This document shows, piece after piece, positions 1 to 64,000 of a stretch of 64,000 nt of DNA. The stretch covers positions 186,001-250,000 of the forward strand of contig NZ_KB894766.1 of assembly GCF_000374625.1 (NCBI RefSeq). The letters are read 5' to 3'. This stretch comes from Allobrachymonas chironomi DSM 19884. GTDB lineage: Bacteria > Pseudomonadota > Gammaproteobacteria > Burkholderiales > Burkholderiaceae_C. A model generated the notes under the pieces. That model worked only from the letters and a program-made list of their open reading frames with translations. It did no database searches and was not told where the DNA came from. A program made the position numbers and the translations under genes. The stretch's first letter is position 1, and each line of letters opens with the position of its first letter.

Positions 1-456
1 CTCGGACATCACGACTTCAACACCCCGAGCACGCGCCAGCGCACTCAGGACCTCTGCAGCATCATGCTGCTTGCTGGATTGCAAATCGGGCTTGCCCAGG
101 TCCTCCCACAACTGCTTGCGTAGCGCCATGAACATGGGGCCGGCATACACCTCATTGCCCGGCTTGTGGTTGGAGAACTGCGCCAGGCCGAACAGGGCTC
201 CGCGCTGCGCATGGGACACCGCCTGCAGGTAGGCATCTTGGTGCAACGGGAAGGCGTCTATGTCGCAGAAGATAACGATATCTTCAGATGCATGACGCTC
301 CAGCACTTCCCGCATCCAGACGCCATGGGGCTTCTTGTGCGCGCGCTCCTGACGCAACGGGATGCCCAGATGGGCAAAAACATCCTGCTGCTTCTTTAAT
401 ATTCCTTGCGGAATATTGTCCCAGTACATTGCATGCACATTAGCCTGTTCACTCAT
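1..456 (-). CDS. Putative glycosyltransferase, 3' part cut by the window edge
   Basis: The frame is open from an ATG at 456 down to base 1 (152 codons), so the C-terminus lies outside the window. Reading upstream from the start, an AAGGA ribosome site precedes the ATG. The protein contains a segment reading DIVIFCDIDAFPL at about residues 59-71. Its DID triad resembles the metal-binding DXD of GT-A glycosyltransferases, and a later stretch (GLAQFSNHK, then YAGPMFMAL) fits a sugar-transferase fold. It lies 22 bases downstream of another glycosyltransferase-like gene and of galE on the same strand, so a role in surface polysaccharide assembly is inferred. GC content looks lower than in the rest of the window. 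The exact donor and acceptor cannot be told. Confidence 0.6.
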   Translation of the reverse strand, partial: MSEQANVHAMYWDNIPQGILKKQQDVFAHLGIPLRQERAHKKPHGVWMREVLERHASEDIVIFCDIDAFPLHQDAYLQAVSHAQRGALFGLAQFSNHKPGNEVYAGPMFMALRKQLWEDLGKPDLQSSKQHDAAEVLSALARARGVEVVMSE

Positions 457-478
457 GGGGCTTCCTTTATTCCAATCA

Positions 479-1441
479 TCACGCAAACTGCCTACACCAG
501 TACAACACATCGTGTTTGGCAAGCAGCACAGGGTCCACGGTAGCGTGCGACGCATGCAGAAAAGATGACAACTGGGCAGCATCGTCCATGCTGTCGATGA
601 AAACACGGTCTGCTGCATAAAGCGCATCCGTCCGGGCCATTTTTCTTGTTGTCAGCAGCTTCTTGTCAAAAAAGGCCGCCTCCATGCTGCGCACCGAAGG
701 CCCACTTTGATGGGACTGCACAACCTCTACCAAACAGCGCGACTTATTGACCCACGACAGATTATCTTCGTATGACAAGGGCATGTTCGTCAGCAGCTGT
801 TGATCTTCTGCAGAATAGTTTCGATTCTTGTCGGGCGTGATATGAAAATAGGCACGCAAACCTGCCGCATTGGCACAATCCAGCAAACGCCGCAGTACTG
901 GTAACCTGCCCTTGTCCTGCCCGACAAAGAACAAGTCGATCTCTTCCGGAACCGATGGCTTCACATGAACGGATACGTCACGGTAGACCTGCGGCACCAA
1001 TTCCAGCCCATGCTTTCTGGCATCTTCCGGATCGAATGTCACCACCCGCATGCCCAACCCCTTGAGTGCGCGGACATGCAGCTGACGCTTCCAGTGGTTT
1101 TGCTGGTAATCCCTCACCGGATTCCAGGTAAAGATAGTGCACCTTGACGAACGCAAATGGCCTTGCAGGATGTGCAGCTCCTTGATGTTCTCCACACCAA
1201 AGATCAGCACCCCATCGTGGGGCTCTATCTGGCGCAGCTGTGCGTAATATTCTGGTGAAAAGTAACGGGCAGCCCGCATTCGGTCAACCAGCCATGGCGC
1301 ATAGGCTTCGGCCATCTTCAAGACTGATTTGCCACGGCGGCGACCATCATGCGCCAGTACACGTATGTCGTGCACGCCCCGCAACCTCTGCATGACAAAT
1401 TCCGTCAGGAAAAAATTGGTGTTGGCAATGACATGCAGCAT
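479..1441 (-). CDS. Glycosyltransferase-like polysaccharide biosynthesis protein
   Basis: A 320-residue soluble protein without signal peptide or membrane segment. It begins MLHVIANTNFFL and has a repeating alpha/beta pattern, with a C-terminal part (LVEVVQSHQSGPSVRSMEAA) similar in style to the nucleotide-sugar side of GT-B enzymes that build LPS core or capsule. I do not recognise a named family. It sits between galE (36 bases upstream) and another transferase-like gene (22 bases downstream) on the same strand, probably one operon. Its ribosome site is weak, and a later Met (MQRLRG) is an alternative start. Base composition is AT-richer than the neighbours, as often seen in variable surface-sugar loci. 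Confidence 0.55.
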   Translation of the reverse strand: MLHVIANTNFFLTEFVMQRLRGVHDIRVLAHDGRRRGKSVLKMAEAYAPWLVDRMRAARYFSPEYYAQLRQIEPHDGVLIFGVENIKELHILQGHLRSSRCTIFTWNPVRDYQQNHWKRQLHVRALKGLGMRVVTFDPEDARKHGLELVPQVYRDVSVHVKPSVPEEIDLFFVGQDKGRLPVLRRLLDCANAAGLRAYFHITPDKNRNYSAEDQQLLTNMPLSYEDNLSWVNKSRCLVEVVQSHQSGPSVRSMEAAFFDKKLLTTRKMARTDALYAADRVFIDSMDDAAQLSSFLHASHATVDPVLLAKHDVLYWCRQFA

Positions 1442-1477
1442 GTCTTGAATTCTAGCAAAGGCACATCTATCGCCCTT

Positions 1478-2449
1478 CTAGGACGTGCACTCCCATCCCC
1501 AAGCATCCCCCACAATCTGCGCCAGATCAGCCCGCCCGGGCCGCCACCCGAGCACCTCCCGCGCCCTTGCGGCATCCGCCACCAGCCGGGCCGGGTCGCC
1601 CGCACGACGCGGCCCTTCCTGCACCGGAATGGCACGTCCCGTCACCTGCCGCGCCACATCAATCACCTGCTGCACGGAATAGCCATCGCCGTTCCCCAGG
1701 TTGAAGGCCGTACTCCGGCCACCGGCAGCCAGGTACTCCAGCGCCAGCCAATGCGCATCGGCCAGGTCCATCACGTGGATATAGTCGCGGATGCAGGTGC
1801 CGTCCGGTGTGTCGTAATCGCGGCCGAACACGCTGATATGGCTGCGACGACCAGAGGCCGCCTGCAGCACCAGCGGAATCAGGTGCGTTTCCGGTTCGTG
1901 GCGCTCCCCCAGCAGGCCATCCGGATGCGCGCCTGCCGCGTTGAAATAGCGCAGGCACACCGACTGGAACCCGTAGGCCTGCTCATAATCGGCCAAGGCC
2001 TGCTCAATCATCCATTTGGTGCGGCCATACGGGTTGATGGGCTGCTGCGGATGGCGCTCGTCAATGGGCGTGTATTGCGGCTCGCCAAAGGTGGCCGCGG
2101 TAGAGGAAAAGACAAACTGCCTGACACCGTGCCGCTGCATGGCATTGAGCAGCGTGATCGTGTTGGAGACGTTGTTGGCGTAATACTTGCCAGGATCGGC
2201 CACCGACTCGCCCACCTGGATGCAGGAGGCAAAATGCATGACGGCATCAAAAGCGCCCTCGGCCAGCAGGCGGTCCAGCAAGGCGGCATCGGCCATGTCG
2301 CCCACCACCAGTTCGCCATGCAACACGGCATCGGCATGGCCGGCACTCAGGTTGTCCAGCACCGTGACGCGCACGCCGCGCTGGCCCAGCAGCCACACCA
2401 TGTGCGAGCCGATATAGCCTGCACCCCCTACCACCAGAATATGCTTCAT
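1478..2449 (-). CDS. galE: UDP-glucose 4-epimerase GalE
   Basis: Interconverts UDP-glucose and UDP-galactose (or the N-acetyl forms), supplying galactose units for LPS or exopolysaccharide. The 323-residue protein starts MKHILVVGGAGYIGSH, the classic Rossmann GxxGxxG NAD site. It also carries the catalytic YGRTKWM (YxxxK) motif near residue 148 and the family phrase GDGYSVQQVID. The start at 2449 is preferred over the upstream in-frame Met at 2491, because the glycine/alanine-rich extension is not part of the family. Its ATG overlaps the TGA of ampG by four bases (ATGA), indicating translational coupling. Two glycosyltransferase-like genes follow it. Confidence 0.93.
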   Translation of the reverse strand: MKHILVVGGAGYIGSHMVWLLGQRGVRVTVLDNLSAGHADAVLHGELVVGDMADAALLDRLLAEGAFDAVMHFASCIQVGESVADPGKYYANNVSNTITLLNAMQRHGVRQFVFSSTAATFGEPQYTPIDERHPQQPINPYGRTKWMIEQALADYEQAYGFQSVCLRYFNAAGAHPDGLLGERHEPETHLIPLVLQAASGRRSHISVFGRDYDTPDGTCIRDYIHVMDLADAHWLALEYLAAGGRSTAFNLGNGDGYSVQQVIDVARQVTGRAIPVQEGPRRAGDPARLVADAARAREVLGWRPGRADLAQIVGDAWGWECTS

Positions 2450-3783
2450 GGCCGCTTCTCCTGCACCACCAGCACCCGCCCCGCCAGCCACACCAGCACC
2501 AGCACCGGCAGCCCCAGCAGCGCCGTGCTGGTAAAGAAGGTGGCGTAACCAAACTGGTCCACAAACGCGCCAGACCAGCCGGCCACGAACTTGGGCAGCA
2601 GCAGCATCAGCGACGAGAACAGCGCATACTGCGTGGCGGAATACTGGATATTGGTCAGGCTGGACAAATAGGCAATAAAGGCTGCCGAGGCGATGCCGCC
2701 GGCCAGATTGTCGGCCGAGACCACCAGGATCAGGGCGTTGACGTCATGGCCGTGTCCGGCCAGCCAGGCAAACAGCAGGTTGCTGATGGCACTGGTAATC
2801 GCGCCCAGCATCAGGATGCGCATCACGCCAAAGCGCATGGACAGGACGCCGCCTACATACGCCCCCACCAGCGTCATGATGACGCCGTAGATCTTGGTCA
2901 CCGCCGCCACTTCGGCCTTGGTGTACTGCATGTCCACGTAAAAGGGATTGGCCATGATGCCCATCACCACATCGCTGATGCGGTACACGCCAATCAGCGC
3001 CAGAATCAGCGCCGCCTGCCAGCGGTAGCGGCGGAAGAAATCGGCAAAGGGATCGACCAGGGTCTGGCGCAGCCATTCGCCCGGGGTGCGCGGACTGGGC
3101 TGTGCCACCGGTACCGGCTCAGGGGCCAGCAGCACCGTCACGATGCCCACCAGCATGGAAGCTGCCATCACCAGATAGGCGGTCATCCAGGCCTGGTTCT
3201 GGTAGCCGCTGCCGGCGGTTTCCGCCCCCGCTGCCAGCCACAGCACACCGGCACCAGCCCAGATCATGGCCAAGCGGTAGCCGGTCTGGTAAGTGGCGGC
3301 CAGCGCCGCCTGTTTTTCGGTTTCGGCCGATTCGATACGGAAGGCATCGAGCGCAATGTCCTGCGTGGCCGAGCTGAAGGCCACCACCAGCGCCGCCGCC
3401 GTGACGGCAAACAGGCCCTGCTGCGGGTTGCCCAGCGCCATGGCCACCAGCCCGCCCACAATGCCCAGCTGGGCCAGCAGCAGCCAGCTGCGCCGCCGGC
3501 CCAGCCAGCGTGTCAGCAGCGGAATCGGCACCCGGTCCACCAGCGGGGCCCAGACCCACTTGAAGCCATAGGCCAGGCCCACCCAGCTCAGAAAACCGAT
3601 GGTGGCACGGTCGATACCGGCCTCGCGCAGGCGAAAGCTCAGGGTGCCCAATACCAGCAACAAGGGCAGGCCGGCCGAGAAGCCCAGCGCCAGCATGCGC
3701 AGGCTGGCCGGCTCCAGGTAGACGCGCAGGGATTCGCGCCAGGTCGGGCGCGTGGCAGCGGCAGTTTCGGAAGATGCAGACAT
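2446..3783 (-). CDS. ampG: AmpG-family muropeptide permease
   Basis: A 445-residue inner-membrane transporter of the major facilitator superfamily with about 12 hydrophobic segments. Family phrases are visible: SLRMLALGFSAGLPLLLVLGT near the N-terminus, FLSWVGLAYGFKWVWAPL, RRRSWLL, and SATQDIALDAFRIE. AmpG proteins import GlcNAc-anhydroMurNAc peptides released during murein turnover. The start at 3783 (MSASSETAAATRP) is chosen because 70 codons of upstream in-frame sequence encode no conserved residues. It is followed by galE with a 4-base overlap and lies 88 bases downstream of gloC. The lytic transglycosylase at 43254-44504 and the AmgK kinase at 54891-55982 are other parts of peptidoglycan recycling in this window. 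Confidence 0.9.
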   Translation of the reverse strand: MSASSETAAATRPTWRESLRVYLEPASLRMLALGFSAGLPLLLVLGTLSFRLREAGIDRATIGFLSWVGLAYGFKWVWAPLVDRVPIPLLTRWLGRRRSWLLLAQLGIVGGLVAMALGNPQQGLFAVTAAALVVAFSSATQDIALDAFRIESAETEKQAALAATYQTGYRLAMIWAGAGVLWLAAGAETAGSGYQNQAWMTAYLVMAASMLVGIVTVLLAPEPVPVAQPSPRTPGEWLRQTLVDPFADFFRRYRWQAALILALIGVYRISDVVMGIMANPFYVDMQYTKAEVAAVTKIYGVIMTLVGAYVGGVLSMRFGVMRILMLGAITSAISNLLFAWLAGHGHDVNALILVVSADNLAGGIASAAFIAYLSSLTNIQYSATQYALFSSLMLLLPKFVAGWSGAFVDQFGYATFFTSTALLGLPVLVLVWLAGRVLVVQEKRP

Positions 3784-3871
3784 GGTCAACGTTGTATCAC
3801 GCCCCGGAGCCAATTCAGCGGGCTGGCGGCATCTTTTGCCATACTGCGGCAGATGCCATGGAGGAGCCCGA

Positions 3872-4510
3872 TCAGGTGCCCGCCACAAACGGGTTGCTGA
3901 CGCGCTCGCGGCCAAATGTGCTTTCCGGGCCGTGGCCGGGAATGAACACGGTGTCGTTGCCCATGGGCCACAGGCGCTGCGTGATGCTGGCAATCAGCGT
4001 GTCGTAATCGCCACCGGGAAAGTCGGTGCGGCCAATGGAACCGGCAAACAGCACATCACCCACAAAAGCGCGATTCGCCTCGGCCGAGTGGAACACCACA
4101 TGGCCCGGCGTATGACCGGGGCAGTGGCGCACCTGCAGCGTGCTCTGGCCCAGCTGCACCGTATCGCCATCCTGCAGCCAGCGCGTGGGCGTGAACACAC
4201 GCGCCGGCGGAAAACCGTAGTTGACCGCCGTTTGCGGCAAGGCATCGATCCAGTACTGGTCGCCCTCCTGCGGGCCGATGATGGGCAGTTGCAGCTGCTC
4301 GGCCAGATCGGCGGTGCCGGCGCAGTGGTCCACATGGCAGTGCGTCAGCAGGATCTGCGTCAGGCGGATGCCCTGCTTCTCGACGAAGGCCAGCAGACGC
4401 GGCAGGTCGCCGCCCGGGTCCACCACCGCGCCTTCCATGGTCTGGTCACACCAGAGGATGGAGCAGTTCTGCTGGAACGGGGTCACGGGAATGGTGTGGT
4501 AATGCAGCAT
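3872..4510 (-). CDS. gloC: Glyoxalase II-type metallo-beta-lactamase-fold hydrolase (GloC/YcbL)
   Basis: A 212-residue metallohydrolase expected to cleave S-lactoylglutathione or related thioesters. The zinc motif HxHxDH is seen as THCHVDH, with ligands H57, H59, D61 and H62. Further ligands come from HCPGHTPGH, the GDVLF aspartate, and the final FIPGHGPES histidine. Line by line it resembles E. coli YcbL (start IPVTxFQQNC, end ERxxNPF), which lacks the C-terminal HAGH domain of classic GloB. The ATG at 4510 has a GAGG ribosome site. It starts 9 bases after the end of xth and probably shares its transcript. Confidence 0.88.
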   Translation of the reverse strand: MLHYHTIPVTPFQQNCSILWCDQTMEGAVVDPGGDLPRLLAFVEKQGIRLTQILLTHCHVDHCAGTADLAEQLQLPIIGPQEGDQYWIDALPQTAVNYGFPPARVFTPTRWLQDGDTVQLGQSTLQVRHCPGHTPGHVVFHSAEANRAFVGDVLFAGSIGRTDFPGGDYDTLIASITQRLWPMGNDTVFIPGHGPESTFGRERVSNPFVAGT

Positions 4511-4519
4511 GGGAATGCC

Positions 4520-5311
4520 TCAGAGGGTAAAGTCGTAATCGATGGTGATGGGCGCGTGGTCCGAGAACTTCTCGCTCTTGTAGATGGACTCGGTATGCGC
4601 ATGGCGCGCCAGCGCCGGCGTGGCCAGATGGTAGTCCAGCCGCCAGCCCACGTTCTTGGCGTAGGCCTGGCCGCGGTTGCTCCACCAGGTGTAGCACTCG
4701 TCGGTGGCTTCCGGCTTGAGCTGGCGGTACACATCCACAATGCCTGCCTCGGCCAGCAGGCGCGTCATCCAGGCGCGCTCTTCGGGCAGGAAACCGCTGT
4801 TCTTGCGGTTGCCCTTCCAGTTTTTCAGGTCGATCTCGTTGTGCGCGATATTCACATCGCCGCACAGGATGAATTCGCGCCCCTGCTTGAGCTCCAGCAG
4901 GTAGGGATACATCTCGTCCAGAAAGCGGTACTTGGCCTCCTGGCGCAGCTCGCCCGAAGAGCCACTGGGAAAATAGCAGCTGATGATGGACAGCGCGCGC
5001 TGCGGCGTGTCAAAGCGCAGCTCCAGATAGCGCCCTTCGGCATCGAATTCGGTCGAGCCGAAGCCCACACGCACATCGCTGGGCTCATGCCGCGTGTAGA
5101 TGCCCACACCGGAATAGCCTTTTTTCTCGGCAAAGTGGAAGTAGCCCTGCATCTCGGCCAGCACCTCGAACTTGCCGACGATATCGGCCTGCTGTGCCTT
5201 CACCTCCTGGACACACATACAATCAGGGGCATGCGCTGCCAGCCAGGGTTCCAGACCCTTGGTGGTGGCCGAGCGGATGCCGTTGAGGTTGAGACTGGTC
5301 AAGCGAAACAC
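4520..5311 (-). CDS. xth: Exodeoxyribonuclease III (AP endonuclease)
   Basis: A DNA repair enzyme that incises abasic sites and trims 3' ends. The 263-residue exonuclease-endonuclease-phosphatase domain shows the usual residues: SLNLNGIRS with N8, CVQEVKAQ with the metal-binding E36, CGDVNIAHNEIDL with the catalytic Asp and Asn, WRLDYHLAT, and SDHAPI with the catalytic His. No ATG exists at the expected place. A GTG at 5311, ten bases after an AGGAG ribosome site, gives the start MFRLTSLN, and the much longer open frame upstream is a shadow of pyrE. Divergent from pyrE (48 bases apart) and followed by gloC after 9 bases. Confidence 0.9.
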   Translation of the reverse strand: MFRLTSLNLNGIRSATTKGLEPWLAAHAPDCMCVQEVKAQQADIVGKFEVLAEMQGYFHFAEKKGYSGVGIYTRHEPSDVRVGFGSTEFDAEGRYLELRFDTPQRALSIISCYFPSGSSGELRQEAKYRFLDEMYPYLLELKQGREFILCGDVNIAHNEIDLKNWKGNRKNSGFLPEERAWMTRLLAEAGIVDVYRQLKPEATDECYTWWSNRGQAYAKNVGWRLDYHLATPALARHAHTESIYKSEKFSDHAPITIDYDFTL

Positions 5312-5359
5312 CTGGCGTGCACTCCTTTTTTTCCTGTTTATTCCTGACGGACGATACCC

Positions 5360-6055
5360 ATGAACCACGCAGCCTCCACCCCTTCCCAGGACTCTCTTGC
5401 CCAGGACTTTGTGGCATTTGCGGTGGATTGCGGGGTGCTGCGCTTTGGCAGCTTCACGACCAAGGCCGGTCGCCAATCGCCCTACTTCTTCAATGCCGGC
5501 CTGTTCAACGATGGGGCCATGCTGGGCCGGCTGGCTCAATTCTATGCGCAACGCATCCTGGACAGCGGCATCCGTTTCGACATGCTGTTTGGCCCGGCCT
5601 ACAAGGGCATCCCGCTGGTGGCTGCCGTGGCGGTGGAACTGGCGCGTCTGGGCCACAACCGGCCGTTTGCCTACAACCGCAAGGAGGCCAAGGACCACGG
5701 TGAAGGCGGCAGCCTGGTCGGTGCGCCGCTGCAGGGCCGGGTACTGATCGTGGATGACGTCATGTCGGCCGGCACCGCCGTACGCGAATCGATTGCGCTG
5801 ATCAGCGCCGCCGGTGCCACGCCGGGTGCCGTGGCCGTGGCGCTGGATCGGCAGGAAATGGCGACCGAGAACGGCCAGGACGTGCCCTACAGCGCCGTGC
5901 AGTACGTGCGCCGCGAGCTGGGCATGGACGTCTGCGCCATTGCCACGCTGGATGACCTGCTGGGCTATCTGCAACAGCCGGTCAACGCCAGCGCGGAACT
6001 GGCGGCCAGCCACGCACAGGTGCTGGCCTACCGCGAGCGCTACGGCGTGCGCTAA
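5360..6055 (+). CDS. pyrE: Orotate phosphoribosyltransferase
   Basis: Fifth step of de novo pyrimidine synthesis: joins orotate and PRPP to give OMP. It is 231 residues long with the type I phosphoribosyltransferase PRPP-binding signature VLIVDDVMSAGTAV at about residues 129-142. Also visible are GPAYKGIPL and FAYNRKEAKDHGEGG, the mobile catalytic loop with Lys and His. Length and spacing fit the bacterial family (about 215-235). The stop overlaps by four bases the stop of the convergent TauE/SafE gene. It diverges from xth with short, AT-rich promoter DNA between them. Confidence 0.96.
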   Translation: MNHAASTPSQDSLAQDFVAFAVDCGVLRFGSFTTKAGRQSPYFFNAGLFNDGAMLGRLAQFYAQRILDSGIRFDMLFGPAYKGIPLVAAVAVELARLGHNRPFAYNRKEAKDHGEGGSLVGAPLQGRVLIVDDVMSAGTAVRESIALISAAGATPGAVAVALDRQEMATENGQDVPYSAVQYVRRELGMDVCAIATLDDLLGYLQQPVNASAELAASHAQVLAYRERYGVR

Positions 6056-6813
6056 ACCTGCACAAAGGCGTCGTAGCCGGTCTTGAGCACCAGCGCCAGC
6101 ACCACCAGGATAAAGGCGATGCGCACAAAGCCGCTGCCATGGCGCAGCGCCATGCGCGAGCCGATCAGGCTGCCCGCCACATTGGCCACGGCCATGGCCA
6201 GCCCAAGCTGCCACCACACGTGGCCCTTGCTGGCAAACAGCGCAATCGCCGCCACGTTGGTGCTGACGTTGATCAGCTTGGCCCCGGCCGAGGCGTGCAG
6301 GAAGTCATAGCCCAGCACGCGCACCAGCAGGAACACCAGAAAACTGCCGGTACCCGGACCAAAAAAACCATCGTATACCCCCAGCGCCAGGCCGATCAGA
6401 CTGGCCGCCAGCATCTCGTGGCGTCCGGCCCAGCGTGGCGTGTGCTGCGTGCCCAGATCCTTTTTCACCAGCGTGTAGGCCAGAATCAGCACCAGCACAA
6501 AGGGCAGTGCCTTGCGCAGGAAGTCCGGATTCACCATGGTCACCAGCCAGGCCCCGACAAAGGAGCCGGCGAAACCGGCCAGCGCCGCCGGCAGCATGGC
6601 ACGCCAGGGCATGCGCACGCGGCGGCTGAACTGCCAGGTGGCAAAGCTGGTGCCCCAGACCGAGGCCGACTTGTTGGTACCCAGCAAGGTCGCCGGCACC
6701 ATGTTCGGGAAGGTGGCAAACAGGGCCGGCACCAGGATCAGGCCGCCCCCGCCCACAATGGCATCGACGAATCCGGCGAACAGCGAGGCTGCAATGACAA
6801 TGAACCAGTCCAT
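6052..6813 (-). CDS. TauE/SafE-family membrane permease (YfcA-like)
   Basis: A 253-residue inner-membrane protein with about eight hydrophobic helices. It opens with FAGFVDAIVGGGGLILVPAL and has a second related half with GVYDGFFGPGTGSFLVFLLV; this paired glycine-rich pattern marks the TauE/SafE (DUF81) family. Members are linked to export of sulfite, sulfoacetate or other organic sulfur anions, but the substrate here is unknown. The start at 6813 has an AGGAG site, while an upstream in-frame Met at 6852 does not fit the family N-terminus. No sulfur-metabolism genes adjoin it. Confidence 0.85.
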   Translation of the reverse strand: MDWFIVIAASLFAGFVDAIVGGGGLILVPALFATFPNMVPATLLGTNKSASVWGTSFATWQFSRRVRMPWRAMLPAALAGFAGSFVGAWLVTMVNPDFLRKALPFVLVLILAYTLVKKDLGTQHTPRWAGRHEMLAASLIGLALGVYDGFFGPGTGSFLVFLLVRVLGYDFLHASAGAKLINVSTNVAAIALFASKGHVWWQLGLAMAVANVAGSLIGSRMALRHGSGFVRIAFILVVLALVLKTGYDAFVQV

Positions 6814-6835
6814 GGCTAACTCCTGATCGGAAAGC

Positions 6836-6864
6836 AACAGGGCCTGCAACACGCAGGCCCTGTT
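6836..6864 (-). terminator. Hairpin after secF
   Basis: Perfect 12-base-pair stem (AACAGGGCCTGC at 6836-6847 with its complement at 6853-6864) and a 5-base loop, just past the secF stop. The following T-run on the minus strand is weak (TTGCTTTCC), so efficiency is uncertain. Confidence 0.6.
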
Positions 6865-6882
6865 ATCTACAGCTGTCTGCCG

Positions 6883-7830
6883 TCAGACCACGGCACCCGC
6901 GTTCGGATCGTCTCGCGGATCCTTGCGCTGCGGCTTGACCAGGTCTTCGCGCTTGATGCCCAGCCACATGGCAATGGCTGCCGCCACGAATACCGAGGAG
7001 TAAATGCCGAACACGATGCCGATGGTCAGCGCCAGGGCAAAGTAGTGCAGTGCCTGGCCACCGAAGATCAGCATCGCCAGCACCATGGCCTCGGTAGAAC
7101 CGTGCGTGATCATGGTGCGGCTGATGGTGCTGGTAATAGCGTGGTTGATCACCTCCACCGTATTCATCTTGCGATAACGGCGGAAGGTTTCGCGAATACG
7201 GTCAAAGATCACCACCGACTCGTTCACCGAATAGCCCAGCACGGCCAGCACCGCCGCCAGCACCGAGAGCGAGAACTCCCACTGGAAGAAGGCAAAGAAG
7301 CCCAGAATGATGATGATGTCGTGCAGGTTGGCAATCACCGCCGAGACGGCATACTTCCATTCAAAGCGGACCGCCAGGTAGATGATGATGCCAATCACCA
7401 CGAAGGCCAGCGCCTTCAGGCCGTTGTGCAGCAACTCCTCTCCCACCTGCGGGCCGATGAACTCGACCCGGCGCAGCTGCACGTCGGGGCTGGCCGTCTG
7501 CAGCGCCTGCAACACCTGTTCGCTCTGCTGGGCCGAGGTCACGCCTTCCACCAGCGGCAGCCGGATCATCACTTCCTGCGAGGAACCGAAGTTCTGGATC
7601 AGCACTTCCTGGTAGCCCAGGCCACTGACGGTTTCACGCACCTGCTCGATCTTGGCCGGCTGGCTGTAGGCCACTTCCATCACGGTACCACCGGTGAACT
7701 CCACCGACAGGTGCAGGCCGCGCGTGACCAGGAAGAACACCGCCAGGGCAAAGGTGGCAAAGGAGATGAGGTTGAAGATCCATGCATAGCGCATGAACGG
7801 GATGTCTTTCTTGATCCGGAAAAATTCCAT
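6883..7830 (-). CDS. secF: Protein translocase subunit SecF
   Basis: Partner of SecD in the accessory complex that uses the proton gradient to help complete export through SecYEG. It is 315 residues long with a short cytoplasmic N-terminus (MEFFRIKKDIPFMRYAW), a first membrane helix, the P1-like periplasmic part starting LSVEFTGGTVMEV, and five further helices. These carry family motifs GYSVNESVVIFDRIRE and TRTMITHG-like sequence (SRTMITHGSTEA). It lies 26 bases downstream of secD in the usual yajC-secD-secF order. A hairpin follows the stop. Confidence 0.97.
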   Translation of the reverse strand: MEFFRIKKDIPFMRYAWIFNLISFATFALAVFFLVTRGLHLSVEFTGGTVMEVAYSQPAKIEQVRETVSGLGYQEVLIQNFGSSQEVMIRLPLVEGVTSAQQSEQVLQALQTASPDVQLRRVEFIGPQVGEELLHNGLKALAFVVIGIIIYLAVRFEWKYAVSAVIANLHDIIIILGFFAFFQWEFSLSVLAAVLAVLGYSVNESVVIFDRIRETFRRYRKMNTVEVINHAITSTISRTMITHGSTEAMVLAMLIFGGQALHYFALALTIGIVFGIYSSVFVAAAIAMWLGIKREDLVKPQRKDPRDDPNAGAVV

Positions 7831-7856
7831 GATGCTGTCCTTTTTCTATGTCCGGA

Positions 7857-9722
7857 TCAGGCCTTGGCGGTCTGTTCGTTTTCGGGTTTCCAGACCGTGC
7901 CAATCGACACCGACTTGAGCTTGCGCTGGCGGCCATACCAGAAGTTCACCAGGCCGCGCGAGAAGAACACGGCCGAGAACATGGAGGTGGCAATGCCCAG
8001 GCAGTGCACCACGGCAAAGCCGCGGATCGGGCCGCTACCCCAGGCCAGCAGTGCCAGACCGGCGATCAGCGAGGTCACGTTGGCATCGAGAATGGTGGCC
8101 CAGGCACGGTCAAAACCGGCCAGAATGGCAGCCTGTGGCGACACCCCTGCCCGCAGCTCCTCGCGGATACGCTCGTTGACCAGCACGTTGGCATCGATGG
8201 CCATGCCCAGCGCCAGCGCCATGGCCGCCATGCCGGGCAAGGTCAGCGTCGCCTGCAGCATGGACAGGATGGCCACCAGCAGCAGCAGGTTCACCCCCAG
8301 GGCAATCGCCGAAAAGACGCCGAAGACATGGTAGTACACCACCATGAAGATCACCACGGCCAGGAAGCCCCAGGCCACACTCTTGAAGCCCTTCTCGATG
8401 TTGTCGGCACCCAGGCTGGGGCCGATGGTGCGCTCTTCCACGATTTCCATCGGGGCCGCCAGCGAACCGGCGCGCAGCAGCAGCGAGGTATCGGCGGCTT
8501 CCTGTGTCGTCATGCGGCCGCTGATCTGCACCCGGCCACCGCCGATTTCGGTACGGATCACGGGATCGGTCACCACCTCCCCCTTGCCCTTTTCGAACAG
8601 CAGGATGGCCATGCGCTTGCCCACGTTGTCACGCGTGATGTTGCGGAAAATCGTGCTGCCCTTGCTGTCCAGCGTCAGGTTGACGGTGGGCTCATGGGAC
8701 TGGCTGTCGAAACCGGGCTGGGCGTCGGTCAGGTTCTCGCCGGTCAGCACCACCTGCTTCTTGACGATCACGGTGCGGCCTTCGCGGTTGAGGAATTTCT
8801 CGCTGCCAAAGGGCACCGGACCGGAGCCCATTTCGGCGGCGCGGCCTTCGGTGCTTTCATCTACCATGCGCAGTTCCAGCGTGGCGGTACGGCCCAGGAT
8901 TTCCTTGGCCTTGGCGGTGTCTTGTACGCCCGGCAGCTGCACCACCACGCGGTCCAGGCCCTGCTGCTGGATCACCGGCTCGGCCACGCCCAGCTCGTTG
9001 ATGCGGTTCTGCAGCGTCAGGATGTTCTGCTTGAGGGCCTGCTCCTGGAAGCGCGTGGCCTCGGCCGGCTTGTAGCGCGCCACCACACGGTTGCCCTGCA
9101 GCTCGGGCTGCAGCTCCAGCACATTGTCCTGGATGACGTTGCGCGCCTGTTCGGCGGTAGCGGCATCGGCAAAGCTGGCCTCGATGCTGTCGCCGTTGCG
9201 TGCCACATCGGTGTAGCGCAGCTGCTTGTCACGCATCAGGGTGCGGATATCGCTGGCAAAGGAGTCCAGGCGCTTGTTCAGCGCCGTCTGCATGTCCACC
9301 TGCAGCATGAAGTGCACACCGCCGCGCAGGTCCAGGCCCAGGTACATGGGCTTGGCGTGCAGGGACGTGAGCCACTGCGGTGAGCGCGAGACCAGATTGA
9401 GCGCCGCCACGTAGGACGGGTCGGTCGCATCGGGATTGAGCGTGCGCTCGATCACGTCGCGCGCCTTGAGCTGCTGGTCGGGGGTGGCAAAGCGCACCAT
9501 CAGCTGGCTGTTTTCCAGCGTGGTGACGTCAGGCGTGAGCTGGGCAGCCGTGAGGGCGTCCGAGACGCGCTGCTGCACACCGGCATCCACGACAACCGTG
9601 GAGCGGATCGAGGACACCTGCACGGCAGGTGCCTCGCCAAAGAAGTTGGGCAGGGTGTAGATCAGGCCGATCACCACCGCAAACAGCATGACAAGGTATT
9701 TCCAGACCGGATAACGGTTCAT
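7857..9722 (-). CDS. secD: Protein translocase subunit SecD
   Basis: A 621-residue membrane protein of the SecDF complex. It shows an N-terminal membrane helix (YLVMLFAVVIGLIYTLPNFFG), the large periplasmic domain beginning near LGLDLRGGVHFMLQVD, and five C-terminal helices with the signatures LAVVIFMVVYYHVFG and DANVLVNERIREE, which includes the membrane Asp used in proton flow. Length matches proteobacterial SecD (about 615-630). It is separated from yajC by 120 bases of very GC-rich DNA and followed closely by secF. Confidence 0.97.
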   Translation of the reverse strand: MNRYPVWKYLVMLFAVVIGLIYTLPNFFGEAPAVQVSSIRSTVVVDAGVQQRVSDALTAAQLTPDVTTLENSQLMVRFATPDQQLKARDVIERTLNPDATDPSYVAALNLVSRSPQWLTSLHAKPMYLGLDLRGGVHFMLQVDMQTALNKRLDSFASDIRTLMRDKQLRYTDVARNGDSIEASFADAATAEQARNVIQDNVLELQPELQGNRVVARYKPAEATRFQEQALKQNILTLQNRINELGVAEPVIQQQGLDRVVVQLPGVQDTAKAKEILGRTATLELRMVDESTEGRAAEMGSGPVPFGSEKFLNREGRTVIVKKQVVLTGENLTDAQPGFDSQSHEPTVNLTLDSKGSTIFRNITRDNVGKRMAILLFEKGKGEVVTDPVIRTEIGGGRVQISGRMTTQEAADTSLLLRAGSLAAPMEIVEERTIGPSLGADNIEKGFKSVAWGFLAVVIFMVVYYHVFGVFSAIALGVNLLLLVAILSMLQATLTLPGMAAMALALGMAIDANVLVNERIREELRAGVSPQAAILAGFDRAWATILDANVTSLIAGLALLAWGSGPIRGFAVVHCLGIATSMFSAVFFSRGLVNFWYGRQRKLKSVSIGTVWKPENEQTAKA

Positions 9723-9842
9723 GGTTGATTCTTTCCATCTAGCGGTGCTGCCGGCAGGCGGCAGGCACCAGTCGCCCCTGGTACGGCCGGGGCGTGGCCG
9801 GGTGGCGGCATGCCGGCGGGCTGCCGGTGCCGCCGGCGGAAA

Positions 9843-10163
9843 TTACTTCAGCGTACCCTTGGGCAGCACCTGCACCACGGCGCTGCGCTGCAGCTGGATC
9901 TCGACGCCTTCGGCCACCATCACATTGATGTTGGTGTCACGCACGCTGGTGACGCGACCCAGGATGCCGCCAGCGGTCACGACCTCGTCGCCGGGCGCCA
10001 GCGCCTCGACCATGGCCTTGTGCTCCTTCTGCTTCTTCATCTGGGGACGGATCATGATGAAGTACAGGACCGCGAACATTGCGATCATGGGCAGGAAGGA
10101 CATCAGGGAAGAGGCGGTATCGGCACCGGCAGCCGCCTGTGCGTAAGCATTGGAAATGAACAC
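9843..10163 (-). CDS. yajC: Preprotein translocase accessory protein YajC
   Basis: A small (106-residue) inner-membrane subunit associated with SecDF. There is one transmembrane helix (MIAMFAVLYFIMIRPQMKKQ) followed by a cytoplasmic SH3-like region with VTAGGILGRVTSV, exactly the family pattern. First gene of the yajC-secD-secF run. The tgt and queA genes often found upstream in other proteobacteria are absent; instead a pilin-glycosylation gene lies 150 bases upstream on the same strand. Confidence 0.96.
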   Translation of the reverse strand: MFISNAYAQAAAGADTASSLMSFLPMIAMFAVLYFIMIRPQMKKQKEHKAMVEALAPGDEVVTAGGILGRVTSVRDTNINVMVAEGVEIQLQRSAVVQVLPKGTLK

Positions 10164-10313
10164 GAAAACTCCTGTTTATGGGGGATATGGGGTAGCCCGG
10201 CCACGCTTCCGGTCGGACGAATGGCAGGCATGCAACCGGTTATTGTAAATCCTTCGGCTTTTCCGGACAGGACAATCCTGTTACAGGGCGGTACAGCCAC
10301 TGCTGCTGCCCAC

Positions 10314-12086
10314 CTATTGTCCGGCTGCTGCCGAAGCCCGCCGGGCCAGCCAGGCATCATGCTGCTGCGGATAGACCTGCCGGAAATGCTGGCGCGTCTG
10401 TTCGGCGGCGGCCGTTTGCCCCAGCAGTAGCTGGGCCTCGATGATGCGCTGCACCACCCGCGCCTCCGGGCTGTAGTGCATCAGCGCCTGGGCGTGCGCC
10501 AGCTCGGCCCCGGCATTCGCGGGAGTCAGCGGCACGGTGGAAAGCATGGCGAAGTTGACCGCATTCTGGTAGAGCGGTGTGCGCTGCGCCTGCGCCAGGG
10601 TGTTGTCGCGGAACAGCCAGGCGCGCGCCTCGGGTGCCGTATAGAGCTGCGTCACACGCACAAAATCAAAGCTGGCATAGGCCAGGCCAGACAGCATGAC
10701 CACCGCCACCAGTTGCTGCGCCAGCAGCCAGGAGCGGCCCTGCAGGCCTGCCCCCTCAGCCCTGGCGCGCAGCGGACGCTGGCTGGCCAGCAGCACCCCC
10801 AGCGCCAGACCACAGGCCAGCTGGAACGGTGCATACCACAACGGATATTCCAGCAGGCTGTGGATGCCGATCACGGCCAGCACACCCCACATCAGCTGGC
10901 GTCGGGCAGAACGCTCGGCCCAGGGGCGGCTCCAGAGTACCCAGCCGGCCAGCAGCAGACAGAACAGCACGGCGACCGGCAAACCCAGCTCGATGGCCAG
11001 ATGCAACGGCAGGTTGTGCGCATTGTCGAGCATGTCGCAGAATCGCGTATCGCCATAGTTGGCGTAATAATGGGCAATGTCCAGCTGGCCCCAGCCCCAG
11101 CCGCTCCAGGGTCGCTGCGCGATCAGATCCAGCACATTGCCCCACAGCACGGTACGGCTGATGCACATGCGGCTGTCCGCTCCCTGCACCCGTACCATGA
11201 TGTCCACGCCGCCCAGCCAGTGCGGCAGCACATAGCTGGACACCAGATAGGTCAGCGCCAGTGCCAACAGCCACAGCAGCACATTGCGGCGGCGACCGAT
11301 ACGGCCCTGCTCCGGCAGGCGCCAGGTCCACCACAGCATCAGCACCATGGTCAGCAGCATCTGCACCATGCCGGTACGCGATAGCGTCAGGCCCATGCTG
11401 ACCGCCAAGGGCAGCATCAGCAGCAGCGCCACCAGGCCCGCAGTGCGCGGACGAAGTTGCCCGGCATGCCCCCACAAACGCTGCAGCCTGCCGCTGTACC
11501 ACAGGTACCACAGCGCCCACAGCGCGATATTCATGAGGGAGGCGTACTGGTTGCGCTGACGCAGGTTGCCATACACCTGCCCGGCAGGCGCATGGTTGAC
11601 CAGGCCACCGAGCCAGGCGGTAAGCTGAAAATACTGCAACAGGCCGATCAGAGCACTCAGCAGGCCGGCCATCAGCCAGCTCCAGGCGATCAGGGCGACC
11701 GCGTCACCCCCTTGCTGCTGCGGCTCCAGGACATCCTGCTGCGCCAGCCGGGCGCCGACCAGGGCGGCCGCGCCCAGCATCAGACAGCCCAGCATCAGCA
11801 GTTGCCAGGACACGTCCAGCAGAATGCCCAGCACCGCCCCGGTGACCAGAAACGCCGCCAGATAGCCGGCCATGGCTCCCGCATGCAGCGCCGGGAACAA
11901 CAGCAACAGCACGGCGATGCAGACCCAGCCGGTGATCAGCGGTATGGCCGGCGTCATGGCCCCGCCGGCGACCGGATTCAGCCACGGGATGCAGGCGCAA
12001 AGCAGGAACAGCCAGGCCGCCAGGGTCCGCTGCTCGCGCGGGAAGTGGCACAGCGGCTGGGCAACAACAGGGGAAGGGGTTTGCAT
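10314..12086 (-). CDS. PglL/TfpO-like O-oligosaccharyltransferase (Wzy_C/O-antigen ligase fold)
   Basis: A polytopic membrane protein of about 590 residues with 10-12 hydrophobic helices, a large periplasmic loop and a soluble C-terminal tail rich in alpha-helical hairpins. The loop has the Wzy_C/ligase-type features GNLRQRNQYASLMNIALWA and DNAHNLPLHLAIELG, where the conserved His of ligases (H in DNAHN) is present. Enzymes of this family move lipid-linked glycans onto O-antigen core or, in the PglL/TfpO branch, onto Ser or Thr of pilins. The adjacent upstream gene is a type IV pilin, so pilin O-glycosylation is the best inference; O-antigen ligation remains possible. The ATG at 12086 is chosen; an in-frame GTG at 12107 is an alternative, and neither has a strong ribosome site. 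Confidence 0.78.
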   Translation of the reverse strand: MQTPSPVVAQPLCHFPREQRTLAAWLFLLCACIPWLNPVAGGAMTPAIPLITGWVCIAVLLLLFPALHAGAMAGYLAAFLVTGAVLGILLDVSWQLLMLGCLMLGAAALVGARLAQQDVLEPQQQGGDAVALIAWSWLMAGLLSALIGLLQYFQLTAWLGGLVNHAPAGQVYGNLRQRNQYASLMNIALWALWYLWYSGRLQRLWGHAGQLRPRTAGLVALLLMLPLAVSMGLTLSRTGMVQMLLTMVLMLWWTWRLPEQGRIGRRRNVLLWLLALALTYLVSSYVLPHWLGGVDIMVRVQGADSRMCISRTVLWGNVLDLIAQRPWSGWGWGQLDIAHYYANYGDTRFCDMLDNAHNLPLHLAIELGLPVAVLFCLLLAGWVLWSRPWAERSARRQLMWGVLAVIGIHSLLEYPLWYAPFQLACGLALGVLLASQRPLRARAEGAGLQGRSWLLAQQLVAVVMLSGLAYASFDFVRVTQLYTAPEARAWLFRDNTLAQAQRTPLYQNAVNFAMLSTVPLTPANAGAELAHAQALMHYSPEARVVQRIIEAQLLLGQTAAAEQTRQHFRQVYPQQHDAWLARRASAAAGQ

Positions 12087-12146
12087 GGTGACAACAGGGT
12101 CGGGCACAACCCGGGTATTATGCCGCCGCCACCGGCCTGCGCACCG

Positions 12147-12731
12147 CTAGCGGCACTGCGCGGGCAGCAAGTCCTGGCGTACGCCTTGCGCCAGAACCGG
12201 CACCAGGGCGGCATCGGCCATATTCAGTGCCGCCGCGTGGGTTTCTCCTACACAGGCCCAGTCGAGCGCGCCGCCCTGACCGGCAGCCAGTGCTGCCGGC
12301 AGACCCACGGCGGCGGCAGCGCCAGCTGCAGAGCGTATCAGCGGAATCAGCTGCAGCTGGTTGTTGACACCAGTACCACTGGCATCGCCGCGATAGACGA
12401 TGGTGATATTGCCATTGCCATCACCAGGCGGCACCGGCTCGCAATCCGGGTTGCTGATGCAGATGCGTTCGACGAACTTGGAATTGGCTCCGCTGCCCCC
12501 GGCCTGGCGGTTCCAGGCGTTGCTGATGCGATCCAGCTCGTCCTGCGAAGCGATGCCTTCGGTGGCAATCTGGTTGCGCGCCGCTTCTGCCAGCTGCAGA
12601 CCCTCGACGATGCGCGTGCGCACCAGATGCGATTGGTAGGAAGTAAGGGCAAAAGTGGCGGCGATGCCGATCAGGGCGACCACCACCATCAGCTCGATCA
12701 GGGTGAAACCGCGGGAAATGCCTTGGCGCAT
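12147..12731 (-). CDS. pilA: Type IVa major pilin
   Basis: A 194-residue prepilin with a short basic leader (MRQGISRG) and the prepilin-peptidase site G/FTLIELMVVVALIGIAA, including Glu at mature position 5, followed by the hydrophobic assembly helix. The globular part has cysteines at RICISNPDC and, near the end, DWACVGET and PAQCR. The last pair delimits the D-region typical of Burkholderiales PilA. The AGAGG ribosome site fits the ATG at 12731. It is followed by a PglL/TfpO-like glycosyltransferase and preceded by a CHASE2 adenylate cyclase on the same strand. The short upstream DNA is strongly AT-rich (about 12780-12840), as expected for a highly expressed pilin promoter. Confidence 0.88.
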   Translation of the reverse strand: MRQGISRGFTLIELMVVVALIGIAATFALTSYQSHLVRTRIVEGLQLAEAARNQIATEGIASQDELDRISNAWNRQAGGSGANSKFVERICISNPDCEPVPPGDGNGNITIVYRGDASGTGVNNQLQLIPLIRSAAGAAAAVGLPAALAAGQGGALDWACVGETHAAALNMADAALVPVLAQGVRQDLLPAQCR

Positions 12732-12814
12732 GACAGACCTCTTGCAGGATGGGTGCCGGCAGCCCGCCTGGACTGCAGCAGTTGGAAGATACTGCAGTAT
12801 ACATTATTGACTAT

Positions 12815-15196
12815 CTATATAATACTTTTCAACTCATATTTTGAAGGATAAGCCAATGACACATGCATCTGCTCATGCTGCCACATGGCACCATCCCAGT
12901 CTTCCGGGGGAGGCTGCTCCAGAAAACGCTCCATGCGCTGGCGGTGAATGGCGTGCAGACGTTGCAGCCCGGGCGGCAACTGTTCATCAGACCGCTGCAA
13001 CAAGGCCGCAGCGCGCTGCCAGTCACGCTGCAGATAGGCCATGGTGTAATCCTGCCAGACCGCCCATTCGGCCTCCGCACGGGCATCGTGAACAGCTGAA
13101 ATTTCCGGTGTGTACAACTCCACCTGCTGCGCACGCCCGACGACGCGCACACAGTCGACCCAGCGCCAGGTATGGGCCGGGCACTGCGCCACTGTATCCT
13201 GCCCCACCAGTGTGCCCACGCCATACCACTTGGCCAGCGATTCCAGTCGCGCCGCCAGATTGACGGCATCCCCGATCACGGTATAGCTGCGACGCATGTC
13301 GGAACCCATGTCGCCTACGCTCATGGAGCCGCTGTTGATGCCAATGTTGACGGCCATGGGCGATTCATCCCGCGCTGACAGTTCGGCATTGAAGGCCTGC
13401 AGCATTCGGCCGATATCCAGTGCCGTCTGTACCGCATGCCGGGCATGCCGGGGATCGTGCACCGGAGCGCCCCAGAACACCATCACGCAATCGCCAATGT
13501 ACTTGTCGATGGTGCCGTTGTGCTCGGCGATAATCTCGGCCATGCGGTTGAAAATAGTGTTGAGCATGCTTTGCACCCGCTGCGGATCCATGCCCTCGGA
13601 CAGATTGGTGAAGTGCTGCAGGTCGCAGAACATGACGGTCATGTCCCGCAGTTGGGCCTGCATGCTGTAGGCATCCGGCTGCCGCGCCATGCGCTCGGCC
13701 AGCTCGCTCTGCACATAGTGGCCAAACAGGCGCACCAGCTGCCGCTTGGTCCGCTTTTCCAGGAAAAAACCGTAGCTGGCATGCAACAGGTAGGTAGCCA
13801 GCACGGTCAGCAGCACCGGCACCACCGGCAGCACCAGCCCGAGCCGCCAGAACATCAGCTGGGTCAGCAGCATCCAGGCACCGGCAACGCCCACACTCCA
13901 GAACAGCGAGCCCACCGCTCCCATCTTGCTGAGGACCAGAATCAGGACCAGCGTGGTCAGCAGCACCGCCGTGGTGTCATAGGCTTCCCGGTAATCCGGC
14001 ACATGGAGGAAATCCCCGTCCAGCATCGCCGCCAACGCCGTGGCATGGACCTCCACCCCGGGGAACTGGCTGCTGACCGGCGTGGCTCGCAGGTCACGCA
14101 ATCCGGGCGCGGTAGCCCCCAGCAGCACGATTTTGCCCTTGAGCGTATTGGGCGCCACCCGGCCCGCCAGCAGGTCGGACGCACTGTAGTACTGAAAATG
14201 CCCGCCATGGCGTCCGCCAGGGCTGCGGAACGGGATCAGGAAACTGCCATTGCGCGCCGTTGGCAGCAACAGCCGGACTTCGCCCTGCCGCACTTCCAGC
14301 CCGGCAAGCTGGGAGTCGGGCAGCGACGGATCGACCGGACGCAAGCGCGTTTCTTCGGGCCCCAGCAGCGCCAGGAACATCGCCAGTGACAGCGAGGGAT
14401 AGTAGCTGGTGCTATCGCCCTCTTCATAGCGCACCAGCAGCGGAATGCTGCGCAACATGCCATCACTGTCGGTATAGGAGTTGATATGACCGCCACGCGA
14501 TGCCGCATCGACCAGGAAGGACAGGTTGCTGGCATAGCCCGTCATTTCCGGCAGCTCGGCAAAACCCTGTGTCAGCTGCCCCGGAGGCCAGGACAGGTGC
14601 AGCCCCTGCGGCAGCTGGCCGGATCGCTGCGGCGGTTGTTCCTGGGTGTAGTAATAGCCCAGTACGGCAGACTCGCCCTGGAGTGATCGCGCCAGAATGG
14701 CGTCCCGGTTGAGCCGCTGCTCCAGGCCCTGCATCATCTCGCCAGTCTGGAAGCGATCGGCCTGGCCGATATCACGCAGCCACTGGCGCACCGCCCGGAC
14801 ACTGTGATCGTCCTGCTGCGGCTCGGCGAACAGGATATCGACCCCGAGCAGGGCCACCTGCTGGCGGTCGAACAGCTCGTCCATCAGCAGCGCCACCTTT
14901 TCGCGGCTCCATGGCCAGCGACCGTCCTGCTGCAGACTGCTTTCATCGACATCGACGATGACAATGCGCTGATCCAGCATGGGAGGCCCCTGCTGCCCCA
15001 GCAGCGCACGGTCGTAGATATGCTGCTCCAGCCGCGTGACCGGCACATAGCTCAGGACACCGCTGGTATGCGGCAACAGCACCAGCATGGGCAGCAGACT
15101 GATCAGCGCGCGCAGCATGCCACTCTTGCCAAGCAGCCAGGCCGCACTGGTCCGTCGCCAGCGCAGCAGCACATCAGCAAAAGACTTCAGTTTCAT
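12815..15196 (-). CDS. CHASE2-domain class III adenylate cyclase
   Basis: A 793-residue sensor enzyme: an N-terminal membrane helix (about 25-50), a periplasmic CHASE2 sensory domain (about 55-395, with VIVDVDESSLQQDGRWPWSR), three membrane helices (about 408-477), a linker, then a class III cyclase domain (about 515-700). All catalytic positions are visible: metal aspartates D525 (MFCD) and D569 (IGDC), base-selecting K565 and D643, and transition-state N646 and R650 (VNLAAR). The Lys/Asp pair predicts ATP rather than GTP as substrate, so cAMP is the expected product. A helical C-terminal tail of about 90 residues follows. It lies 83 bases upstream of the pilin gene, suggesting a link between cAMP and pili. 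The CHASE2 ligand is unknown. Confidence 0.9.
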   Translation of the reverse strand: MKLKSFADVLLRWRRTSAAWLLGKSGMLRALISLLPMLVLLPHTSGVLSYVPVTRLEQHIYDRALLGQQGPPMLDQRIVIVDVDESSLQQDGRWPWSREKVALLMDELFDRQQVALLGVDILFAEPQQDDHSVRAVRQWLRDIGQADRFQTGEMMQGLEQRLNRDAILARSLQGESAVLGYYYTQEQPPQRSGQLPQGLHLSWPPGQLTQGFAELPEMTGYASNLSFLVDAASRGGHINSYTDSDGMLRSIPLLVRYEEGDSTSYYPSLSLAMFLALLGPEETRLRPVDPSLPDSQLAGLEVRQGEVRLLLPTARNGSFLIPFRSPGGRHGGHFQYYSASDLLAGRVAPNTLKGKIVLLGATAPGLRDLRATPVSSQFPGVEVHATALAAMLDGDFLHVPDYREAYDTTAVLLTTLVLILVLSKMGAVGSLFWSVGVAGAWMLLTQLMFWRLGLVLPVVPVLLTVLATYLLHASYGFFLEKRTKRQLVRLFGHYVQSELAERMARQPDAYSMQAQLRDMTVMFCDLQHFTNLSEGMDPQRVQSMLNTIFNRMAEIIAEHNGTIDKYIGDCVMVFWGAPVHDPRHARHAVQTALDIGRMLQAFNAELSARDESPMAVNIGINSGSMSVGDMGSDMRRSYTVIGDAVNLAARLESLAKWYGVGTLVGQDTVAQCPAHTWRWVDCVRVVGRAQQVELYTPEISAVHDARAEAEWAVWQDYTMAYLQRDWQRAAALLQRSDEQLPPGLQRLHAIHRQRMERFLEQPPPEDWDGAMWQHEQMHVSLAYPSKYELKSII

Positions 15197-15250
15197 GACA
15201 AGCTCACGAAGAAAATGGCATCACATCCGAAGAAACACCAGGTTGGCCGC

Positions 15251-15283
15251 AAAAAAGCCACTCCGCCTGAGACGGAGTGGCTT
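15251..15283 (-). terminator. Intrinsic terminator of sucCD
   Basis: An 11-base-pair perfect stem (AAGCCACTCCG at 15255-15265 with its complement at 15273-15283) followed on the minus strand by a run of six T residues. It lies about 50 bases past the sucD stop and also separates it from the cyclase gene. Confidence 0.88.
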
Positions 15284-15332
15284 GTTCAAGGGTTGCGGCA
15301 ATGGCTGGAGCCATCGCCTCCCTGCAGGGGGA

Positions 15333-16226
15333 TTACAGCAGGCCCTTCAGCAGCTTGGCCATCTCGGACGGGTTGCGCGTGATGGTGAAACCGCACTCTT
15401 CCATGATGGCGAGCTTGGCTTCGGCCGTGTCGGCACCACCGGAGATCAGCGCACCGGCGTGGCCCATGCGCTTGCCGGGAGGCGCTGTCACGCCAGCGAT
15501 GAAACCGACGATCGGCTTCTTCATGTTTTCCTTGCACCAGTAGGCGGCTTCCGCCTCGTCCGGGCCACCGATTTCACCGATCATGATCACGGCATCGGTG
15601 TCGGGGTCTTCGTTGAACATGCGCATCACGTCGATGTGCTTCAGGCCGTTGATCGGGTCGCCACCGATACCGACAGCGCTCGACTGGCCAATGCCCAGTT
15701 CGGTCAGCTGTGCCACGGCTTCGTAGGTCAGCGTGCCGGAACGGCTCACCACGCCCACGCGGCCCTTCTTGTGGATGTGACCCGGCATGATGCCGATCTT
15801 GATTTCGTCAGGCGTGATGGTGCCCGGGCAGTTGGGGCCCAGCAGCAGGGTGCGCTTGCCACCTGCGGCTTCCTTGGCCTTCATCTTGTTGCGGACTTCC
15901 AGCATGTCGCGGATCGGGATGCCTTCGGTGATGCAGATGGCCAGATCCAGGTCGGCGTCCACCGCTTCCAGGATGGCAGCCGCAGCGCCTGCCGGCGGCA
16001 CGTAGATCACGGAAACGGTCGCGCCGGTCTGCTTGGCTGCTTCGCTCACATTGGCGTAGATCGGGATGCCTTCGAAATCTTCGCCGGCCTTCTTGGGGTT
16101 CACACCGGCCACGAAGCAGTTCTTGCCGTTGGCGTAGTCGCGGCACATGCGGGTATGGAACTGACCGGTCTTGCCGGTGATACCCTGGGTGATGACCTTG
16201 GTGTCTTTATTGATCAGGATGCTCAT
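15333..16226 (-). CDS. sucD: Succinyl-CoA ligase alpha subunit
   Basis: TCA-cycle enzyme subunit that binds CoA and carries the phosphohistidine intermediate. 297 residues: N-terminal CoA-binding Rossmann part ([20 protein letters not shown]), the GPNCPG loop, the Glu-rich segment [14 protein letters not shown], and the active-site region [13 protein letters not shown], in which the histidine of GHAGA is phosphorylated. The start at 16226 (MSILINKD) is chosen; the longer open frame upstream runs inside sucC in another frame. It follows sucC by 32 bases and ends before a strong terminator. Confidence 0.97.
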
Positions 16227-16258
16227 GAATGGGGCTCCAGAATGGGTTTCGGGAAGGC

Positions 16259-17425
<1,167 letters not shown>

Positions 17426-17590
17426 GCGATGTCTCTCTTGGTAGGGAAAAGATGCCCGCTTCTGGCCGGCAGGCTACAGATCGGACCCGGAAAAAATTAT
17501 TCCACCCATAAATGTATCACGGTGTACCCTTGTAAAAATTGCTACGATCTGGGCATGCAACAATTTTCCCGTAACCCAGGAGCAGCAAGC

Positions 17591-18508
17591 ATGAGTGCGC
17601 ATACCGTTTTCATTGATGGCGAAGCCGGCACCACCGGCCTGCAGATCCGCGACCGTCTGGCTGGCATGGCCGGCATCCAGGTCGTCAGCATTGATCCGGC
17701 CCTGCGCAAGGATCCGCTCGCCAAGCAGGAATTGATGGCCGGCGTGGATGTGGTCATCCTGTGCCTGCATGACGACGCCGCTCGCGAGTCGGTGGCGCTG
17801 ATCGATGCCCTGCCCGGCCGCAAGCCGCGCATCATCGATGCCTCCACGGCGCACCGCGTTGCCACGGGCTGGGTCTACGGCTTCCCGGAACTGTCGCCCG
17901 AACACGCCGATGCCGTGCGCAAGGCCGAGCGGGTGGCCAATCCGGGCTGCTACGCCACGGGCGCAATCGCCCTGCTGCGCCCGCTGGTGCAGGCTGGCGT
18001 CCTGCCGGCCGACTATCCGGTGGCCCTGCCTTCGGTCAGCGGCTACAGTGGCGGCGGTCGCCAGATGATCGAGGAATACGAAGGCGGCAAGGCCCCGGCC
18101 TACGAGTTGTACGCGCTCGGCCTGTCGCACAAGCACCTGCCGGAAATCATGGCCTACAGCGGTCTGGAACGCAAGCCGATATTCGTGCCCAGCGTGGGCA
18201 ACTTCGATCAGGGCATGCTGGTCCAGCTGCCCCTGCATCTGGATCTGCTGCAGGGTGAACAGACGGTGGAGCACCTGCACGCGATCTACCGCGCCTACTA
18301 CGCCGGTTGCCAGTACGTGACGGCACCGGATCGCACCGAAGACAACAAGCTGGATGCCGTGGCGCTGAAGGACACCAATCAGCTCGAAATCCGGGTTTAC
18401 GGCAATGACGGCCACCGGCAGGCCGTCGCCATTGCCCGCCTGGACAACCTGGGCAAGGGCGCCAGCGGTGCTGCCGTGCAGAACCTGGAACTGATGCTGG
18501 GTCTGTGA
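17591..18508 (+). CDS. argC: N-acetyl-gamma-glutamyl-phosphate reductase (short type)
   Basis: Third step of arginine synthesis: NADPH-dependent reduction of N-acetylglutamyl phosphate. 305 residues with the NADP loop [17 protein letters not shown] at the start, active-site Cys120 in ANPGCYATG, and the [14 protein letters not shown] segment. The sequence and length (about 305-315) mark the shorter type-2 ArgC found in many proteobacteria, rather than the 345-residue form. A CAGGAG site precedes the ATG at 17591. The much longer open frame upstream is a shadow of sucC. No other arg genes adjoin it. Confidence 0.93.
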
Positions 18509-18525
18509 TGCCGGCTGGCAGGCGG

Positions 18526-18543
18526 CTGCCGTGCGCACGGCAG
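18526..18543. repeat. Perfect 18-base palindrome between argC and trkA
   Basis: The sequence CTGCCGTGCGCACGGCAG reads the same on both strands. It lies 17 bases past the argC stop, has no T-run, and could be a protein site or a transcript-end hairpin. Function unknown. Confidence 0.4.
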
Positions 18544-18592
18544 GCCGTTGCCGGAGCCGCCACAGGCTGCATCGTCACTTGGGGCATTCAAC

Positions 18593-20053
18593 ATGAAAAT
18601 CATCATTCTCGGCGCCGGGCGCGTCGGTGAAAGTGTGGCCGAACAGCTGGTATCCGAACAGAACGAGATCACCATCATCGACCACAACGCCGACATGCTG
18701 TCACGCCTGCAGGAGCGCTTTGACCTGCGCGGCATTGTCGGCAACGGCGTGGAACCGGCGATTCTGGCCGAAGCCGGGGCAGCCGATGCCGATGTGCTGC
18801 TGGCCTGTACCACGGTGGATGCGCTGAACCTGACCGCCTGCAAGGTGGCCCACCAGAGCTTCAACACGCCCTACCGCATTGCCCGCCTGCGCGCCGCCGG
18901 CTGGCACGCCTTCCGCAACCTGCTGGACGAGGACGGTTTCGCCGTCAACCAGGTGATTTGCCCGGAGGCCTCGATCACGCAATACGTCCGGAAGCTGGTG
19001 GAGTATCCGGAAGCGCTGCAGGTGCGCGAATTTGCCCAGGGACTGGCCGCGCTGATCTCGGTCCGCGTGGACTACAAGGCCCCGATGCACGGCAACCCGC
19101 CAAGCGAGCTGGAGGTGCTGCTGCCCGAGGCGCGCGCCCACGTGGCAGCCGTCTACCGGCGTTTTGCCAATGAGCCGGACCGCTTTGTGCCGACCAGCGC
19201 AGACACCCGCATCCTGGCCGGCGACGAGGTCTTCATCCTGGTTGCCATGGAGGATATCCGCCCGGTGCTGCGCCTGTTCCACCAGGCGCTGCCGCCGGTG
19301 CGCAGCATGATGATTGCCGGTGGCGGCAATATCGGCCTGCAGCTGGCTCGCACGCTGCAGGATCACATCCAGCTCAAGATCGTCGATGCCAGCCTGTCGC
19401 GCTGCGAGCATCTGTCCACCACCCTGGACAGCTCGGTGCTGGTGCTGCAGGGCGATGCCACCGACGAGGACCTGCTGATGGACGAGAACGTCAGCGAGGT
19501 GGATTTCTTCTGCGCGCTGACCAACGACGACGAGAACAACATCATGTCCGGCCTGCTGGCCAAGCAGCTCGGCGTGACACGCGTGCTGTCGCTGGTCAAC
19601 CGGCGCAGCTATGCCGACCTGGTGCACGGCACCCAGATCGATATCGCCTTGTCTCCGGCCCAGGCCATGATGGGCGAACTGCTGGCGCATATCCGCCAGG
19701 GCGATGTGCACCAGGTACACAGTGTGCGGCGCGGCAATGCCGAGGCGATCGAGATTGCCGTGCATGGCAATTCGCGCAGCTCGCATGTGGTCGGGCGCAC
19801 CGTGGGCAGCCTGCGCATGCCGCCGGATACCCATATCGGCCTGATCGTGCGTGGCCTGCCGGATCCGGAAGGCCTGCATCCCGAGGATCTGCCCGATGAC
19901 GGCGACAGCCAGTCGCCGGCCACGCCGGTGGTGCTGGCCGCCCGCGACGACACCGAAATCCAGCCGGGCGACCACCTGATCATCTTCGTGCCGCATCGCC
20001 GCACCATCCGCGCCGTGGAAAAACTGTTCCGCGCCCGCCCGACCCTGCTCTGA
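18593..20053 (+). CDS. trkA: Trk potassium uptake NAD-binding protein TrkA
   Basis: Peripheral cytoplasmic regulator of the Trk potassium channel. 486 residues with two RCK repeats. The first Rossmann motif is MKIIILGAGRVGESVAEQL at residues 1-19, and the second is MMIAGGGNIGLQLARTL near residue 240, each followed by a TrkA-C part. An insertion rich in Asp and Pro lies near 425-445. The start at 18593 is chosen over the in-frame Met at 18548 because it places the Rossmann strand at the N-terminus. Six bases separate it from trkH, so the two genes form an operon. Confidence 0.95.
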   Translation: MKIIILGAGRVGESVAEQLVSEQNEITIIDHNADMLSRLQERFDLRGIVGNGVEPAILAEAGAADADVLLACTTVDALNLTACKVAHQSFNTPYRIARLRAAGWHAFRNLLDEDGFAVNQVICPEASITQYVRKLVEYPEALQVREFAQGLAALISVRVDYKAPMHGNPPSELEVLLPEARAHVAAVYRRFANEPDRFVPTSADTRILAGDEVFILVAMEDIRPVLRLFHQALPPVRSMMIAGGGNIGLQLARTLQDHIQLKIVDASLSRCEHLSTTLDSSVLVLQGDATDEDLLMDENVSEVDFFCALTNDDENNIMSGLLAKQLGVTRVLSLVNRRSYADLVHGTQIDIALSPAQAMMGELLAHIRQGDVHQVHSVRRGNAEAIEIAVHGNSRSSHVVGRTVGSLRMPPDTHIGLIVRGLPDPEGLHPEDLPDDGDSQSPATPVVLAARDDTEIQPGDHLIIFVPHRRTIRAVEKLFRARPTLL

Positions 20054-20059
20054 GCCACC

Positions 20060-21535
20060 ATGCCCACCGTGCGTCACCTGCTTCCGATCCTGCGCCTGCT
20101 CGGCATGCTGATCCTGTACATGAGCGCCAGCATGCTGCTGCCGGTGCTGGTGGCGCTGGTCATGCACGACGGCATGGAGTGGGTCTATCTGGAAAGTGCC
20201 GCATTGACCGCCAGTATCGGCGCCCTGCTCTGGTTTGGTGCACGCAACGCCAGCAACGAACTGCAGCCGCGTGACGGCGTGCTGCTGGTGGTACTGACCT
20301 GGAGCCTCCTGCCGCTGGTTGCCACGATTCCGCTGCTGATCGGCATGCACGAGATCGGCCGGCCGATCAGCCTGACGCACGCCTACTACGAAGCCACATC
20401 GGGCCTGACCACCACCGGCGGCACGGTACTGACCGGGCTGGACAAGCTGCCGGTGTCGCTCAATTTCTGGCGCTGCTTCCTGCAATGGCAGGGCGGCATG
20501 GGGATTCTGGTGCTGGTGGTGGCGGTGCTGCCACTGCTGGGCATGGGCGGCAGCCAACTGTTCCGTGCCGAAATGGCCGGCCCGATGAAGGAAACCAAGC
20601 TGACGCCACGCATCGCCGATACCGCCGCCGGCCTGTGGATGATCTACGCCATCCTGTCGCTGCTGTGCTACATCGGCTACTGGATGGCCGGCATGCCGCC
20701 GATCGACGCCATCATGCACACGTTCACCACCGTCAGCCTGGGAGGCACCTCCAGCCACGATGCCAGCTTTGCCCACTACAACTCGGTAGCGGTGGAAGCG
20801 GTGGCGATGGTGATCATGTTGCTGGCGGCCTGCAACTTTGCGCTCTACTTCAGCGCGCTGCGCCGCAACGATGCCCGCATCCTGTGGCGCAACCCGGAGT
20901 TGCGCATGACGCTGATCTGCCTGGTGGGCGGCGGCCTGCTGGTGTCCCTGGTGATCTGGAGCACGCAGGACTACAGCCTGGGCAAGGCACTGCGACTGGG
21001 CATGTTCCACACCATCTCGATCGGCACCACCACCGGTTATTCGACCTGGAACTACGAGGCCTGGGTTCCGTTTACCTCGGTCTTCATGCTGTTGCTGTCC
21101 AGCTTTGCCACCAGTGCCGGTTCCACCGGCGGCGGCATCAAGACGCTGCGCTGCATGGTGCTGTTCCAGACCGCACGTCACGAACTCAACCGCATCGTGC
21201 ACCCGCGTGCCGTCCAGACGCCGCGCATCGGCCAGACCCGCATTCCCGACACCATCATCCGGGCCGTGGTGGCCTACATGGTGCTGTATGTCAGCACGGT
21301 ACTGATCATGACGCTGCTGATGCTGGCCAGCGGCCTGGATCTGGTGTCGGCCTTTGCCGCCACCCTGGCCAGTGTCAACTGTACCGGGCTGGGCCTGGGC
21401 CAGGTCGGCCCCACCTCCAACTATGCGGCGCTGAACGATTTCCAAGTCTGGCTGTGCAGCATCGGCATGATTCTGGGCCGCCTGGAGCTGCTGAGCTTCT
21501 TCGTGCTGCTGATGCCTTCGTACTGGCGGCGTTGA
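20060..21535 (+). CDS. trkH: Trk potassium uptake protein TrkH
   Basis: Membrane pore subunit of the Trk K+ system. 491 residues with the four-repeat layout of the superfamily of K+ transporters. Filter-loop segments are visible, such as ATSGLTTTGGTVL (about residues 112-124), FTTVSLGGTSSHDAS, HTISIGTTTGYSTW and VNCTGLGLGQVGPTSNY, each with the Gly that lines the filter. It lies immediately after trkA. The fourth loop ends with the conserved GPTSNY, as in functional TrkH. Confidence 0.95.
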   Translation: MPTVRHLLPILRLLGMLILYMSASMLLPVLVALVMHDGMEWVYLESAALTASIGALLWFGARNASNELQPRDGVLLVVLTWSLLPLVATIPLLIGMHEIGRPISLTHAYYEATSGLTTTGGTVLTGLDKLPVSLNFWRCFLQWQGGMGILVLVVAVLPLLGMGGSQLFRAEMAGPMKETKLTPRIADTAAGLWMIYAILSLLCYIGYWMAGMPPIDAIMHTFTTVSLGGTSSHDASFAHYNSVAVEAVAMVIMLLAACNFALYFSALRRNDARILWRNPELRMTLICLVGGGLLVSLVIWSTQDYSLGKALRLGMFHTISIGTTTGYSTWNYEAWVPFTSVFMLLLSSFATSAGSTGGGIKTLRCMVLFQTARHELNRIVHPRAVQTPRIGQTRIPDTIIRAVVAYMVLYVSTVLIMTLLMLASGLDLVSAFAATLASVNCTGLGLGQVGPTSNYAALNDFQVWLCSIGMILGRLELLSFFVLLMPSYWRR

Positions 21536-21622
21536 GGGTGTATCCTTTATGATGCCTGTTGACCGGGCATGCTGCTGCAGCGGTTGCAGCAATCCGCCCG
21601 CCTTTCCTCCTACAGGTCCTGC

Positions 21623-22918
21623 ATGGTTCCCCATCTTGTCACCGCCCTGAGCGGTCCCATCAACGAGCTCGAGCAGCGCATCATCGACTCGATGCCTGCC
21701 ACAGAACGCTGGTTCCGGCTGGAATGGATGGAGCACACGCCTCCGTTCTACACCTCGGTCGATATCCGCAATGCCGGCTTCAAGCTGGCACCGGTCGATA
21801 CCAACCTGTTTCCCGGCAGCTGGAATCACCTGAGCGAAGACATGCTGCCGCTGGCGGTGCAGTCGGCCATGGCCGCGATCGAGAAAATCTGCCCGGAAGC
21901 ACGCAATCTGCTGCTGGTGCCGGACAATCGCCTGCACAACAGCTTCTACCTGACCAATCTGGCGCAGCTGGCGCGCGTGTTCCGCATGGCCGGCCTGCAT
22001 GTGCGCATCGGCTCCATCGATGCCGACCTGACCGAGCCGCTGACGCTGAAGCTGCCGATGGGCGACCAGCTGGTGATCGAGCCCGCCGTCCGCACGGATC
22101 GCCGCCTCGGCCTGAAGGATTTCGATCCCTGCACCATCCTGCTCAACAACGATCTGAGCCGGGGCACCCCCGGCATCCTGGAAGACCTGCACGAGCAGTA
22201 CCTGCTGCCGCCGCTGCATGCCGGCTGGAGCATCCGGCGCAAGAGCCGCCACTTTGCCTGTTACGAGGAAGTGGTCAAGCGCTTCAGCAAGCTGCTCGGT
22301 ATCGACCCCTGGCTGATCAACCCGCTGCACGCCACCTGTGACGATGTCGATTTCAGCGGTCAGGGCAACATGGACGCCCTGCGTGCCACCACCGACTCGG
22401 TGCTGGGCAAGGTACGCCGCAAGTACAAGGAATACGGCATCAACGAGCGCCCCTTCGTGGTGATCAAGTCCGACAACGGCACCGAAGGCATGGGCATCAT
22501 GACGATCCGGGACAGCAAGGAGCTGGACGATCTGCCCGTGCGCGTACTGGAACGCATGCGCGCCGGCAAGAATGGCCAGCAGGTGCGCAGCGTGATCGTG
22601 CAGGAAGGGGTCCTGACCAACGAACGCATCAATGATGCGGTGGCCGAACCGGTGGTCTACACCATGGACCGCTATGTGGTGGGCGGCTTCTACCGCGTCC
22701 ATGCCGATCTGGGCGAAGACGAGAACCTGAACGCGCCGGGCGCGCATTTCGTGCCGCTGGCCTTCCACAACAGCGCCCACCTGCCCGAGCCCGGTCGTCA
22801 ACCCGGTGCCAGCGCCCCGAACCGCTTCTACATGTACGGCGTGATTGCGCGTCTGGGCATGCTGGCGGCCAGCTACGAGCTGGAAGCCACGGATCCGCTG
22901 GCCGAAGACCTGGTCTGA
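21623..22918 (+). CDS. gshA: Glutamate-cysteine ligase, ferrooxidans-type GshA
   Basis: First step of glutathione synthesis, joining glutamate and cysteine. The 431-residue protein belongs to the distinct proteobacterial group first described from Acidithiobacillus, unrelated in detail to E. coli GshA. Recognisable segments are LTALSGPINELEQRIIDSMPATERWFR-like sequence at the N-terminus, VDTNLFPGSWNHLS, LLLVPDNRLHNSFYLTNL, and an ATP-grasp-like end with FVVIKSDNGTEGMGIM and DRYVVGGFYRVH. The start at 21623 is chosen because the 18 codons before it are not conserved. gshB is not beside it; a cation P-type ATPase follows. Confidence 0.85.
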   Translation: MVPHLVTALSGPINELEQRIIDSMPATERWFRLEWMEHTPPFYTSVDIRNAGFKLAPVDTNLFPGSWNHLSEDMLPLAVQSAMAAIEKICPEARNLLLVPDNRLHNSFYLTNLAQLARVFRMAGLHVRIGSIDADLTEPLTLKLPMGDQLVIEPAVRTDRRLGLKDFDPCTILLNNDLSRGTPGILEDLHEQYLLPPLHAGWSIRRKSRHFACYEEVVKRFSKLLGIDPWLINPLHATCDDVDFSGQGNMDALRATTDSVLGKVRRKYKEYGINERPFVVIKSDNGTEGMGIMTIRDSKELDDLPVRVLERMRAGKNGQQVRSVIVQEGVLTNERINDAVAEPVVYTMDRYVVGGFYRVHADLGEDENLNAPGAHFVPLAFHNSAHLPEPGRQPGASAPNRFYMYGVIARLGMLAASYELEATDPLAEDLV

Positions 22919-22961
22919 ACGCTGCCGGACTGGCGCGTCTTCCTGCTGCAATGCACAATGA

Positions 22962-22980
22962 GGACAGCAACCGTCTGTCC
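22962..22980 (+). promoter_or_regulatory. Small hairpin abutting the ribosome site of the P-type ATPase
   Basis: Stem GGACAG (22962-22967) and CTGTCC (22975-22980) with a 7-base loop, directly followed by the CGGGAG ribosome site and the ATG at 22992. It could affect translation, but may be chance. Confidence 0.3.
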
Positions 22981-22991
22981 CGGGAGTAGTC

Positions 22992-25817
22992 ATGTCCGCC
23001 AGCCAGTCACACCACCACGCAGATCCCAGCCTGTCGGATGAAACACAGCTGCTGGCGCTGTGGCAGTGCGATCCCGCACGCGGGCTGGACAGCCGTCTGG
23101 CCGCCAGGCGGCTGCAGGAGCATGGCCCCAACCTGCTGAACAGCGCACCGCCGCTCCCCGGCTGGCGACGCTTTCTGCGCCAGTTCCAGGATCCGCTGAT
23201 CTATCTGCTGCTGGCCGCCATAGGCATCACCATCGTGGTCTGGGCGCTGGAGGACTTTTCCGGCTGGCCGGTGGACGCCCTCGTGATCGCCACCGTCGTG
23301 CTGCTGAATGCGCTACTGGGCTTTCTGCAGGAAAACAAGGCCGAAAACGCGGCCGCAGCGCTGGCCCGCATGACCGAAGTCATGGCCACGGTACAGCGTG
23401 ATGGCCGCCCGCAGCGCATTGCCAGCAGCGCCCTGGTGCCGGGCGACATCCTGCTGCTGGCCGAGGGCGATGCCATTGGTGCCGATGCGCGCCTGCTGCA
23501 GGCGCACGCGCTGCGGGTGCAGGAAGCCTCGCTCACCGGCGAAAGTGAAGCGGTGCTGAAGCAGGCCGTCACACTGACAGCGCCGGTGGCGCTGGGGGAT
23601 CGCATCAACATGGTATTCAAGGGCACGGCAGTGGCAGGCGGCAGCGGCCTGGCCCTGGTCACGGCCACCGGCATGCAGACCGAAATGGGCCAAATCGCCG
23701 ACATGCTGAGCAGCACACACGAAGAGGAAACCCCGCTGCAGAAAGAGGTAGCCCGGCTCGGCCGCATGCTTGGCATCATCGTCATCGCGGTGGCGCTGCT
23801 GGTGATTGTCACGCTGTTGCTGCTGGGAAATGTGCATACGCTGCAGGGGCTGATGACAGTGCTGCTGTTCGGCGTTTCGCTGGCGGTGGCGGCGGTGCCG
23901 GAAGGATTGCCGGCGGTGCTGTCGGTGGTACTGGCCGTGGGCGTGCAGCGCCTGTCTGCCGACAAGGCCATCGTGAAGAAACTGTCCTCGGTGGAGACAC
24001 TCGGATCGGCCTCGGTGATCTGCAGCGACAAGACCGGTACGCTGACCCGATCCGAGATGACAATCGAGCGCATCGTCAGCGCCTCCGGCATCTGCACGGT
24101 CAGCGGTATCGGCTATGCCCCCGAGGGCGAGATCACGCATCAGGGCCAGGCTCTGGCAAGCCAGGCAGCCCTGTGCCACGAGCAACAATGGGTGCTGTGC
24201 GGCGGCAGCCTGGCCAGCAATGCGACGCTGGAACAGGATGCCGCAGGCCAGTGGCACATTCTGGGCGATCCGACCGAAGGCGCCTTTCTGGTCGCCGCCG
24301 GCAAGCTCGGTGCCGCCGGCATCGATCTGCAGCGTTTCGAGCGTCTGGCCGAGTTGCCCTTCGATTCCGATCGCAAGCTGATGTCGGTGGTGCTGCGCGA
24401 ACCGGCCACGGGCCGCCTGCTGCTGCTCACCAAGGGCGCCCCCGACGTGCTGCTGCAGCGCTGCGTGCGCGTGCAGCACGGCAACGCACAAGTCGATCTC
24501 GACTGCCGCTGGCAGCAGCGCTTCCAGGCCGAAACCGATGCCCTGTCCGACGCCGCCCTGCGCACGCTGGCGGTGGCCTGGCGTGAGCTGACGCCGGAGC
24601 AGGCGCAGCAAGCCGATCTGTCGCTGGAACACGGGCTGACGTTCGCCGGCGTGGTCGGCATCATCGATCCGCCACGGCCGGAAGCGCGCCAGGCGATCCG
24701 CGAAGCACACCAGGCCGGCATCCGCGTCATCATGATCACAGGCGACCACCCGCGCACGGCGCTGCGCATTGCGGCCGATCTGGGCATCGTGCCGGACACT
24801 GCCCGCGTGCTCACCGGCCCCGAGCTGGATGCGCTGCTGACCGAAGGCGAAGCCGCCTTTGCCGCGGCCATCCGCGAAGTCTCCGTGTATGCGCGCGTGG
24901 CGCCGGCCCACAAGCTGCGCATTGTCGATGCGCTGCAGGACGCTGGCCATATCGTCGCCATGACCGGTGACGGCGTGAACGATGCGCCGGCGCTCAAGAG
25001 CGCCGATATCGGCATCGCCATGGGCATGACCGGCACTGAAGTCACCAAGGAGGCAGCGCGCATGATCCTGGCCGACGACAACTTTGCCACCATCGTCAAG
25101 GCGGTGCGCATCGGGCGCGGCATATTCGGCAATATCCGCGAATTCCTGCGCTACCTGCTCTCCTCCAACATGGGCGAGGTGCTGACGGTCTTCCTGGGGG
25201 TGGTAGGTGCTGGCGTGATCGGCCTGAACGCCGGCCCCGAAGCCGCCAGCGGCGCGCTGGTGCTGCCGCTGCTGGCAACACAGATCCTGTGGATCAACCT
25301 GATCACCGATTCCGCCCCGGCACTGGCACTGGGCATGGACGCCCTCGATGACGACGTGATGCAGCGCCCGCCACGCCCCGCCAGCGAACGGGTGGTGGAT
25401 GGTCGCATGTGGCGGCAGGTTGCCGTCACCGGTCTGGTCATGGCCCTGTCCGTGCTGCTGACCATGGACCTGTTCCTGCCTGGCGGCCTGCTGCCCAACC
25501 TGTTCGGTAGCGCAACGCACGACCTGACCCTGGCGCGTACGGCCGGCTTTACCGTGCTGGTGATGGCGCAGCTGTTCAACTGCCTGAACGTGCGCTCCGA
25601 ACATGTCAGCGCCTTCCATGGCCTGTGGCGCAATGGCTGGCTCTGGGCGGCGCTGGCACTGTCGCTGGTACTGCAGGTGGCCGTGGTAGAGTTGGCCTGG
25701 CTGAATGTGAGCTTTGGCACGACTCCAATGACGCTGGAGCAATGGCTGATTTGCATCGGCATGGGCAGTCTGGTGTTTTGGCACGGAGAAATCGGGAAAT
25801 TCAGTGCGAGTATGTAA
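22992..25817 (+). CDS. P-type cation-transporting ATPase (Ca2+-type, P2A-like)
   Basis: A 941-residue ion pump with the complete set of P-type motifs: an N-terminal cation-ATPase domain, TGES at 182-185, the membrane PEGLP at 303-307, the phosphorylation site DKTGTLT at 346-352 (D346), the nucleotide domain, and TGDGVNDAP near 658-666. Four C-terminal helices follow (WINLITDSAPALALGMD). The PEGLP motif and the last-helix N-x-x-x-D pattern are those of SERCA/PMR1-like calcium or manganese pumps. It probably exports Ca2+ or a similar divalent ion; specificity cannot be proven here. It follows gshA by 73 bases. Confidence 0.88.
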   Translation: MSASQSHHHADPSLSDETQLLALWQCDPARGLDSRLAARRLQEHGPNLLNSAPPLPGWRRFLRQFQDPLIYLLLAAIGITIVVWALEDFSGWPVDALVIATVVLLNALLGFLQENKAENAAAALARMTEVMATVQRDGRPQRIASSALVPGDILLLAEGDAIGADARLLQAHALRVQEASLTGESEAVLKQAVTLTAPVALGDRINMVFKGTAVAGGSGLALVTATGMQTEMGQIADMLSSTHEEETPLQKEVARLGRMLGIIVIAVALLVIVTLLLLGNVHTLQGLMTVLLFGVSLAVAAVPEGLPAVLSVVLAVGVQRLSADKAIVKKLSSVETLGSASVICSDKTGTLTRSEMTIERIVSASGICTVSGIGYAPEGEITHQGQALASQAALCHEQQWVLCGGSLASNATLEQDAAGQWHILGDPTEGAFLVAAGKLGAAGIDLQRFERLAELPFDSDRKLMSVVLREPATGRLLLLTKGAPDVLLQRCVRVQHGNAQVDLDCRWQQRFQAETDALSDAALRTLAVAWRELTPEQAQQADLSLEHGLTFAGVVGIIDPPRPEARQAIREAHQAGIRVIMITGDHPRTALRIAADLGIVPDTARVLTGPELDALLTEGEAAFAAAIREVSVYARVAPAHKLRIVDALQDAGHIVAMTGDGVNDAPALKSADIGIAMGMTGTEVTKEAARMILADDNFATIVKAVRIGRGIFGNIREFLRYLLSSNMGEVLTVFLGVVGAGVIGLNAGPEAASGALVLPLLATQILWINLITDSAPALALGMDALDDDVMQRPPRPASERVVDGRMWRQVAVTGLVMALSVLLTMDLFLPGGLLPNLFGSATHDLTLARTAGFTVLVMAQLFNCLNVRSEHVSAFHGLWRNGWLWAALALSLVLQVAVVELAWLNVSFGTTPMTLEQWLICIGMGSLVFWHGEIGKFSASM

Positions 25818-25894
25818 CATAATTCACACTACTCCCGCACTTCCGGGGATAAGATGCTTTTTGTTATTTCCAGAAATTTTCCGATCCATCAGGC

Positions 25895-26734
25895 ATGTCC
25901 GCATTACTGCTCCAATTGACCGATTTGCATATCCTGCCCGCAGGTGAACTGGCCTATGGCCAGATCGATACTGCCGGCCTGCTGCAGCAAACCCTGCGTG
26001 CCGTAGCCGCCCTGGAGCGCCGCCCCGATGCCGCCGTGCTGACCGGTGACCTGGTGGACAATGGCAGCGCCGCAGCCTATGCCCAGTTGCGCACACTGCT
26101 GGCCCCGCTGGACATGCCGCTGTACCTGCTGCCCGGCAACCATGATGACCGCCAGCAGCTGCACCAGGCCTTTCCGGAGGCAGCGCCGCTGAATGCCGAT
26201 GGCTTCGTGCAGTACACCGCCGACATTGGCGGGCTGCGCCTGATCGTGCTGGACACCCTGGTCCCCGAGGCCAGCCACGGCGCCCTGTGTCCCCGCCGCC
26301 TGTCCTGGCTGTCCGACGCGCTGGAGGACTGCCGCGACCGTCCGGTCGTGATCGCCATGCACCATCCGCCATTCACCACCGGCATCGACCACATGGACAA
26401 GATCGGCCTGCTGGAAGGCGTGTCCGAACTGGACGCGTTGCTGCGCCGCCATCCGCAGGTGCAGCGCCTGCTGTGCGGCCACATGCACCGCCCGATCCAG
26501 TGCCTGTTTGGCGGCACGCTGGCCTGTACCCTGCCCTCCACCGCGCATCAGCTGGCGCTGGATCTGCCGGACGATGCGCCGGCGCAATGGACCATGGAGC
26601 CCCCCGGCTTCGGCCTGCACCTGCTGGACGACCAGGGCCTGATGGTCAGCCACCTGGGGACCAGCACCCCGTTTGCCGGCCCCTTTCCCTTCGGCACCGA
26701 CAGCACGCAACTGCTGGCGCAGGCAACGGTTTGA
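25895..26734 (+). CDS. GpdQ-like class III metallophosphodiesterase
   Basis: A 279-residue calcineurin-type dinuclear metallohydrolase. Metal-site motifs appear in order: LTDLHI (DxH, residues 9-11), LTGDLVDNG (GD), LPGNHDD (GNHD), AMHHPP and LCGHMHRP (GHxH). The early phrase YGQIDT resembles GpdQ and Rv0805, enzymes that cleave cyclic nucleotides and phosphodiesters such as glycerophosphoethanolamine. A role in cAMP breakdown is possible but unproven, though an adenylate cyclase is encoded at 12815-15196. The gene stands alone between the P-type ATPase and ahpC. Confidence 0.82.
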   Translation: MSALLLQLTDLHILPAGELAYGQIDTAGLLQQTLRAVAALERRPDAAVLTGDLVDNGSAAAYAQLRTLLAPLDMPLYLLPGNHDDRQQLHQAFPEAAPLNADGFVQYTADIGGLRLIVLDTLVPEASHGALCPRRLSWLSDALEDCRDRPVVIAMHHPPFTTGIDHMDKIGLLEGVSELDALLRRHPQVQRLLCGHMHRPIQCLFGGTLACTLPSTAHQLALDLPDDAPAQWTMEPPGFGLHLLDDQGLMVSHLGTSTPFAGPFPFGTDSTQLLAQATV

Positions 26735-26823
26735 AACACCTGCCGGCTTGAAGCTTTTTGCCGGTCTGCAACAATGGCATGGCATGCTCGGCCTGACGCA
26801 ATCCGTACCGGGCTGGTGTGCCG

Positions 26824-26885
26824 ATAGCCCCAGACTATGCATTGATTAGATTTATACAAAACACAAATCGATAGCAATCGGCTAT
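26824..26885 (+). promoter_or_regulatory. OxyR-type operator dyads upstream of ahpC
   Basis: Two exact ATAG-N7-CTAT dyads occur, at 26824-26838 and 26871-26885. This is the core of the OxyR motif. The first is followed, after exactly 7 bases, by a degenerate copy (TTAG-N7-CAAA, 26846-26860), the spacing of a full OxyR tetramer site. That site would end at the -35 position of a promoter with -10 TATCAT at 26883-26888. ahpC starts at 27012, and oxyR itself is at 38128-39123. The dyads are seen; regulation is inferred. Confidence 0.6.
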
Positions 26886-27011
26886 CATTAAGTTGTGTTC
26901 GGTTGATGGTCAGTCGCTGCTGTCACAGGGCCTTCAAGGGCACCTGCTACAACACTTGCAGGGCCATTCCATCCCGACCGTTTTTTCACCCCAACTCACC
27001 AGGAGATATCC

Positions 27012-27575
27012 ATGTCACTGATCAACACCGAAGTGCTGCCTTTCACCGCCGACGCATTCAAGAATGGCGAGTTCATCAAAGTGTCCGACGCCGACCTGAA
27101 AGGCAAGTGGTCTGTCGTGATGTTCTACCCCGCTGACTTCACCTTCGTGTGCCCGACCGAGCTGGAAGACCTGGCCGACCAATACGAAGAGTTCCAGAAG
27201 CTGGGCTGCGAAGTGTACAGCGTGTCCACCGACACCCACTTCAGCCACAAGGCCTGGCACGACACCTCCGACGCCATCGGCAAGATCAAGTACACCATGA
27301 TCGGTGACCCGACCGGCCGCATCACCCGCAACTTCGGCGTGATGATCGAGGAAGCCGGCCTGGCCGATCGTGGCACCTTCGTGATCGATCCCGAAGGCAA
27401 GATCCAGATCGTCGAAGTCCACGCTGGCGGTATCGGCCGTGACGCGACCGAACTGCTGCGCAAGGTCAAGGCTGCCAAGTACGTGGCCGAGCACCCGGGC
27501 GAAGTCTGCCCTGCCAAGTGGCAGGAAGGCGCCGAGACGCTGAAGCCCTCCCTGGACCTGGTCGGCAAGATCTGA
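27012..27575 (+). CDS. ahpC: Alkyl hydroperoxide reductase peroxidase subunit AhpC
   Basis: Typical 2-Cys peroxiredoxin that reduces H2O2, organic peroxides and peroxynitrite, recharged by AhpF. 187 residues with peroxidatic C47 in [13 protein letters not shown] and resolving C166 in [10 protein letters not shown], matching E. coli positions 46 and 165. An AGGAG site precedes the ATG. It is followed by its own terminator and then ahpF. Upstream OxyR-like dyads suggest induction by peroxide. Confidence 0.98.
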
Positions 27576-27623
27576 GTCCCACGCCTTGAACGGATGGCCG
27601 GCCGGCCATCCTGACAACGCCGC

Positions 27624-27671
27624 GCCAGACGGCGACGCAGCATTCGCCGCTGCGCCGTCTGGCCTTTTTTT
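27624..27671 (+). terminator. Intrinsic terminator between ahpC and ahpF
   Basis: Stem GCCAGACGGCG (27624-27634) pairs perfectly with 27653-27663, followed by seven T residues. It would let ahpC transcripts end before ahpF, consistent with excess AhpC over AhpF. Confidence 0.88.
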
Positions 27672-27769
27672 ACCCGAAAGAAACGTGAACGTGCTGCTTT
27701 GAATGATGTTTGCCACAAGCAGCCATGATTGAAAACAGCATTTTTGAGTGAACAGGAAAGGAGATTCCC

Positions 27770-29335
27770 ATGCTTGACCAGCAACTCGCCGCCCAACTGA
27801 AAGCCTATCTGGAGCGTGTCACGCAGCCATTCGAGCTGGTGGCATCGCTGGACGAGGGCAAGTCCTCCACCGAACTGCGCAGCCTGCTGGAGCAGATTGC
27901 CGGCATGAGCGACAAGATCACGCTGCGCACCGACGGCAACGACGCACGCAAGCCCTCCTTCTCGCTGCAGCGCCAGGGCACGGACACCCAGCTGCGCTTT
28001 GCCGCGATTCCGCTGGGCCACGAGTTCACCTCGCTGGTACTGGCCCTGCTGTGGACCGGGGGCCATCCGCCGAAGGAAAGCGAAGAAACCCTGCAGGCGA
28101 TCCGCGATCTGCCCGGCGAATACAACTTCGAGGTCTACATGAGCCTGTCGTGCCACAGCTGCCCGGATACGGTCCAGGCCCTGACGCTGATGGCAATCCA
28201 GAACCCGAACATCAAGGTCACCATCATCGACGGTGCGCTCTACCAGAAGGAAGTGGAAGAGCGCCAGATCATGGGCGTGCCCACGGTGCACCTGAATGGC
28301 GAGATGTTTGCCAACGGCCGCATGACGGTGGAAGAACTGCTGGCCAAGCTGGATACCGGTGCCGCCGCCCGCGATGCCGCCAAGCTGAACCAGAAGGCCC
28401 CGTTTGACGTGCTGGTGGTGGGTTCCGGCCCGGCTGGTGCCGCCGCTGCCATCTACGCGGCTCGCAAGGGCATTCGCACCGGCATTCTGGCCGAACGCTT
28501 TGGCGGCCAGATGATGGACACGCTGTCGATCGAGAACTTCATCTCGGTGCAGGAAACCGAAGGCCCGAAACTGAGCGCCGCGCTGGAAGCCCATGTGCGC
28601 CAGTACGATGTGGATGTGATGGCCCTGCAGCGCGCTGCCGCCATCAAGCCGGCCGAACAGGCAGGTGGCCTGATCGAGGTGACGCTGGAAAACGGTGCCG
28701 TGCTGAAATCGCGCGCCGTGATCCTGGCCACCGGTGCCCGCTGGCGCGAAATGAACATCCCCGGTGAATCCGAGTACAAGACCAAGGGCGTGGCTTTCTG
28801 CCCGCACTGCGATGGCCCGCTGTTCAAGGGCAAGAAGGTGGCCGTGGTGGGCGGTGGCAACTCCGGCGTGGAAGCCGCGATTGACCTGGCCGGCATTGTC
28901 GAGCACGTGACCCTGTTCGAGTTCATGCCCGAGATGAAGGCCGATGCCGTGCTGCAGGACAAGCTGCGCAGCCTGAAGAACGTGGACATCCTGACCAACG
29001 CGCAGACCACCGAAGTCATCGGTGACGGCACCAAGGTGGCCGGCCTGCGCTACAAGGATCGCGCCTCCAACGAGGAGCACCAGCTGGATCCGGCCGGTAT
29101 CTTCGTGCAGATCGGCCTGCTGCCCAACACCGACTTCGTCAAGGGCACGGTGGAGCTGAGCAAGTTTGGCGAGATCGTGGTCGATGCCCGTGGTGCCACC
29201 AATGTGCCGGGCGTGTTTGCTGCCGGCGACTGCACCACGGTGCCGTACAAGCAGATCATCATCTCCATGGGAGAAGGTGCCAAGGCCTCGCTGTCGGCAT
29301 TTGACTACCTGATCCGCAACAGCACGCCAGCGTAA
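27770..29335 (+). CDS. ahpF: Alkyl hydroperoxide reductase flavoprotein AhpF
   Basis: NADH-dependent disulfide reductase that recycles AhpC. 521 residues: two fused thioredoxin folds at the N-terminus with the redox pair C128-HS-C131 (SCHSCPD), an FAD-binding site [16 protein letters not shown] near 213, the second redox pair C344-PH-C347 (FCPHCDG), an NADH loop [14 protein letters not shown], and the C-terminal FAD motif FAAGDCTT. An AAGGAG site precedes the ATG. It lies 194 bases after ahpC, beyond a terminator, so a second promoter or read-through is needed. A strong bidirectional terminator follows. Confidence 0.97.
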
Positions 29336-29355
29336 GCGCGGTCTGCTCTCCAGGC

Positions 29356-29389
29356 AAAAGGCCTGCCGGTATCATCCGGCAGGCCTTTT
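29356..29389. terminator. Bidirectional terminator between ahpF and the lipoprotein gene
   Basis: A perfect 14-base-pair stem (29356-29369 with 29376-29389) and a 6-base loop. The arms begin AAAA and end TTTT, so it can act on both strands: for ahpF (plus) and for the convergent lipoprotein gene (minus). Confidence 0.9.
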
Positions 29390-29434
29390 GTTTGTTTTGG
29401 CCAGGCCACAGCAGGAGTGACAGGCCGATTCGCC

Positions 29435-30310
29435 TCAGTGCGGAGAGCGCCCCATGCCGCGCGGCCCCATGCGTTCCCCGCCGATGCCGCCTGATGGACG
29501 CATCATGCGCTGCCCACCCTCAGGACGATGGGCACGCGACCAGTCCCCACGGCCAGCCCCTGGTGCACGGGCACCGGGACCACGTTCGGGGCGCATGCCT
29601 GCAGGCCGTCCGGCACCGGAGCGATCCGGGCGCACCCCATCAGGACGCATGCCGGGCCGGCTGCCGGGTGCCATGCCCTCGGGACGCATGCCGGGCCGGC
29701 GATCGGGGCGGACTCCAGGCCGGTTCATCCCCTCGGCGGGGCGTGTGACCCCGTCACGACCGGGACGCGGGCCGGGGCGCACCTGGCCGTCCGGCCGCTC
29801 CGGGCGCACAGCCGGGCGATCGGGGCGAATGCCGGGCCGATCGGGCCGCTGCCAGCGCGGATCACGCTCCAGCCGGTGTCGCTGCGGGTAGGCCGCACGC
29901 CGCTGGTGCCAGTAGCCGTTCTGCCACAGATAGCCACGCGGCGTATGACGCCAGTAACCGGGTGACCAGCCGTAGTAGCCCAGCGGCGGACGCACCCAGG
30001 CTCCCGGGCGCCAGTAATAGCTGCTGCCACCCCACAGCCAGATGCCCGGCTGCCATATCACGTTGACCGAAGGCCGCACGGTGATGGTTTCCTGCAGCGG
30101 GGCCGGCGGGGCCTGCGTGACATAGCCCTGCTGGTCTTCGGTCACCTCCAGAATCTGGCCGTCAGCGCTGGTCAGCACGCGCGGGCTGGCGGTGTAGACA
30201 GTACACCCCGCCAGCGACAGGCCACCAGCGGTGAGCAGGGCCAGCATCAGGCGCTGACGCCAGCGCGACAGGCTGTCGCGGGCAGGGATATCAACGGGGG
30301 GCATCGACAT
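29435..30310 (-). CDS. YXWQ-repeat outer-surface lipoprotein with Arg/Pro/Gly-rich tail
   Basis: A 291-residue predicted lipoprotein. A signal peptide (RLMLALLTAGG) ends in the lipobox LSLAGC. The middle carries aromatic YXW-type repeats (WQPGIWLWGG, YYWRPGAWV, YYGWSPGYW, YLWQNGYW), and the last 150 residues are low-complexity repeats of the RPDRP, RPERP and GMRP kind with very high Arg, Pro and Gly. YXWGXW-type proteins are widespread and of unknown function, mostly thought to be envelope-located. The start at 30310 (MSMPPVDI) has a GGAG site. The tail length may vary among strains because it is built of near-repeats. Confidence 0.7.
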   Translation of the reverse strand: MSMPPVDIPARDSLSRWRQRLMLALLTAGGLSLAGCTVYTASPRVLTSADGQILEVTEDQQGYVTQAPPAPLQETITVRPSVNVIWQPGIWLWGGSSYYWRPGAWVRPPLGYYGWSPGYWRHTPRGYLWQNGYWHQRRAAYPQRHRLERDPRWQRPDRPGIRPDRPAVRPERPDGQVRPGPRPGRDGVTRPAEGMNRPGVRPDRRPGMRPEGMAPGSRPGMRPDGVRPDRSGAGRPAGMRPERGPGARAPGAGRGDWSRAHRPEGGQRMMRPSGGIGGERMGPRGMGRSPH

Positions 30311-30424
30311 GGCAGTTCTCCTGAAGCCACTGGCCTGCACGCTCCGGTGCGGCAGGCCTTCCGGTTTGGACTGCCGAACCGGCGCTGGCGTTCAGCTGCA
30401 GGCGTAACAAAACATGTCCGACGC

Positions 30425-30985
30425 TCAATGCCCGTTGAAATCGACCAGGGTAAACAGCTCCAGGCCTGCCTCACGCAAGCGGCGGCTGCCTCCCAGCTCC
30501 GGCAGATCCACGATGGCGGCCCCCTCGATGATCTCGGCCCCCAGGCGCTTGAGCAGGTTCTTGCCGGCCAGCATGGTGCCGCCCGTGGCAATCAGGTCAT
30601 CCACCAGCAGCACTTTCTGGCCGGGCTGCACGGCATCGGTGTGCAGTTCGACCGTGGCGCTGCCGTATTCCAGCTCGTAGGTTTCTTCCAGCGTCTCGTA
30701 GGGCAGCTTGCCCTGCTTGCGGATCGGGATGAAGCCGACATTGAGCTCGTAGGCCACCACCGAACCGATGATGAAACCCCGCGCATCCAGCCCCGCCACC
30801 ACATCCGGACGCAGTGCCGGGTCCATGTAGCGGTGCACAAAGGCGTCGATCAGGATGCGGAATACGCGCGGATCCTGCAGCAAGGGCGTGATGTCGCGGA
30901 ACTGCACCCCCGGTGCCGGCCAGTTGGGCACGGTGCGGATATGGCTGCGGAGATAGTCCCTGACGTTGTACTGGGTAGAGGTCAT
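30425..30985 (-). CDS. apt: Adenine phosphoribosyltransferase
   Basis: Purine salvage: adenine plus PRPP gives AMP. 186 residues with the type I PRT signature [14 protein letters not shown] (about residues 124-137), [11 protein letters not shown] before it and the family N-terminus [20 protein letters not shown]. The start at 30985 (MTSTQYNV) is chosen; the upstream in-frame extension is not conserved and enters the promoter of ydhR. It diverges from ydhR with 108 bases between. Confidence 0.95.
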
Positions 30986-31093
30986 GGTGAAAGCTTCCGG
31001 AAAATCTGGATGTTCTGCCCCACAGTGTAGCCGTGGCACATGTCTGCAGGCTGCATGGTAAGCTGGCTGTTTTCGATTGTCGGAGAATGTGCC

Positions 31094-31405
31094 ATGGCCG
31101 TGTTGTTGCAAGTCGATTTCCCGTTTGAAGGCCCCTGGGGCGATGCCATGAGCGCATCGATGCGCGAACTGGCCGCTTCCATCGCGCAGGAACCGGGCCT
31201 GCTCTGGAAAATCTGGACCGAAAACGCCGAAACCGGGCGTACCGGTGGCATCTACCTGTTCACCGACCACGCCCATGCACGGAGCTACCTGGAGATGCAC
31301 ACCCGCCGCCTCGAATCCTTTGGCGTGCGCGGCGTCCAGGGCCAGCTGTTCGATGTCAATGCCGAGCTGTCCGCGATTGACCGCGCGCCGCTGCCAGCAG
31401 GCTGA
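31094..31405 (+). CDS. ydhR: YdhR-family small monooxygenase-like protein
   Basis: A 103-residue ferredoxin-like dimeric alpha/beta-barrel protein closely resembling E. coli YdhR. Aligned phrases include [22 protein letters not shown]-like [21 protein letters not shown] and [14 protein letters not shown]. YdhR is a putative monooxygenase of unknown substrate. The start at 31094 (MAVLLQVDF) matches the family; the earlier in-frame Met at 31040 does not. The TGA stop at 31403-31405 lies inside the first codons of a truncated ABC-F reading frame, so the 3' boundary is a recombination junction. Confidence 0.88.
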
Positions 31406-32589
31406 GCGGCGGCGAGGCCATGCGGGCGTCCCTGATCGGCGCCTGGCTCTCGGATGCCGATTTCCTGATTCTGGACGAACCCAGCAACCATCTGGATCGC
31501 CCCCGCCGACAAGCGCTGATCGATCAATTGCTGCACTGGCCGCGTGGACTGCTGGTAGTCAGCCACGACTGGCAACTGCTCCAAGGCATGGAACGCATCG
31601 TGGAACTGTCGTCCCTGGGCCTGCACAGCTACGGCGGCAACTACGCGTTCTATGCCGAAGCCAGGGCGCTGGAACGACAACATGCACTGCAGCAACTGGA
31701 ACAGCGCAAGCTGGAAAGGCAACGCCAGGACCAGGCCATGCGTGCGCAACGCGAACGCCAGTCCCGCAGGCAGGCCCGCGGCGACCGACACGGAAAAGAG
31801 GCCAACCAGGCCAAAATTCTGCTGGACCGCCAGAAGGAGCGCAGTGAAGCATCGGCAGGCAAGTTGCGCCAGCAGCAGCTGGCCACCCGGCAGCTGCTGG
31901 ACCAGCAAGTCCGGGAAGCCGCGCAGCAAGTACACCATGATGCGCTCATCAGCTTGCACGCCTTGCCTGTCGAGCGCGTCGCTCAGCGGAGGGTGGTGGA
32001 GCTGGACGCAGTGGAGCTGCCCTTCGTGCCGGATGCCACGCGCCACATCGATTTGGTCTTGAACGGGCAACAGCGTGTTGGCATCGTCGGCCCCAACGGC
32101 TGTGGCAAATCCACGCTGCTCAAGGTGATCGCGGGGCAGCTCGCCCCACTCGCCGGTACTTGCAAGGTCGTGGCGGCCACGGTCTGGCTGGATCAGGGGC
32201 TCGCCCATCTGAACCCGGAGCACACCGTGCTGGAACACATGCAGGCGGCCAATCGCCAGGCGACCGACAGTGATTTGCGCATGCGATTGGCACAACTCGA
32301 TCTGGACACGCAGAAGATCATGGTCCCCAGCGGATTGCTGAGCGGTGGCGAGCGCCTGAAGGCCGCGCTGGCCTGCGCACTCTATGCCGACGAAACACCG
32401 CAACTCCTGTTACTGGACGAACCCGGCAACCATCTGGACTTGCCTTCCGTGCAGGCGCTGGAAGCCATGTTGGGCAGCTATCGGGGGGCCATGATCGTGG
32501 TATCGCATGACGATGTATTCATGGACAAGCTGGGGCTGACAGATCGCTTGCAGGCCACAGCACAAGGCTGGATTCTGGATGCCTGGTAA
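31402..32589 (+). pseudogene. 5'-truncated ABC-F ATPase (NBD1 largely lost)
   Basis: The frame carries [16 protein letters not shown] from 31402 and ends at 32589. Only the end of the first nucleotide domain remains: signature LSGGE and Walker [12 protein letters not shown]. Its Walker A and roughly the first 150-200 residues are gone. The charged linker (QQLEQRKLERQ) and second domain are intact: Walker A GPNGCGKST, signature LSGGERLKA, Walker B LLLLDEPGNHLD and switch His SHDD. Upstream DNA is the end of ydhR, read in another frame. An ATG at 31420 could start a 389-residue protein, but without a convincing ribosome site. ABC-F proteins act on ribosomes and need two domains, so this one is probably non-functional or has altered activity. 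Confidence 0.8.
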
Positions 32590-32624
32590 TGTGGTATTGC
32601 GTTGTTCCAGTCTTCTGCCTCCAC

Positions 32625-32651
32625 GGGCCCAGGGTGCGGAGCACTGGGCCC
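32625..32651. repeat. Inverted repeat after the truncated ABC-F gene
   Basis: GGGCCCAG (32625-32632) and its complement CTGGGCCC (32644-32651) with an 11-base spacer. No T-run, so a terminator is doubtful. It lies in the 119-base gap before the Kef-type gene. Confidence 0.4.
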
Positions 32652-32708
32652 ACGGCCTCATCGCAGAGGAGGTGCGTCGCCTTGCCCCATCTCTGGCTCG
32701 CCAGCACG

Positions 32709-34706
32709 CTAGCGCGTCAGCAGCTCCTCCACTTCGGCCAGCTCCACCTGACGACCGCTGAGCACCAGCGTATCCTCGGGCTGGATCAGCATCTCCGGGC
32801 GCGGGGCCAACGAGACGCCGTTGGCCCGCCGCAGACTCAGCAGCAGCACCTGGTGCTTGTCCAGCATGGGCATCAGCTCGTTCACGGTCAGGCCGATGCA
32901 GGCCGCGGTATCGGACAGCTGCACCACGCTGAGCTTCTCGTAGCTGCTGTCGCCCTCCTCGCCCTGCAACAGCTCCTCGCCACCACGGAAGTAGCCGCGC
33001 AGCATGCGGTAGCGCTGCCCGCGCTGGGACTGCACCATGCGCAGCACCCGGCGCAGCGGCACCCCCATCAGCGCCAGGGCGTGGCTGGCCAGTATCATGC
33101 TGCCTTCCAGCGCCTCGGGTACCACCTCGCTGGCCCCGTGTGCCTGCAGGGTTTCCAGATGGCGATCATCTTCGGTGCGCACGATCACCGGCAACTTGGG
33201 CGCATGGCTGCGCAACTGGTCCAGCACCCGCAGCGCCATCGGCAAGTCCAGAAAGGTGATCACCACGGCACGGGCACGTCCCAGGCCGGCAGCCATCAAC
33301 GCCGGCATGCGGGAGGCATCGCCGTAGACCACCGGTGCGCCGGCCGCACTGGCCTGGCGCACATGCTCCGGGTCCAGATCCAGCGCGATATGGGGAATCG
33401 ATTCGGTATCCAGCATGCGTGCCAGGCTCTGCCCGACGCGACCATAGCCGCAGATGATCACATGGCCCTTGCGGTCCATGCTGACGCGTGCAATCTGCGT
33501 CATCTGCAGCGATTCGTTCAGCCACTCGTTGCGCGCCAGCCGCAGCACGATGGCCCGGCTGTGCAGGATGATGAAGGGTGCGGCAATCATCGACAGCACC
33601 ATGCTGGCGAGTACCGCGTTGAACAAGGGGGCCGGCACCAGCTTGTTGTGCAGCGACAGGTTGAGCAGCACAAAGCCGAACTCGCCGGCCTGCGCCAGAT
33701 ACAGACCGGTGCGCAGCGCCACCCCGTCCGAAGCACCCAGAATGCGGGCACACAGCCAGATCAGCGCCAGCTTGAACAGCAGCGGCACCGTCAGCAGGCC
33801 CAGCACCCAGCCCCAGTGGCGCACCACCTCGTGCCAGTCCAGCATCATGCCGATGGTGATGAAGAACAGGCCCAGCAGCAGGTCGTGGAAGGGCCGGATA
33901 TCCGCCTCCACCTGGTACTTGTAAGGCGTTTCTGCAATCAGCATGCCGGCGATGAAAGCCCCCAGCGCCAGACTCAGGCCGGCCAGCTGGGTCAGCCAGG
34001 CCAGACCCAGCGTGACCAGCAGCACGTTGAGCATGAACAGCTCGTTGCTGCGGTAGCTGGCGACCGTGTACAGCCAGCGTTTCATCACGTGGCGGCCCAC
34101 GGTCAGCAGCACGGTCACCGCCACCGCCGCCTTGAGCAGGGCCAGCAGCAGCTCCACCACCATGTCGTCATCGTTGGCCCCGAGCGCCGGCACCAGAATC
34201 AGCAGCGGCACCACGGCCAGATCCTGGAACAGCAGCACCCCCATGACGCGCTTGCCGTGCTCGGTATCCAGCTCCAGCCGCTCGGCCATCAGCTTCACCA
34301 CGATCGCCGTGCTGCTCATGGCCAGCACGCCGGACAGGGCCAGCGTGCCCTGCCAGGACAAATGCCACAAATCAGGCCAGAACCAGCGCAAACCCAGCAG
34401 CACCAGGGTACTGAGCACCATGGTCAGCCCCACCTGCAGCGCGCCCAGCCCGAACACATGGCGCCGCATGGTGCGCAGCTTGGGCAGGCTGAACTCCAGC
34501 CCGATGACGAACATCAGGAACACCACGCCAAACTCAGCCAGGTGCTGGATGCGGCTGCTGTTCTCGACCATGGCCAGCATGTTCGGCCCGATCACCACCC
34601 CCACCACCAGGTAGCCCAGCATGGGCGGCAGGCGGAACGCGCGAAAAATCACCACCCCGAGCACGGCAGCCAGCAGGTAGATGAGGGTGAGCTCGAGCGA
34701 GGTCAT
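32709..34706 (-). CDS. Kef/YbaL-type monovalent cation:proton antiporter with RCK domain
   Basis: A 665-residue CPA2-family transporter: 12-13 membrane helices (about 1-385) with the exchanger motifs VIGLEFSLP and FQDLAVVPLLILV, then a TrkA-N/RCK NAD-binding domain (GHVIICGYGRVGQSLARML near 418) and a C-terminal TrkA-C domain (about 570-660). Members such as KefB, KefC and YbaL move K+ or Na+ against protons, and Kef proteins are gated by glutathione adducts. The start at 34706 (MTSLELTLIYLL) is chosen over the in-frame ATG at 34799. It diverges from a LysR regulator gene. The exact ion is unknown. Confidence 0.87.
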   Translation of the reverse strand: MTSLELTLIYLLAAVLGVVIFRAFRLPPMLGYLVVGVVIGPNMLAMVENSSRIQHLAEFGVVFLMFVIGLEFSLPKLRTMRRHVFGLGALQVGLTMVLSTLVLLGLRWFWPDLWHLSWQGTLALSGVLAMSSTAIVVKLMAERLELDTEHGKRVMGVLLFQDLAVVPLLILVPALGANDDDMVVELLLALLKAAVAVTVLLTVGRHVMKRWLYTVASYRSNELFMLNVLLVTLGLAWLTQLAGLSLALGAFIAGMLIAETPYKYQVEADIRPFHDLLLGLFFITIGMMLDWHEVVRHWGWVLGLLTVPLLFKLALIWLCARILGASDGVALRTGLYLAQAGEFGFVLLNLSLHNKLVPAPLFNAVLASMVLSMIAAPFIILHSRAIVLRLARNEWLNESLQMTQIARVSMDRKGHVIICGYGRVGQSLARMLDTESIPHIALDLDPEHVRQASAAGAPVVYGDASRMPALMAAGLGRARAVVITFLDLPMALRVLDQLRSHAPKLPVIVRTEDDRHLETLQAHGASEVVPEALEGSMILASHALALMGVPLRRVLRMVQSQRGQRYRMLRGYFRGGEELLQGEEGDSSYEKLSVVQLSDTAACIGLTVNELMPMLDKHQVLLLSLRRANGVSLAPRPEMLIQPEDTLVLSGRQVELAEVEELLTR

Positions 34707-34851
34707 GATCGGGGTGGGCGGAGTGCTCGGGTAATATGCGGTACTGGCCCGTTTGCAGCAAGAGAAAGGGTTCTGCATGTTACTGCAAATGTCTGCCACC
34801 TCCCCTGCTGTCTTGTCGCACAGGCAGCATCAGAAGCCAGGATCCGCCCGG

Positions 34852-35784
34852 ATGGACAAGCTCAAGCATATCGAAACCTTTGTCGCCGTCGCCCAGCGAG
34901 GCAGCCTGACGGCCGCCGCCCAGGCTGAAGGCGTGGCCGCTTCCATGATCGGTCGCCGCATGGACGCGCTGGAAGCGCACCTGGGCGTCAAGCTGCTGGT
35001 GCGCACCACGCGCCGCATCAGCCTCACGCCCGAAGGCAGCGCCTTTCTGGAAGAAAGCCAGCGCATCCTGGCCGATATCGCCAACATGGAAGCCGCCGTC
35101 AGCGCCGGCAGCGTGCGCGCCAGCGGCCAGCTGCGCATCACGGCACCGGCCGGCTTTGGCCGCCGCCATGTGGCGCCGCTGGTGCTGCGCTTCCACAACC
35201 TGCACCCTGAAGTCCGCATCTCGCTCAATCTGAGTGATCGCGTGGTGGACCTGGCGGCCGAAGGCTATGACTGCGCCGTGCGCGTGGGCGATCTGCCCGA
35301 CTCCTCGCTGGTGATCACGCGGCTGGCCGACAACCGCCGCCTGTGTGTGGCCACGCCTGGCTACCTGCAGCGTCACGGTACGCCACAGCACCCGCGCGAC
35401 CTGCTGGATACGGCACGCTACCAGTGTCTGACGCTGAGCAGCGAGGCCTCCCAGACGCGCGGCTGGGCCTTTCAGGAGAACGGGGAAGCCTTCCATATCA
35501 AGCCCAGCGGACCGCTGGACTGCAGCGATGGCCAGGTGCTGCATACCTGGTGCCTGCAAGGCCACGGCATTGCCTGGCGCAGCACCTGGGAGGTCGCCAG
35601 CGATATCGCGACGGGCCGGCTGCAATCGCTGCTGGACAACTACACGGCACCGCCCAACGGCATCTACGCCGTGTTCGCGCAACGCAAGCTGCTGCCGCTG
35701 CGGCTGCGCCTGTGGATCGATTTTCTCAAGGCCACCTACAGCGACCCGGGCTACTGGGAAGGCCGCTCAGGCAGCACGCCGTAA
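34852..35784 (+). CDS. LysR-family transcriptional regulator
   Basis: A 310-residue regulator. The N-terminal winged helix-turn-helix is clear (MDKLKHIETFVAVAQRGSLT, then AAAQAEGVAASMIGRRMDALE) and is followed by a type 2 periplasmic-binding-like effector domain (about 90-300, with GQLRITAPAGFGRRHV). The pattern is that of the DsdC/AaeR-like LysR subgroup; the effector is unknown. The start at 34852 has AGGAT upstream and fits the family; the earlier Met at 34753 does not. It diverges from the Kef-type antiporter, which is a possible target. Its end overlaps the convergent holin-like gene by 18 bases. Confidence 0.88.
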   Translation: MDKLKHIETFVAVAQRGSLTAAAQAEGVAASMIGRRMDALEAHLGVKLLVRTTRRISLTPEGSAFLEESQRILADIANMEAAVSAGSVRASGQLRITAPAGFGRRHVAPLVLRFHNLHPEVRISLNLSDRVVDLAAEGYDCAVRVGDLPDSSLVITRLADNRRLCVATPGYLQRHGTPQHPRDLLDTARYQCLTLSSEASQTRGWAFQENGEAFHIKPSGPLDCSDGQVLHTWCLQGHGIAWRSTWEVASDIATGRLQSLLDNYTAPPNGIYAVFAQRKLLPLRLRLWIDFLKATYSDPGYWEGRSGSTP

Positions 35785-36114
35785 CAAGGCATCCACCGCC
35801 ATGCACAGCAGCGAATAGAGGATCGCCCCGAGGACGGCGGTCCAGAAGCCGGCGACATGAAAACCGGACAGCATGCTGCCCGCTGCCCAGAACAGCAGCG
35901 CATTGATGACGATCAGGAACAACCCCAGCGTGATGATGGTCAGCGGCAGGGTCAGCAGCTTGAGGATGGAGCCCAGCACCAGATCCAGCAGCGCAATCAC
36001 CACGGCGGCCAGCACGGCAGAGCCGTAGCTGGCAATGGTGATGCCGCTCACCAGATGCGAGACCAGCATGAGGGCCGCCGCGTAGAGCAGCCATTTGGCA
36101 ATGAACAGGATCAT
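35767..36114 (-). CDS. Holin-like membrane protein (YvlD/DUF360 family)
   Basis: A 115-residue, almost entirely hydrophobic protein with four membrane helices (MILFIAKWLLYAAALM, then VLAAVVIALLDLVLG, LPLTIITLGLFLIVINALLFW, and FWTAVLGAILYSLL). The LTIITLGLFLIVINAL phrase marks the phage-holin-4/DUF360 family, which is common in bacterial chromosomes and not evidence for a prophage. Function unknown. Starts 46 bases past the fadD stop on the same strand. Confidence 0.85.
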   Translation of the reverse strand: MILFIAKWLLYAAALMLVSHLVSGITIASYGSAVLAAVVIALLDLVLGSILKLLTLPLTIITLGLFLIVINALLFWAAGSMLSGFHVAGFWTAVLGAILYSLLCMAVDALLRRAA

Positions 36115-36160
36115 GGCTGCAGCCTAGCACGAAAGCGTGTGTGCGTCATGTCCCCGGCGC

Positions 36161-37870
36161 TCAGCTTTTGGCCAGTTCCTCGTCGCGCAGGGCGCGGCGC
36201 AGAATCTTGCCGATGGGCGTCTTCGGCAGCGTATCGCGGAACTCGATCTGGCGCGGCTGCTTGTAGCGCGTCAGGTTCTCGCGGCAGTGCGCCTTGATCT
36301 CCTTCTCGGTCAGCGTCTTGCCGGGGCGCAGCACCACGAACAGCTTGACGGCTTCGCCCGAGCTCTCGTCCGGCACCCCGATCACGGCGCACTCCTGCAC
36401 CGCCGGCAGCGAGGCCACCACATCCTCTACCTCGTTCGGGTAGACGTTGAAGCCGCTGACCAGGATCATGTCCTTCTTGCGGTCCACGATGGTGAAGTAG
36501 CCGCGCTCATCCACCACGCCGATGTCGCCGGTCAGCAGATAGCCATCGGGCGTGAAGGAGCGTGCCGTATCCTCCGGGCGCTGCCAGTAGCCGGCCATCA
36601 CCTGCGGACCCTTGATGGCGATCTCGCCACGCTCCCCCATGGCCTCGATGTCGTGACCATCCTCATCGACCAGCTTCATCCAGGTATTCGGCACCGGCAC
36701 ACCGATGGAACCGGTGAATTCGGTATTGGTCACCGGGTTGCAGCTGGCGACCGGGCTGGTTTCGGACAGGCCATAGCCTTCGCAGATCGGGCAGTTGGTC
36801 TTGGCGTACCAGTCCTTGGCCACGGCACTCTGCACCGCCATGCCGCCGCCGACTGTCACGCGCAAGTGCGACCAGTCCACCTTGTTGAAGTCGGCATGGT
36901 GCGCCAGGCCATTGAACAGCGTGTTCACGCCCGGGAAGCTGTGGAAGATATGTTTCTGCAGCTCCTTGAGCACGGCATCCAGGTCACGCGGGTTGGGCAG
37001 CAGGATATTCTTGCCCCCTATCTCGGTGCACAGCATCATGTTCACGGTAAAGGCGAAGATGTGGTACAGCGGCAGCGCACAGACAAAACCGATCTGGTGG
37101 TTCAGCTGGCGACGCGTCAAGCCCGGCTGGTACCAGGCCTCGCACTGCAACACGTTGGACAGGATGTTGCGATGCAGCAGCATGGCTCCCTTGGCCACAC
37201 CGGTGGTGCCGCCGGTGTACTGCAGCGCCGCCAGGTCATCCGGCCCCGGCGTCACCTCGCGCAGTGCAGACGGAGCGTGGCGCGCCACGGCCTCGTTGAA
37301 GCGCACGGTCGCGGGCAGCTGGTAGGCCGGCACCATCTTCTTGACCTTGCGCACCACGAAGTTGATCAAGGCTCCCTTGAGACCGCCCATGCGGTCCCCC
37401 ATGGAGGCCAGCACGATGTGACGCACATCGGTCTGCGCCAGACACTGCTCCAGCGTGTGGGCAAAGTTCTCGATGATGAAGATCGCCTTGGCACCGGAGT
37501 CCTTGAGCTGGTGCTCCAGTTCGCGTGCCGTGTAAAGCGGGTTGACGTTGACCAGCACCAGCCCGGCACGCAGGATGGCGGCCACGGCAATCGGATACTG
37601 CAGGATGTTGGGCATCATCACCGCCACGCGATCGCCCGGCTGCATGCCCGGCAGCTGCTGCAGATAGGCGGCCAGCGAACGGCTGGCGCGATCCAGCTCG
37701 GCATACGTCATGTCGCGGCCCATCATGGTATAGGCCGGCTTGTCGGCGTGACGCACAAAACTCTCGTTCAGCAGCTGTACCAGCGAACTGTAGCGGTTCA
37801 GGTCCACATCGGCGGGAACGCCTTCCGGATACTGCTGGAGCCAGGGTCTGCTGTCGGTGAATGCACTCAT
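36161..37870 (-). CDS. fadD: Long-chain fatty acyl-CoA ligase FadD
   Basis: Activates fatty acids to acyl-CoA for beta-oxidation or phospholipid use. 569 residues of the ANL adenylating family: AMP-binding P-loop YTGGTTGVAKGAM (about residues 215-227), YGLSET near 366, TGDIGVV, the hinge DRKKDMILVSGFNVYP and the C-terminal catalytic Lys in LPKTPIGKILRR. Length agrees with FadD (about 560). It diverges from oxyR with a 257-base intergenic region that holds an ACGATCGT palindrome. Confidence 0.93.
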   Translation of the reverse strand: MSAFTDSRPWLQQYPEGVPADVDLNRYSSLVQLLNESFVRHADKPAYTMMGRDMTYAELDRASRSLAAYLQQLPGMQPGDRVAVMMPNILQYPIAVAAILRAGLVLVNVNPLYTARELEHQLKDSGAKAIFIIENFAHTLEQCLAQTDVRHIVLASMGDRMGGLKGALINFVVRKVKKMVPAYQLPATVRFNEAVARHAPSALREVTPGPDDLAALQYTGGTTGVAKGAMLLHRNILSNVLQCEAWYQPGLTRRQLNHQIGFVCALPLYHIFAFTVNMMLCTEIGGKNILLPNPRDLDAVLKELQKHIFHSFPGVNTLFNGLAHHADFNKVDWSHLRVTVGGGMAVQSAVAKDWYAKTNCPICEGYGLSETSPVASCNPVTNTEFTGSIGVPVPNTWMKLVDEDGHDIEAMGERGEIAIKGPQVMAGYWQRPEDTARSFTPDGYLLTGDIGVVDERGYFTIVDRKKDMILVSGFNVYPNEVEDVVASLPAVQECAVIGVPDESSGEAVKLFVVLRPGKTLTEKEIKAHCRENLTRYKQPRQIEFRDTLPKTPIGKILRRALRDEELAKS

Positions 37871-37934
37871 GTTTCTTGTCCCTTGTGTTCTATGTGCCGT
37901 GTGCTGTCCATCCGGTCATGGCGCCATCTTTAGC

Positions 37935-37942
37935 ACGATCGT
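37935..37942. promoter_or_regulatory. ACGATCGT palindrome in the fadD-oxyR intergenic region
   Basis: The perfect 8-base palindrome ACGATCGT sits 65 bases upstream of the fadD start, within TTAGCACGATCGTTCGATTT. This has the size and partial symmetry of a TetR-type operator such as those of fatty-acid regulators. No such regulator is encoded nearby, so this is a suggestion only. Confidence 0.35.
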
Positions 37943-38127
37943 TCGATTTCGGTTTATATCCCGATTCTGGCCGAGTTGAAAGCCGTGCGGCAGCATTTGC
38001 CTGCAATTGCAGGGTATATCCTGATACACCGCTCGCCGCTGCCGGAATGTCATCAGGACATCAGGGCAGAGCCTGGTTTGCTACCATGGAGATTGTCATC
38101 CTACTACCGGCTCCCAGCCACAGCGTC

Positions 38128-39123
38128 ATGACCCTCACCGAACTCAAGTACATCGTCGCCGTTGCCCGCGAAAAACACTTCGGCAGGGCGGCCGAGGCCT
38201 GCTTCGTCACGCAGCCCACCCTGTCGGTGGCCGTCAAGAAGCTGGAAGAGGAGCTGGACGTCAAGCTGTTCGAACGCAGCGCCAGCGAGATCTCGCTGAC
38301 ACCGCTGGGCGAAGATGTGGTGCGCCAGGCGCAAGTCGTGCTGGAGCATGCCAACCAGATCCGCGATATTGCCAAGCGCGGCAAGGATCCGCTGTCCGGC
38401 CCGCTGCGCCTGGGCATCATCTACACCATCGGCCCCTATCTGCTGCCCGATCTGGTACGCCAGAACATGGCACAGACACCGCAGATGCCGCTGATCCTGC
38501 AGGAAAACTTCACCGCCAAGCTGCTCGAAATGCTGCGCTCGGGCGATATCGACTGTGCCATCCTGGCCGAACCGTTCCAGGACACCGGCCTGGCCACGGC
38601 CCCGCTCTACAACGAGCCGTTCTGGGCTGCCGTGCCCAGCACGCACCCGCTGGCCGAAGCGGAAACCGTCGATCCCGAAATGCTGCGCACCGAGAACATG
38701 CTGCTGCTCGGCTCCGGTCACTGCTTCCGCGACCACGTCCTGGAGGTCTGCCCGGAATTTGCGCGCTATTCCAGCCATTCCGATGGCATCCGCAAGAGCT
38801 TCGAGGGCTCGTCGCTGGAGACCATCAAGCACATGGTGGCCGCCGGCATGGGCGTGACGCTGGTGCCGGCGCTGAGTGTCCCGCCCGAGCAGCTGGAAGC
38901 ACACGCGGCCGGCCAGTCCCAGCCCAAACCGCGCAAGCTGAGCAGGGCGGCACAGGCACATACCGATGCCGGCTTCATCCGCTACGTCCCCTTCCGCGGC
39001 GACATCCCGAGCCGCCGTGTGGTGCTGGCCTGGCGCCGCAGCTTTACCCGCTACGAGGCGATTGCCGCCCTGCGCAATACCGTCTATGCCTGTCGTCTGG
39101 CCGGGGTTGAGCGCCTGACCTGA
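38128..39123 (+). CDS. oxyR: Hydrogen-peroxide-sensing LysR regulator OxyR
   Basis: A 331-residue thiol-redox regulator. The DNA-binding helix-turn-helix lies at about 1-60 ([20 protein letters not shown]). The redox cysteines are C199 (GSGHCFRD) and C208 (LEVCPEF), the same numbers as in E. coli OxyR. A fatter-than-usual loop of about 26-30 residues, rich in Gln, Pro, Lys and Ala (about 255-282), separates [11 protein letters not shown] from the conserved [20 protein letters not shown]. The ATG at 38128 matches the family start; the longer upstream frame does not. ubiA follows after 38 bases. OxyR-type dyads lie before ahpC at 26824-26885. Confidence 0.95.
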
Positions 39124-39161
39124 CACCCCGTGGTCATGCCGGCGTCATACAATCGGCAGCC

Positions 39162-40043
39162 ATGCAAGAAAAAATCCGACTCTATCTGGACCTGATCCGC
39201 TGGAATCGTCCGGCCGGCTGGCTGCTGCTGCTGTGGCCGACACTGGCCGCCCTGTGGCTGGCGGCACGCGGTTTTCCGGGCTGGCATCTGCTGCTCGTGT
39301 TCACCGCCGGCACCATCCTGATGCGCAGCGCCGGCTGCTGCATCAACGATGTCGCCGACCGCGATTTCGACCGCCACGTCAAGCGCACCGTCAACCGCCC
39401 CATCACCAGTGGCCGCATCAGCGTCAAGGAGGCACTGCTGGTTGGCCTGGTATTGACGCTGATCGCCTTCCTGCTGGTCCTCACCACCAACACGCTGACC
39501 ATCCTCTGGTCGATCCCGGCGGTGATCGTCACCATCATCTACCCGTTCACCAAGCGCTTTTTCTCGATGCCGCAGGCGGTGCTCGGTGTGGCCTACAGCA
39601 TGGGCCTGCCGATGGCCTTTGCCGCCGTGCTCAACAGCACGCCGCCGGTGGTCTGGTGGCTGCTGGTGGCCAACCTGTGCTGGGTGCTGGCCTACGACAC
39701 CGAATACGCCATGGTGGACCGCGACGACGACCTGAAGATCGGCATGAAGACTTCGGCCATCACGCTGGGCCGCTGGGACGTGCCGGTGATCATGCTGTGG
39801 TATGCCGCGCATACGGCCATCTGGTGGACCGTGCTATGGCAACATGCCGGCCTGGGCAGCGCCGATGCGCCCGGCTGGAAGCTGGCAGTCTGGGGCATCA
39901 CGCTGCTGGTCGCCGTGGCCCAGGTACTGTGGCACTATGCGCTGATCCGCACGCGCGAGCGCGAGCGCTGCTTCCGCGCCTTCACGCAAAACCACTGGAT
40001 CGGCTTTGTCGTGTTCGTCGCCGCCGCAGCGCTGATCCACTGA
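39162..40043 (+). CDS. ubiA: 4-hydroxybenzoate polyprenyltransferase UbiA
   Basis: Integral membrane prenyltransferase that attaches the polyprenyl tail to 4-hydroxybenzoate in ubiquinone synthesis. 293 residues with nine hydrophobic helices and both Asp-rich motifs: [12 protein letters not shown] (near 62-73) and [16 protein letters not shown] (near 184-199). UbiC, which makes its substrate from chorismate, is encoded at 47723-48406. It probably shares a transcript with oxyR, 38 bases upstream. Convergent with the LysE-family gene, whose stop is 7 bases away. Confidence 0.95.
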
Positions 40044-40050
40044 ATTCCGC

Positions 40051-40698
40051 TTAGGCAGCGCCGCGGCGCTGCACGAAGAACAGGCTCACGCCCAGCAGCA
40101 TGAACACCGCGCCAAAGCTGCGGTTCTGCCAGCGCACCGCACGCGGTGTCACCAGCAGACGGCGCAGCGCCTTGCCGCTGAAGGCATAGCCGTGCATCAC
40201 CACGATATCGGTCAGTACCATGGTGGCCGCCATGATCAGCAACTGGATCGCCACTGGCCGGCCCGGCTGCAGGAACTGCGGCAGCACGGCCACCATGAAA
40301 ACGATGCCCTTGGGGTTGGTCAGATTGGTCAGCATGCCGGCCATGAAGCGCTGGCCCCAGCCGCCACGCGCCTCTTTCAGCGCATCCTCCACGGCATGGC
40401 CTTCCAGCATGCCATGCCGGCTGCGCCACTGTTTCACGCCGAGGTAGATCAGGTAGAGCGCACCCAGCACCTTGAGCAGCAGAAAGGCGGTTTCGGAGGC
40501 CACCAGCAGCGAACCCACGCCCAGGCCCGCCACCAGCAGCACCCCCAGCAGGCCCGCCTGCAGGCCCCAGATGGTGGCACTGGTCGCGCGTACCCCATAG
40601 ACGCTGCCATGGCTGATCGACAGGATCGCGCCCGAACCCGGCGACAACGAAATCAGCAGTGATGCCATGGCAAAGGCGATCCAGGTCTGGCTATCCAT
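40051..40698 (-). CDS. LysE/RhtB-family exporter
   Basis: A 215-residue membrane protein with about six helices that likely exports an amino acid or related metabolite. The family opening FAMASLLISLSPGSGAILSISHG, with the Gly/Pro-rich SPGSG loop, and the central LTNLTNPKGIVFMVAVLPQF are both present. The substrate is unknown. The start at 40698 (MDSQTW) is selected, because 28 upstream in-frame codons contain no conserved residues. Convergent with ubiA and downstream of the maeB hairpin. Confidence 0.87.
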   Translation of the reverse strand: MDSQTWIAFAMASLLISLSPGSGAILSISHGSVYGVRATSATIWGLQAGLLGVLLVAGLGVGSLLVASETAFLLLKVLGALYLIYLGVKQWRSRHGMLEGHAVEDALKEARGGWGQRFMAGMLTNLTNPKGIVFMVAVLPQFLQPGRPVAIQLLIMAATMVLTDIVVMHGYAFSGKALRRLLVTPRAVRWQNRSFGAVFMLLGVSLFFVQRRGAA

Positions 40699-40734
40699 CA
40701 GGGACTCCGGCAATCGGCAACAGGGAATGCAAAT

Positions 40735-40766
40735 GGCAAGGGGAACTGCAGACAGCTCCCCTTGCC
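40735..40766 (-). terminator. Hairpin after maeB
   Basis: Ten-base-pair stem (GGCAAGGGGA at 40735-40744 with 40757-40766) about 45 bases past the maeB stop. The T-run on the minus strand is poor (ATTTGC), so termination may be partial. Confidence 0.5.
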
Positions 40767-40812
40767 TGGATGAGCGCGCCACCGGTATCGGCCGGCAGCG
40801 CGTCAGGCGCGC

Positions 40813-43152
<2,340 letters not shown>

Positions 43153-43253
43153 GGAGACAAGGGTGCCGGGAATGGCCCAGTGCAAATTGTTGCACAAGTC
43201 ACCCCCGGCAGCCGGCCTGTTCGGGCTATCCCGATGCCGATAGCCGGTTGTTG

Positions 43254-44504
43254 TCAGCGTTGCTGGCGCAAGGCTTGCAGCAGGCGCTGGCCGGCACGGC
43301 CGTTGCCGTTCATGCCCAGGCGTGACTGCTCGGCACGGATCGCCTCGCGCGTTTTGGCACCGATCATGCCGTCGGCAGTCCCGATGGCGTGGCCACGGGC
43401 CAGCAGCAGGGTCTGCAGTTCACGGTTTTCCGCACGCGACAGGCCGGGATCATCGGTCGGCCAGGCCTGGATGAAACCGACCCGGTTGCGCTGTCCGTCC
43501 ACCAGCGTGGAGAGCTGGGCAATCGCCAGCGCGTAGTTCTCGCTGGCGTTGTAGCTGTAGAGCGTGTCAAAGTTCTTGCCCACCAAAAAAGCCGGGCCAT
43601 TGCGGCCTGCCGGCAGCAGCAGGCCGGCACTGGCCATGGTGCGCGGCAGCGCACCGCCGCCATCGGCCAGGCGCAGCCCCTGGCTGGCCCAGTAATCCAG
43701 GCCGCGCTTGTTGCGGCGACCGCTGACCGCCGGCGTGTAGCCATCGGGCAGGCGCACTTCGTAGCCCCAGGGCTCGTTGCTGCGGTAGCCGGCCTTGCGC
43801 AGGAAGTTGGCCGTGGAGGCCAGTGCATCGGGCACGCTGTCAACGATGTCACGGCGGCCATCGCCATCAAAGTCCACGGCCGTGCTCAGGAAGGTGCTCG
43901 GCATGAACTGGGTCTGGCCAAAGGCTCCGGCCCAGGAGCCGGTCAGCTTGTCGGCGGGCACATCACCGCTTTGCAGGATGCGCAGGGTATTGGCAAATTC
44001 GGTTCGGAAATAGGCCTGGCGGCGGCCTTCGCAGGACAGCGTGGCGAGCGAGTTGAGCAGCGGACGGCCGCCCAGGTTCTGGCCGAAATTGCTTTCCACG
44101 CCCCAGACGCCCATCACCATGGCGGGCTCCACGCCATAGCGCTGCTGGATCTGGCGCAGTGTCGGCAGCCACTTGCGGTAGGCGGCACGGCCATCGGCCA
44201 CGCGTTCCTGGTCCACCAGCACGGCCAGGTAGTCCCACACCGGCATGCTGAACTCCGGCTGGCGGTTGAGCAGCGGCAGCACGCTGGGATCGGGCTGCAA
44301 GCCATCGGTGTAACGGGCAAAGGTGGCCGCACTGACCTGGCGGAACGCCGGCGTTCCCTGCAAGTTCGCCAGACAGCTGCGGAATGCCGCCTCGTTGATC
44401 TGCGGCGCTGCCTCCTGCGCCTGCGCCAGGCCGGCAGCGGCCAGCAGCGTCAGGGGCAGGCTGCGCAGCGCCAGGCGACTGATACGGGAAAAGGGATACT
44501 TCAC
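43254..44504 (-). CDS. mltB: MltB-family lytic murein transglycosylase
   Basis: Periplasmic enzyme that cleaves murein glycan and forms anhydromuropeptides, the substrates of AmpG. 416 residues: a signal peptide (LALRSLPLTLLAAAGLAQAQ), the catalytic domain with Glu137 in VWGVESNFG and AFGQTQFMPSTFL, and a C-terminal peptidoglycan-binding domain (RAENRELQTLLLARGHAIGTADG; about 350-415). This is the MltB_2 type without a lipobox. The GTG start at 44504 has GGAG six bases upstream; the long open frame beyond it is a shadow of kdsD. Divergent from kdsD. Confidence 0.9.
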   Translation of the reverse strand: MKYPFSRISRLALRSLPLTLLAAAGLAQAQEAAPQINEAAFRSCLANLQGTPAFRQVSAATFARYTDGLQPDPSVLPLLNRQPEFSMPVWDYLAVLVDQERVADGRAAYRKWLPTLRQIQQRYGVEPAMVMGVWGVESNFGQNLGGRPLLNSLATLSCEGRRQAYFRTEFANTLRILQSGDVPADKLTGSWAGAFGQTQFMPSTFLSTAVDFDGDGRRDIVDSVPDALASTANFLRKAGYRSNEPWGYEVRLPDGYTPAVSGRRNKRGLDYWASQGLRLADGGGALPRTMASAGLLLPAGRNGPAFLVGKNFDTLYSYNASENYALAIAQLSTLVDGQRNRVGFIQAWPTDDPGLSRAENRELQTLLLARGHAIGTADGMIGAKTREAIRAEQSRLGMNGNGRAGQRLLQALRQQR

Positions 44505-44600
44505 GGCTTGCTCCAGGTCATGTCGATGCTCACATGATAATGATACTTTCCGCTGCATCTGCCCTCTGGCGCAGCCATGCGCAATCGCTACAATTCCCGC

Positions 44601-45629
44601 ATGACTTCCGATACCGCACGCTCCCACCCCGCCAGCACGCTGGAACCGCAGCAGGCCCTGCAACTGGCGCAGCAGGCCTTTGCCATCGAGGCCGATGCCC
44701 TGCGCGCCTGCAGTGACCGCCTGCAGCACACCGAAGCCGCCGGCGCGGCCTTCGTCCAGGCCATGCGCACCATCCTGCAGGCCCAGGGCCGTGTGGTGGT
44801 GATGGGCATGGGCAAGAGCGGCCATGTCGGGCGCAAGATCGCAGCCACGCTGGCCTCTACCGGTACGCCGGCCCTGTTCGTGCACCCAGCCGAAGCCAGC
44901 CATGGCGATCTCGGCATGGTGCGCGAGGTGGACGTGGTGCTCGCCATCAGCAACAGCGGCGAAAGCGACGAGCTGGCGCGCATCCTGCCGGTGCTCAAGC
45001 GCCAGGGCGTGCCGCTGATCGCCATGACCGGCGGCCTGCAGTCCAGCCTGGCGAAACACGCCGATATCGTGCTCGACAGCAGCGTTGCCAAGGAGGCCTG
45101 CCCGCTCAACCTGGCCCCCACCGCCAGCACCACGGTGCAGATCGCGCTGGGGGACGCCCTGGCCGTGGCCCTGCTCGATGCACGCGGCTTCAAGGCAGAA
45201 GACTTTGCCCGCTCGCACCCGGGCGGCGCACTGGGTCGCCGCCTGCTGACCACCGTGGCCGATGTGATGCGCCCGGCTGCCGAATCGCCCGTCGTCATGC
45301 CCGATGCCGACTTCGGCAGCGTGATGCAGGAAATGAGCGCCAAGGGCCTGGGCGCCACGCTGGTGGTCGATGCGCAGCGCAAGGTCGTCGGCATCTTCAC
45401 CGATGGCGACCTGCGCCGCCTGCTCACCGCCGGCACCGATGTGCGCCCGCTGCGCGCCACCGACCTGATGCACGCCAACCCGCGCAGCATCCGCCCCGAT
45501 GCACTCGCTGCCGATGCCGCCCGCCTGATGGAGGAATACCGCATCAGCAGCGTGCCCGTCACCGCGCCAGACGGCACCCTGGAAGGCTCCCTCAACACGC
45601 ACGACCTGATGCGCGCCAAGGTGATCTGA
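44601..45629 (+). CDS. kdsD: Arabinose-5-phosphate isomerase KdsD
   Basis: Converts ribulose 5-phosphate to arabinose 5-phosphate for Kdo synthesis. 342 residues with an N-terminal SIS domain (VVVMGMGKSGHVGRKIAATL at about 58-77, then SNSGESDEL) and two C-terminal CBS repeats (VADVMRPA near 214 and ATDLMHANPRSIRPD near 280). The start at 44601 is chosen over the ATG at 44577 by homology. It heads the run kdsD-kdsC-lptC; its stop is one base before kdsC. An AT-rich GATAATGATACT stretch lies in the promoter region. Confidence 0.94.
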   Translation: MTSDTARSHPASTLEPQQALQLAQQAFAIEADALRACSDRLQHTEAAGAAFVQAMRTILQAQGRVVVMGMGKSGHVGRKIAATLASTGTPALFVHPAEASHGDLGMVREVDVVLAISNSGESDELARILPVLKRQGVPLIAMTGGLQSSLAKHADIVLDSSVAKEACPLNLAPTASTTVQIALGDALAVALLDARGFKAEDFARSHPGGALGRRLLTTVADVMRPAAESPVVMPDADFGSVMQEMSAKGLGATLVVDAQRKVVGIFTDGDLRRLLTAGTDVRPLRATDLMHANPRSIRPDALAADAARLMEEYRISSVPVTAPDGTLEGSLNTHDLMRAKVI

Positions 45630-45630
45630 C

Positions 45631-46188
45631 ATGCACAGCCCGGCCCTCACCCTCGATCCCTCCCTGCTGCTGGCCGCGCAATCGGTGCGCATCGTGTTTT
45701 TCGATGTCGATGGCGTGCTCACCGATGGCGGCCTGCTCTATACCGAAAGCGGCGAAACCATCAAGCGCTTCAACACGCTCGATGGCCACGGCCTCAAGCT
45801 GCTGCAAAAAGCCGGTATCACGCCTGCCGTCATCACCGGGCGCGATTCCACCCCGCTGCGCACGCGCCTGCAGGCGCTGGGTGTGCAGCATGCGGTGTTC
45901 GGCACCGAAGACAAGCTGCCCGCCGCCGAACGCCTGCTGGCCGAACTGGGACTGGACTGGTCGCAGGCCGCCGCCATGGGCGATGACTGGCCGGATCTGC
46001 CGATGCTGGTCCATGCCGCCTTTGCCGTGGCCCCGGCCAACGCCCACGCCGAGGTACTGGCTCGCGCCCACTACGTCACCACGCGCCAGGGCGGCCAGGG
46101 TGCCGTGCGCGAACTCTGCGACCTGCTGCTGCAGGCCAGTGGCCGCTACGCCAGCCTGCTCTCTCCCTATCTGGGCCCCGAGACCTGA
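45631..46188 (+). CDS. kdsC: Kdo-8-phosphate phosphatase KdsC
   Basis: A HAD-superfamily hydrolase that removes phosphate from Kdo 8-phosphate. 185 residues of the C0/C1-type fold: motif I FFDVDGVLTDGG with nucleophile D25 and general acid D27, motif II ITGRDS, and the motif III/IV region with GDDWPDLPML. It follows kdsD with one base between and precedes lptC by 12 bases. The operon makes the LPS inner-core sugar. Confidence 0.95.
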   Translation: MHSPALTLDPSLLLAAQSVRIVFFDVDGVLTDGGLLYTESGETIKRFNTLDGHGLKLLQKAGITPAVITGRDSTPLRTRLQALGVQHAVFGTEDKLPAAERLLAELGLDWSQAAAMGDDWPDLPMLVHAAFAVAPANAHAEVLARAHYVTTRQGGQGAVRELCDLLLQASGRYASLLSPYLGPET

Positions 46189-46200
46189 GGTAGCCGCCGC

Positions 46201-46899
46201 ATGAGCCCCACGATAGACCCCTCTACCGGACAGCTGCGTGCCCCCGAAGTGCCGCAGCGCAGCCTGAGCGACCACAGCGCCCGGGAAAAGACGCTGGATC
46301 GCGTACTGCGCGTCACCACCGACTTCCTGCCGCTGCTGCTGCTGGCCCTGCTGGTGCTGGGCACCACCTGGCTGGTGCGCAGCATGCCCGCCGATGACAG
46401 CGGCCGCGCCACGCCGCCCTCGGACAAGCCCGATTACTACCTGAACGATTTCCAGATCCGTTCCTACGATGCGGCCGGCGTGCTGCGCGCCGAAATTGCC
46501 GGCGACCATGGCGACCATATCCCGCAGGGTGACCTGCTGCGCGCCAATGGCATCCGCAGCTACCACCTGTCCGACGACGGCCAGGTGACACGCGCCAGTG
46601 CCAACACCGGCGTCGCCGATCGCCAGGCCGAAACCGTCGAGCTGCAGGGCCAGGTGCGCGTCACGCGCGGCCCGGCCAACGCAGGCAACCAGCCGCCGTT
46701 GCAATTCGAAAGTGATACCCTGCACATCCTGGAAGGCGGCAGGCAGCTGCAGACCGATCAGCCCGTGACCCTGACACGCGGCCCGAACGTGGTGCAGGGA
46801 TCCGGCATGAACTACCAGCACGACCAGCAGAACGTCAACATCCAGGGCCGCGTCCAGGCCACCTTCGAGGCGGCGCGACCGGCCACGCAGCAGCCATGA
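46201..46899 (+). CDS. lptC: LPS export protein LptC
   Basis: Bitopic inner-membrane protein that passes LPS from LptBFG to LptA. 232 residues: a charged cytoplasmic N-terminus, one membrane helix (FLPLLLLALLVLGTTWLV, about 40-57) and a periplasmic beta-jellyroll (about 75-225; PDYYLNDFQIRSYDAAGVL and DGQVTRASANTGVADRQ). It is longer than E. coli LptC (191 residues), partly from its N-terminal extension. Its stop overlaps the next start as ATGA. The next gene is an SDR, not lptA. Confidence 0.88.
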   Translation: MSPTIDPSTGQLRAPEVPQRSLSDHSAREKTLDRVLRVTTDFLPLLLLALLVLGTTWLVRSMPADDSGRATPPSDKPDYYLNDFQIRSYDAAGVLRAEIAGDHGDHIPQGDLLRANGIRSYHLSDDGQVTRASANTGVADRQAETVELQGQVRVTRGPANAGNQPPLQFESDTLHILEGGRQLQTDQPVTLTRGPNVVQGSGMNYQHDQQNVNIQGRVQATFEAARPATQQP

Positions 46900-47726
46900 A
46901 TCCGGCTGCGCTAGCCACCACGGCGGGCCAGCCTCCGCTGGTCTTCATCACTGGCGCTTCCAGCGGCATCGGCCAGGCGCTGGCCCTGCAGTACTACCAG
47001 CAGGGCTGGCAGCTGGCGCTGGTGGCACGCCGTATCGGCCAGATGCAGGACTGGATGGCTCAACACGCGATCGACCCGGCTCGCTGCCAGCTGTTCGCAG
47101 CCGATGTCAGCCAGCCCGACAGCATCATCGCGGCCGGCCAGGCCTGTCTACAGCAGCTCGGCCTGCCGCAGATCGTGATCGCCAATGCCGGCATCAGCCA
47201 CGGCATGGACACGGCGGAGCGCGCCGATATCGCCGTGATGCAGCAGATCTTCGCCACCAATGTCACCGGCATGGCCGCCACCTTTCACCCCTTTGTCATG
47301 CCGATGCGGCAACGCGGCAGCGGCAGCCTGGTCGGCATCGCCAGTGTCGCCGGAGTGCGCGGCCTGCCGGGACATGGGGCCTACAGTGGCAGCAAGGCCG
47401 CCGTCATCGCCTACTGCGAAAGCCTGCGCGGCGACATGCGCGGCAGTGGTGTGCAGGTCACCACCCTGCTGCCAGGCTATATCGCCACGCCAATGACGGC
47501 CGGTGACCGGTTTTCGCTGCCCTTCCTGCTGTCTGCGCAAGAGTTTGCGCGCCGCGCACGCCAGGCGATCGCGCGCGGCGACCGCTCCCGCGTGATTCCC
47601 TGGCAAATGGGCCTGGTGGCCGGCCTGATGCGTGTGCTGCCCGATGCACTCTGGGATCGGGCGCTGGCGGACCGTCCGCGCAAGCCGCGCCTGACCGATA
47701 CCGGCACGCCGGGAGGCCAGGCATGA
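46896..47726 (+). CDS. Short-chain dehydrogenase/reductase
   Basis: A 276-residue NAD(P)-dependent oxidoreductase. It shows TGASSGIG at about 20-27, NAG at about 99-101, a Ser of the SVAGV region and the active-site YSGSK (Tyr and Lys) near 166-170. The sequence fits the group of classical SDRs often found next to LPS genes, but the substrate is unknown. Overlaps both neighbours by 4 bases (lptC and ubiC), so it is translationally coupled. Confidence 0.87.
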   Translation: MNPAALATTAGQPPLVFITGASSGIGQALALQYYQQGWQLALVARRIGQMQDWMAQHAIDPARCQLFAADVSQPDSIIAAGQACLQQLGLPQIVIANAGISHGMDTAERADIAVMQQIFATNVTGMAATFHPFVMPMRQRGSGSLVGIASVAGVRGLPGHGAYSGSKAAVIAYCESLRGDMRGSGVQVTTLLPGYIATPMTAGDRFSLPFLLSAQEFARRARQAIARGDRSRVIPWQMGLVAGLMRVLPDALWDRALADRPRKPRLTDTGTPGGQA

Positions 47727-48406
47727 CAGAGCGCGCCCCCATCCTGCCGCTGACGCCCAACCCGCTGCTCAAGCGCATGCGCCGCCGCCCGATTCCGGCG
47801 CGTGCGCGCAAGTGGCTGAACGCCGAAGGCTCGCTGACACGCCGGCTCAAGGCGGTATGCGATACCGTCCACATCCAGATCCTGCACCAGCGCCAGGCGG
47901 CGCTGTGGCCGCTTGAGAAGAAAGCGCTCAGCCGCCAGCGCCATCAGCAGGGCGGCGCTACCCACGTCCGCACCGTGCTGCAGTGGTGCGGCGAGCCGGA
48001 CACCGCCTTTCCCGGCGTCTTTGCCCGTTCGGCCGTGCTGGCGCCGCAGGCACGTTTGTCCTGGGGCAGCCTGCGCGGCCTCGGCAACCGCCCGCTGGCC
48101 CATCTGCTGTTCGTCGCGCCCGGCATCCGGCGCACGCCGCTGTTCTACCAGTACGATCCGCCACATGCACCAGAAACGCGCCATGTGCTGCGCCAGTGGC
48201 AACAGCAGGCCGGCGCACACGCCGACCGGTTGCCGCAACGCGGCATCTGGCGTCGCTACTCGGTATTCCTGCACCGTGGTGCCCCCCTGATCGTGACCGA
48301 ATGGTTTGCCCCCGAAGTGCTGGACTGGCCCATCGATCACCGCAAGCTCACGCCGATACGCCGGCTGCAGCCGCGCATCCAGAAACAGCAGCACCGGCGC
48401 GCCTGA
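47723..48406 (+). CDS. ubiC: Chorismate pyruvate-lyase UbiC
   Basis: Splits chorismate into 4-hydroxybenzoate and pyruvate, the first committed step of ubiquinone synthesis. 227 residues with ARKWLNAEGSLTRRLKAV near the start and FARSAVLAP and RPLAHLLFVA in the middle, in line with UbiC, including Arg and Glu positions that bind chorismate. It is longer than E. coli UbiC (165) owing to extensions. ATGA overlap with the SDR gene. UbiA (39162-40043) uses its product. Confidence 0.78.
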   Translation: MTERAPILPLTPNPLLKRMRRRPIPARARKWLNAEGSLTRRLKAVCDTVHIQILHQRQAALWPLEKKALSRQRHQQGGATHVRTVLQWCGEPDTAFPGVFARSAVLAPQARLSWGSLRGLGNRPLAHLLFVAPGIRRTPLFYQYDPPHAPETRHVLRQWQQQAGAHADRLPQRGIWRRYSVFLHRGAPLIVTEWFAPEVLDWPIDHRKLTPIRRLQPRIQKQQHRRA

Positions 48407-48465
48407 GCAGCCTGCCGGCCAAGCTGGCAGAATGCAGTCATTGCAGTTTTTTCTCCGATCGCCCC

Positions 48466-49317
48466 ATGAGCATGCCTTCCGCCCCGCCTGGCCAGATTGT
48501 CTTCTCGCACGGCAACAGCTTTCCTGCCGGCACCTACAACGTGTTGTTGCGCCAGCTGGAGCAGCAGGGCCACACGGTTTACGCCATCGACAAGTACGGC
48601 CACGATCCGCGCTATCCGGTGAGCAACAACTGGCAGTACATGGTGCAGCAGCTGATCGATTTCTGCGCCGGCCTGCCCGATCCGCAGGGCCGGCCGCGCT
48701 ACCTGATCGGCCACTCCATGGGCGGCATCCTCAGCGTGATGGCCGCCGCCCGCGTGCCGCAACTCGCCCAGGCCGTGCTGATGCTGGACTCGCCCGTTTT
48801 TGGCGGCTGGCGTGCCGGTGTCCTGCGCCTCACCAAGCAGACCTCGCTGGCACAACGCCTGTCACCCGGTGCCACCAGCCATCGCCGGCGCCAGGAATGG
48901 CCCAGTGAAGATGCCGTGCTGCAGCACTTTGCCACCAAGCCGGTGTTCGCCAGCTGGCACCCGGAGGCCCTGCGCGACTACATCCGGCACGGTACCGAGC
49001 CGCACCCCAGCCTGGAGCTGCCGCTGCGCCGCAAGCTGGCGTTTGACCGCGACATCGAGACCGCCATCTACAACACCCTGCCCGACAACCTGGACCGCTG
49101 GCTGCGCCAGCATCCGCTGCAGATACCCGCCGCCATGATCGGCGGCAGCCGCTCGCGCGAACTGCGCCAGATCGGCATGCACACGCCGCGCCGCATCACC
49201 CAGGGCCGCATCTACCTGCTGGAAGGCGGCACCCACCTGTTTCCGCTGGAACAGCCGGATCAGACCGCCAGCCTGGTCAGCCGCGCACTGGCCGAGTTGC
49301 TCCCCGCCTCACGCTGA
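48466..49317 (+). CDS. Alpha/beta-hydrolase-fold esterase or lipase-like protein
   Basis: A 283-residue cytoplasmic protein with an alpha/beta-hydrolase fold: an early FSHGNSFPAGTYN (HG oxyanion), nucleophile Ser in IGHSMGGILS (GxSxG near residues 82-86), and a late His in LEGGTHLFPLEQ. The substrate is unknown; the closest look is to uncharacterised proteobacterial alpha/beta hydrolases. The ATG at 48466 is chosen because the longer frame overlaps ubiC. Located 59 bases after ubiC, likely the last gene of the operon. Confidence 0.85.
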   Translation: MSMPSAPPGQIVFSHGNSFPAGTYNVLLRQLEQQGHTVYAIDKYGHDPRYPVSNNWQYMVQQLIDFCAGLPDPQGRPRYLIGHSMGGILSVMAAARVPQLAQAVLMLDSPVFGGWRAGVLRLTKQTSLAQRLSPGATSHRRRQEWPSEDAVLQHFATKPVFASWHPEALRDYIRHGTEPHPSLELPLRRKLAFDRDIETAIYNTLPDNLDRWLRQHPLQIPAAMIGGSRSRELRQIGMHTPRRITQGRIYLLEGGTHLFPLEQPDQTASLVSRALAELLPASR

Positions 49318-49335
49318 ACCGATTCCGCAGGCAAC

Positions 49336-49368
49336 AAAAAACCCGCAGGCGATGAAGCCATGCGGGTT
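49336..49368 (-). terminator. Intrinsic terminator of the RRM gene
   Basis: Stem AACCCGCA (49340-49347) with TGCGGGTT (49361-49368), and a T-run of about six on the minus strand after the stem (A-run at 49336-49341). Located past the stop of the RNA-binding protein gene. Confidence 0.8.
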
Positions 49369-49410
49369 CCCTGCTGCTGCCATCACGTGGATGGCAGCCG
49401 GCATCGACAA

Positions 49411-49875
49411 TCAGTAGTTGTTGTCTTCGTAGCTGCGACGGCCACCGCCGTCACCGCGGCTGCCACCGTCACGGCGACCACCGCCGTAGGGGCTGCGGAA
49501 ACCGTCGTTGCCACCACCGTAGCCACCGCCATCACCGCGACCATAGCCACCGCCGCCGCCTTCACGGCGACCACCGCCGTAACCGCCGCCACCAAAACCA
49601 CCGCCACCACTACGCGGGGGACGCGGCTCCATCGGACGGGCCTCGTTCACCACCAGGGCACGGCCGCCCATGTCATGGCCATGCAGGCCATTGATGGCAG
49701 CCTGGGCTTCCGCCTCGCTGCCCATTTCCACAAAGCCGAAGCCCTTGGAACGGCCGGTGTCGCGCTCCATCATGACCTTGGCGCTCACCACATTGCCGAA
49801 TTGGCCGAATTGCTGTTGCAGATCGTTGTCGCGCACAGCGTAGGGCAGGTTGCCCACGTACAGTTTGTTGCCCAT
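49411..49875 (-). CDS. Glycine-rich RRM RNA-binding protein
   Basis: A 154-residue protein with one RNA recognition motif (RNP-2 LYVGNL at about 5-10, RNP-1 KGFGFVEM at about 44-51) and a Gly/Arg-rich tail (FGGGGYGGGRREGG-type repeats) ending YEDNNY. It resembles cold-inducible bacterial RBPs such as cyanobacterial Rbp proteins. The start at 49875 (MGNKLYVGNL) has a GGAG site; the earlier ATG at 49890 has none. The long upstream leader (49876-50100) may contain regulatory RNA, but no structure was clear. Confidence 0.9.
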   Translation of the reverse strand: MGNKLYVGNLPYAVRDNDLQQQFGQFGNVVSAKVMMERDTGRSKGFGFVEMGSEAEAQAAINGLHGHDMGGRALVVNEARPMEPRPPRSGGGGFGGGGYGGGRREGGGGGYGRGDGGGYGGGNDGFRSPYGGGRRDGGSRGDGGGRRSYEDNNY

Positions 49876-50148
49876 TAACGGACTCTCCATGATTCAAAAA
49901 CAGCGATGTCCGTTTGGGCGGGATAAACGTCAAAAGGCCCATACACACACAAATCAATCACCGCAAAAAAACACCACATGTGCCCCTGCACTCCTGTAGT
50001 CTGGAACATCATACGCGAAGAGTATCCACACGCCCCGTGACATTTCCATGTCAGCGCACGATGTGTTGTTAGCAAGCATCTAAAATCCGGACTTTCCCGA
50101 ATAGCTGCAGATCGCTAGAATGCCGCATCTGCCACTTTACCCTTGGTC

Positions 50149-50709
50149 ATGGAAGCCTTTCTCGTATCTACCGGCCTGGTTGCCCTGGCCGAAATGGGTG
50201 ACAAAACCCAGTTGCTGTCATTGGTGCTGGCCGCCCGTTTCCGCAAGCCCTGGCCGATTGTCTGGGGCATTCTGGCAGCCACCCTGGCCAACCATGCGCT
50301 GGCAGGTGCACTGGGCAACTGGCTTTCCGGCCTGCTCAGCCCCGACATCCTGCGCTGGGTGCTGGTCGCGTCCTTTGTCGCCATGGCTGTCTGGATGCTG
50401 ATCCCGGACAAGCTCGATGAGGACGAGCAGCCATCCCAGCCCAGATACGGCGTCTTCCTGACCACCGTGGCGCTGTTCTTTCTGGCCGAAATGGGCGACA
50501 AGACGCAGATTGCCACCGTCGCCCTGGCCGCGCGCTTTGATGACTGGCTCTGGGTCGTGGCCGGCACCACGATTGGCATGATGCTGGCCAACGTGCCGGT
50601 GGTGTTCCTGGGCGAACGCATCACGCGGCTGCTGCCGATGCAGTGGGTGCATCGCATCTGTGCCGCCATCTTCATCGTGCTGGCACTCACCGCCGCGCTC
50701 TGGCCCTGA
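50149..50709 (+). CDS. UPF0016/GDT1-family divalent-cation exporter (MneA-like)
   Basis: A 186-residue membrane protein with two homologous halves, each with the signature ExGDKT (AEMGDKTQLL near 16-25 and AEMGDKTQIA near 120-129) and about six helices. GDT1/TMEM165/MneA proteins move Mn2+ or Ca2+; bacterial ones often export Mn2+. An upstream TTG six bases before the ATG makes the frame longer but is not needed. No manganese riboswitch signature was seen upstream. Its stop lies immediately before the metX promoter. Confidence 0.85.
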   Translation: MEAFLVSTGLVALAEMGDKTQLLSLVLAARFRKPWPIVWGILAATLANHALAGALGNWLSGLLSPDILRWVLVASFVAMAVWMLIPDKLDEDEQPSQPRYGVFLTTVALFFLAEMGDKTQIATVALAARFDDWLWVVAGTTIGMMLANVPVVFLGERITRLLPMQWVHRICAAIFIVLALTAALWP

Positions 50710-50711
50710 TG

Positions 50712-50741
50712 CTGACAAGGGCGTGACACGCTTGCTATACT
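50712..50741 (+). promoter_or_regulatory. Predicted sigma-70 promoter of metX
   Basis: -35 CTGACA at 50712-50717 and -10 TATACT at 50736-50741 with an 18-base spacer. The start point would be about 50748, a few bases before the riboswitch aptamer. The -35 lies directly after the preceding gene's stop. Confidence 0.6.
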
Positions 50742-50752
50742 AGGCTTCTTGT

Positions 50753-50806
50753 TGCGCCGATTTGCTTCCTGCTTGCGGGCGCCTGATAAATGCCGCTAAA
50801 CGGAGC
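50753..50806 (+). ncRNA. SAM-II riboswitch aptamer
   Basis: Key bases match the SAM-II pseudoknot: stem P1 GCGCC (50754-50758) with GGCGC (50778-50782), the GATTT block (50759-50763), TGATAAATG (50784-50792) and GCTAAA (50795-50800). The second helix can form from GCTTC (50764-50768) with GGAGC (50802-50806), and GCGG with CCGC. The order and spacing agree with the known metX aptamer. It lies before metX, a gene whose product feeds methionine and thus SAM. SAM-II is best known in alphaproteobacteria. Confidence 0.85.
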
Positions 50807-50812
50807 CTGCAG

Positions 50813-50852
50813 CCCGGTTTCCGTTTCATGACGGCAACCGGGTTTTGTTTTT
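50813..50852 (+). terminator. Intrinsic terminator between riboswitch and metX
   Basis: Stem CCCGGTT (50813-50819) with AACCGGG (50836-50842), an inner CCGT/ACGG helix and a 6-base loop, followed by TTTTGTTTTT (50843-50852). It ends three bases before the metX ATG and, with the aptamer, forms a transcription attenuator. The start codon then lies directly beyond the T-run. Confidence 0.82.
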
Positions 50853-50855
50853 GCC

Positions 50856-52007
50856 ATGTCCTTTGTAGCCATCCCCCAGACCATGCACTTTGCCGGGCCG
50901 CTGACCCTGCAGAGTGGTGCCACGCTGCGTGACTTCACGCTCGCGTACGAGACCTACGGTACCCTCAACGCCGATCGCAGCAATGCGGTGCTGATCTGCC
51001 ACGCCCTCAATGCCTCGCACCACGTAGCCGGGCATTACGCCGACGATCCGAACAATGTCGGCTGGTGGGACAACATGATCGGCCCCGGCAAGCCGGTCGA
51101 TACCAACCGCTTTTTCGTCATCGGCATCAACAACCTGGGCTCCTGCTTTGGCAGCACCGGCCCACGTGACCTGAATCCCGATGCCGATCCTCTCAGCCCG
51201 CGCCAGCGCTACGGCTCCGACTTTCCGGTCGTCACGGTAGAAGACTGGGTCAACGCCCAGGCCCTGCTGCTGGACGCGCTCGGCATCGACCAGCTGGCAG
51301 CCGTCATGGGAGGCAGCCTGGGCGGCATGCAGACGCTGAGCTGGTCGCTGCAGTACCCGCAGCGCCTGCGTCATGCCATCGTGATCGCCAGTGCACCCAA
51401 CCTGAGCGCCGAAAACATCGCCTTCAACGAGGTGGCGCGCCGCGCCATCGTGACCGATCCCGATTTCCACAACGGCCATTTCTACGAGCACGGCCTGGTG
51501 CCGGCACGCGGCTTGCGCATTGCACGCATGATCGGCCACATCACCTACCTGTCGGACGACGTGATGAACAGCAAGTTCGGCCGCGAGCTGCGCGATGCGG
51601 TATCGACCAACCTGAGCGGCTACAAGTACTCGACGCAGGATGTGGAGTTCCAGATCGAGAGCTATCTGCGCTACCAGGGCGACAAGTTCAGCACCTACTT
51701 TGACGCCAACACCTATCTGCTGATCACGCGTGCACTGGACTACTTCGACCCGGCTCGCAACTTCGATGGCAACCTGACTCGCACCCTGGCGCGTGCCCAG
51801 GCCGATTTCCTGCTGGTCAGCTTTACCACCGACTGGCGCTTCAGCCCGGCTCGCAGCCGCGAAATCGTCAAGGGCCTGCTGGACAACCGCCGGCGCGTGA
51901 GCTACCTGGAAATCGAGGCCCCGCACGGCCACGATGCCTTTCTGCTCGACAACCCGCAATATCTGGACGGCGTACGCACCTATTTTGAACGGAGGGTCGC
52001 GGCATGA
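50856..52007 (+). CDS. metX: Homoserine O-acetyltransferase MetX
   Basis: Acylates homoserine in methionine synthesis. 383 residues of alpha/beta-hydrolase fold with nucleophile Ser154 in [11 protein letters not shown], catalytic Asp and His near the C-terminus (DWRFSPARS and PHGHDAFL), and [11 protein letters not shown] and [11 protein letters not shown] in the family pattern. Whether acetyl- or succinyl-CoA is used cannot be read safely. No clear ribosome site precedes the ATG because the attenuator T-run occupies that position. It overlaps metW by 4 bases. Controlled by the SAM-II element upstream. Confidence 0.94.
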
Positions 52008-52591
52008 GCGGCGGACTGGTAGCGATCGAGGCGATTGCGCGGCTGGTGCCGCAAGGTGCCCATGTACTGGATCTGGGCTGCGGCGATGGCCGTCTGCTGG
52101 CCTATCTGCACGAGCAGCGCGGCTGTACCGGCTATGGTGTGGAAATCGACGATGCCCATGTGCAGGCCTGTCTGCAGCGTGGCGTCGATGTCCTGCAGAT
52201 CAACCTGGACACCGGCCTGCCGATGTTTGCCGACAACAGCTTTGACGTGGTGCTGCAGATCGACACCTTGCAGCACCTGCGCAATGCCGAAACCATGCTG
52301 CGCGAAACCACGCGTGTCGGCAAGCTCGGCGTGATTGCCTTCCCCAACTTTGCCCACTGGCCGAACCGCCTGTCCATCCTGCGCGGCCGCATGCCGGTGA
52401 GCAAGCGCATGCCTTACGAGTGGTACAACACGCCCAACATCCGCGTGGGTACCCATGCCGATTTCGGCGTGCTGGCCGCCCGCAACGGCCTGCGCGTACT
52501 CGACAACTTCGGCCTGCACGAAGGCGAAGTGGTGCGCTGGTGCCCCAACCTGCTGGCCAGCACCGCCGTCTATCAGGTTCAGCGCGCCTGA
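52004..52591 (+). CDS. metW: Methionine biosynthesis protein MetW
   Basis: A 195-residue SAM-dependent methyltransferase-fold protein that partners MetX in many proteobacteria. N-terminal SAM motif [15 protein letters not shown] (about 20-34), [14 protein letters not shown] (motif IV region) and [17 protein letters not shown], the MetW-specific phrase. Starts with an ATGA overlap to metX. Its end overlaps the convergent DUF2061 gene by 13 bases. Confidence 0.94.
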
Positions 52592-52869
52592 AGCACCGCA
52601 CCCGCCAGCGTCTCCGCAGGATGATCCGGAGACGGCTGCTGCGCCTCTTGCCGGCGACGGCGCAACACGCGCTCCCAGGCCCGCTCGTGGAACACATAGG
52701 CCACGGTCTGCACGGCCGGCTCAAGCAGCGACAGGGCAATCGCGGCCTTGATGTCGCCTGTCACCAGATACGCCACGGAAGCGGCCACCAGCATGTGCAT
52801 GCCCGAATAGCTCAGCGTCTTGAGCAAAGTCTGGCGATGGGTGAGGACGAGCTTGCGAATGCGGGCCAT
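52579..52869 (-). CDS. DUF2061 small membrane protein, Fur-like box upstream
   Basis: A 96-residue protein with two membrane helices (MHMLVAASVAYLVTG and AAIALSLLEPAVQTVAYVFHERAW); the phrase EPAVQTVAYVFHERAW marks the DUF2061 family of unknown function. An AGGAG site precedes the ATG at 52869. A Fur-like palindrome overlaps its predicted promoter, 37 bases upstream of the ATG, so iron-regulated expression is likely. The convergent end overlaps metW. Confidence 0.85.
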   Translation of the reverse strand: MARIRKLVLTHRQTLLKTLSYSGMHMLVAASVAYLVTGDIKAAIALSLLEPAVQTVAYVFHERAWERVLRRRRQEAQQPSPDHPAETLAGAVLQAR

Positions 52870-52906
52870 GATGATCTCCTGTTGCGCTTCCAGCCGGAAG
52901 ACATGA

Positions 52907-52931
52907 GTAGATGATAACGATTATCATCTAC
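52907..52931 (-). promoter_or_regulatory. Fur-like box over the DUF2061 promoter
   Basis: A palindrome with 11-base arms, GTAGATGATAA (52907-52917) and TTATCATCTAC (52921-52931), separated by CGA. Its core TGATAACGATTATCA is a 7-1-7 Fur-type inverted repeat. It overlaps -10 TATCAT (minus strand, 52916-52911), 17 bases from -35 TTGCTG (52939-52934). Placement between -35 and -10 is classical for Fur repression. Confidence 0.7.
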
Positions 52932-52972
52932 GACAGCAATCGATTCCCGCTATGCCCGCCATAGGCAGGCGA

Positions 52973-53404
52973 TTACTTCTGCTGCCAGGGCAGGCCACGA
53001 TAGCGCCAGCCTCCCAGCCGGCCGCGGTGACCGGCAGCGTCCAGACTGCCCTCGAATCCTTCCAGGATGTTGTAGCACGGCCCCAGCCCCAGGGCAGTGG
53101 CGCGGGTCGCGGCATCGATCGAGCGCACCCCACTGCGGCACAGGAACAGCAGCGCCTTGCCCGGGTGACGTGCCGCCACTTGCTGCACCCCCTGGTCAAA
53201 ACCGGGGTTGACCTCCATCGCCGGGTACTCTTTCCAGGCCAGCGGCTCGCTGCCCGGCACAAAGCCCACCCAGTCCAACTCTGCACGGGTGCGCACGTCA
53301 ATCACCACGCCCTGGCCCTGCTGTTGCCAGTCATGCGCCTGCTGCGGCGTGATGTCTCCGGCATAGGAAGGCGTGGCGTCCTGCGTGTCGTAAGTTTGCG
53401 TCAT
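52973..53404 (-). CDS. Single-domain rhodanese-like sulfurtransferase
   Basis: A 143-residue rhodanese-homology protein with the active-site Cys89 in LFLCRSGVRS, preceded by VVIDVRTRAELDWVGFVPGSEPL. The loop CRSGVRS fits a sulfur carrier rather than a phosphatase. It could pass sulfur in cyanide or thiosulfate metabolism; the partner is unknown. An FNR/FixK-type palindrome lies about 70 bases upstream and may overlap its promoter. Confidence 0.88.
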   Translation of the reverse strand: MTQTYDTQDATPSYAGDITPQQAHDWQQQGQGVVIDVRTRAELDWVGFVPGSEPLAWKEYPAMEVNPGFDQGVQQVAARHPGKALLFLCRSGVRSIDAATRATALGLGPCYNILEGFEGSLDAAGHRGRLGGWRYRGLPWQQK

Positions 53405-53475
53405 GATCGGCTCAAATGCTATATGTCAATGTATATTGTGCCCGCACACGGACACTTTCATCTATTCGTGAATGA

Positions 53476-53491
53476 TTTGACACCTGTCAAA
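53476..53491. promoter_or_regulatory. FNR/FixK-type palindrome in rhodanese-DUF3149 divergent region
   Basis: Perfect inverted repeat TTTGACA-CC-TGTCAAA; its core TTGAC-N4-GTCAA (53477-53490) fits the TTGAY-N4-RTCAA consensus of FNR, ANR and FixK. TTGACA occurs on both strands and may serve as a -35 element. It lies between the divergent rhodanese and DUF3149 genes. Binding is inferred. Confidence 0.5.
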
Positions 53492-53547
53492 CCCGGTTGC
53501 CGGTTTCTCTGGCCCAATGCAATTTGACTATTATCTGGAGAAAAATC

Positions 53548-53718
53548 ATGGACGTCCTGATGACCGAACTGTTCCGCACCGATATCGGCCTGCTGTCGCT
53601 GTTTACCATACTGTTCATCGTTGGCATGTCCGTCTTCTTTGTCTGGTTTTTCCGCAAGAAGATTGCACACGATGTGGCCCAACACGAGCGCGAACTGCGT
53701 CAGGGCAAGACCTCCTGA
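53548..53718 (+). CDS. DUF3149 small membrane protein
   Basis: A 56-residue protein with one membrane helix (IGLLSLFTILFIVGMSVFFVWFF) after a short N-terminus (MDVLMTELFRTD) and followed by a charged tail. The LF-TDIGLLSL pattern is typical of the DUF3149 family of betaproteobacteria, function unknown. A GGAG site 10 bases before the ATG supports the start; the earlier in-frame ATG at 53497 lacks one. Confidence 0.85.
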   Translation: MDVLMTELFRTDIGLLSLFTILFIVGMSVFFVWFFRKKIAHDVAQHERELRQGKTS

Positions 53719-53831
53719 GCCCGTGCAGCGCGCTTCGCGCCAGTAGCGCTCCTTGGTATACTGGAGGCATGCGGCAGGTTCCTGCCGGATTCCTGCTTAC
53801 CGCATTGCAACCAACCTCAAGAGGATCTCTG

Positions 53832-54056
53832 ATGTTCCCCGAATACCGCGACCTTATTACCAAGCTGAAGACCGAAGATGCCCGCTTCGAGCGCCTGTTC
53901 GACAAGCACAACGAGCTGGACCAGAAGATCAAGAACATGGAAGCCCGCATCGAGCCGGCCACCGACATTGAAATTGATGTCCTGAAGAAAGAAAAGCTGG
54001 CCCTGAAGGACGAGCTGTACCAGATCCTGCGCAAGGCCAACGCCGCCGAGGCCTGA
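53832..54056 (+). CDS. YdcH-family (DUF465) small coiled-coil protein
   Basis: A 74-residue mainly helical protein: MFPEYRDLITKLKTEDARFE begins it, then FDKHNELDQKIKNMEARI and a basic-acidic heptad pattern. These match DUF465/YdcH, of unknown function and common in proteobacteria. AGAGGAT precedes the ATG at 53832. The longer open frame from 53517 overlaps the DUF3149 gene in another frame and is not supported. A terminator follows. Confidence 0.9.
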   Translation: MFPEYRDLITKLKTEDARFERLFDKHNELDQKIKNMEARIEPATDIEIDVLKKEKLALKDELYQILRKANAAEA

Positions 54057-54084
54057 TCGCCCGGTTCCGCCTGCATTTCGCAGC

Positions 54085-54117
54085 ATCCCCCGCCAGCCTG
54101 GCTGCCGGGGGATTTTT
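54085..54117 (+). terminator. Terminator after the YdcH gene
   Basis: Outer stem ATCCCCCG (54085-54092) with CGGGGGAT (54106-54113), inner CAGC/GCTG, and T-run 54113-54117. It lies between the convergent YdcH and rsmE genes and ends at the rsmE stop. Confidence 0.85.
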
Positions 54118-54887
54118 CATGCCTGCGCGTCAGGCAGCAGCTGCAGCAGGGAAAGCGCGGCCAGGGGGGCGGTTTCGGCACGCAATACATGGGCACCAAG
54201 CGTGATCGGCTCAAAGCCCTGCTGCAGCGCCAACGCCTCTTCCGCGGCATCGAGCCCGCCTTCGGGCCCGGACAGCAGACTGACCGGCTGCTGCGGGCGC
54301 TGACCGGCCACCCAGGTATGCAGCGGCTGGCTGCCGGCCGTCAGGGACAGCATCGCCTTGCGGCCGGCAGACGCCGCCAGCGCCTCTGGCAGGCTGCGCA
54401 GCGGCTGGATCAGCGGCACCCGTGTGCGGCCGCTTTGCTCACAGGCCGATATCGCCACGGCCTGCCAGTGCGCCTGACGGCGTTCGGCGCGATCGCCCTT
54501 GAGGCGCAGCACGCTGCGGCTGGTCTGCAGGGGCTGGATGCTGCGCACGCCCAGTTCGGCGGCTTTTTCGACCAGCCAGTCCATGCGTTCGTTGGCCGGC
54601 ACGCCGACCAGCAGATGCACCTCGGCCTCCGGCACATCGCGCGGCGGATGCAGCTGCAGAATGCGCACTTCGACCTCGCTGCGCCCCATGCGCAGCACTT
54701 CGGCCTCGGCGTGGCCCCGGCTCCAGGGTGCTTCGGCGGTCGTGGCGGCATCGGGCAGGCCGCCGTGGAACAGCTCGATGCGCTCACCCGGCTGCAGGCG
54801 CAGCACCTGTACATGGCGTGCCGCGCCGGCCGGCAGCAGCAGCTCCTGACCCGGAATCAGCGGCAGGGGGCAGTGAAAGCGAGGCAT
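54117..54887 (-). CDS. rsmE: 16S rRNA m3U1498 methyltransferase RsmE
   Basis: SPOUT-class enzyme that methylates U1498 of 16S rRNA. 256 residues: an N-terminal PUA-like domain (about 1-75; FHCPLPLIPGQELLLP) and a C-terminal knot with GPEGGLDAAEEALA and the terminal LRAETAPLAALSLLQ. Length fits (243-260). It begins three bases after the amgK stop on the same strand, so the two may be cotranscribed. Confidence 0.92.
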   Translation of the reverse strand: MPRFHCPLPLIPGQELLLPAGAARHVQVLRLQPGERIELFHGGLPDAATTAEAPWSRGHAEAEVLRMGRSEVEVRILQLHPPRDVPEAEVHLLVGVPANERMDWLVEKAAELGVRSIQPLQTSRSVLRLKGDRAERRQAHWQAVAISACEQSGRTRVPLIQPLRSLPEALAASAGRKAMLSLTAGSQPLHTWVAGQRPQQPVSLLSGPEGGLDAAEEALALQQGFEPITLGAHVLRAETAPLAALSLLQLLPDAQA

Positions 54888-54890
54888 GGC

Positions 54891-55982
54891 TTACAGGCGG
54901 CCAAAGGCGTAGCCGCTGACGTCCTGCGTGCCTTCGATGTCGTCCACCAGCTGCAGCAGCGGAGCCAGTTCGCGGTAGCGACGACCGGCATGGCGGATGT
55001 ACTCGATGAAACGCGGCGTATCGGCCAGGTACTTGTCCTTGCCGTCGCGCAGTGTCAGGCGTGCAAAAATGCCGGCCACTTTCAGATGGCGTTGCAGCCC
55101 CATCCATTCCACCGCGCGGTAGAAGGCACCAAAATCCTGATGCCAGTCCTCGAAATCCATCAGGCCGGCCTTGCGCGCACGCTCCCAGTAGCGGATTGTC
55201 ACGTCCAGCACCAGCTCTTCGTCCCAGCTGATGAACGCATCGCGCATCAGGCTGGCAATGTCGTAGGTGATCGGGCCGTACACCGCGTCCTGGAAGTCCA
55301 GTACACCCAGCGGCGACTGTGGCGTCTCGCCCAGCATCAGGTTGCGCGGCATGAAGTCACGGTGCACATACACGCAGGGCGCAGCCAGGTTGCGTTGCAC
55401 GATCAGGTCGAAGGTGCTGGCCAACACCTGCTGCTGCGCGGGCGTGAGCGTGACCTGGCGGTGTTGCGTCAGGTACCAGTCGGGGAACAGCTGCAGCTCG
55501 CGGCGCAGCAGCGCCTCGTCGTAAGGGGGCAGCTGGTCCGGACGCGAGGCCTGTTGCCAGGGCAGCAGCGCCTCCAGCGCCTGCTGGTAGTACGGCATGG
55601 CGGCAACCGGCTGCTGTTCGTCCAGCGCCGTCATCATGGTATGGCTGCCGAGATCGTTCAGCAGCATGAAACCGTGTGCGCGATCCCATTCGAGCACGCG
55701 CGCGGCATGCACGCCGGCCTGCTCCATCAGCCCGGCCACATGCACGAAGGGCTGGCAGTTCTCCTTGTCTGGCGGCGCATCCATGATGATGCGCGCAGGC
55801 TGGCCGGCTTCACCCTGCACGCGCAGGTAGCGGCGGAAGCTGGCATCGGCATTGGCCAGCACCACGCTGTCGGGACGGATCTGCTGGCGTGCGGCAATCG
55901 CTTCCAGCCATTGGCCAAACTGCTGGCCACGTTCGGGCGCGGACCAGTTCAGGGCCGCGATGGGATCATTCTGCAGGGACAT
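54891..55982 (-). CDS. amgK: AmgK-like sugar kinase of cell-wall recycling
   Basis: An aminoglycoside-phosphotransferase-fold kinase that in pseudomonads phosphorylates MurNAc and GlcNAc at C1 in the recycling shortcut to UDP-MurNAc. 363 residues with the nucleotide-binding start, catalytic HRDFMPRNLM (with the Asp of the HxD motif and Asn), and Mg2+ motif VLDFQDAVYGP. MDAPPDKENCQPF near 67-79 fits the group. It diverges from lptD, as in pseudomonads. The usual partner murU is not beside it; rsmE is. Confidence 0.82.
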   Translation of the reverse strand: MSLQNDPIAALNWSAPERGQQFGQWLEAIAARQQIRPDSVVLANADASFRRYLRVQGEAGQPARIIMDAPPDKENCQPFVHVAGLMEQAGVHAARVLEWDRAHGFMLLNDLGSHTMMTALDEQQPVAAMPYYQQALEALLPWQQASRPDQLPPYDEALLRRELQLFPDWYLTQHRQVTLTPAQQQVLASTFDLIVQRNLAAPCVYVHRDFMPRNLMLGETPQSPLGVLDFQDAVYGPITYDIASLMRDAFISWDEELVLDVTIRYWERARKAGLMDFEDWHQDFGAFYRAVEWMGLQRHLKVAGIFARLTLRDGKDKYLADTPRFIEYIRHAGRRYRELAPLLQLVDDIEGTQDVSGYAFGRL

Positions 55983-56158
55983 GATTCAAGTCGGTAATAA
56001 TTGTGGCCGGCGCACCTGCGCACGGCATGCCGCCCATTGTATGCAAGGCGTGCCATCATGGCATTTTTGTCACAGCGCACTCCCTGCCCGGCCAATGGCT
56101 GGCAGAATGAATCCTTTCAGGAATTGTCTGGTGGGCGCAAGCCTGCCCTTCTTCTACC

Positions 56159-58561
56159 GTGAGCTCCCGACTGCACTCCCCTGCCATCCCACAACGCCAC
56201 AGCATCCGCTGGCTGCGCACGCCTGTCGCCCATGGCGTATTGCTGCTGTGCAGCGGCCTGGCAACACCGGTCTGGGCGGACAGCTCCCGCAGCTATGACA
56301 TTGCCATCGTGCCGCCGGTCATGGCCGCCTCGGCCCCGCAGGAGCCCGCCAGCGGCCCGACCGTGATCGAGGCCAACCAGATCGAGGGGCAGGTCGACCT
56401 GGATGTCACGGCCACCGGCGCAGCCATCATCCGGCAGCCCGGCACCGTGGTGCAGGGCGAGACCCTGCACTACTCGATTCCCGCCAACGAGGTCACGGCC
56501 ACCGGCGATGTGCGCATCGAGCGTGACGGCAATGTCTACCAGGGCGAGCAGCTGCAACTGCAGCTGGATACCCAGTCGGGCAGCTTCGACAACGTGGAGA
56601 TGGAGCTGCAGCGCAACGGCGGCCTGGCCAGGGCCGGCAAGATCGAATTCATCGACGGCAGCCACAGCATCGGCCACGACATGATCTACAGCACCTGCCG
56701 CCGGGCCGACCGCCAGCAGGGCGACTGGAACCCGGCCTGGTATATCCGTGGCGAAAAAATCATCATCGACACCGAGGCCGATGAGGGCTATGTCGAAAAC
56801 GGCGCGCTGGTGTTCTATGGCGTGCCTATCCTGCCGATTCCCGGCGGCCTGGGCTTCCCGCTGTCGGACAAGCGCCGCTCCGGCCTGCTGCCGCCCACCT
56901 TCTCGCTGGGCACCGAGGACGGCTTCGAGGTCGCCGTGCCGTACTACTTCAACATCGCCCCCAACCGCGATGCCACCGTCATGCCCACGCTGTACAGCAA
57001 CCGGGGCGTAGACCTGTACGGCCAGTTCCGCTATCTGGAAGACACGTACGCCGGCAGCCTGCAGGGCAACTTCCTGCCGGGCGACAACCTGCGTGACAAC
57101 CAGAACCGCTGGCACTATATCTTCCAGCACGCGCAGACTTTCCCCTCGGTGCCGGAACGCTACGGCCAGTTCAAGCTAGACATGCACCTGGAACGCGTCA
57201 GCGATGACAACTACTGGCGCGACTTCTACAACTTCGACAGCCGCAACACGCTGCTGAGCGAGCGCACCTTCTCCAGCAACATGCAGCTGGGCTGGAAGAA
57301 GGATGACTGGTCGGGCTTTATCCGCAACGAGAAATGGCAGACGCTGCAGCAGCCGGACGAGATCGTCCCGCCCTATGACAAGACGCCGCAGTTGCACCTG
57401 AACTACACGCGCGACGATGTGCGCGGCTTCGACCTGTTGCTGGATCTGGACCACACGCGCTTCCGTGCCGACTCCAGCCTGGCCCGGTACCCGGATGGCG
57501 ACCGCAGCTATGCCCGCGCCCGCGCCAGCTACCCCTGGGTACGCCCCTGGGGCTATGTCGTGCCGGCGCTGGAAGTCAATGCACGCCACTACAGCACGGA
57601 TACCGCCATGGCCAATGGCAAGCGCTCGGACAGCGTGGTGATTCCGACTGCCACGCTGGACAGTTCGCTGGTGTTCGAGCGCGATACGCAGATGTTCAGC
57701 CGCAGCGTGCGCCAGACACTGGAGCCGCGCCTGTTCCTCGCCTACACGCCCTACAGGGAGCAGAATCATCTGCCGGCCTACGACAGCTGGCTGAAGGACT
57801 TCAACCTGTCCAGCATCTTCAGCGCGAACCCGTTCTCCGGCAATGACCGCATCGCCGACACCCGCGCCGCCACGCTGGGCGTGACCAGCCGCCTGTATGA
57901 CAACGCCGATGGTGCCGAGCTGGCCAACCTGACCTTTGCCGCCCGCAAGCAGCTCAAGACACGACGCGTGCAGCTGGATGAGCACGACACGCCGGACAGC
58001 AACAGTTTCAGCAATCTGCTGCTGGACGGCACCGTCAACTGGACACCACAGTGGAGCACGCGCGCCAGCATGCAGTGGGATCCGGAAATCGGTCGCACCA
58101 TGCGCGGCGTGATCGGCGGCAGCTACACGCCCGGGCCGTATCGCAGCATCACGGCGCACTACCGCCACCAGCGCGAGCGCACCGAGCAGATTGACGTCGG
58201 CTGGCAGTGGCCGCTGAACGACCTGTGGGGCAGCCAGGATGTCGAGAAACCTGCCGGCCAGGGCCTGGGGCCGGGCCGCTGGTACACGGTCGGCCGCCTG
58301 TTCTACTCGCTGCAGGAAAGCCGCCTGGTCGAATCGATTGTCGGCCTCGAATACGACAGCTGCTGCTGGATCGGACGCATTGCCCTGCACCGCAAGGCGA
58401 TCCAGCACCAGCCGTCCAAGATGGACAACCGCATCATGTTCCAGCTCGAATTCAACGGATTGTCACGACTCGGCTCCAGCCCGGTCCGGACTTTCACGGA
58501 CAATATCCCCAACTACCAGCTGCTGCGCGATCGCCGCAACAGCTCCGGATCGCCCTTCTGA
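56159..58561 (+). CDS. lptD: LPS-assembly outer-membrane protein LptD
   Basis: Outer-membrane barrel that inserts LPS with LptE. 800 residues: signal peptide (residues about 1-40, ending VWA), LptA-like jellyroll (about 60-215) and a C-terminal barrel with a conserved end. The mature protein has only three Cys: C180 (STCRRAD) and the pair C735-C736 (YDSCCWIG). The N-terminal Cys equivalent to C31 of E. coli is absent; the only other Cys is in the signal peptide. The start is GTG at 56159, with no clear ribosome site. surA follows after 8 bases; divergent from amgK. Confidence 0.93.
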   Translation: MSSRLHSPAIPQRHSIRWLRTPVAHGVLLLCSGLATPVWADSSRSYDIAIVPPVMAASAPQEPASGPTVIEANQIEGQVDLDVTATGAAIIRQPGTVVQGETLHYSIPANEVTATGDVRIERDGNVYQGEQLQLQLDTQSGSFDNVEMELQRNGGLARAGKIEFIDGSHSIGHDMIYSTCRRADRQQGDWNPAWYIRGEKIIIDTEADEGYVENGALVFYGVPILPIPGGLGFPLSDKRRSGLLPPTFSLGTEDGFEVAVPYYFNIAPNRDATVMPTLYSNRGVDLYGQFRYLEDTYAGSLQGNFLPGDNLRDNQNRWHYIFQHAQTFPSVPERYGQFKLDMHLERVSDDNYWRDFYNFDSRNTLLSERTFSSNMQLGWKKDDWSGFIRNEKWQTLQQPDEIVPPYDKTPQLHLNYTRDDVRGFDLLLDLDHTRFRADSSLARYPDGDRSYARARASYPWVRPWGYVVPALEVNARHYSTDTAMANGKRSDSVVIPTATLDSSLVFERDTQMFSRSVRQTLEPRLFLAYTPYREQNHLPAYDSWLKDFNLSSIFSANPFSGNDRIADTRAATLGVTSRLYDNADGAELANLTFAARKQLKTRRVQLDEHDTPDSNSFSNLLLDGTVNWTPQWSTRASMQWDPEIGRTMRGVIGGSYTPGPYRSITAHYRHQRERTEQIDVGWQWPLNDLWGSQDVEKPAGQGLGPGRWYTVGRLFYSLQESRLVESIVGLEYDSCCWIGRIALHRKAIQHQPSKMDNRIMFQLEFNGLSRLGSSPVRTFTDNIPNYQLLRDRRNSSGSPF

Positions 58562-58569
58562 GAGATGCC

Positions 58570-59922
58570 ATGACTGTACGCAAGTCCTCCTTCCTCCACC
58601 GCTTTCACGCCCCGGCATTCGCCTGCGCCCTGTTGCTGGGCGGCCAGGCCGTGCTGCCCGCCGCGCAGGCACAGACTGCCCGCAGCGGCGTCCAAAGCGA
58701 CTACATCGTCGCCGTCGTCAACAAGGAACCGGTCACCAACCGCGAAGTGCAGGTGCGCGCCAACGAACTGGCCCGCAGCCTGAGCGCCGCCAAGCAGCCG
58801 GTACCGACCCGCCAGGCGCTGCTGCAGCGCGCCCTGGATGACGTGATCTTCCAGAAAGCCGCCATCCAGTCGGCCCGCGCCACCAGCATCGCCATCAGCG
58901 ATGAAGAACTGGATGTGCGCGAACGCGCCCTGGCCCGCCAGGCCAACCTGGATGTCGAGAAATACCGCGCGCGCTTCATCCAGGAGCGTCGCATCGCCCC
59001 TTCCCAGTACCGCGCCGCGCTGCGTGACGCCTTCCTGCTGGAGCGTGTGCGCGATGCCCGTGTGAACCAGGAAATGGCCAAGGTCAGCGACCTCGAAGCC
59101 CTGCGCGCCCTGCGCGAGCAGCGCATCAAGCAGGGACTGCCCGACTCCCTGGTGCCCGCCGTGCGCATGGCGCAAATCCTGATTGCCGTCCCGCCGGGCA
59201 GCAGCCCCCAGGAGGTGCAGGCACTGCAGGAAAAGGCCAACAATGCCGTGAAGGCACTGCGCAACGGCCAGGAATTCCTGCAGGTGGCGCGTGAATACAG
59301 CGATATCCCGCCGCAGGCCAGCCCGCTGGTGCCGCAGGAGCAGCTGGCGCCGGATCTGGCAGCGGCCATCCGCAACGTGCCGCTGGGCCAGAGCACCGAT
59401 GCCGTGCGCACCGAAGACGGCTTCCACATCATCCAGGTGGTCGAACGCCAGCATATCGACATGGCCTTCGGCATCACGGAAACGCGTGCCCGCCACATCC
59501 TGCTGATTCCCAGCGCCAAGCTGTCCGAGAAGCAGGCCACGGCACAACTGGCCCAGGTACGCCGTGACATCGCCTCCGGCAAGACCGATTTTGCCGATGC
59601 GGCACGTCGCCTGTCGATGGATGGCAGCGCCCAGCAGGGCGGCGATCTGGGCTGGGCCCAGCCCGGCATGTTCGTGCCCGAATTCGAGGAGCGCCTGGAC
59701 AAGCTGCAGGCGGCCGGCAACATGACGCAGCCCTTCACCTCGCGCTTTGGCGTGCACCTGGTGCAGCTGCTGGAGCGCCGTTCGGCGCCCATGACACAGG
59801 CACAGCAGGTGGCCATGGCGCGCGCGGCCCTGCGTGAGCAACGCGCCGGCGAGGCCTTGCGCAACTGGGAAGAAGAGATCCGCGGTCGCGCCTACATCGA
59901 GATGCGCAGGACGCCGAGTTGA
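58570..59922 (+). CDS. surA: Periplasmic chaperone and peptidyl-prolyl isomerase SurA
   Basis: Chaperone for outer-membrane proteins such as LptD. 450 residues: a signal peptide ([15 protein letters not shown]), a SurA N-domain (about 40-165; [19 protein letters not shown]), two parvulin-type domains (about 178-280 and 300-395; [13 protein letters not shown] and [18 protein letters not shown]), and a C-terminal helix. The start at 58570 ([10 protein letters not shown]) is chosen; a longer frame upstream is a shadow of lptD. The TGA overlaps the TTG of rsmA. Confidence 0.94.
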
Positions 59923-60761
59923 GTCGCGCGCCCTCATCCTCCCGTCGTGGTACGGCAGCGCGCCCGCAGGCCGTGCGCGGCAGTGGTGGCCATGTGGCGC
60001 GCAAGCGCTTCGGTCAGAACTTCCTGTGTGATGGCGGCATCATCGCCGGCATTGTCGATGCGATTGCCCCCCGTGCCGGCGAACCGCTGATCGAGATCGG
60101 CCCCGGACTGGCCGCCCTGACGCAGCCGCTGGTAGAGCGCGCCGGCCAGCTCACCGTGATCGAACTGGACCGTGACCTGGCTGCCCGCCTGCGCCAGCAT
60201 CCGCAGCTGGACGTGATCGAATCCGATGTGCTCAAGGTCGATGTCACGGCACTGGCCGCCGAACGCGGCTGGGAGCGCGTGCGCGTATGCGGCAACCTGC
60301 CCTACAACATCTCCACGCCGATCCTGTTCCATCTGCTGGACCATGTGGACGTGATCCGCGACCAGCACTTCATGCTGCAGAAGGAAGTGATCGACCGCAT
60401 GCTGGCAGAACCGGCCTGCGGCGATTACAGCCGCCTGACAGTGATGCTGCAGTGGCGCTACGCCATGGAACAGGTGTTGTTCGTGCCGCCGGAAAGTTTT
60501 GATCCGCCGCCCAGGGTGAACAGTGCCGTGGTGCGCATGGTGCCACTGGCAGAGCCGCCGCAGCTGCATCTGCCGACCTATGCCGCCCTGGTGCAATCGG
60601 CCTTCAGCCAGCGCCGCAAGCTGTTGCGCCATTCGCTCGGCCGCTGGCTGGAAGAACACGGCTTTGCCGGCAGCTTCGACCTGCAGCGTCGCGCAGAAGA
60701 GGTGCCGGTGCACGAGTACGTGGCGCTGGCCCGACATCCGTCGCTGCAGCCCGAAGCCTGA
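59919..60761 (+). CDS. rsmA: 16S rRNA dimethyladenosine transferase RsmA (KsgA)
   Basis: Dimethylates A1518 and A1519 of 16S rRNA. 280 residues with the SAM motifs [15 protein letters not shown] (about 59-73), NLPYNIS (NLPY catalytic) near 126, and [12 protein letters not shown]. The TTG at 59919 forms a TTGA overlap with the surA stop. GTG at 59994, just before [10 protein letters not shown], is an alternative start (255 residues). The order lptD-surA-rsmA is conserved in proteobacteria, usually with pdxA between; pdxA is absent here. Confidence 0.93.
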
Positions 60762-60815
60762 GCGGGACGCTTGCCGCACACCCGCCGGGTACGACCCGCC
60801 CGGCAGACGGCCGCC

Positions 60816-61598
60816 TTACAGCATGTGCTGCAGAAAGGCACACGCACGCGGGTGCCGGGGATCGCGGAAGAAGTCCTGCGCCGGACGGTCTTCGGCGATC
60901 ACGCCCTGGTCCATGAACAGCACCCGGTGCGCGACCTCACGCGCAAACGCCATTTCGTGCGTCACCACCAGCATCGTCATGTGTTCGGCTGCCAGCTGGC
61001 GCATGGTGCGCAGCACTTCGCCGGTCAGCTCCGGATCGAGGGCGCTGGTGGGCTCATCGAACAGCATCAGCGCCGGCTGCATCGCCAGGGCGCGTGCAAT
61101 CGCCACACGCTGCTTCTGGCCACCGGAAAGGCGGTTCGGGTAGGCATCCCGCTTGTCGAGCAGGCCGACCTTGCGCAGCAGCTCCTCGGCCTGCGGCACG
61201 ATCAGCTCGCGCTTCAGGCCCTTGACCGTCATCGGCGCCTCGATCAGGTTCTGCAGCACCGTCATGTGCGGGAACAGGTTGAAATGCTGGAACACCATGC
61301 CGGTGCTGGCGCAGATGCGGCGCACCTGGCGCTCATCGGGATAGCGCGCCTTGCCACTGCCATCGTTCTCGACCAGCGTCTGGCCGTCGATCACGATGCG
61401 GCCCTGCTCCACCGATTCCAGGTGATTCAGGCAGCGCAGCAGCGTGGATTTGCCCGAGCCCGACGAGCCCAGGATGGCAATCACCTCGCCCGGCTGCACC
61501 TGCAGCGACACGCCGCGCAGCACGTGGTTGTCGCCAAAGCGCTTGTGCACGCCCTCCAGCAGCAGCGCCGGCTGGCCCTTACTGGTCTTGTCGTGCAT
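60816..61598 (-). CDS. Polar amino-acid ABC transporter ATP-binding subunit
   Basis: A 260-residue HisP/GlnQ-type ATPase: Walker [10 protein letters not shown] (about 44-52), the [15 protein letters not shown] signature and Walker [13 protein letters not shown], then switch His in [12 protein letters not shown] His/Arg/Gln-type importer is inferred. It overlaps the permease start region by 20 bases (61579-61598). Last of the three-gene cluster; the binding protein and permease come first. Confidence 0.93.
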
Positions 61599-62232
61599 AG
61601 CGTTGCTCCAGGCGCTGGAAGATCCAGGTCAGCACCAGTGTCATGATGAGATAGAACAGCGCCGCCACCAGGAAGGGCGTGACGGTGAACTCGCGCTGCA
61701 CGATGTTGCGCGCGGCGCGCAGCAGGTCATTCAGGGCCAGCACATAGATCAGCGCCGTGTCCTTGACCAGCGTGATGGTTTCGTTGCTCATGGGCGGCAG
61801 AATGTGGCGCACCATCTGCGGCAGCACGATGCGGCGCATGGTCTGCCCATAGCTCATGCCGAGCGACTTGGCGGCCTCGTACTGGCCACGGTCCACGCTC
61901 TGGATGCCGGCTCGGAAGATCTCGGCAAAATAGGCCGCGAAGTTGAGCGCAAACGCCACCACCGCCGACGGAAAATCCGGCAGCCGGATGCCGATCACCG
62001 GCACGAAAGGCAGCGCAAAGTAGATGAACAGCAGCTGCAGCATCAGCGGCGTACCGCGCATCAGCCAGATATAGCCGCTGACGGCCTGGCGCACCACGGC
62101 AAAGCGTGACATGCGCAGCAGCGCCAGCACCAGACCCAGCGGAATCGCCAGGATCAGGGTGATGAAGAACAGCTTGAGCGTCGTGCCCGCGCCTTCGAGC
62201 AGCGGGGGCAGCATGTGGAGGATGTTATCCAT
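61579..62232 (-). CDS. Polar amino-acid ABC transporter permease
   Basis: A 217-residue permease of the HisM/GlnP type with about five helices. It contains the EAA loop [32 protein letters not shown], the coupling-helix motif EAA---G, and [20 protein letters not shown], the standard early phrase. Probably a homodimer, as no second permease gene is seen. Follows the binding-protein gene by 69 bases. Confidence 0.92.
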
Positions 62233-62301
62233 GCCAGATCAGCGCATCAGGGCCGGGGCACGCGCTGGGGTTGCGCGGGCCCGGCAGACATCAGCAGCAG
62301 C

Positions 62302-63117
62302 TTACTGCTTGGCTTCAGAGAACCACTTGTCGTAGATGGCCTTGGCAGAGCCGTCAGCCGCCATGGCATCCAGCGTCTGGTCCAGTCGGGACAGCAGCTC
62401 GGCATCGTCCTTGCGCACGGCCACGCCATAGTCCTCGCTGCCGAAGTTGTCGGTCAGGATGCGGTACTCGCCCGGCTTCTTGCTGGTGTAGTAGCGGCCC
62501 ACCACCTCGTCCACCACCACGGCGTCCAGGCGGCCGGTGGTCAGGTCCATCAGGGCGGCAACGTTGTCACCGAACTTCTTCAGCTCCTTGATGTCCTTGG
62601 ACACCGGGTCCTTCTGCACCGCTTCCACGGCACTGCTGCCGTCCTGGATGCCAACCACCTTTCCAGCCAGCTCGGCCTTGGCCTGGATCGGCGACTGGGC
62701 CGTCACGATCACGATCTGGTGGTTCTGCATGTAGGGCTTGGTGAAGTTGACGTTCTTCTTGCGCTCTTCGGTAATGGTCATGCCGTTCCACAGCAGATCC
62801 ACGCGCTTGCCATTGAGTTCGGCTTCCTTGGCGCTCCAGTCGATCGGCTTGAACTCCATCTCGACCCCCAGACGCTTGCCGGCTTCGCGCGCCAGATCCA
62901 GGTCGTAGCCGACCAGCTCACCCTTCGCGTCACGGAAGCCCATGGGCGGGAAGTTGTCGTCCAGACCGACCACGATCCTGGCCGACAGGCCGGCGGTGGC
63001 AGAAGCAGCGCTGGCAGCAGCCGGTGCATCCGGCGTGGACTTGCTGCAGCCCCACAGCAGGGCGGCGGCGGCCACGGAGGTCATCAGGGTGCGGGCAGTA
63101 AAAAGGCGACGGTTCAT
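62302..63117 (-). CDS. Amino-acid ABC transporter substrate-binding lipoprotein
   Basis: A 271-residue type 2 periplasmic-binding protein. A signal peptide (LMTSVAAAALLWGC) ends with lipobox Cys24, so it is anchored, unlike most E. coli relatives. An Ala/Ser-rich linker (APAAASAASATAG) leads to the mature domain RIVVGLDDNFPPMGFRDAKGELVGYDLDLA, the family signature. The ligand is a polar amino acid, identity unknown. The start at 63117 (MNRRLFTART) is selected. First gene of the transporter operon. Confidence 0.91.
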   Translation of the reverse strand: MNRRLFTARTLMTSVAAAALLWGCSKSTPDAPAAASAASATAGLSARIVVGLDDNFPPMGFRDAKGELVGYDLDLAREAGKRLGVEMEFKPIDWSAKEAELNGKRVDLLWNGMTITEERKKNVNFTKPYMQNHQIVIVTAQSPIQAKAELAGKVVGIQDGSSAVEAVQKDPVSKDIKELKKFGDNVAALMDLTTGRLDAVVVDEVVGRYYTSKKPGEYRILTDNFGSEDYGVAVRKDDAELLSRLDQTLDAMAADGSAKAIYDKWFSEAKQ

Positions 63118-63186
63118 GGCGTAAACAGACAAAAAAACGTGACGGAAAGATCAAATGATAAACGCTAACGGACCAGGCCGCATCAG

Positions 63187-63220
63187 CAAAAAGGCGAATG
63201 CCCGTGCGGACATTCGCCTT
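63187..63220 (-). terminator. Intrinsic terminator of the CoA-transferase gene
   Basis: Stem AAGGCGAATG (63191-63200) with CATTCGCCTT (63211-63220), followed on the minus strand by a run of about five T residues (63187-63192). It separates this gene from the ABC transporter operon. Confidence 0.82.
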
Positions 63221-63243
63221 GGCCGATCAGCCTGCTGCCGTGC

Positions 63244-64000
<757 letters not shown>

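Follow-up and report, generated by a model that had tools for sequence, protein, structure and literature searches.

The SAM-II riboswitch was described in 2005 with many associated terminators and Bordetella bronchiseptica in its alignment, and was taken to be a likely OFF switch (Corbino 2005, PMC1273637). A survey of 2007 singled it out as the only class whose usual companion in alpha- and betaproteobacteria is a terminator (PMC2258182). For termination, the nearest experimental parallel is the SAM-II leader of S. meliloti metZ, which yields a small RNA of ~100 nt that is more abundant at high SAM and which, like the locus described below, has a predicted terminator after the aptamer, but belongs to an alphaproteobacterium and to another gene (PMC9373788). 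According to the same paper, the best-studied SAM-II example probably regulates translation. A related H-type pseudoknot for SAM, the SAM-V riboswitch, is also found at methionine genes (PMC6061858).

From betaproteobacteria, Leyn and others described in 2014 the metXZ RNA, which stands before metX-metW in 30 of 35 genomes (10 of 11 Comamonadaceae) at one copy per genome, contains a pseudoknot of regions 1:4 and 2:6 and is consistently followed by terminators (PMC4239095). The paper calls metXZ new and places SAM_alpha in Rhizobiales and Rhodobacterales only. Judging by gene, taxa and topology rather than by letters, the metXZ RNA is very probably the same element as the one analysed here, i.e. 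SAM-II. This link was not found in the open-licence literature searched, including the available text of PMC8632094 and PMC4603805; 'metXZ' together with 'RNA' occurred there in PMC4239095 only. Binding or expression data for the host genus were likewise not found in our paper searches. Here we describe the leader of metX in Allobrachymonas chironomi, located in a window of 64,000 nucleotides (the whole stretch of DNA that was analysed). On the evidence of its sequence and relatives, the RNA of this leader is very likely a sensor of S-adenosylmethionine that halts transcription immediately upstream of metX.

The metX leader and its aptamer

The leader, of ~145 bases on the + strand, lies between a gene for a GDT1-like antiporter (50143-50709; Pfam GDT1, 158.7 bits) and metX, which encodes a homoserine O-succinyl/acetyltransferase (50856-52007; NCBIfam MetX_succinyl, 638.5 bits against a cut-off of 560). 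The frame of metX shares four bases with that of metW (52004-52591; NCBIfam metW, 229.5 bits, cut-off 189.5), which has GGAGG ahead of its ATG; these two genes place methionine/SAM biosynthesis directly downstream of the leader. All genes and leader features described here for the window are on the + strand. MetX is 84% identical to its homologue in a Brachymonas sp. metagenome assembly (L032), and its close named relatives are otherwise mostly Comamonadaceae, so that the host is probably a Brachymonas-like member of that family. A sigma-70-like promoter, CTGACA-N18-TATACT (50712-50741; 10 of 12 matches, with TG before the -10), opens the leader, its -35 at 50712-50717 and its -10 at 50736-50741 being separated by a spacer of 18 nt; sites of equal score occur 0.5 times on average in shuffles of the region. 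Transcription would be expected to start near 50748, a few bases before P1. Among the 208 leaders collected (see below), 129 have a TANNNT box at most 15 nt before the matched aptamer, a raw count without a chance control. A near-consensus promoter before P1, a terminator between aptamer and gene, and a methionine gene downstream are shared with SAM-II as described in 2005 (PMC1273637), and the order aptamer, terminator, start is the same in named relatives. A manganese riboswitch ahead of the GDT1-like gene was not found in the window (49880-50250); an Acidovorax relative carries one of the yybP-ykoY type (L079:1088-1266, 66.2 bits) ~0.7 kb upstream of metX.

The aptamer core (50754-50806) was identified with the Rfam model SAM_alpha and with a family model, R1, and comprises P1, loop 1, a linker, the GCTAAA core and a tail. 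P1 is formed by GCGCC (50754-50758) and GGCGC (50778-50782). The loop that it closes opens with a GATTT block (50759-50763), and on the 3' side of P1 follow a TGATAAATG block (50784-50792) and the putative binding core GCUAAA (GCTAAA in DNA; 50795-50800), which aligns with the same block of the Rfam consensus. Promoter, aptamer blocks, P1 and terminator all lie, on re-reading the sequence, where a previous sequence-only reading had put them. The TGATAAATG block is not diagnostic, since an exact copy is found in 1 of 80 named relatives.

SAM_alpha (RF00521) matches positions 50744-50820 from end to end of the model with 28.9 bits (E = 1e-4 when 401 nt were searched with all 4227 Rfam families), below the gathering cut-off of 36 bits, a score reached by no match within the window. 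Nowhere else in the 2.5-Mb genome (35 contigs) does SAM_alpha match at E <= 0.001. SAM-V (RF01826) was not among the three Rfam matches obtained at E up to 10 in the 401-nt stretch. R1 is a covariance model of host-family aptamers from which the host genus and the Brachymonas locus were excluded. It started from 24 representatives of 140 family leaders, the remainder being 26 that were too long (a longer variant) and others more than 88% alike, and removal of three mis-trimmed sequences (L035, L084, L093) left 21. R1 gives the window aptamer 64.7 bits (E = 8.4e-19 over 64 kb, such E-values being rough), and its second-best place in the genome has E = 0.2. The covariance-model search that the sequence-only reading had proposed thus gave a divided answer, a miss at the Rfam cut-off and a clear match with the family model. 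We file the window element as a putative SAM-II riboswitch because it is homologous to family members above the cut-off, and not on the strength of its own Rfam score; its RNA would bind SAM. Taken by itself, the leader does not fold with unusual stability (z = -1.5; 13 of 200 shuffles reach as low an energy).

With RF00521 the window shares the GAUUUG, CUUGC and GCUAAA blocks, a single P1 and the putative layout of an H-type pseudoknot, but, besides its lower score, it differs from the consensus in a loop 1 without a GC-rich P2 and in a P1 that is almost fixed in the host family as GCGCC/GGCGC. P1 forms in every one of the 21 family sequences of the alignment; of the five pairs, two show changes on both sides and three are invariant. 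GCUAAA is invariant in the same alignment, although the selecting motif itself requires it. As 5' strand of P2 we propose the loop-1 segment GCUUCC (50764-50769), complementary to GGAGC at 50802-50806 (score 12). Complementarity of loop 1 and tail was no better in matched than in swapped pairs, by a crude test, among 43 family leaders (431 of 1000 swaps as good) or among 27 other leaders of the class (639 of 1000), and three guessed P2 column pairs were paired in 27% of cells of the 21-sequence family alignment. The outer pseudoknot pairs are present in the window, without support across the family.

Distribution in the host family and class

R1 matches 180 of 200 host-family genomes, including 167 of 179 of good quality, 16 of the 21 sequences of the model being derived from genomes among these 200. 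With SAM_alpha, 111 of the 200 were matched at E <= 0.001 and 50 lay above the cut-off; the figures for the wider class were 118 matched genomes out of 369 and 30 above the cut-off, and none of 14 control genomes was matched. Most matched genomes have one SAM_alpha match, and one genome of the class (G444) has five. Within the host genus, R1 matches 7 of 9 genomes; the two that it misses are assemblies with a completeness of 62% and 71%. When Rfam was run on seven related loci, L002, L003, L117 and L125 passed (38.4-48.6 bits) while L032, L035 and L079 failed. The SAM_alpha cut-off is therefore conservative for this family, in which SAM-II is common. The sequence-only reading was right about the identity of the element, a SAM-II aptamer with an attenuator before metX, which both models, the family genomes and the literature bear out. 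It was wrong about its rarity, having regarded SAM-II in a betaproteobacterium as worthy of remark: besides the family genomes, B. bronchiseptica (PMC1273637) and the betaproteobacterial terminators of the 2007 survey (PMC2258182) stand against it.

We collected 241 loci (the window and L002-L241), of which 208 match the leader motif and 33 do not. In the family set (n = 144), 84 leaders were obtained by RNA search of family genomes and 59 by way of MetX, the remaining one being that of the window. A metX-like frame lies downstream of 142 of the 208 leaders and, within the family set, of 140 out of 144, where the 59 obtained through MetX carry no weight for gene context. Conversely, 66 of 80 named metX loci show the GATTT...GCTAAA pattern; the other 14 comprise two variants (L068, L092), two cut by contig ends (L073, L094) and ten that show none. 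In eight aptamer-free loci (L036, L049, L055, L056, L063, L064, L083 and L086) metX appears, by eye, close behind another frame.

Two variants of the element deserve description. Part of the loci L033-L096 (Limnohabitans, Curvibacter and others; e.g. L035:1861-1915) has a longer aptamer, in which P1 and GCTAAA are separated by an additional small hairpin, the distance from GATTT to GCTAAA being mostly 53-57 nt, and 65-69 nt in Hylemonella, against 40-46 nt in the other form. A congener of the host (G569) carries a shorter SAM-II-like element (L248:1500-1630), to which R1 gives 48.2 bits and behind which lies a hairpin. Since this element precedes frames resembling a MetN ABC ATPase and a MetI permease (best NCBIfam matches, both under their cut-offs), a SAM-II-like switch may also control methionine uptake in that genome.

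Terminator, candidate antiterminator and the start of metX

Downstream of the aptamer lies a predicted intrinsic terminator (50812-50852), made of a hairpin at 50812-50843 with a fold energy of -20.7 kcal/mol and a U-run up to 50852. The T-run TTTTGTTTTT is followed by GCC and then by the ATG at 50856, so that 12 nt separate the hairpin end from the start codon. A simple terminator scan of the region did not list this terminator, we think because its stem is interrupted. Our own finder detected terminators in 124 of 144 family leaders and in 175 of 208 leaders overall, although it overlooks some visible ones (L004, L005) and misplaces others (L168, L175).

Folding and comparison point to a candidate antiterminator whose 5' half, AAACGGAGCC (50798-50807), overlaps the core and the P2 3' strand, and whose 3' half, GGUUUCCGUUU (50816-50826), lies within the terminator 5' arm. 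The duplex has 10 pairs and one bulge (-10.1 kcal/mol). When the growing transcript is folded without pseudoknots, the antiterminator is predicted for the lengths 50826, 50830, 50834 and 50838, and at 50843 the terminator has taken its place. In 150 distinct leaders the core-to-terminator duplex has a mean of -12.2 kcal/mol, against -10.4 with swapped partners (sd 0.19; 0 of 200 as low), a difference that, like the other swapped-partner tests, is inflated by the shared ancestry of the leaders; with shuffled arms the same leaders give -8.1 kcal/mol. With 24 dissimilar family leaders the duplex still stands at -11.06 against -9.03 kcal/mol swapped (sd 0.49; 0 of 500 as low). For 16 dissimilar class leaders outside the family the matched duplex was not better (103 of 500 swaps as good, not significant), probably because the antiterminator sequence is nearly constant there. 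Thus the ability of the terminator 5' arm to pair with the aptamer, as expected of an attenuator, is found in the family, and the swap test for the class is not significant.

In the nascent folds, 93 of 117 distinct family leaders contain five or more antiterminator pairs, where shuffled arms would give 59.0; for the other class leaders the count is 47 of 50, against an expectation of 23.1. The 24 family leaders without this pairing in the nascent fold include L168 and L175, which appear to be finder errors. Congeners keep the pairing with other letters (ACGGAGCC/GGTTTCCGT in L242 and AACGGGGG/CTCCTGTT in L244), more weakly in L245. The family leaders thus support a putative antiterminator between the 3' core of the aptamer and the terminator 5' arm. 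Outside the family, in loci of the class such as L117, L125, L128 and L133, the terminator 5' arm is often CCTGCTTTAGC, nearly the full complement of the aptamer sequence GCTAAAGCGGG there.

The sequence-only reading had also noted the lack of a ribosome site before metX. This stands for the window, which has no Shine-Dalgarno (SD) 4-mer between hairpin and start, but it is no peculiarity of this copy. We analysed 121 leaders with a terminator and an assigned metX start, taken from the 142 that a metX-like frame follows. None of the 45 whose hairpin lies at most 15 nt from the start (28 of them at most 10 nt) has an SD 4-mer in between, although in the closest ones the stretch is too short for a 4-mer, and the zero partly restates the spacing. 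The 4-mer is present in 24 of 66 leaders at 16-35 nt and in 3 of 10 beyond 35 nt. As a control, 31 of 32 metW starts have it; these 32 were retained out of 81 loci because a start codon lay close by and the match set in no more than six residues from the start. A script assigned the start codons, and a handful seem to be mistaken (e.g. L088, L054, L007, L147 and L003); the ten aptamer-free metX loci gave mixed signals and were excluded. In the window, the duplex with the anti-SD sequence reaches -10.0 kcal/mol for metW and -3.7 for metX, which has only the GGG of the stem. SD energy alone does not separate the metX leaders by distance, the medians of all three groups being -3.6 to -3.8 kcal/mol. 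The ATG at 50856 is probably the right start, since reading MetX from it gives an N-terminus like those of many relatives read in the same way, e.g. MSFIATPQSMHF. The ribosome would be likely to land on single-stranded, U-rich RNA to which ribosomal protein S1 binds. Where no more than 10 nt separate terminator and start, Barrick and Breaker assign dual control of transcription and translation (PMC2258182); with its 12 nt, the window falls just outside this rule.

A switch model and its alternatives

We propose, with a probability of about 0.85, that the element is a SAM-II riboswitch acting as an OFF attenuator of the metX-metW operon, with an antiterminator made between core and terminator and a start that works without SD. 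When SAM is scarce, P1 would stand alone and the 5' half of the antiterminator would pair with its 3' half; with this pairing (AAACGGAG/UUCCGUUU) in place, RNA polymerase would read through into metX. When SAM is plentiful, GCUAAA and the GGAG that follows would be held in the pseudoknot and the terminator 5' arm would be freed, allowing the hairpin to form and transcription to end in vivo within the U-run, at a distance of 3-12 nt from the start codon. SAM-II needs the core bases in the antiterminator 5' half for its pocket and for P2, and SAM binding and antiterminator should therefore exclude each other. In the ON state metX would be read without SD, ribosomes probably landing on the U-rich strand of the unformed terminator, in which case a single hairpin would stand in the way of transcription and of initiation alike.

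The weakest point of this switch is its need for a kinetic ON state. The minimum-energy fold of the full leader holds the terminator, whose hairpin is more stable than the antiterminator (-20.7 against -10.1 kcal/mol), and since the terminator is thus favoured at equilibrium without ligand, antitermination must be kinetic. The same stability is what speaks for a real aptamer before a constitutive terminator, with SAM acting mainly on translation or on RNA stability, and a parallel exists in S. meliloti metA, where the terminator after SAM-II lowers expression in both media and for which the authors could predict no antiterminator (PMC9373788). However, P2 ends ~50 nt before the ATG and no ribosome site lies in or beside it, so that direct occlusion is unlikely in the metX leader, and the enrichment of the antiterminator in nascent folds also argues against this explanation, which we regard as unlikely. 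Slightly less probable still is an antiterminator of the same SAM-II element formed by the P1 3' strand (GCGGG) with the CCCGG arm of the terminator. CGGGC (50776-50780) is indeed complementary to GCCCG (50812-50816) in the window, the GC-rich P1 strand is nearly invariant, and Leyn and others speculate that the GC-rich regions 3 and 4 of metXZ contact the terminator stem (PMC4239095), an antiterminator idea that uses other regions than our model. But P1 (-7.7 kcal/mol) would have to open, at least four such pairs appear in the nascent folds of only 13 of 117 family leaders and 1 of 50 from the rest of the class, and in SAM-II the protection of P1 is reported not to depend on SAM, P2 and L1 being protected in its presence only (PMC10907184), which fits a switch that spares P1.

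That the aptamer is a chance resemblance, and the hairpin the ordinary terminator of the GDT1-like gene, is hardly conceivable. The Rfam score below the cut-off and the position of the hairpin, ~100 nt downstream of the end of that gene on the same strand, would suit it, but the score of 64.7 bits comes from a model that never saw the host genus, 180 family genomes match that model, and a promoter-like site stands between gene and hairpin. The R1 score, the family matches and the single strong match in the genome refute it for practical purposes.

The proposed SAM-II switch with a core-made antiterminator joins two literatures, the 'novel' betaproteobacterial metXZ RNA being very probably SAM-II that scores under or close to the Rfam cut-off, and gives SAM-II a concrete, testable transcriptional mechanism. 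It also provides a natural set of leaders in which the U-run of a terminator abuts a start codon without SD site. More tentatively, as a possibility to which we give rather less than even odds, the SAM-II terminator may have absorbed the ribosome landing site in the host family, ribosomes starting on metX from the U-run and the exposed 3' arm, both available only while the terminator is unformed, so that one hairpin gates transcription and translation, and the antiterminator made from the core may be a platform shared by the family and the rest of the class. If this is true, such an antiterminator would be the common expression platform of terminator-bearing SAM-II riboswitches in both.
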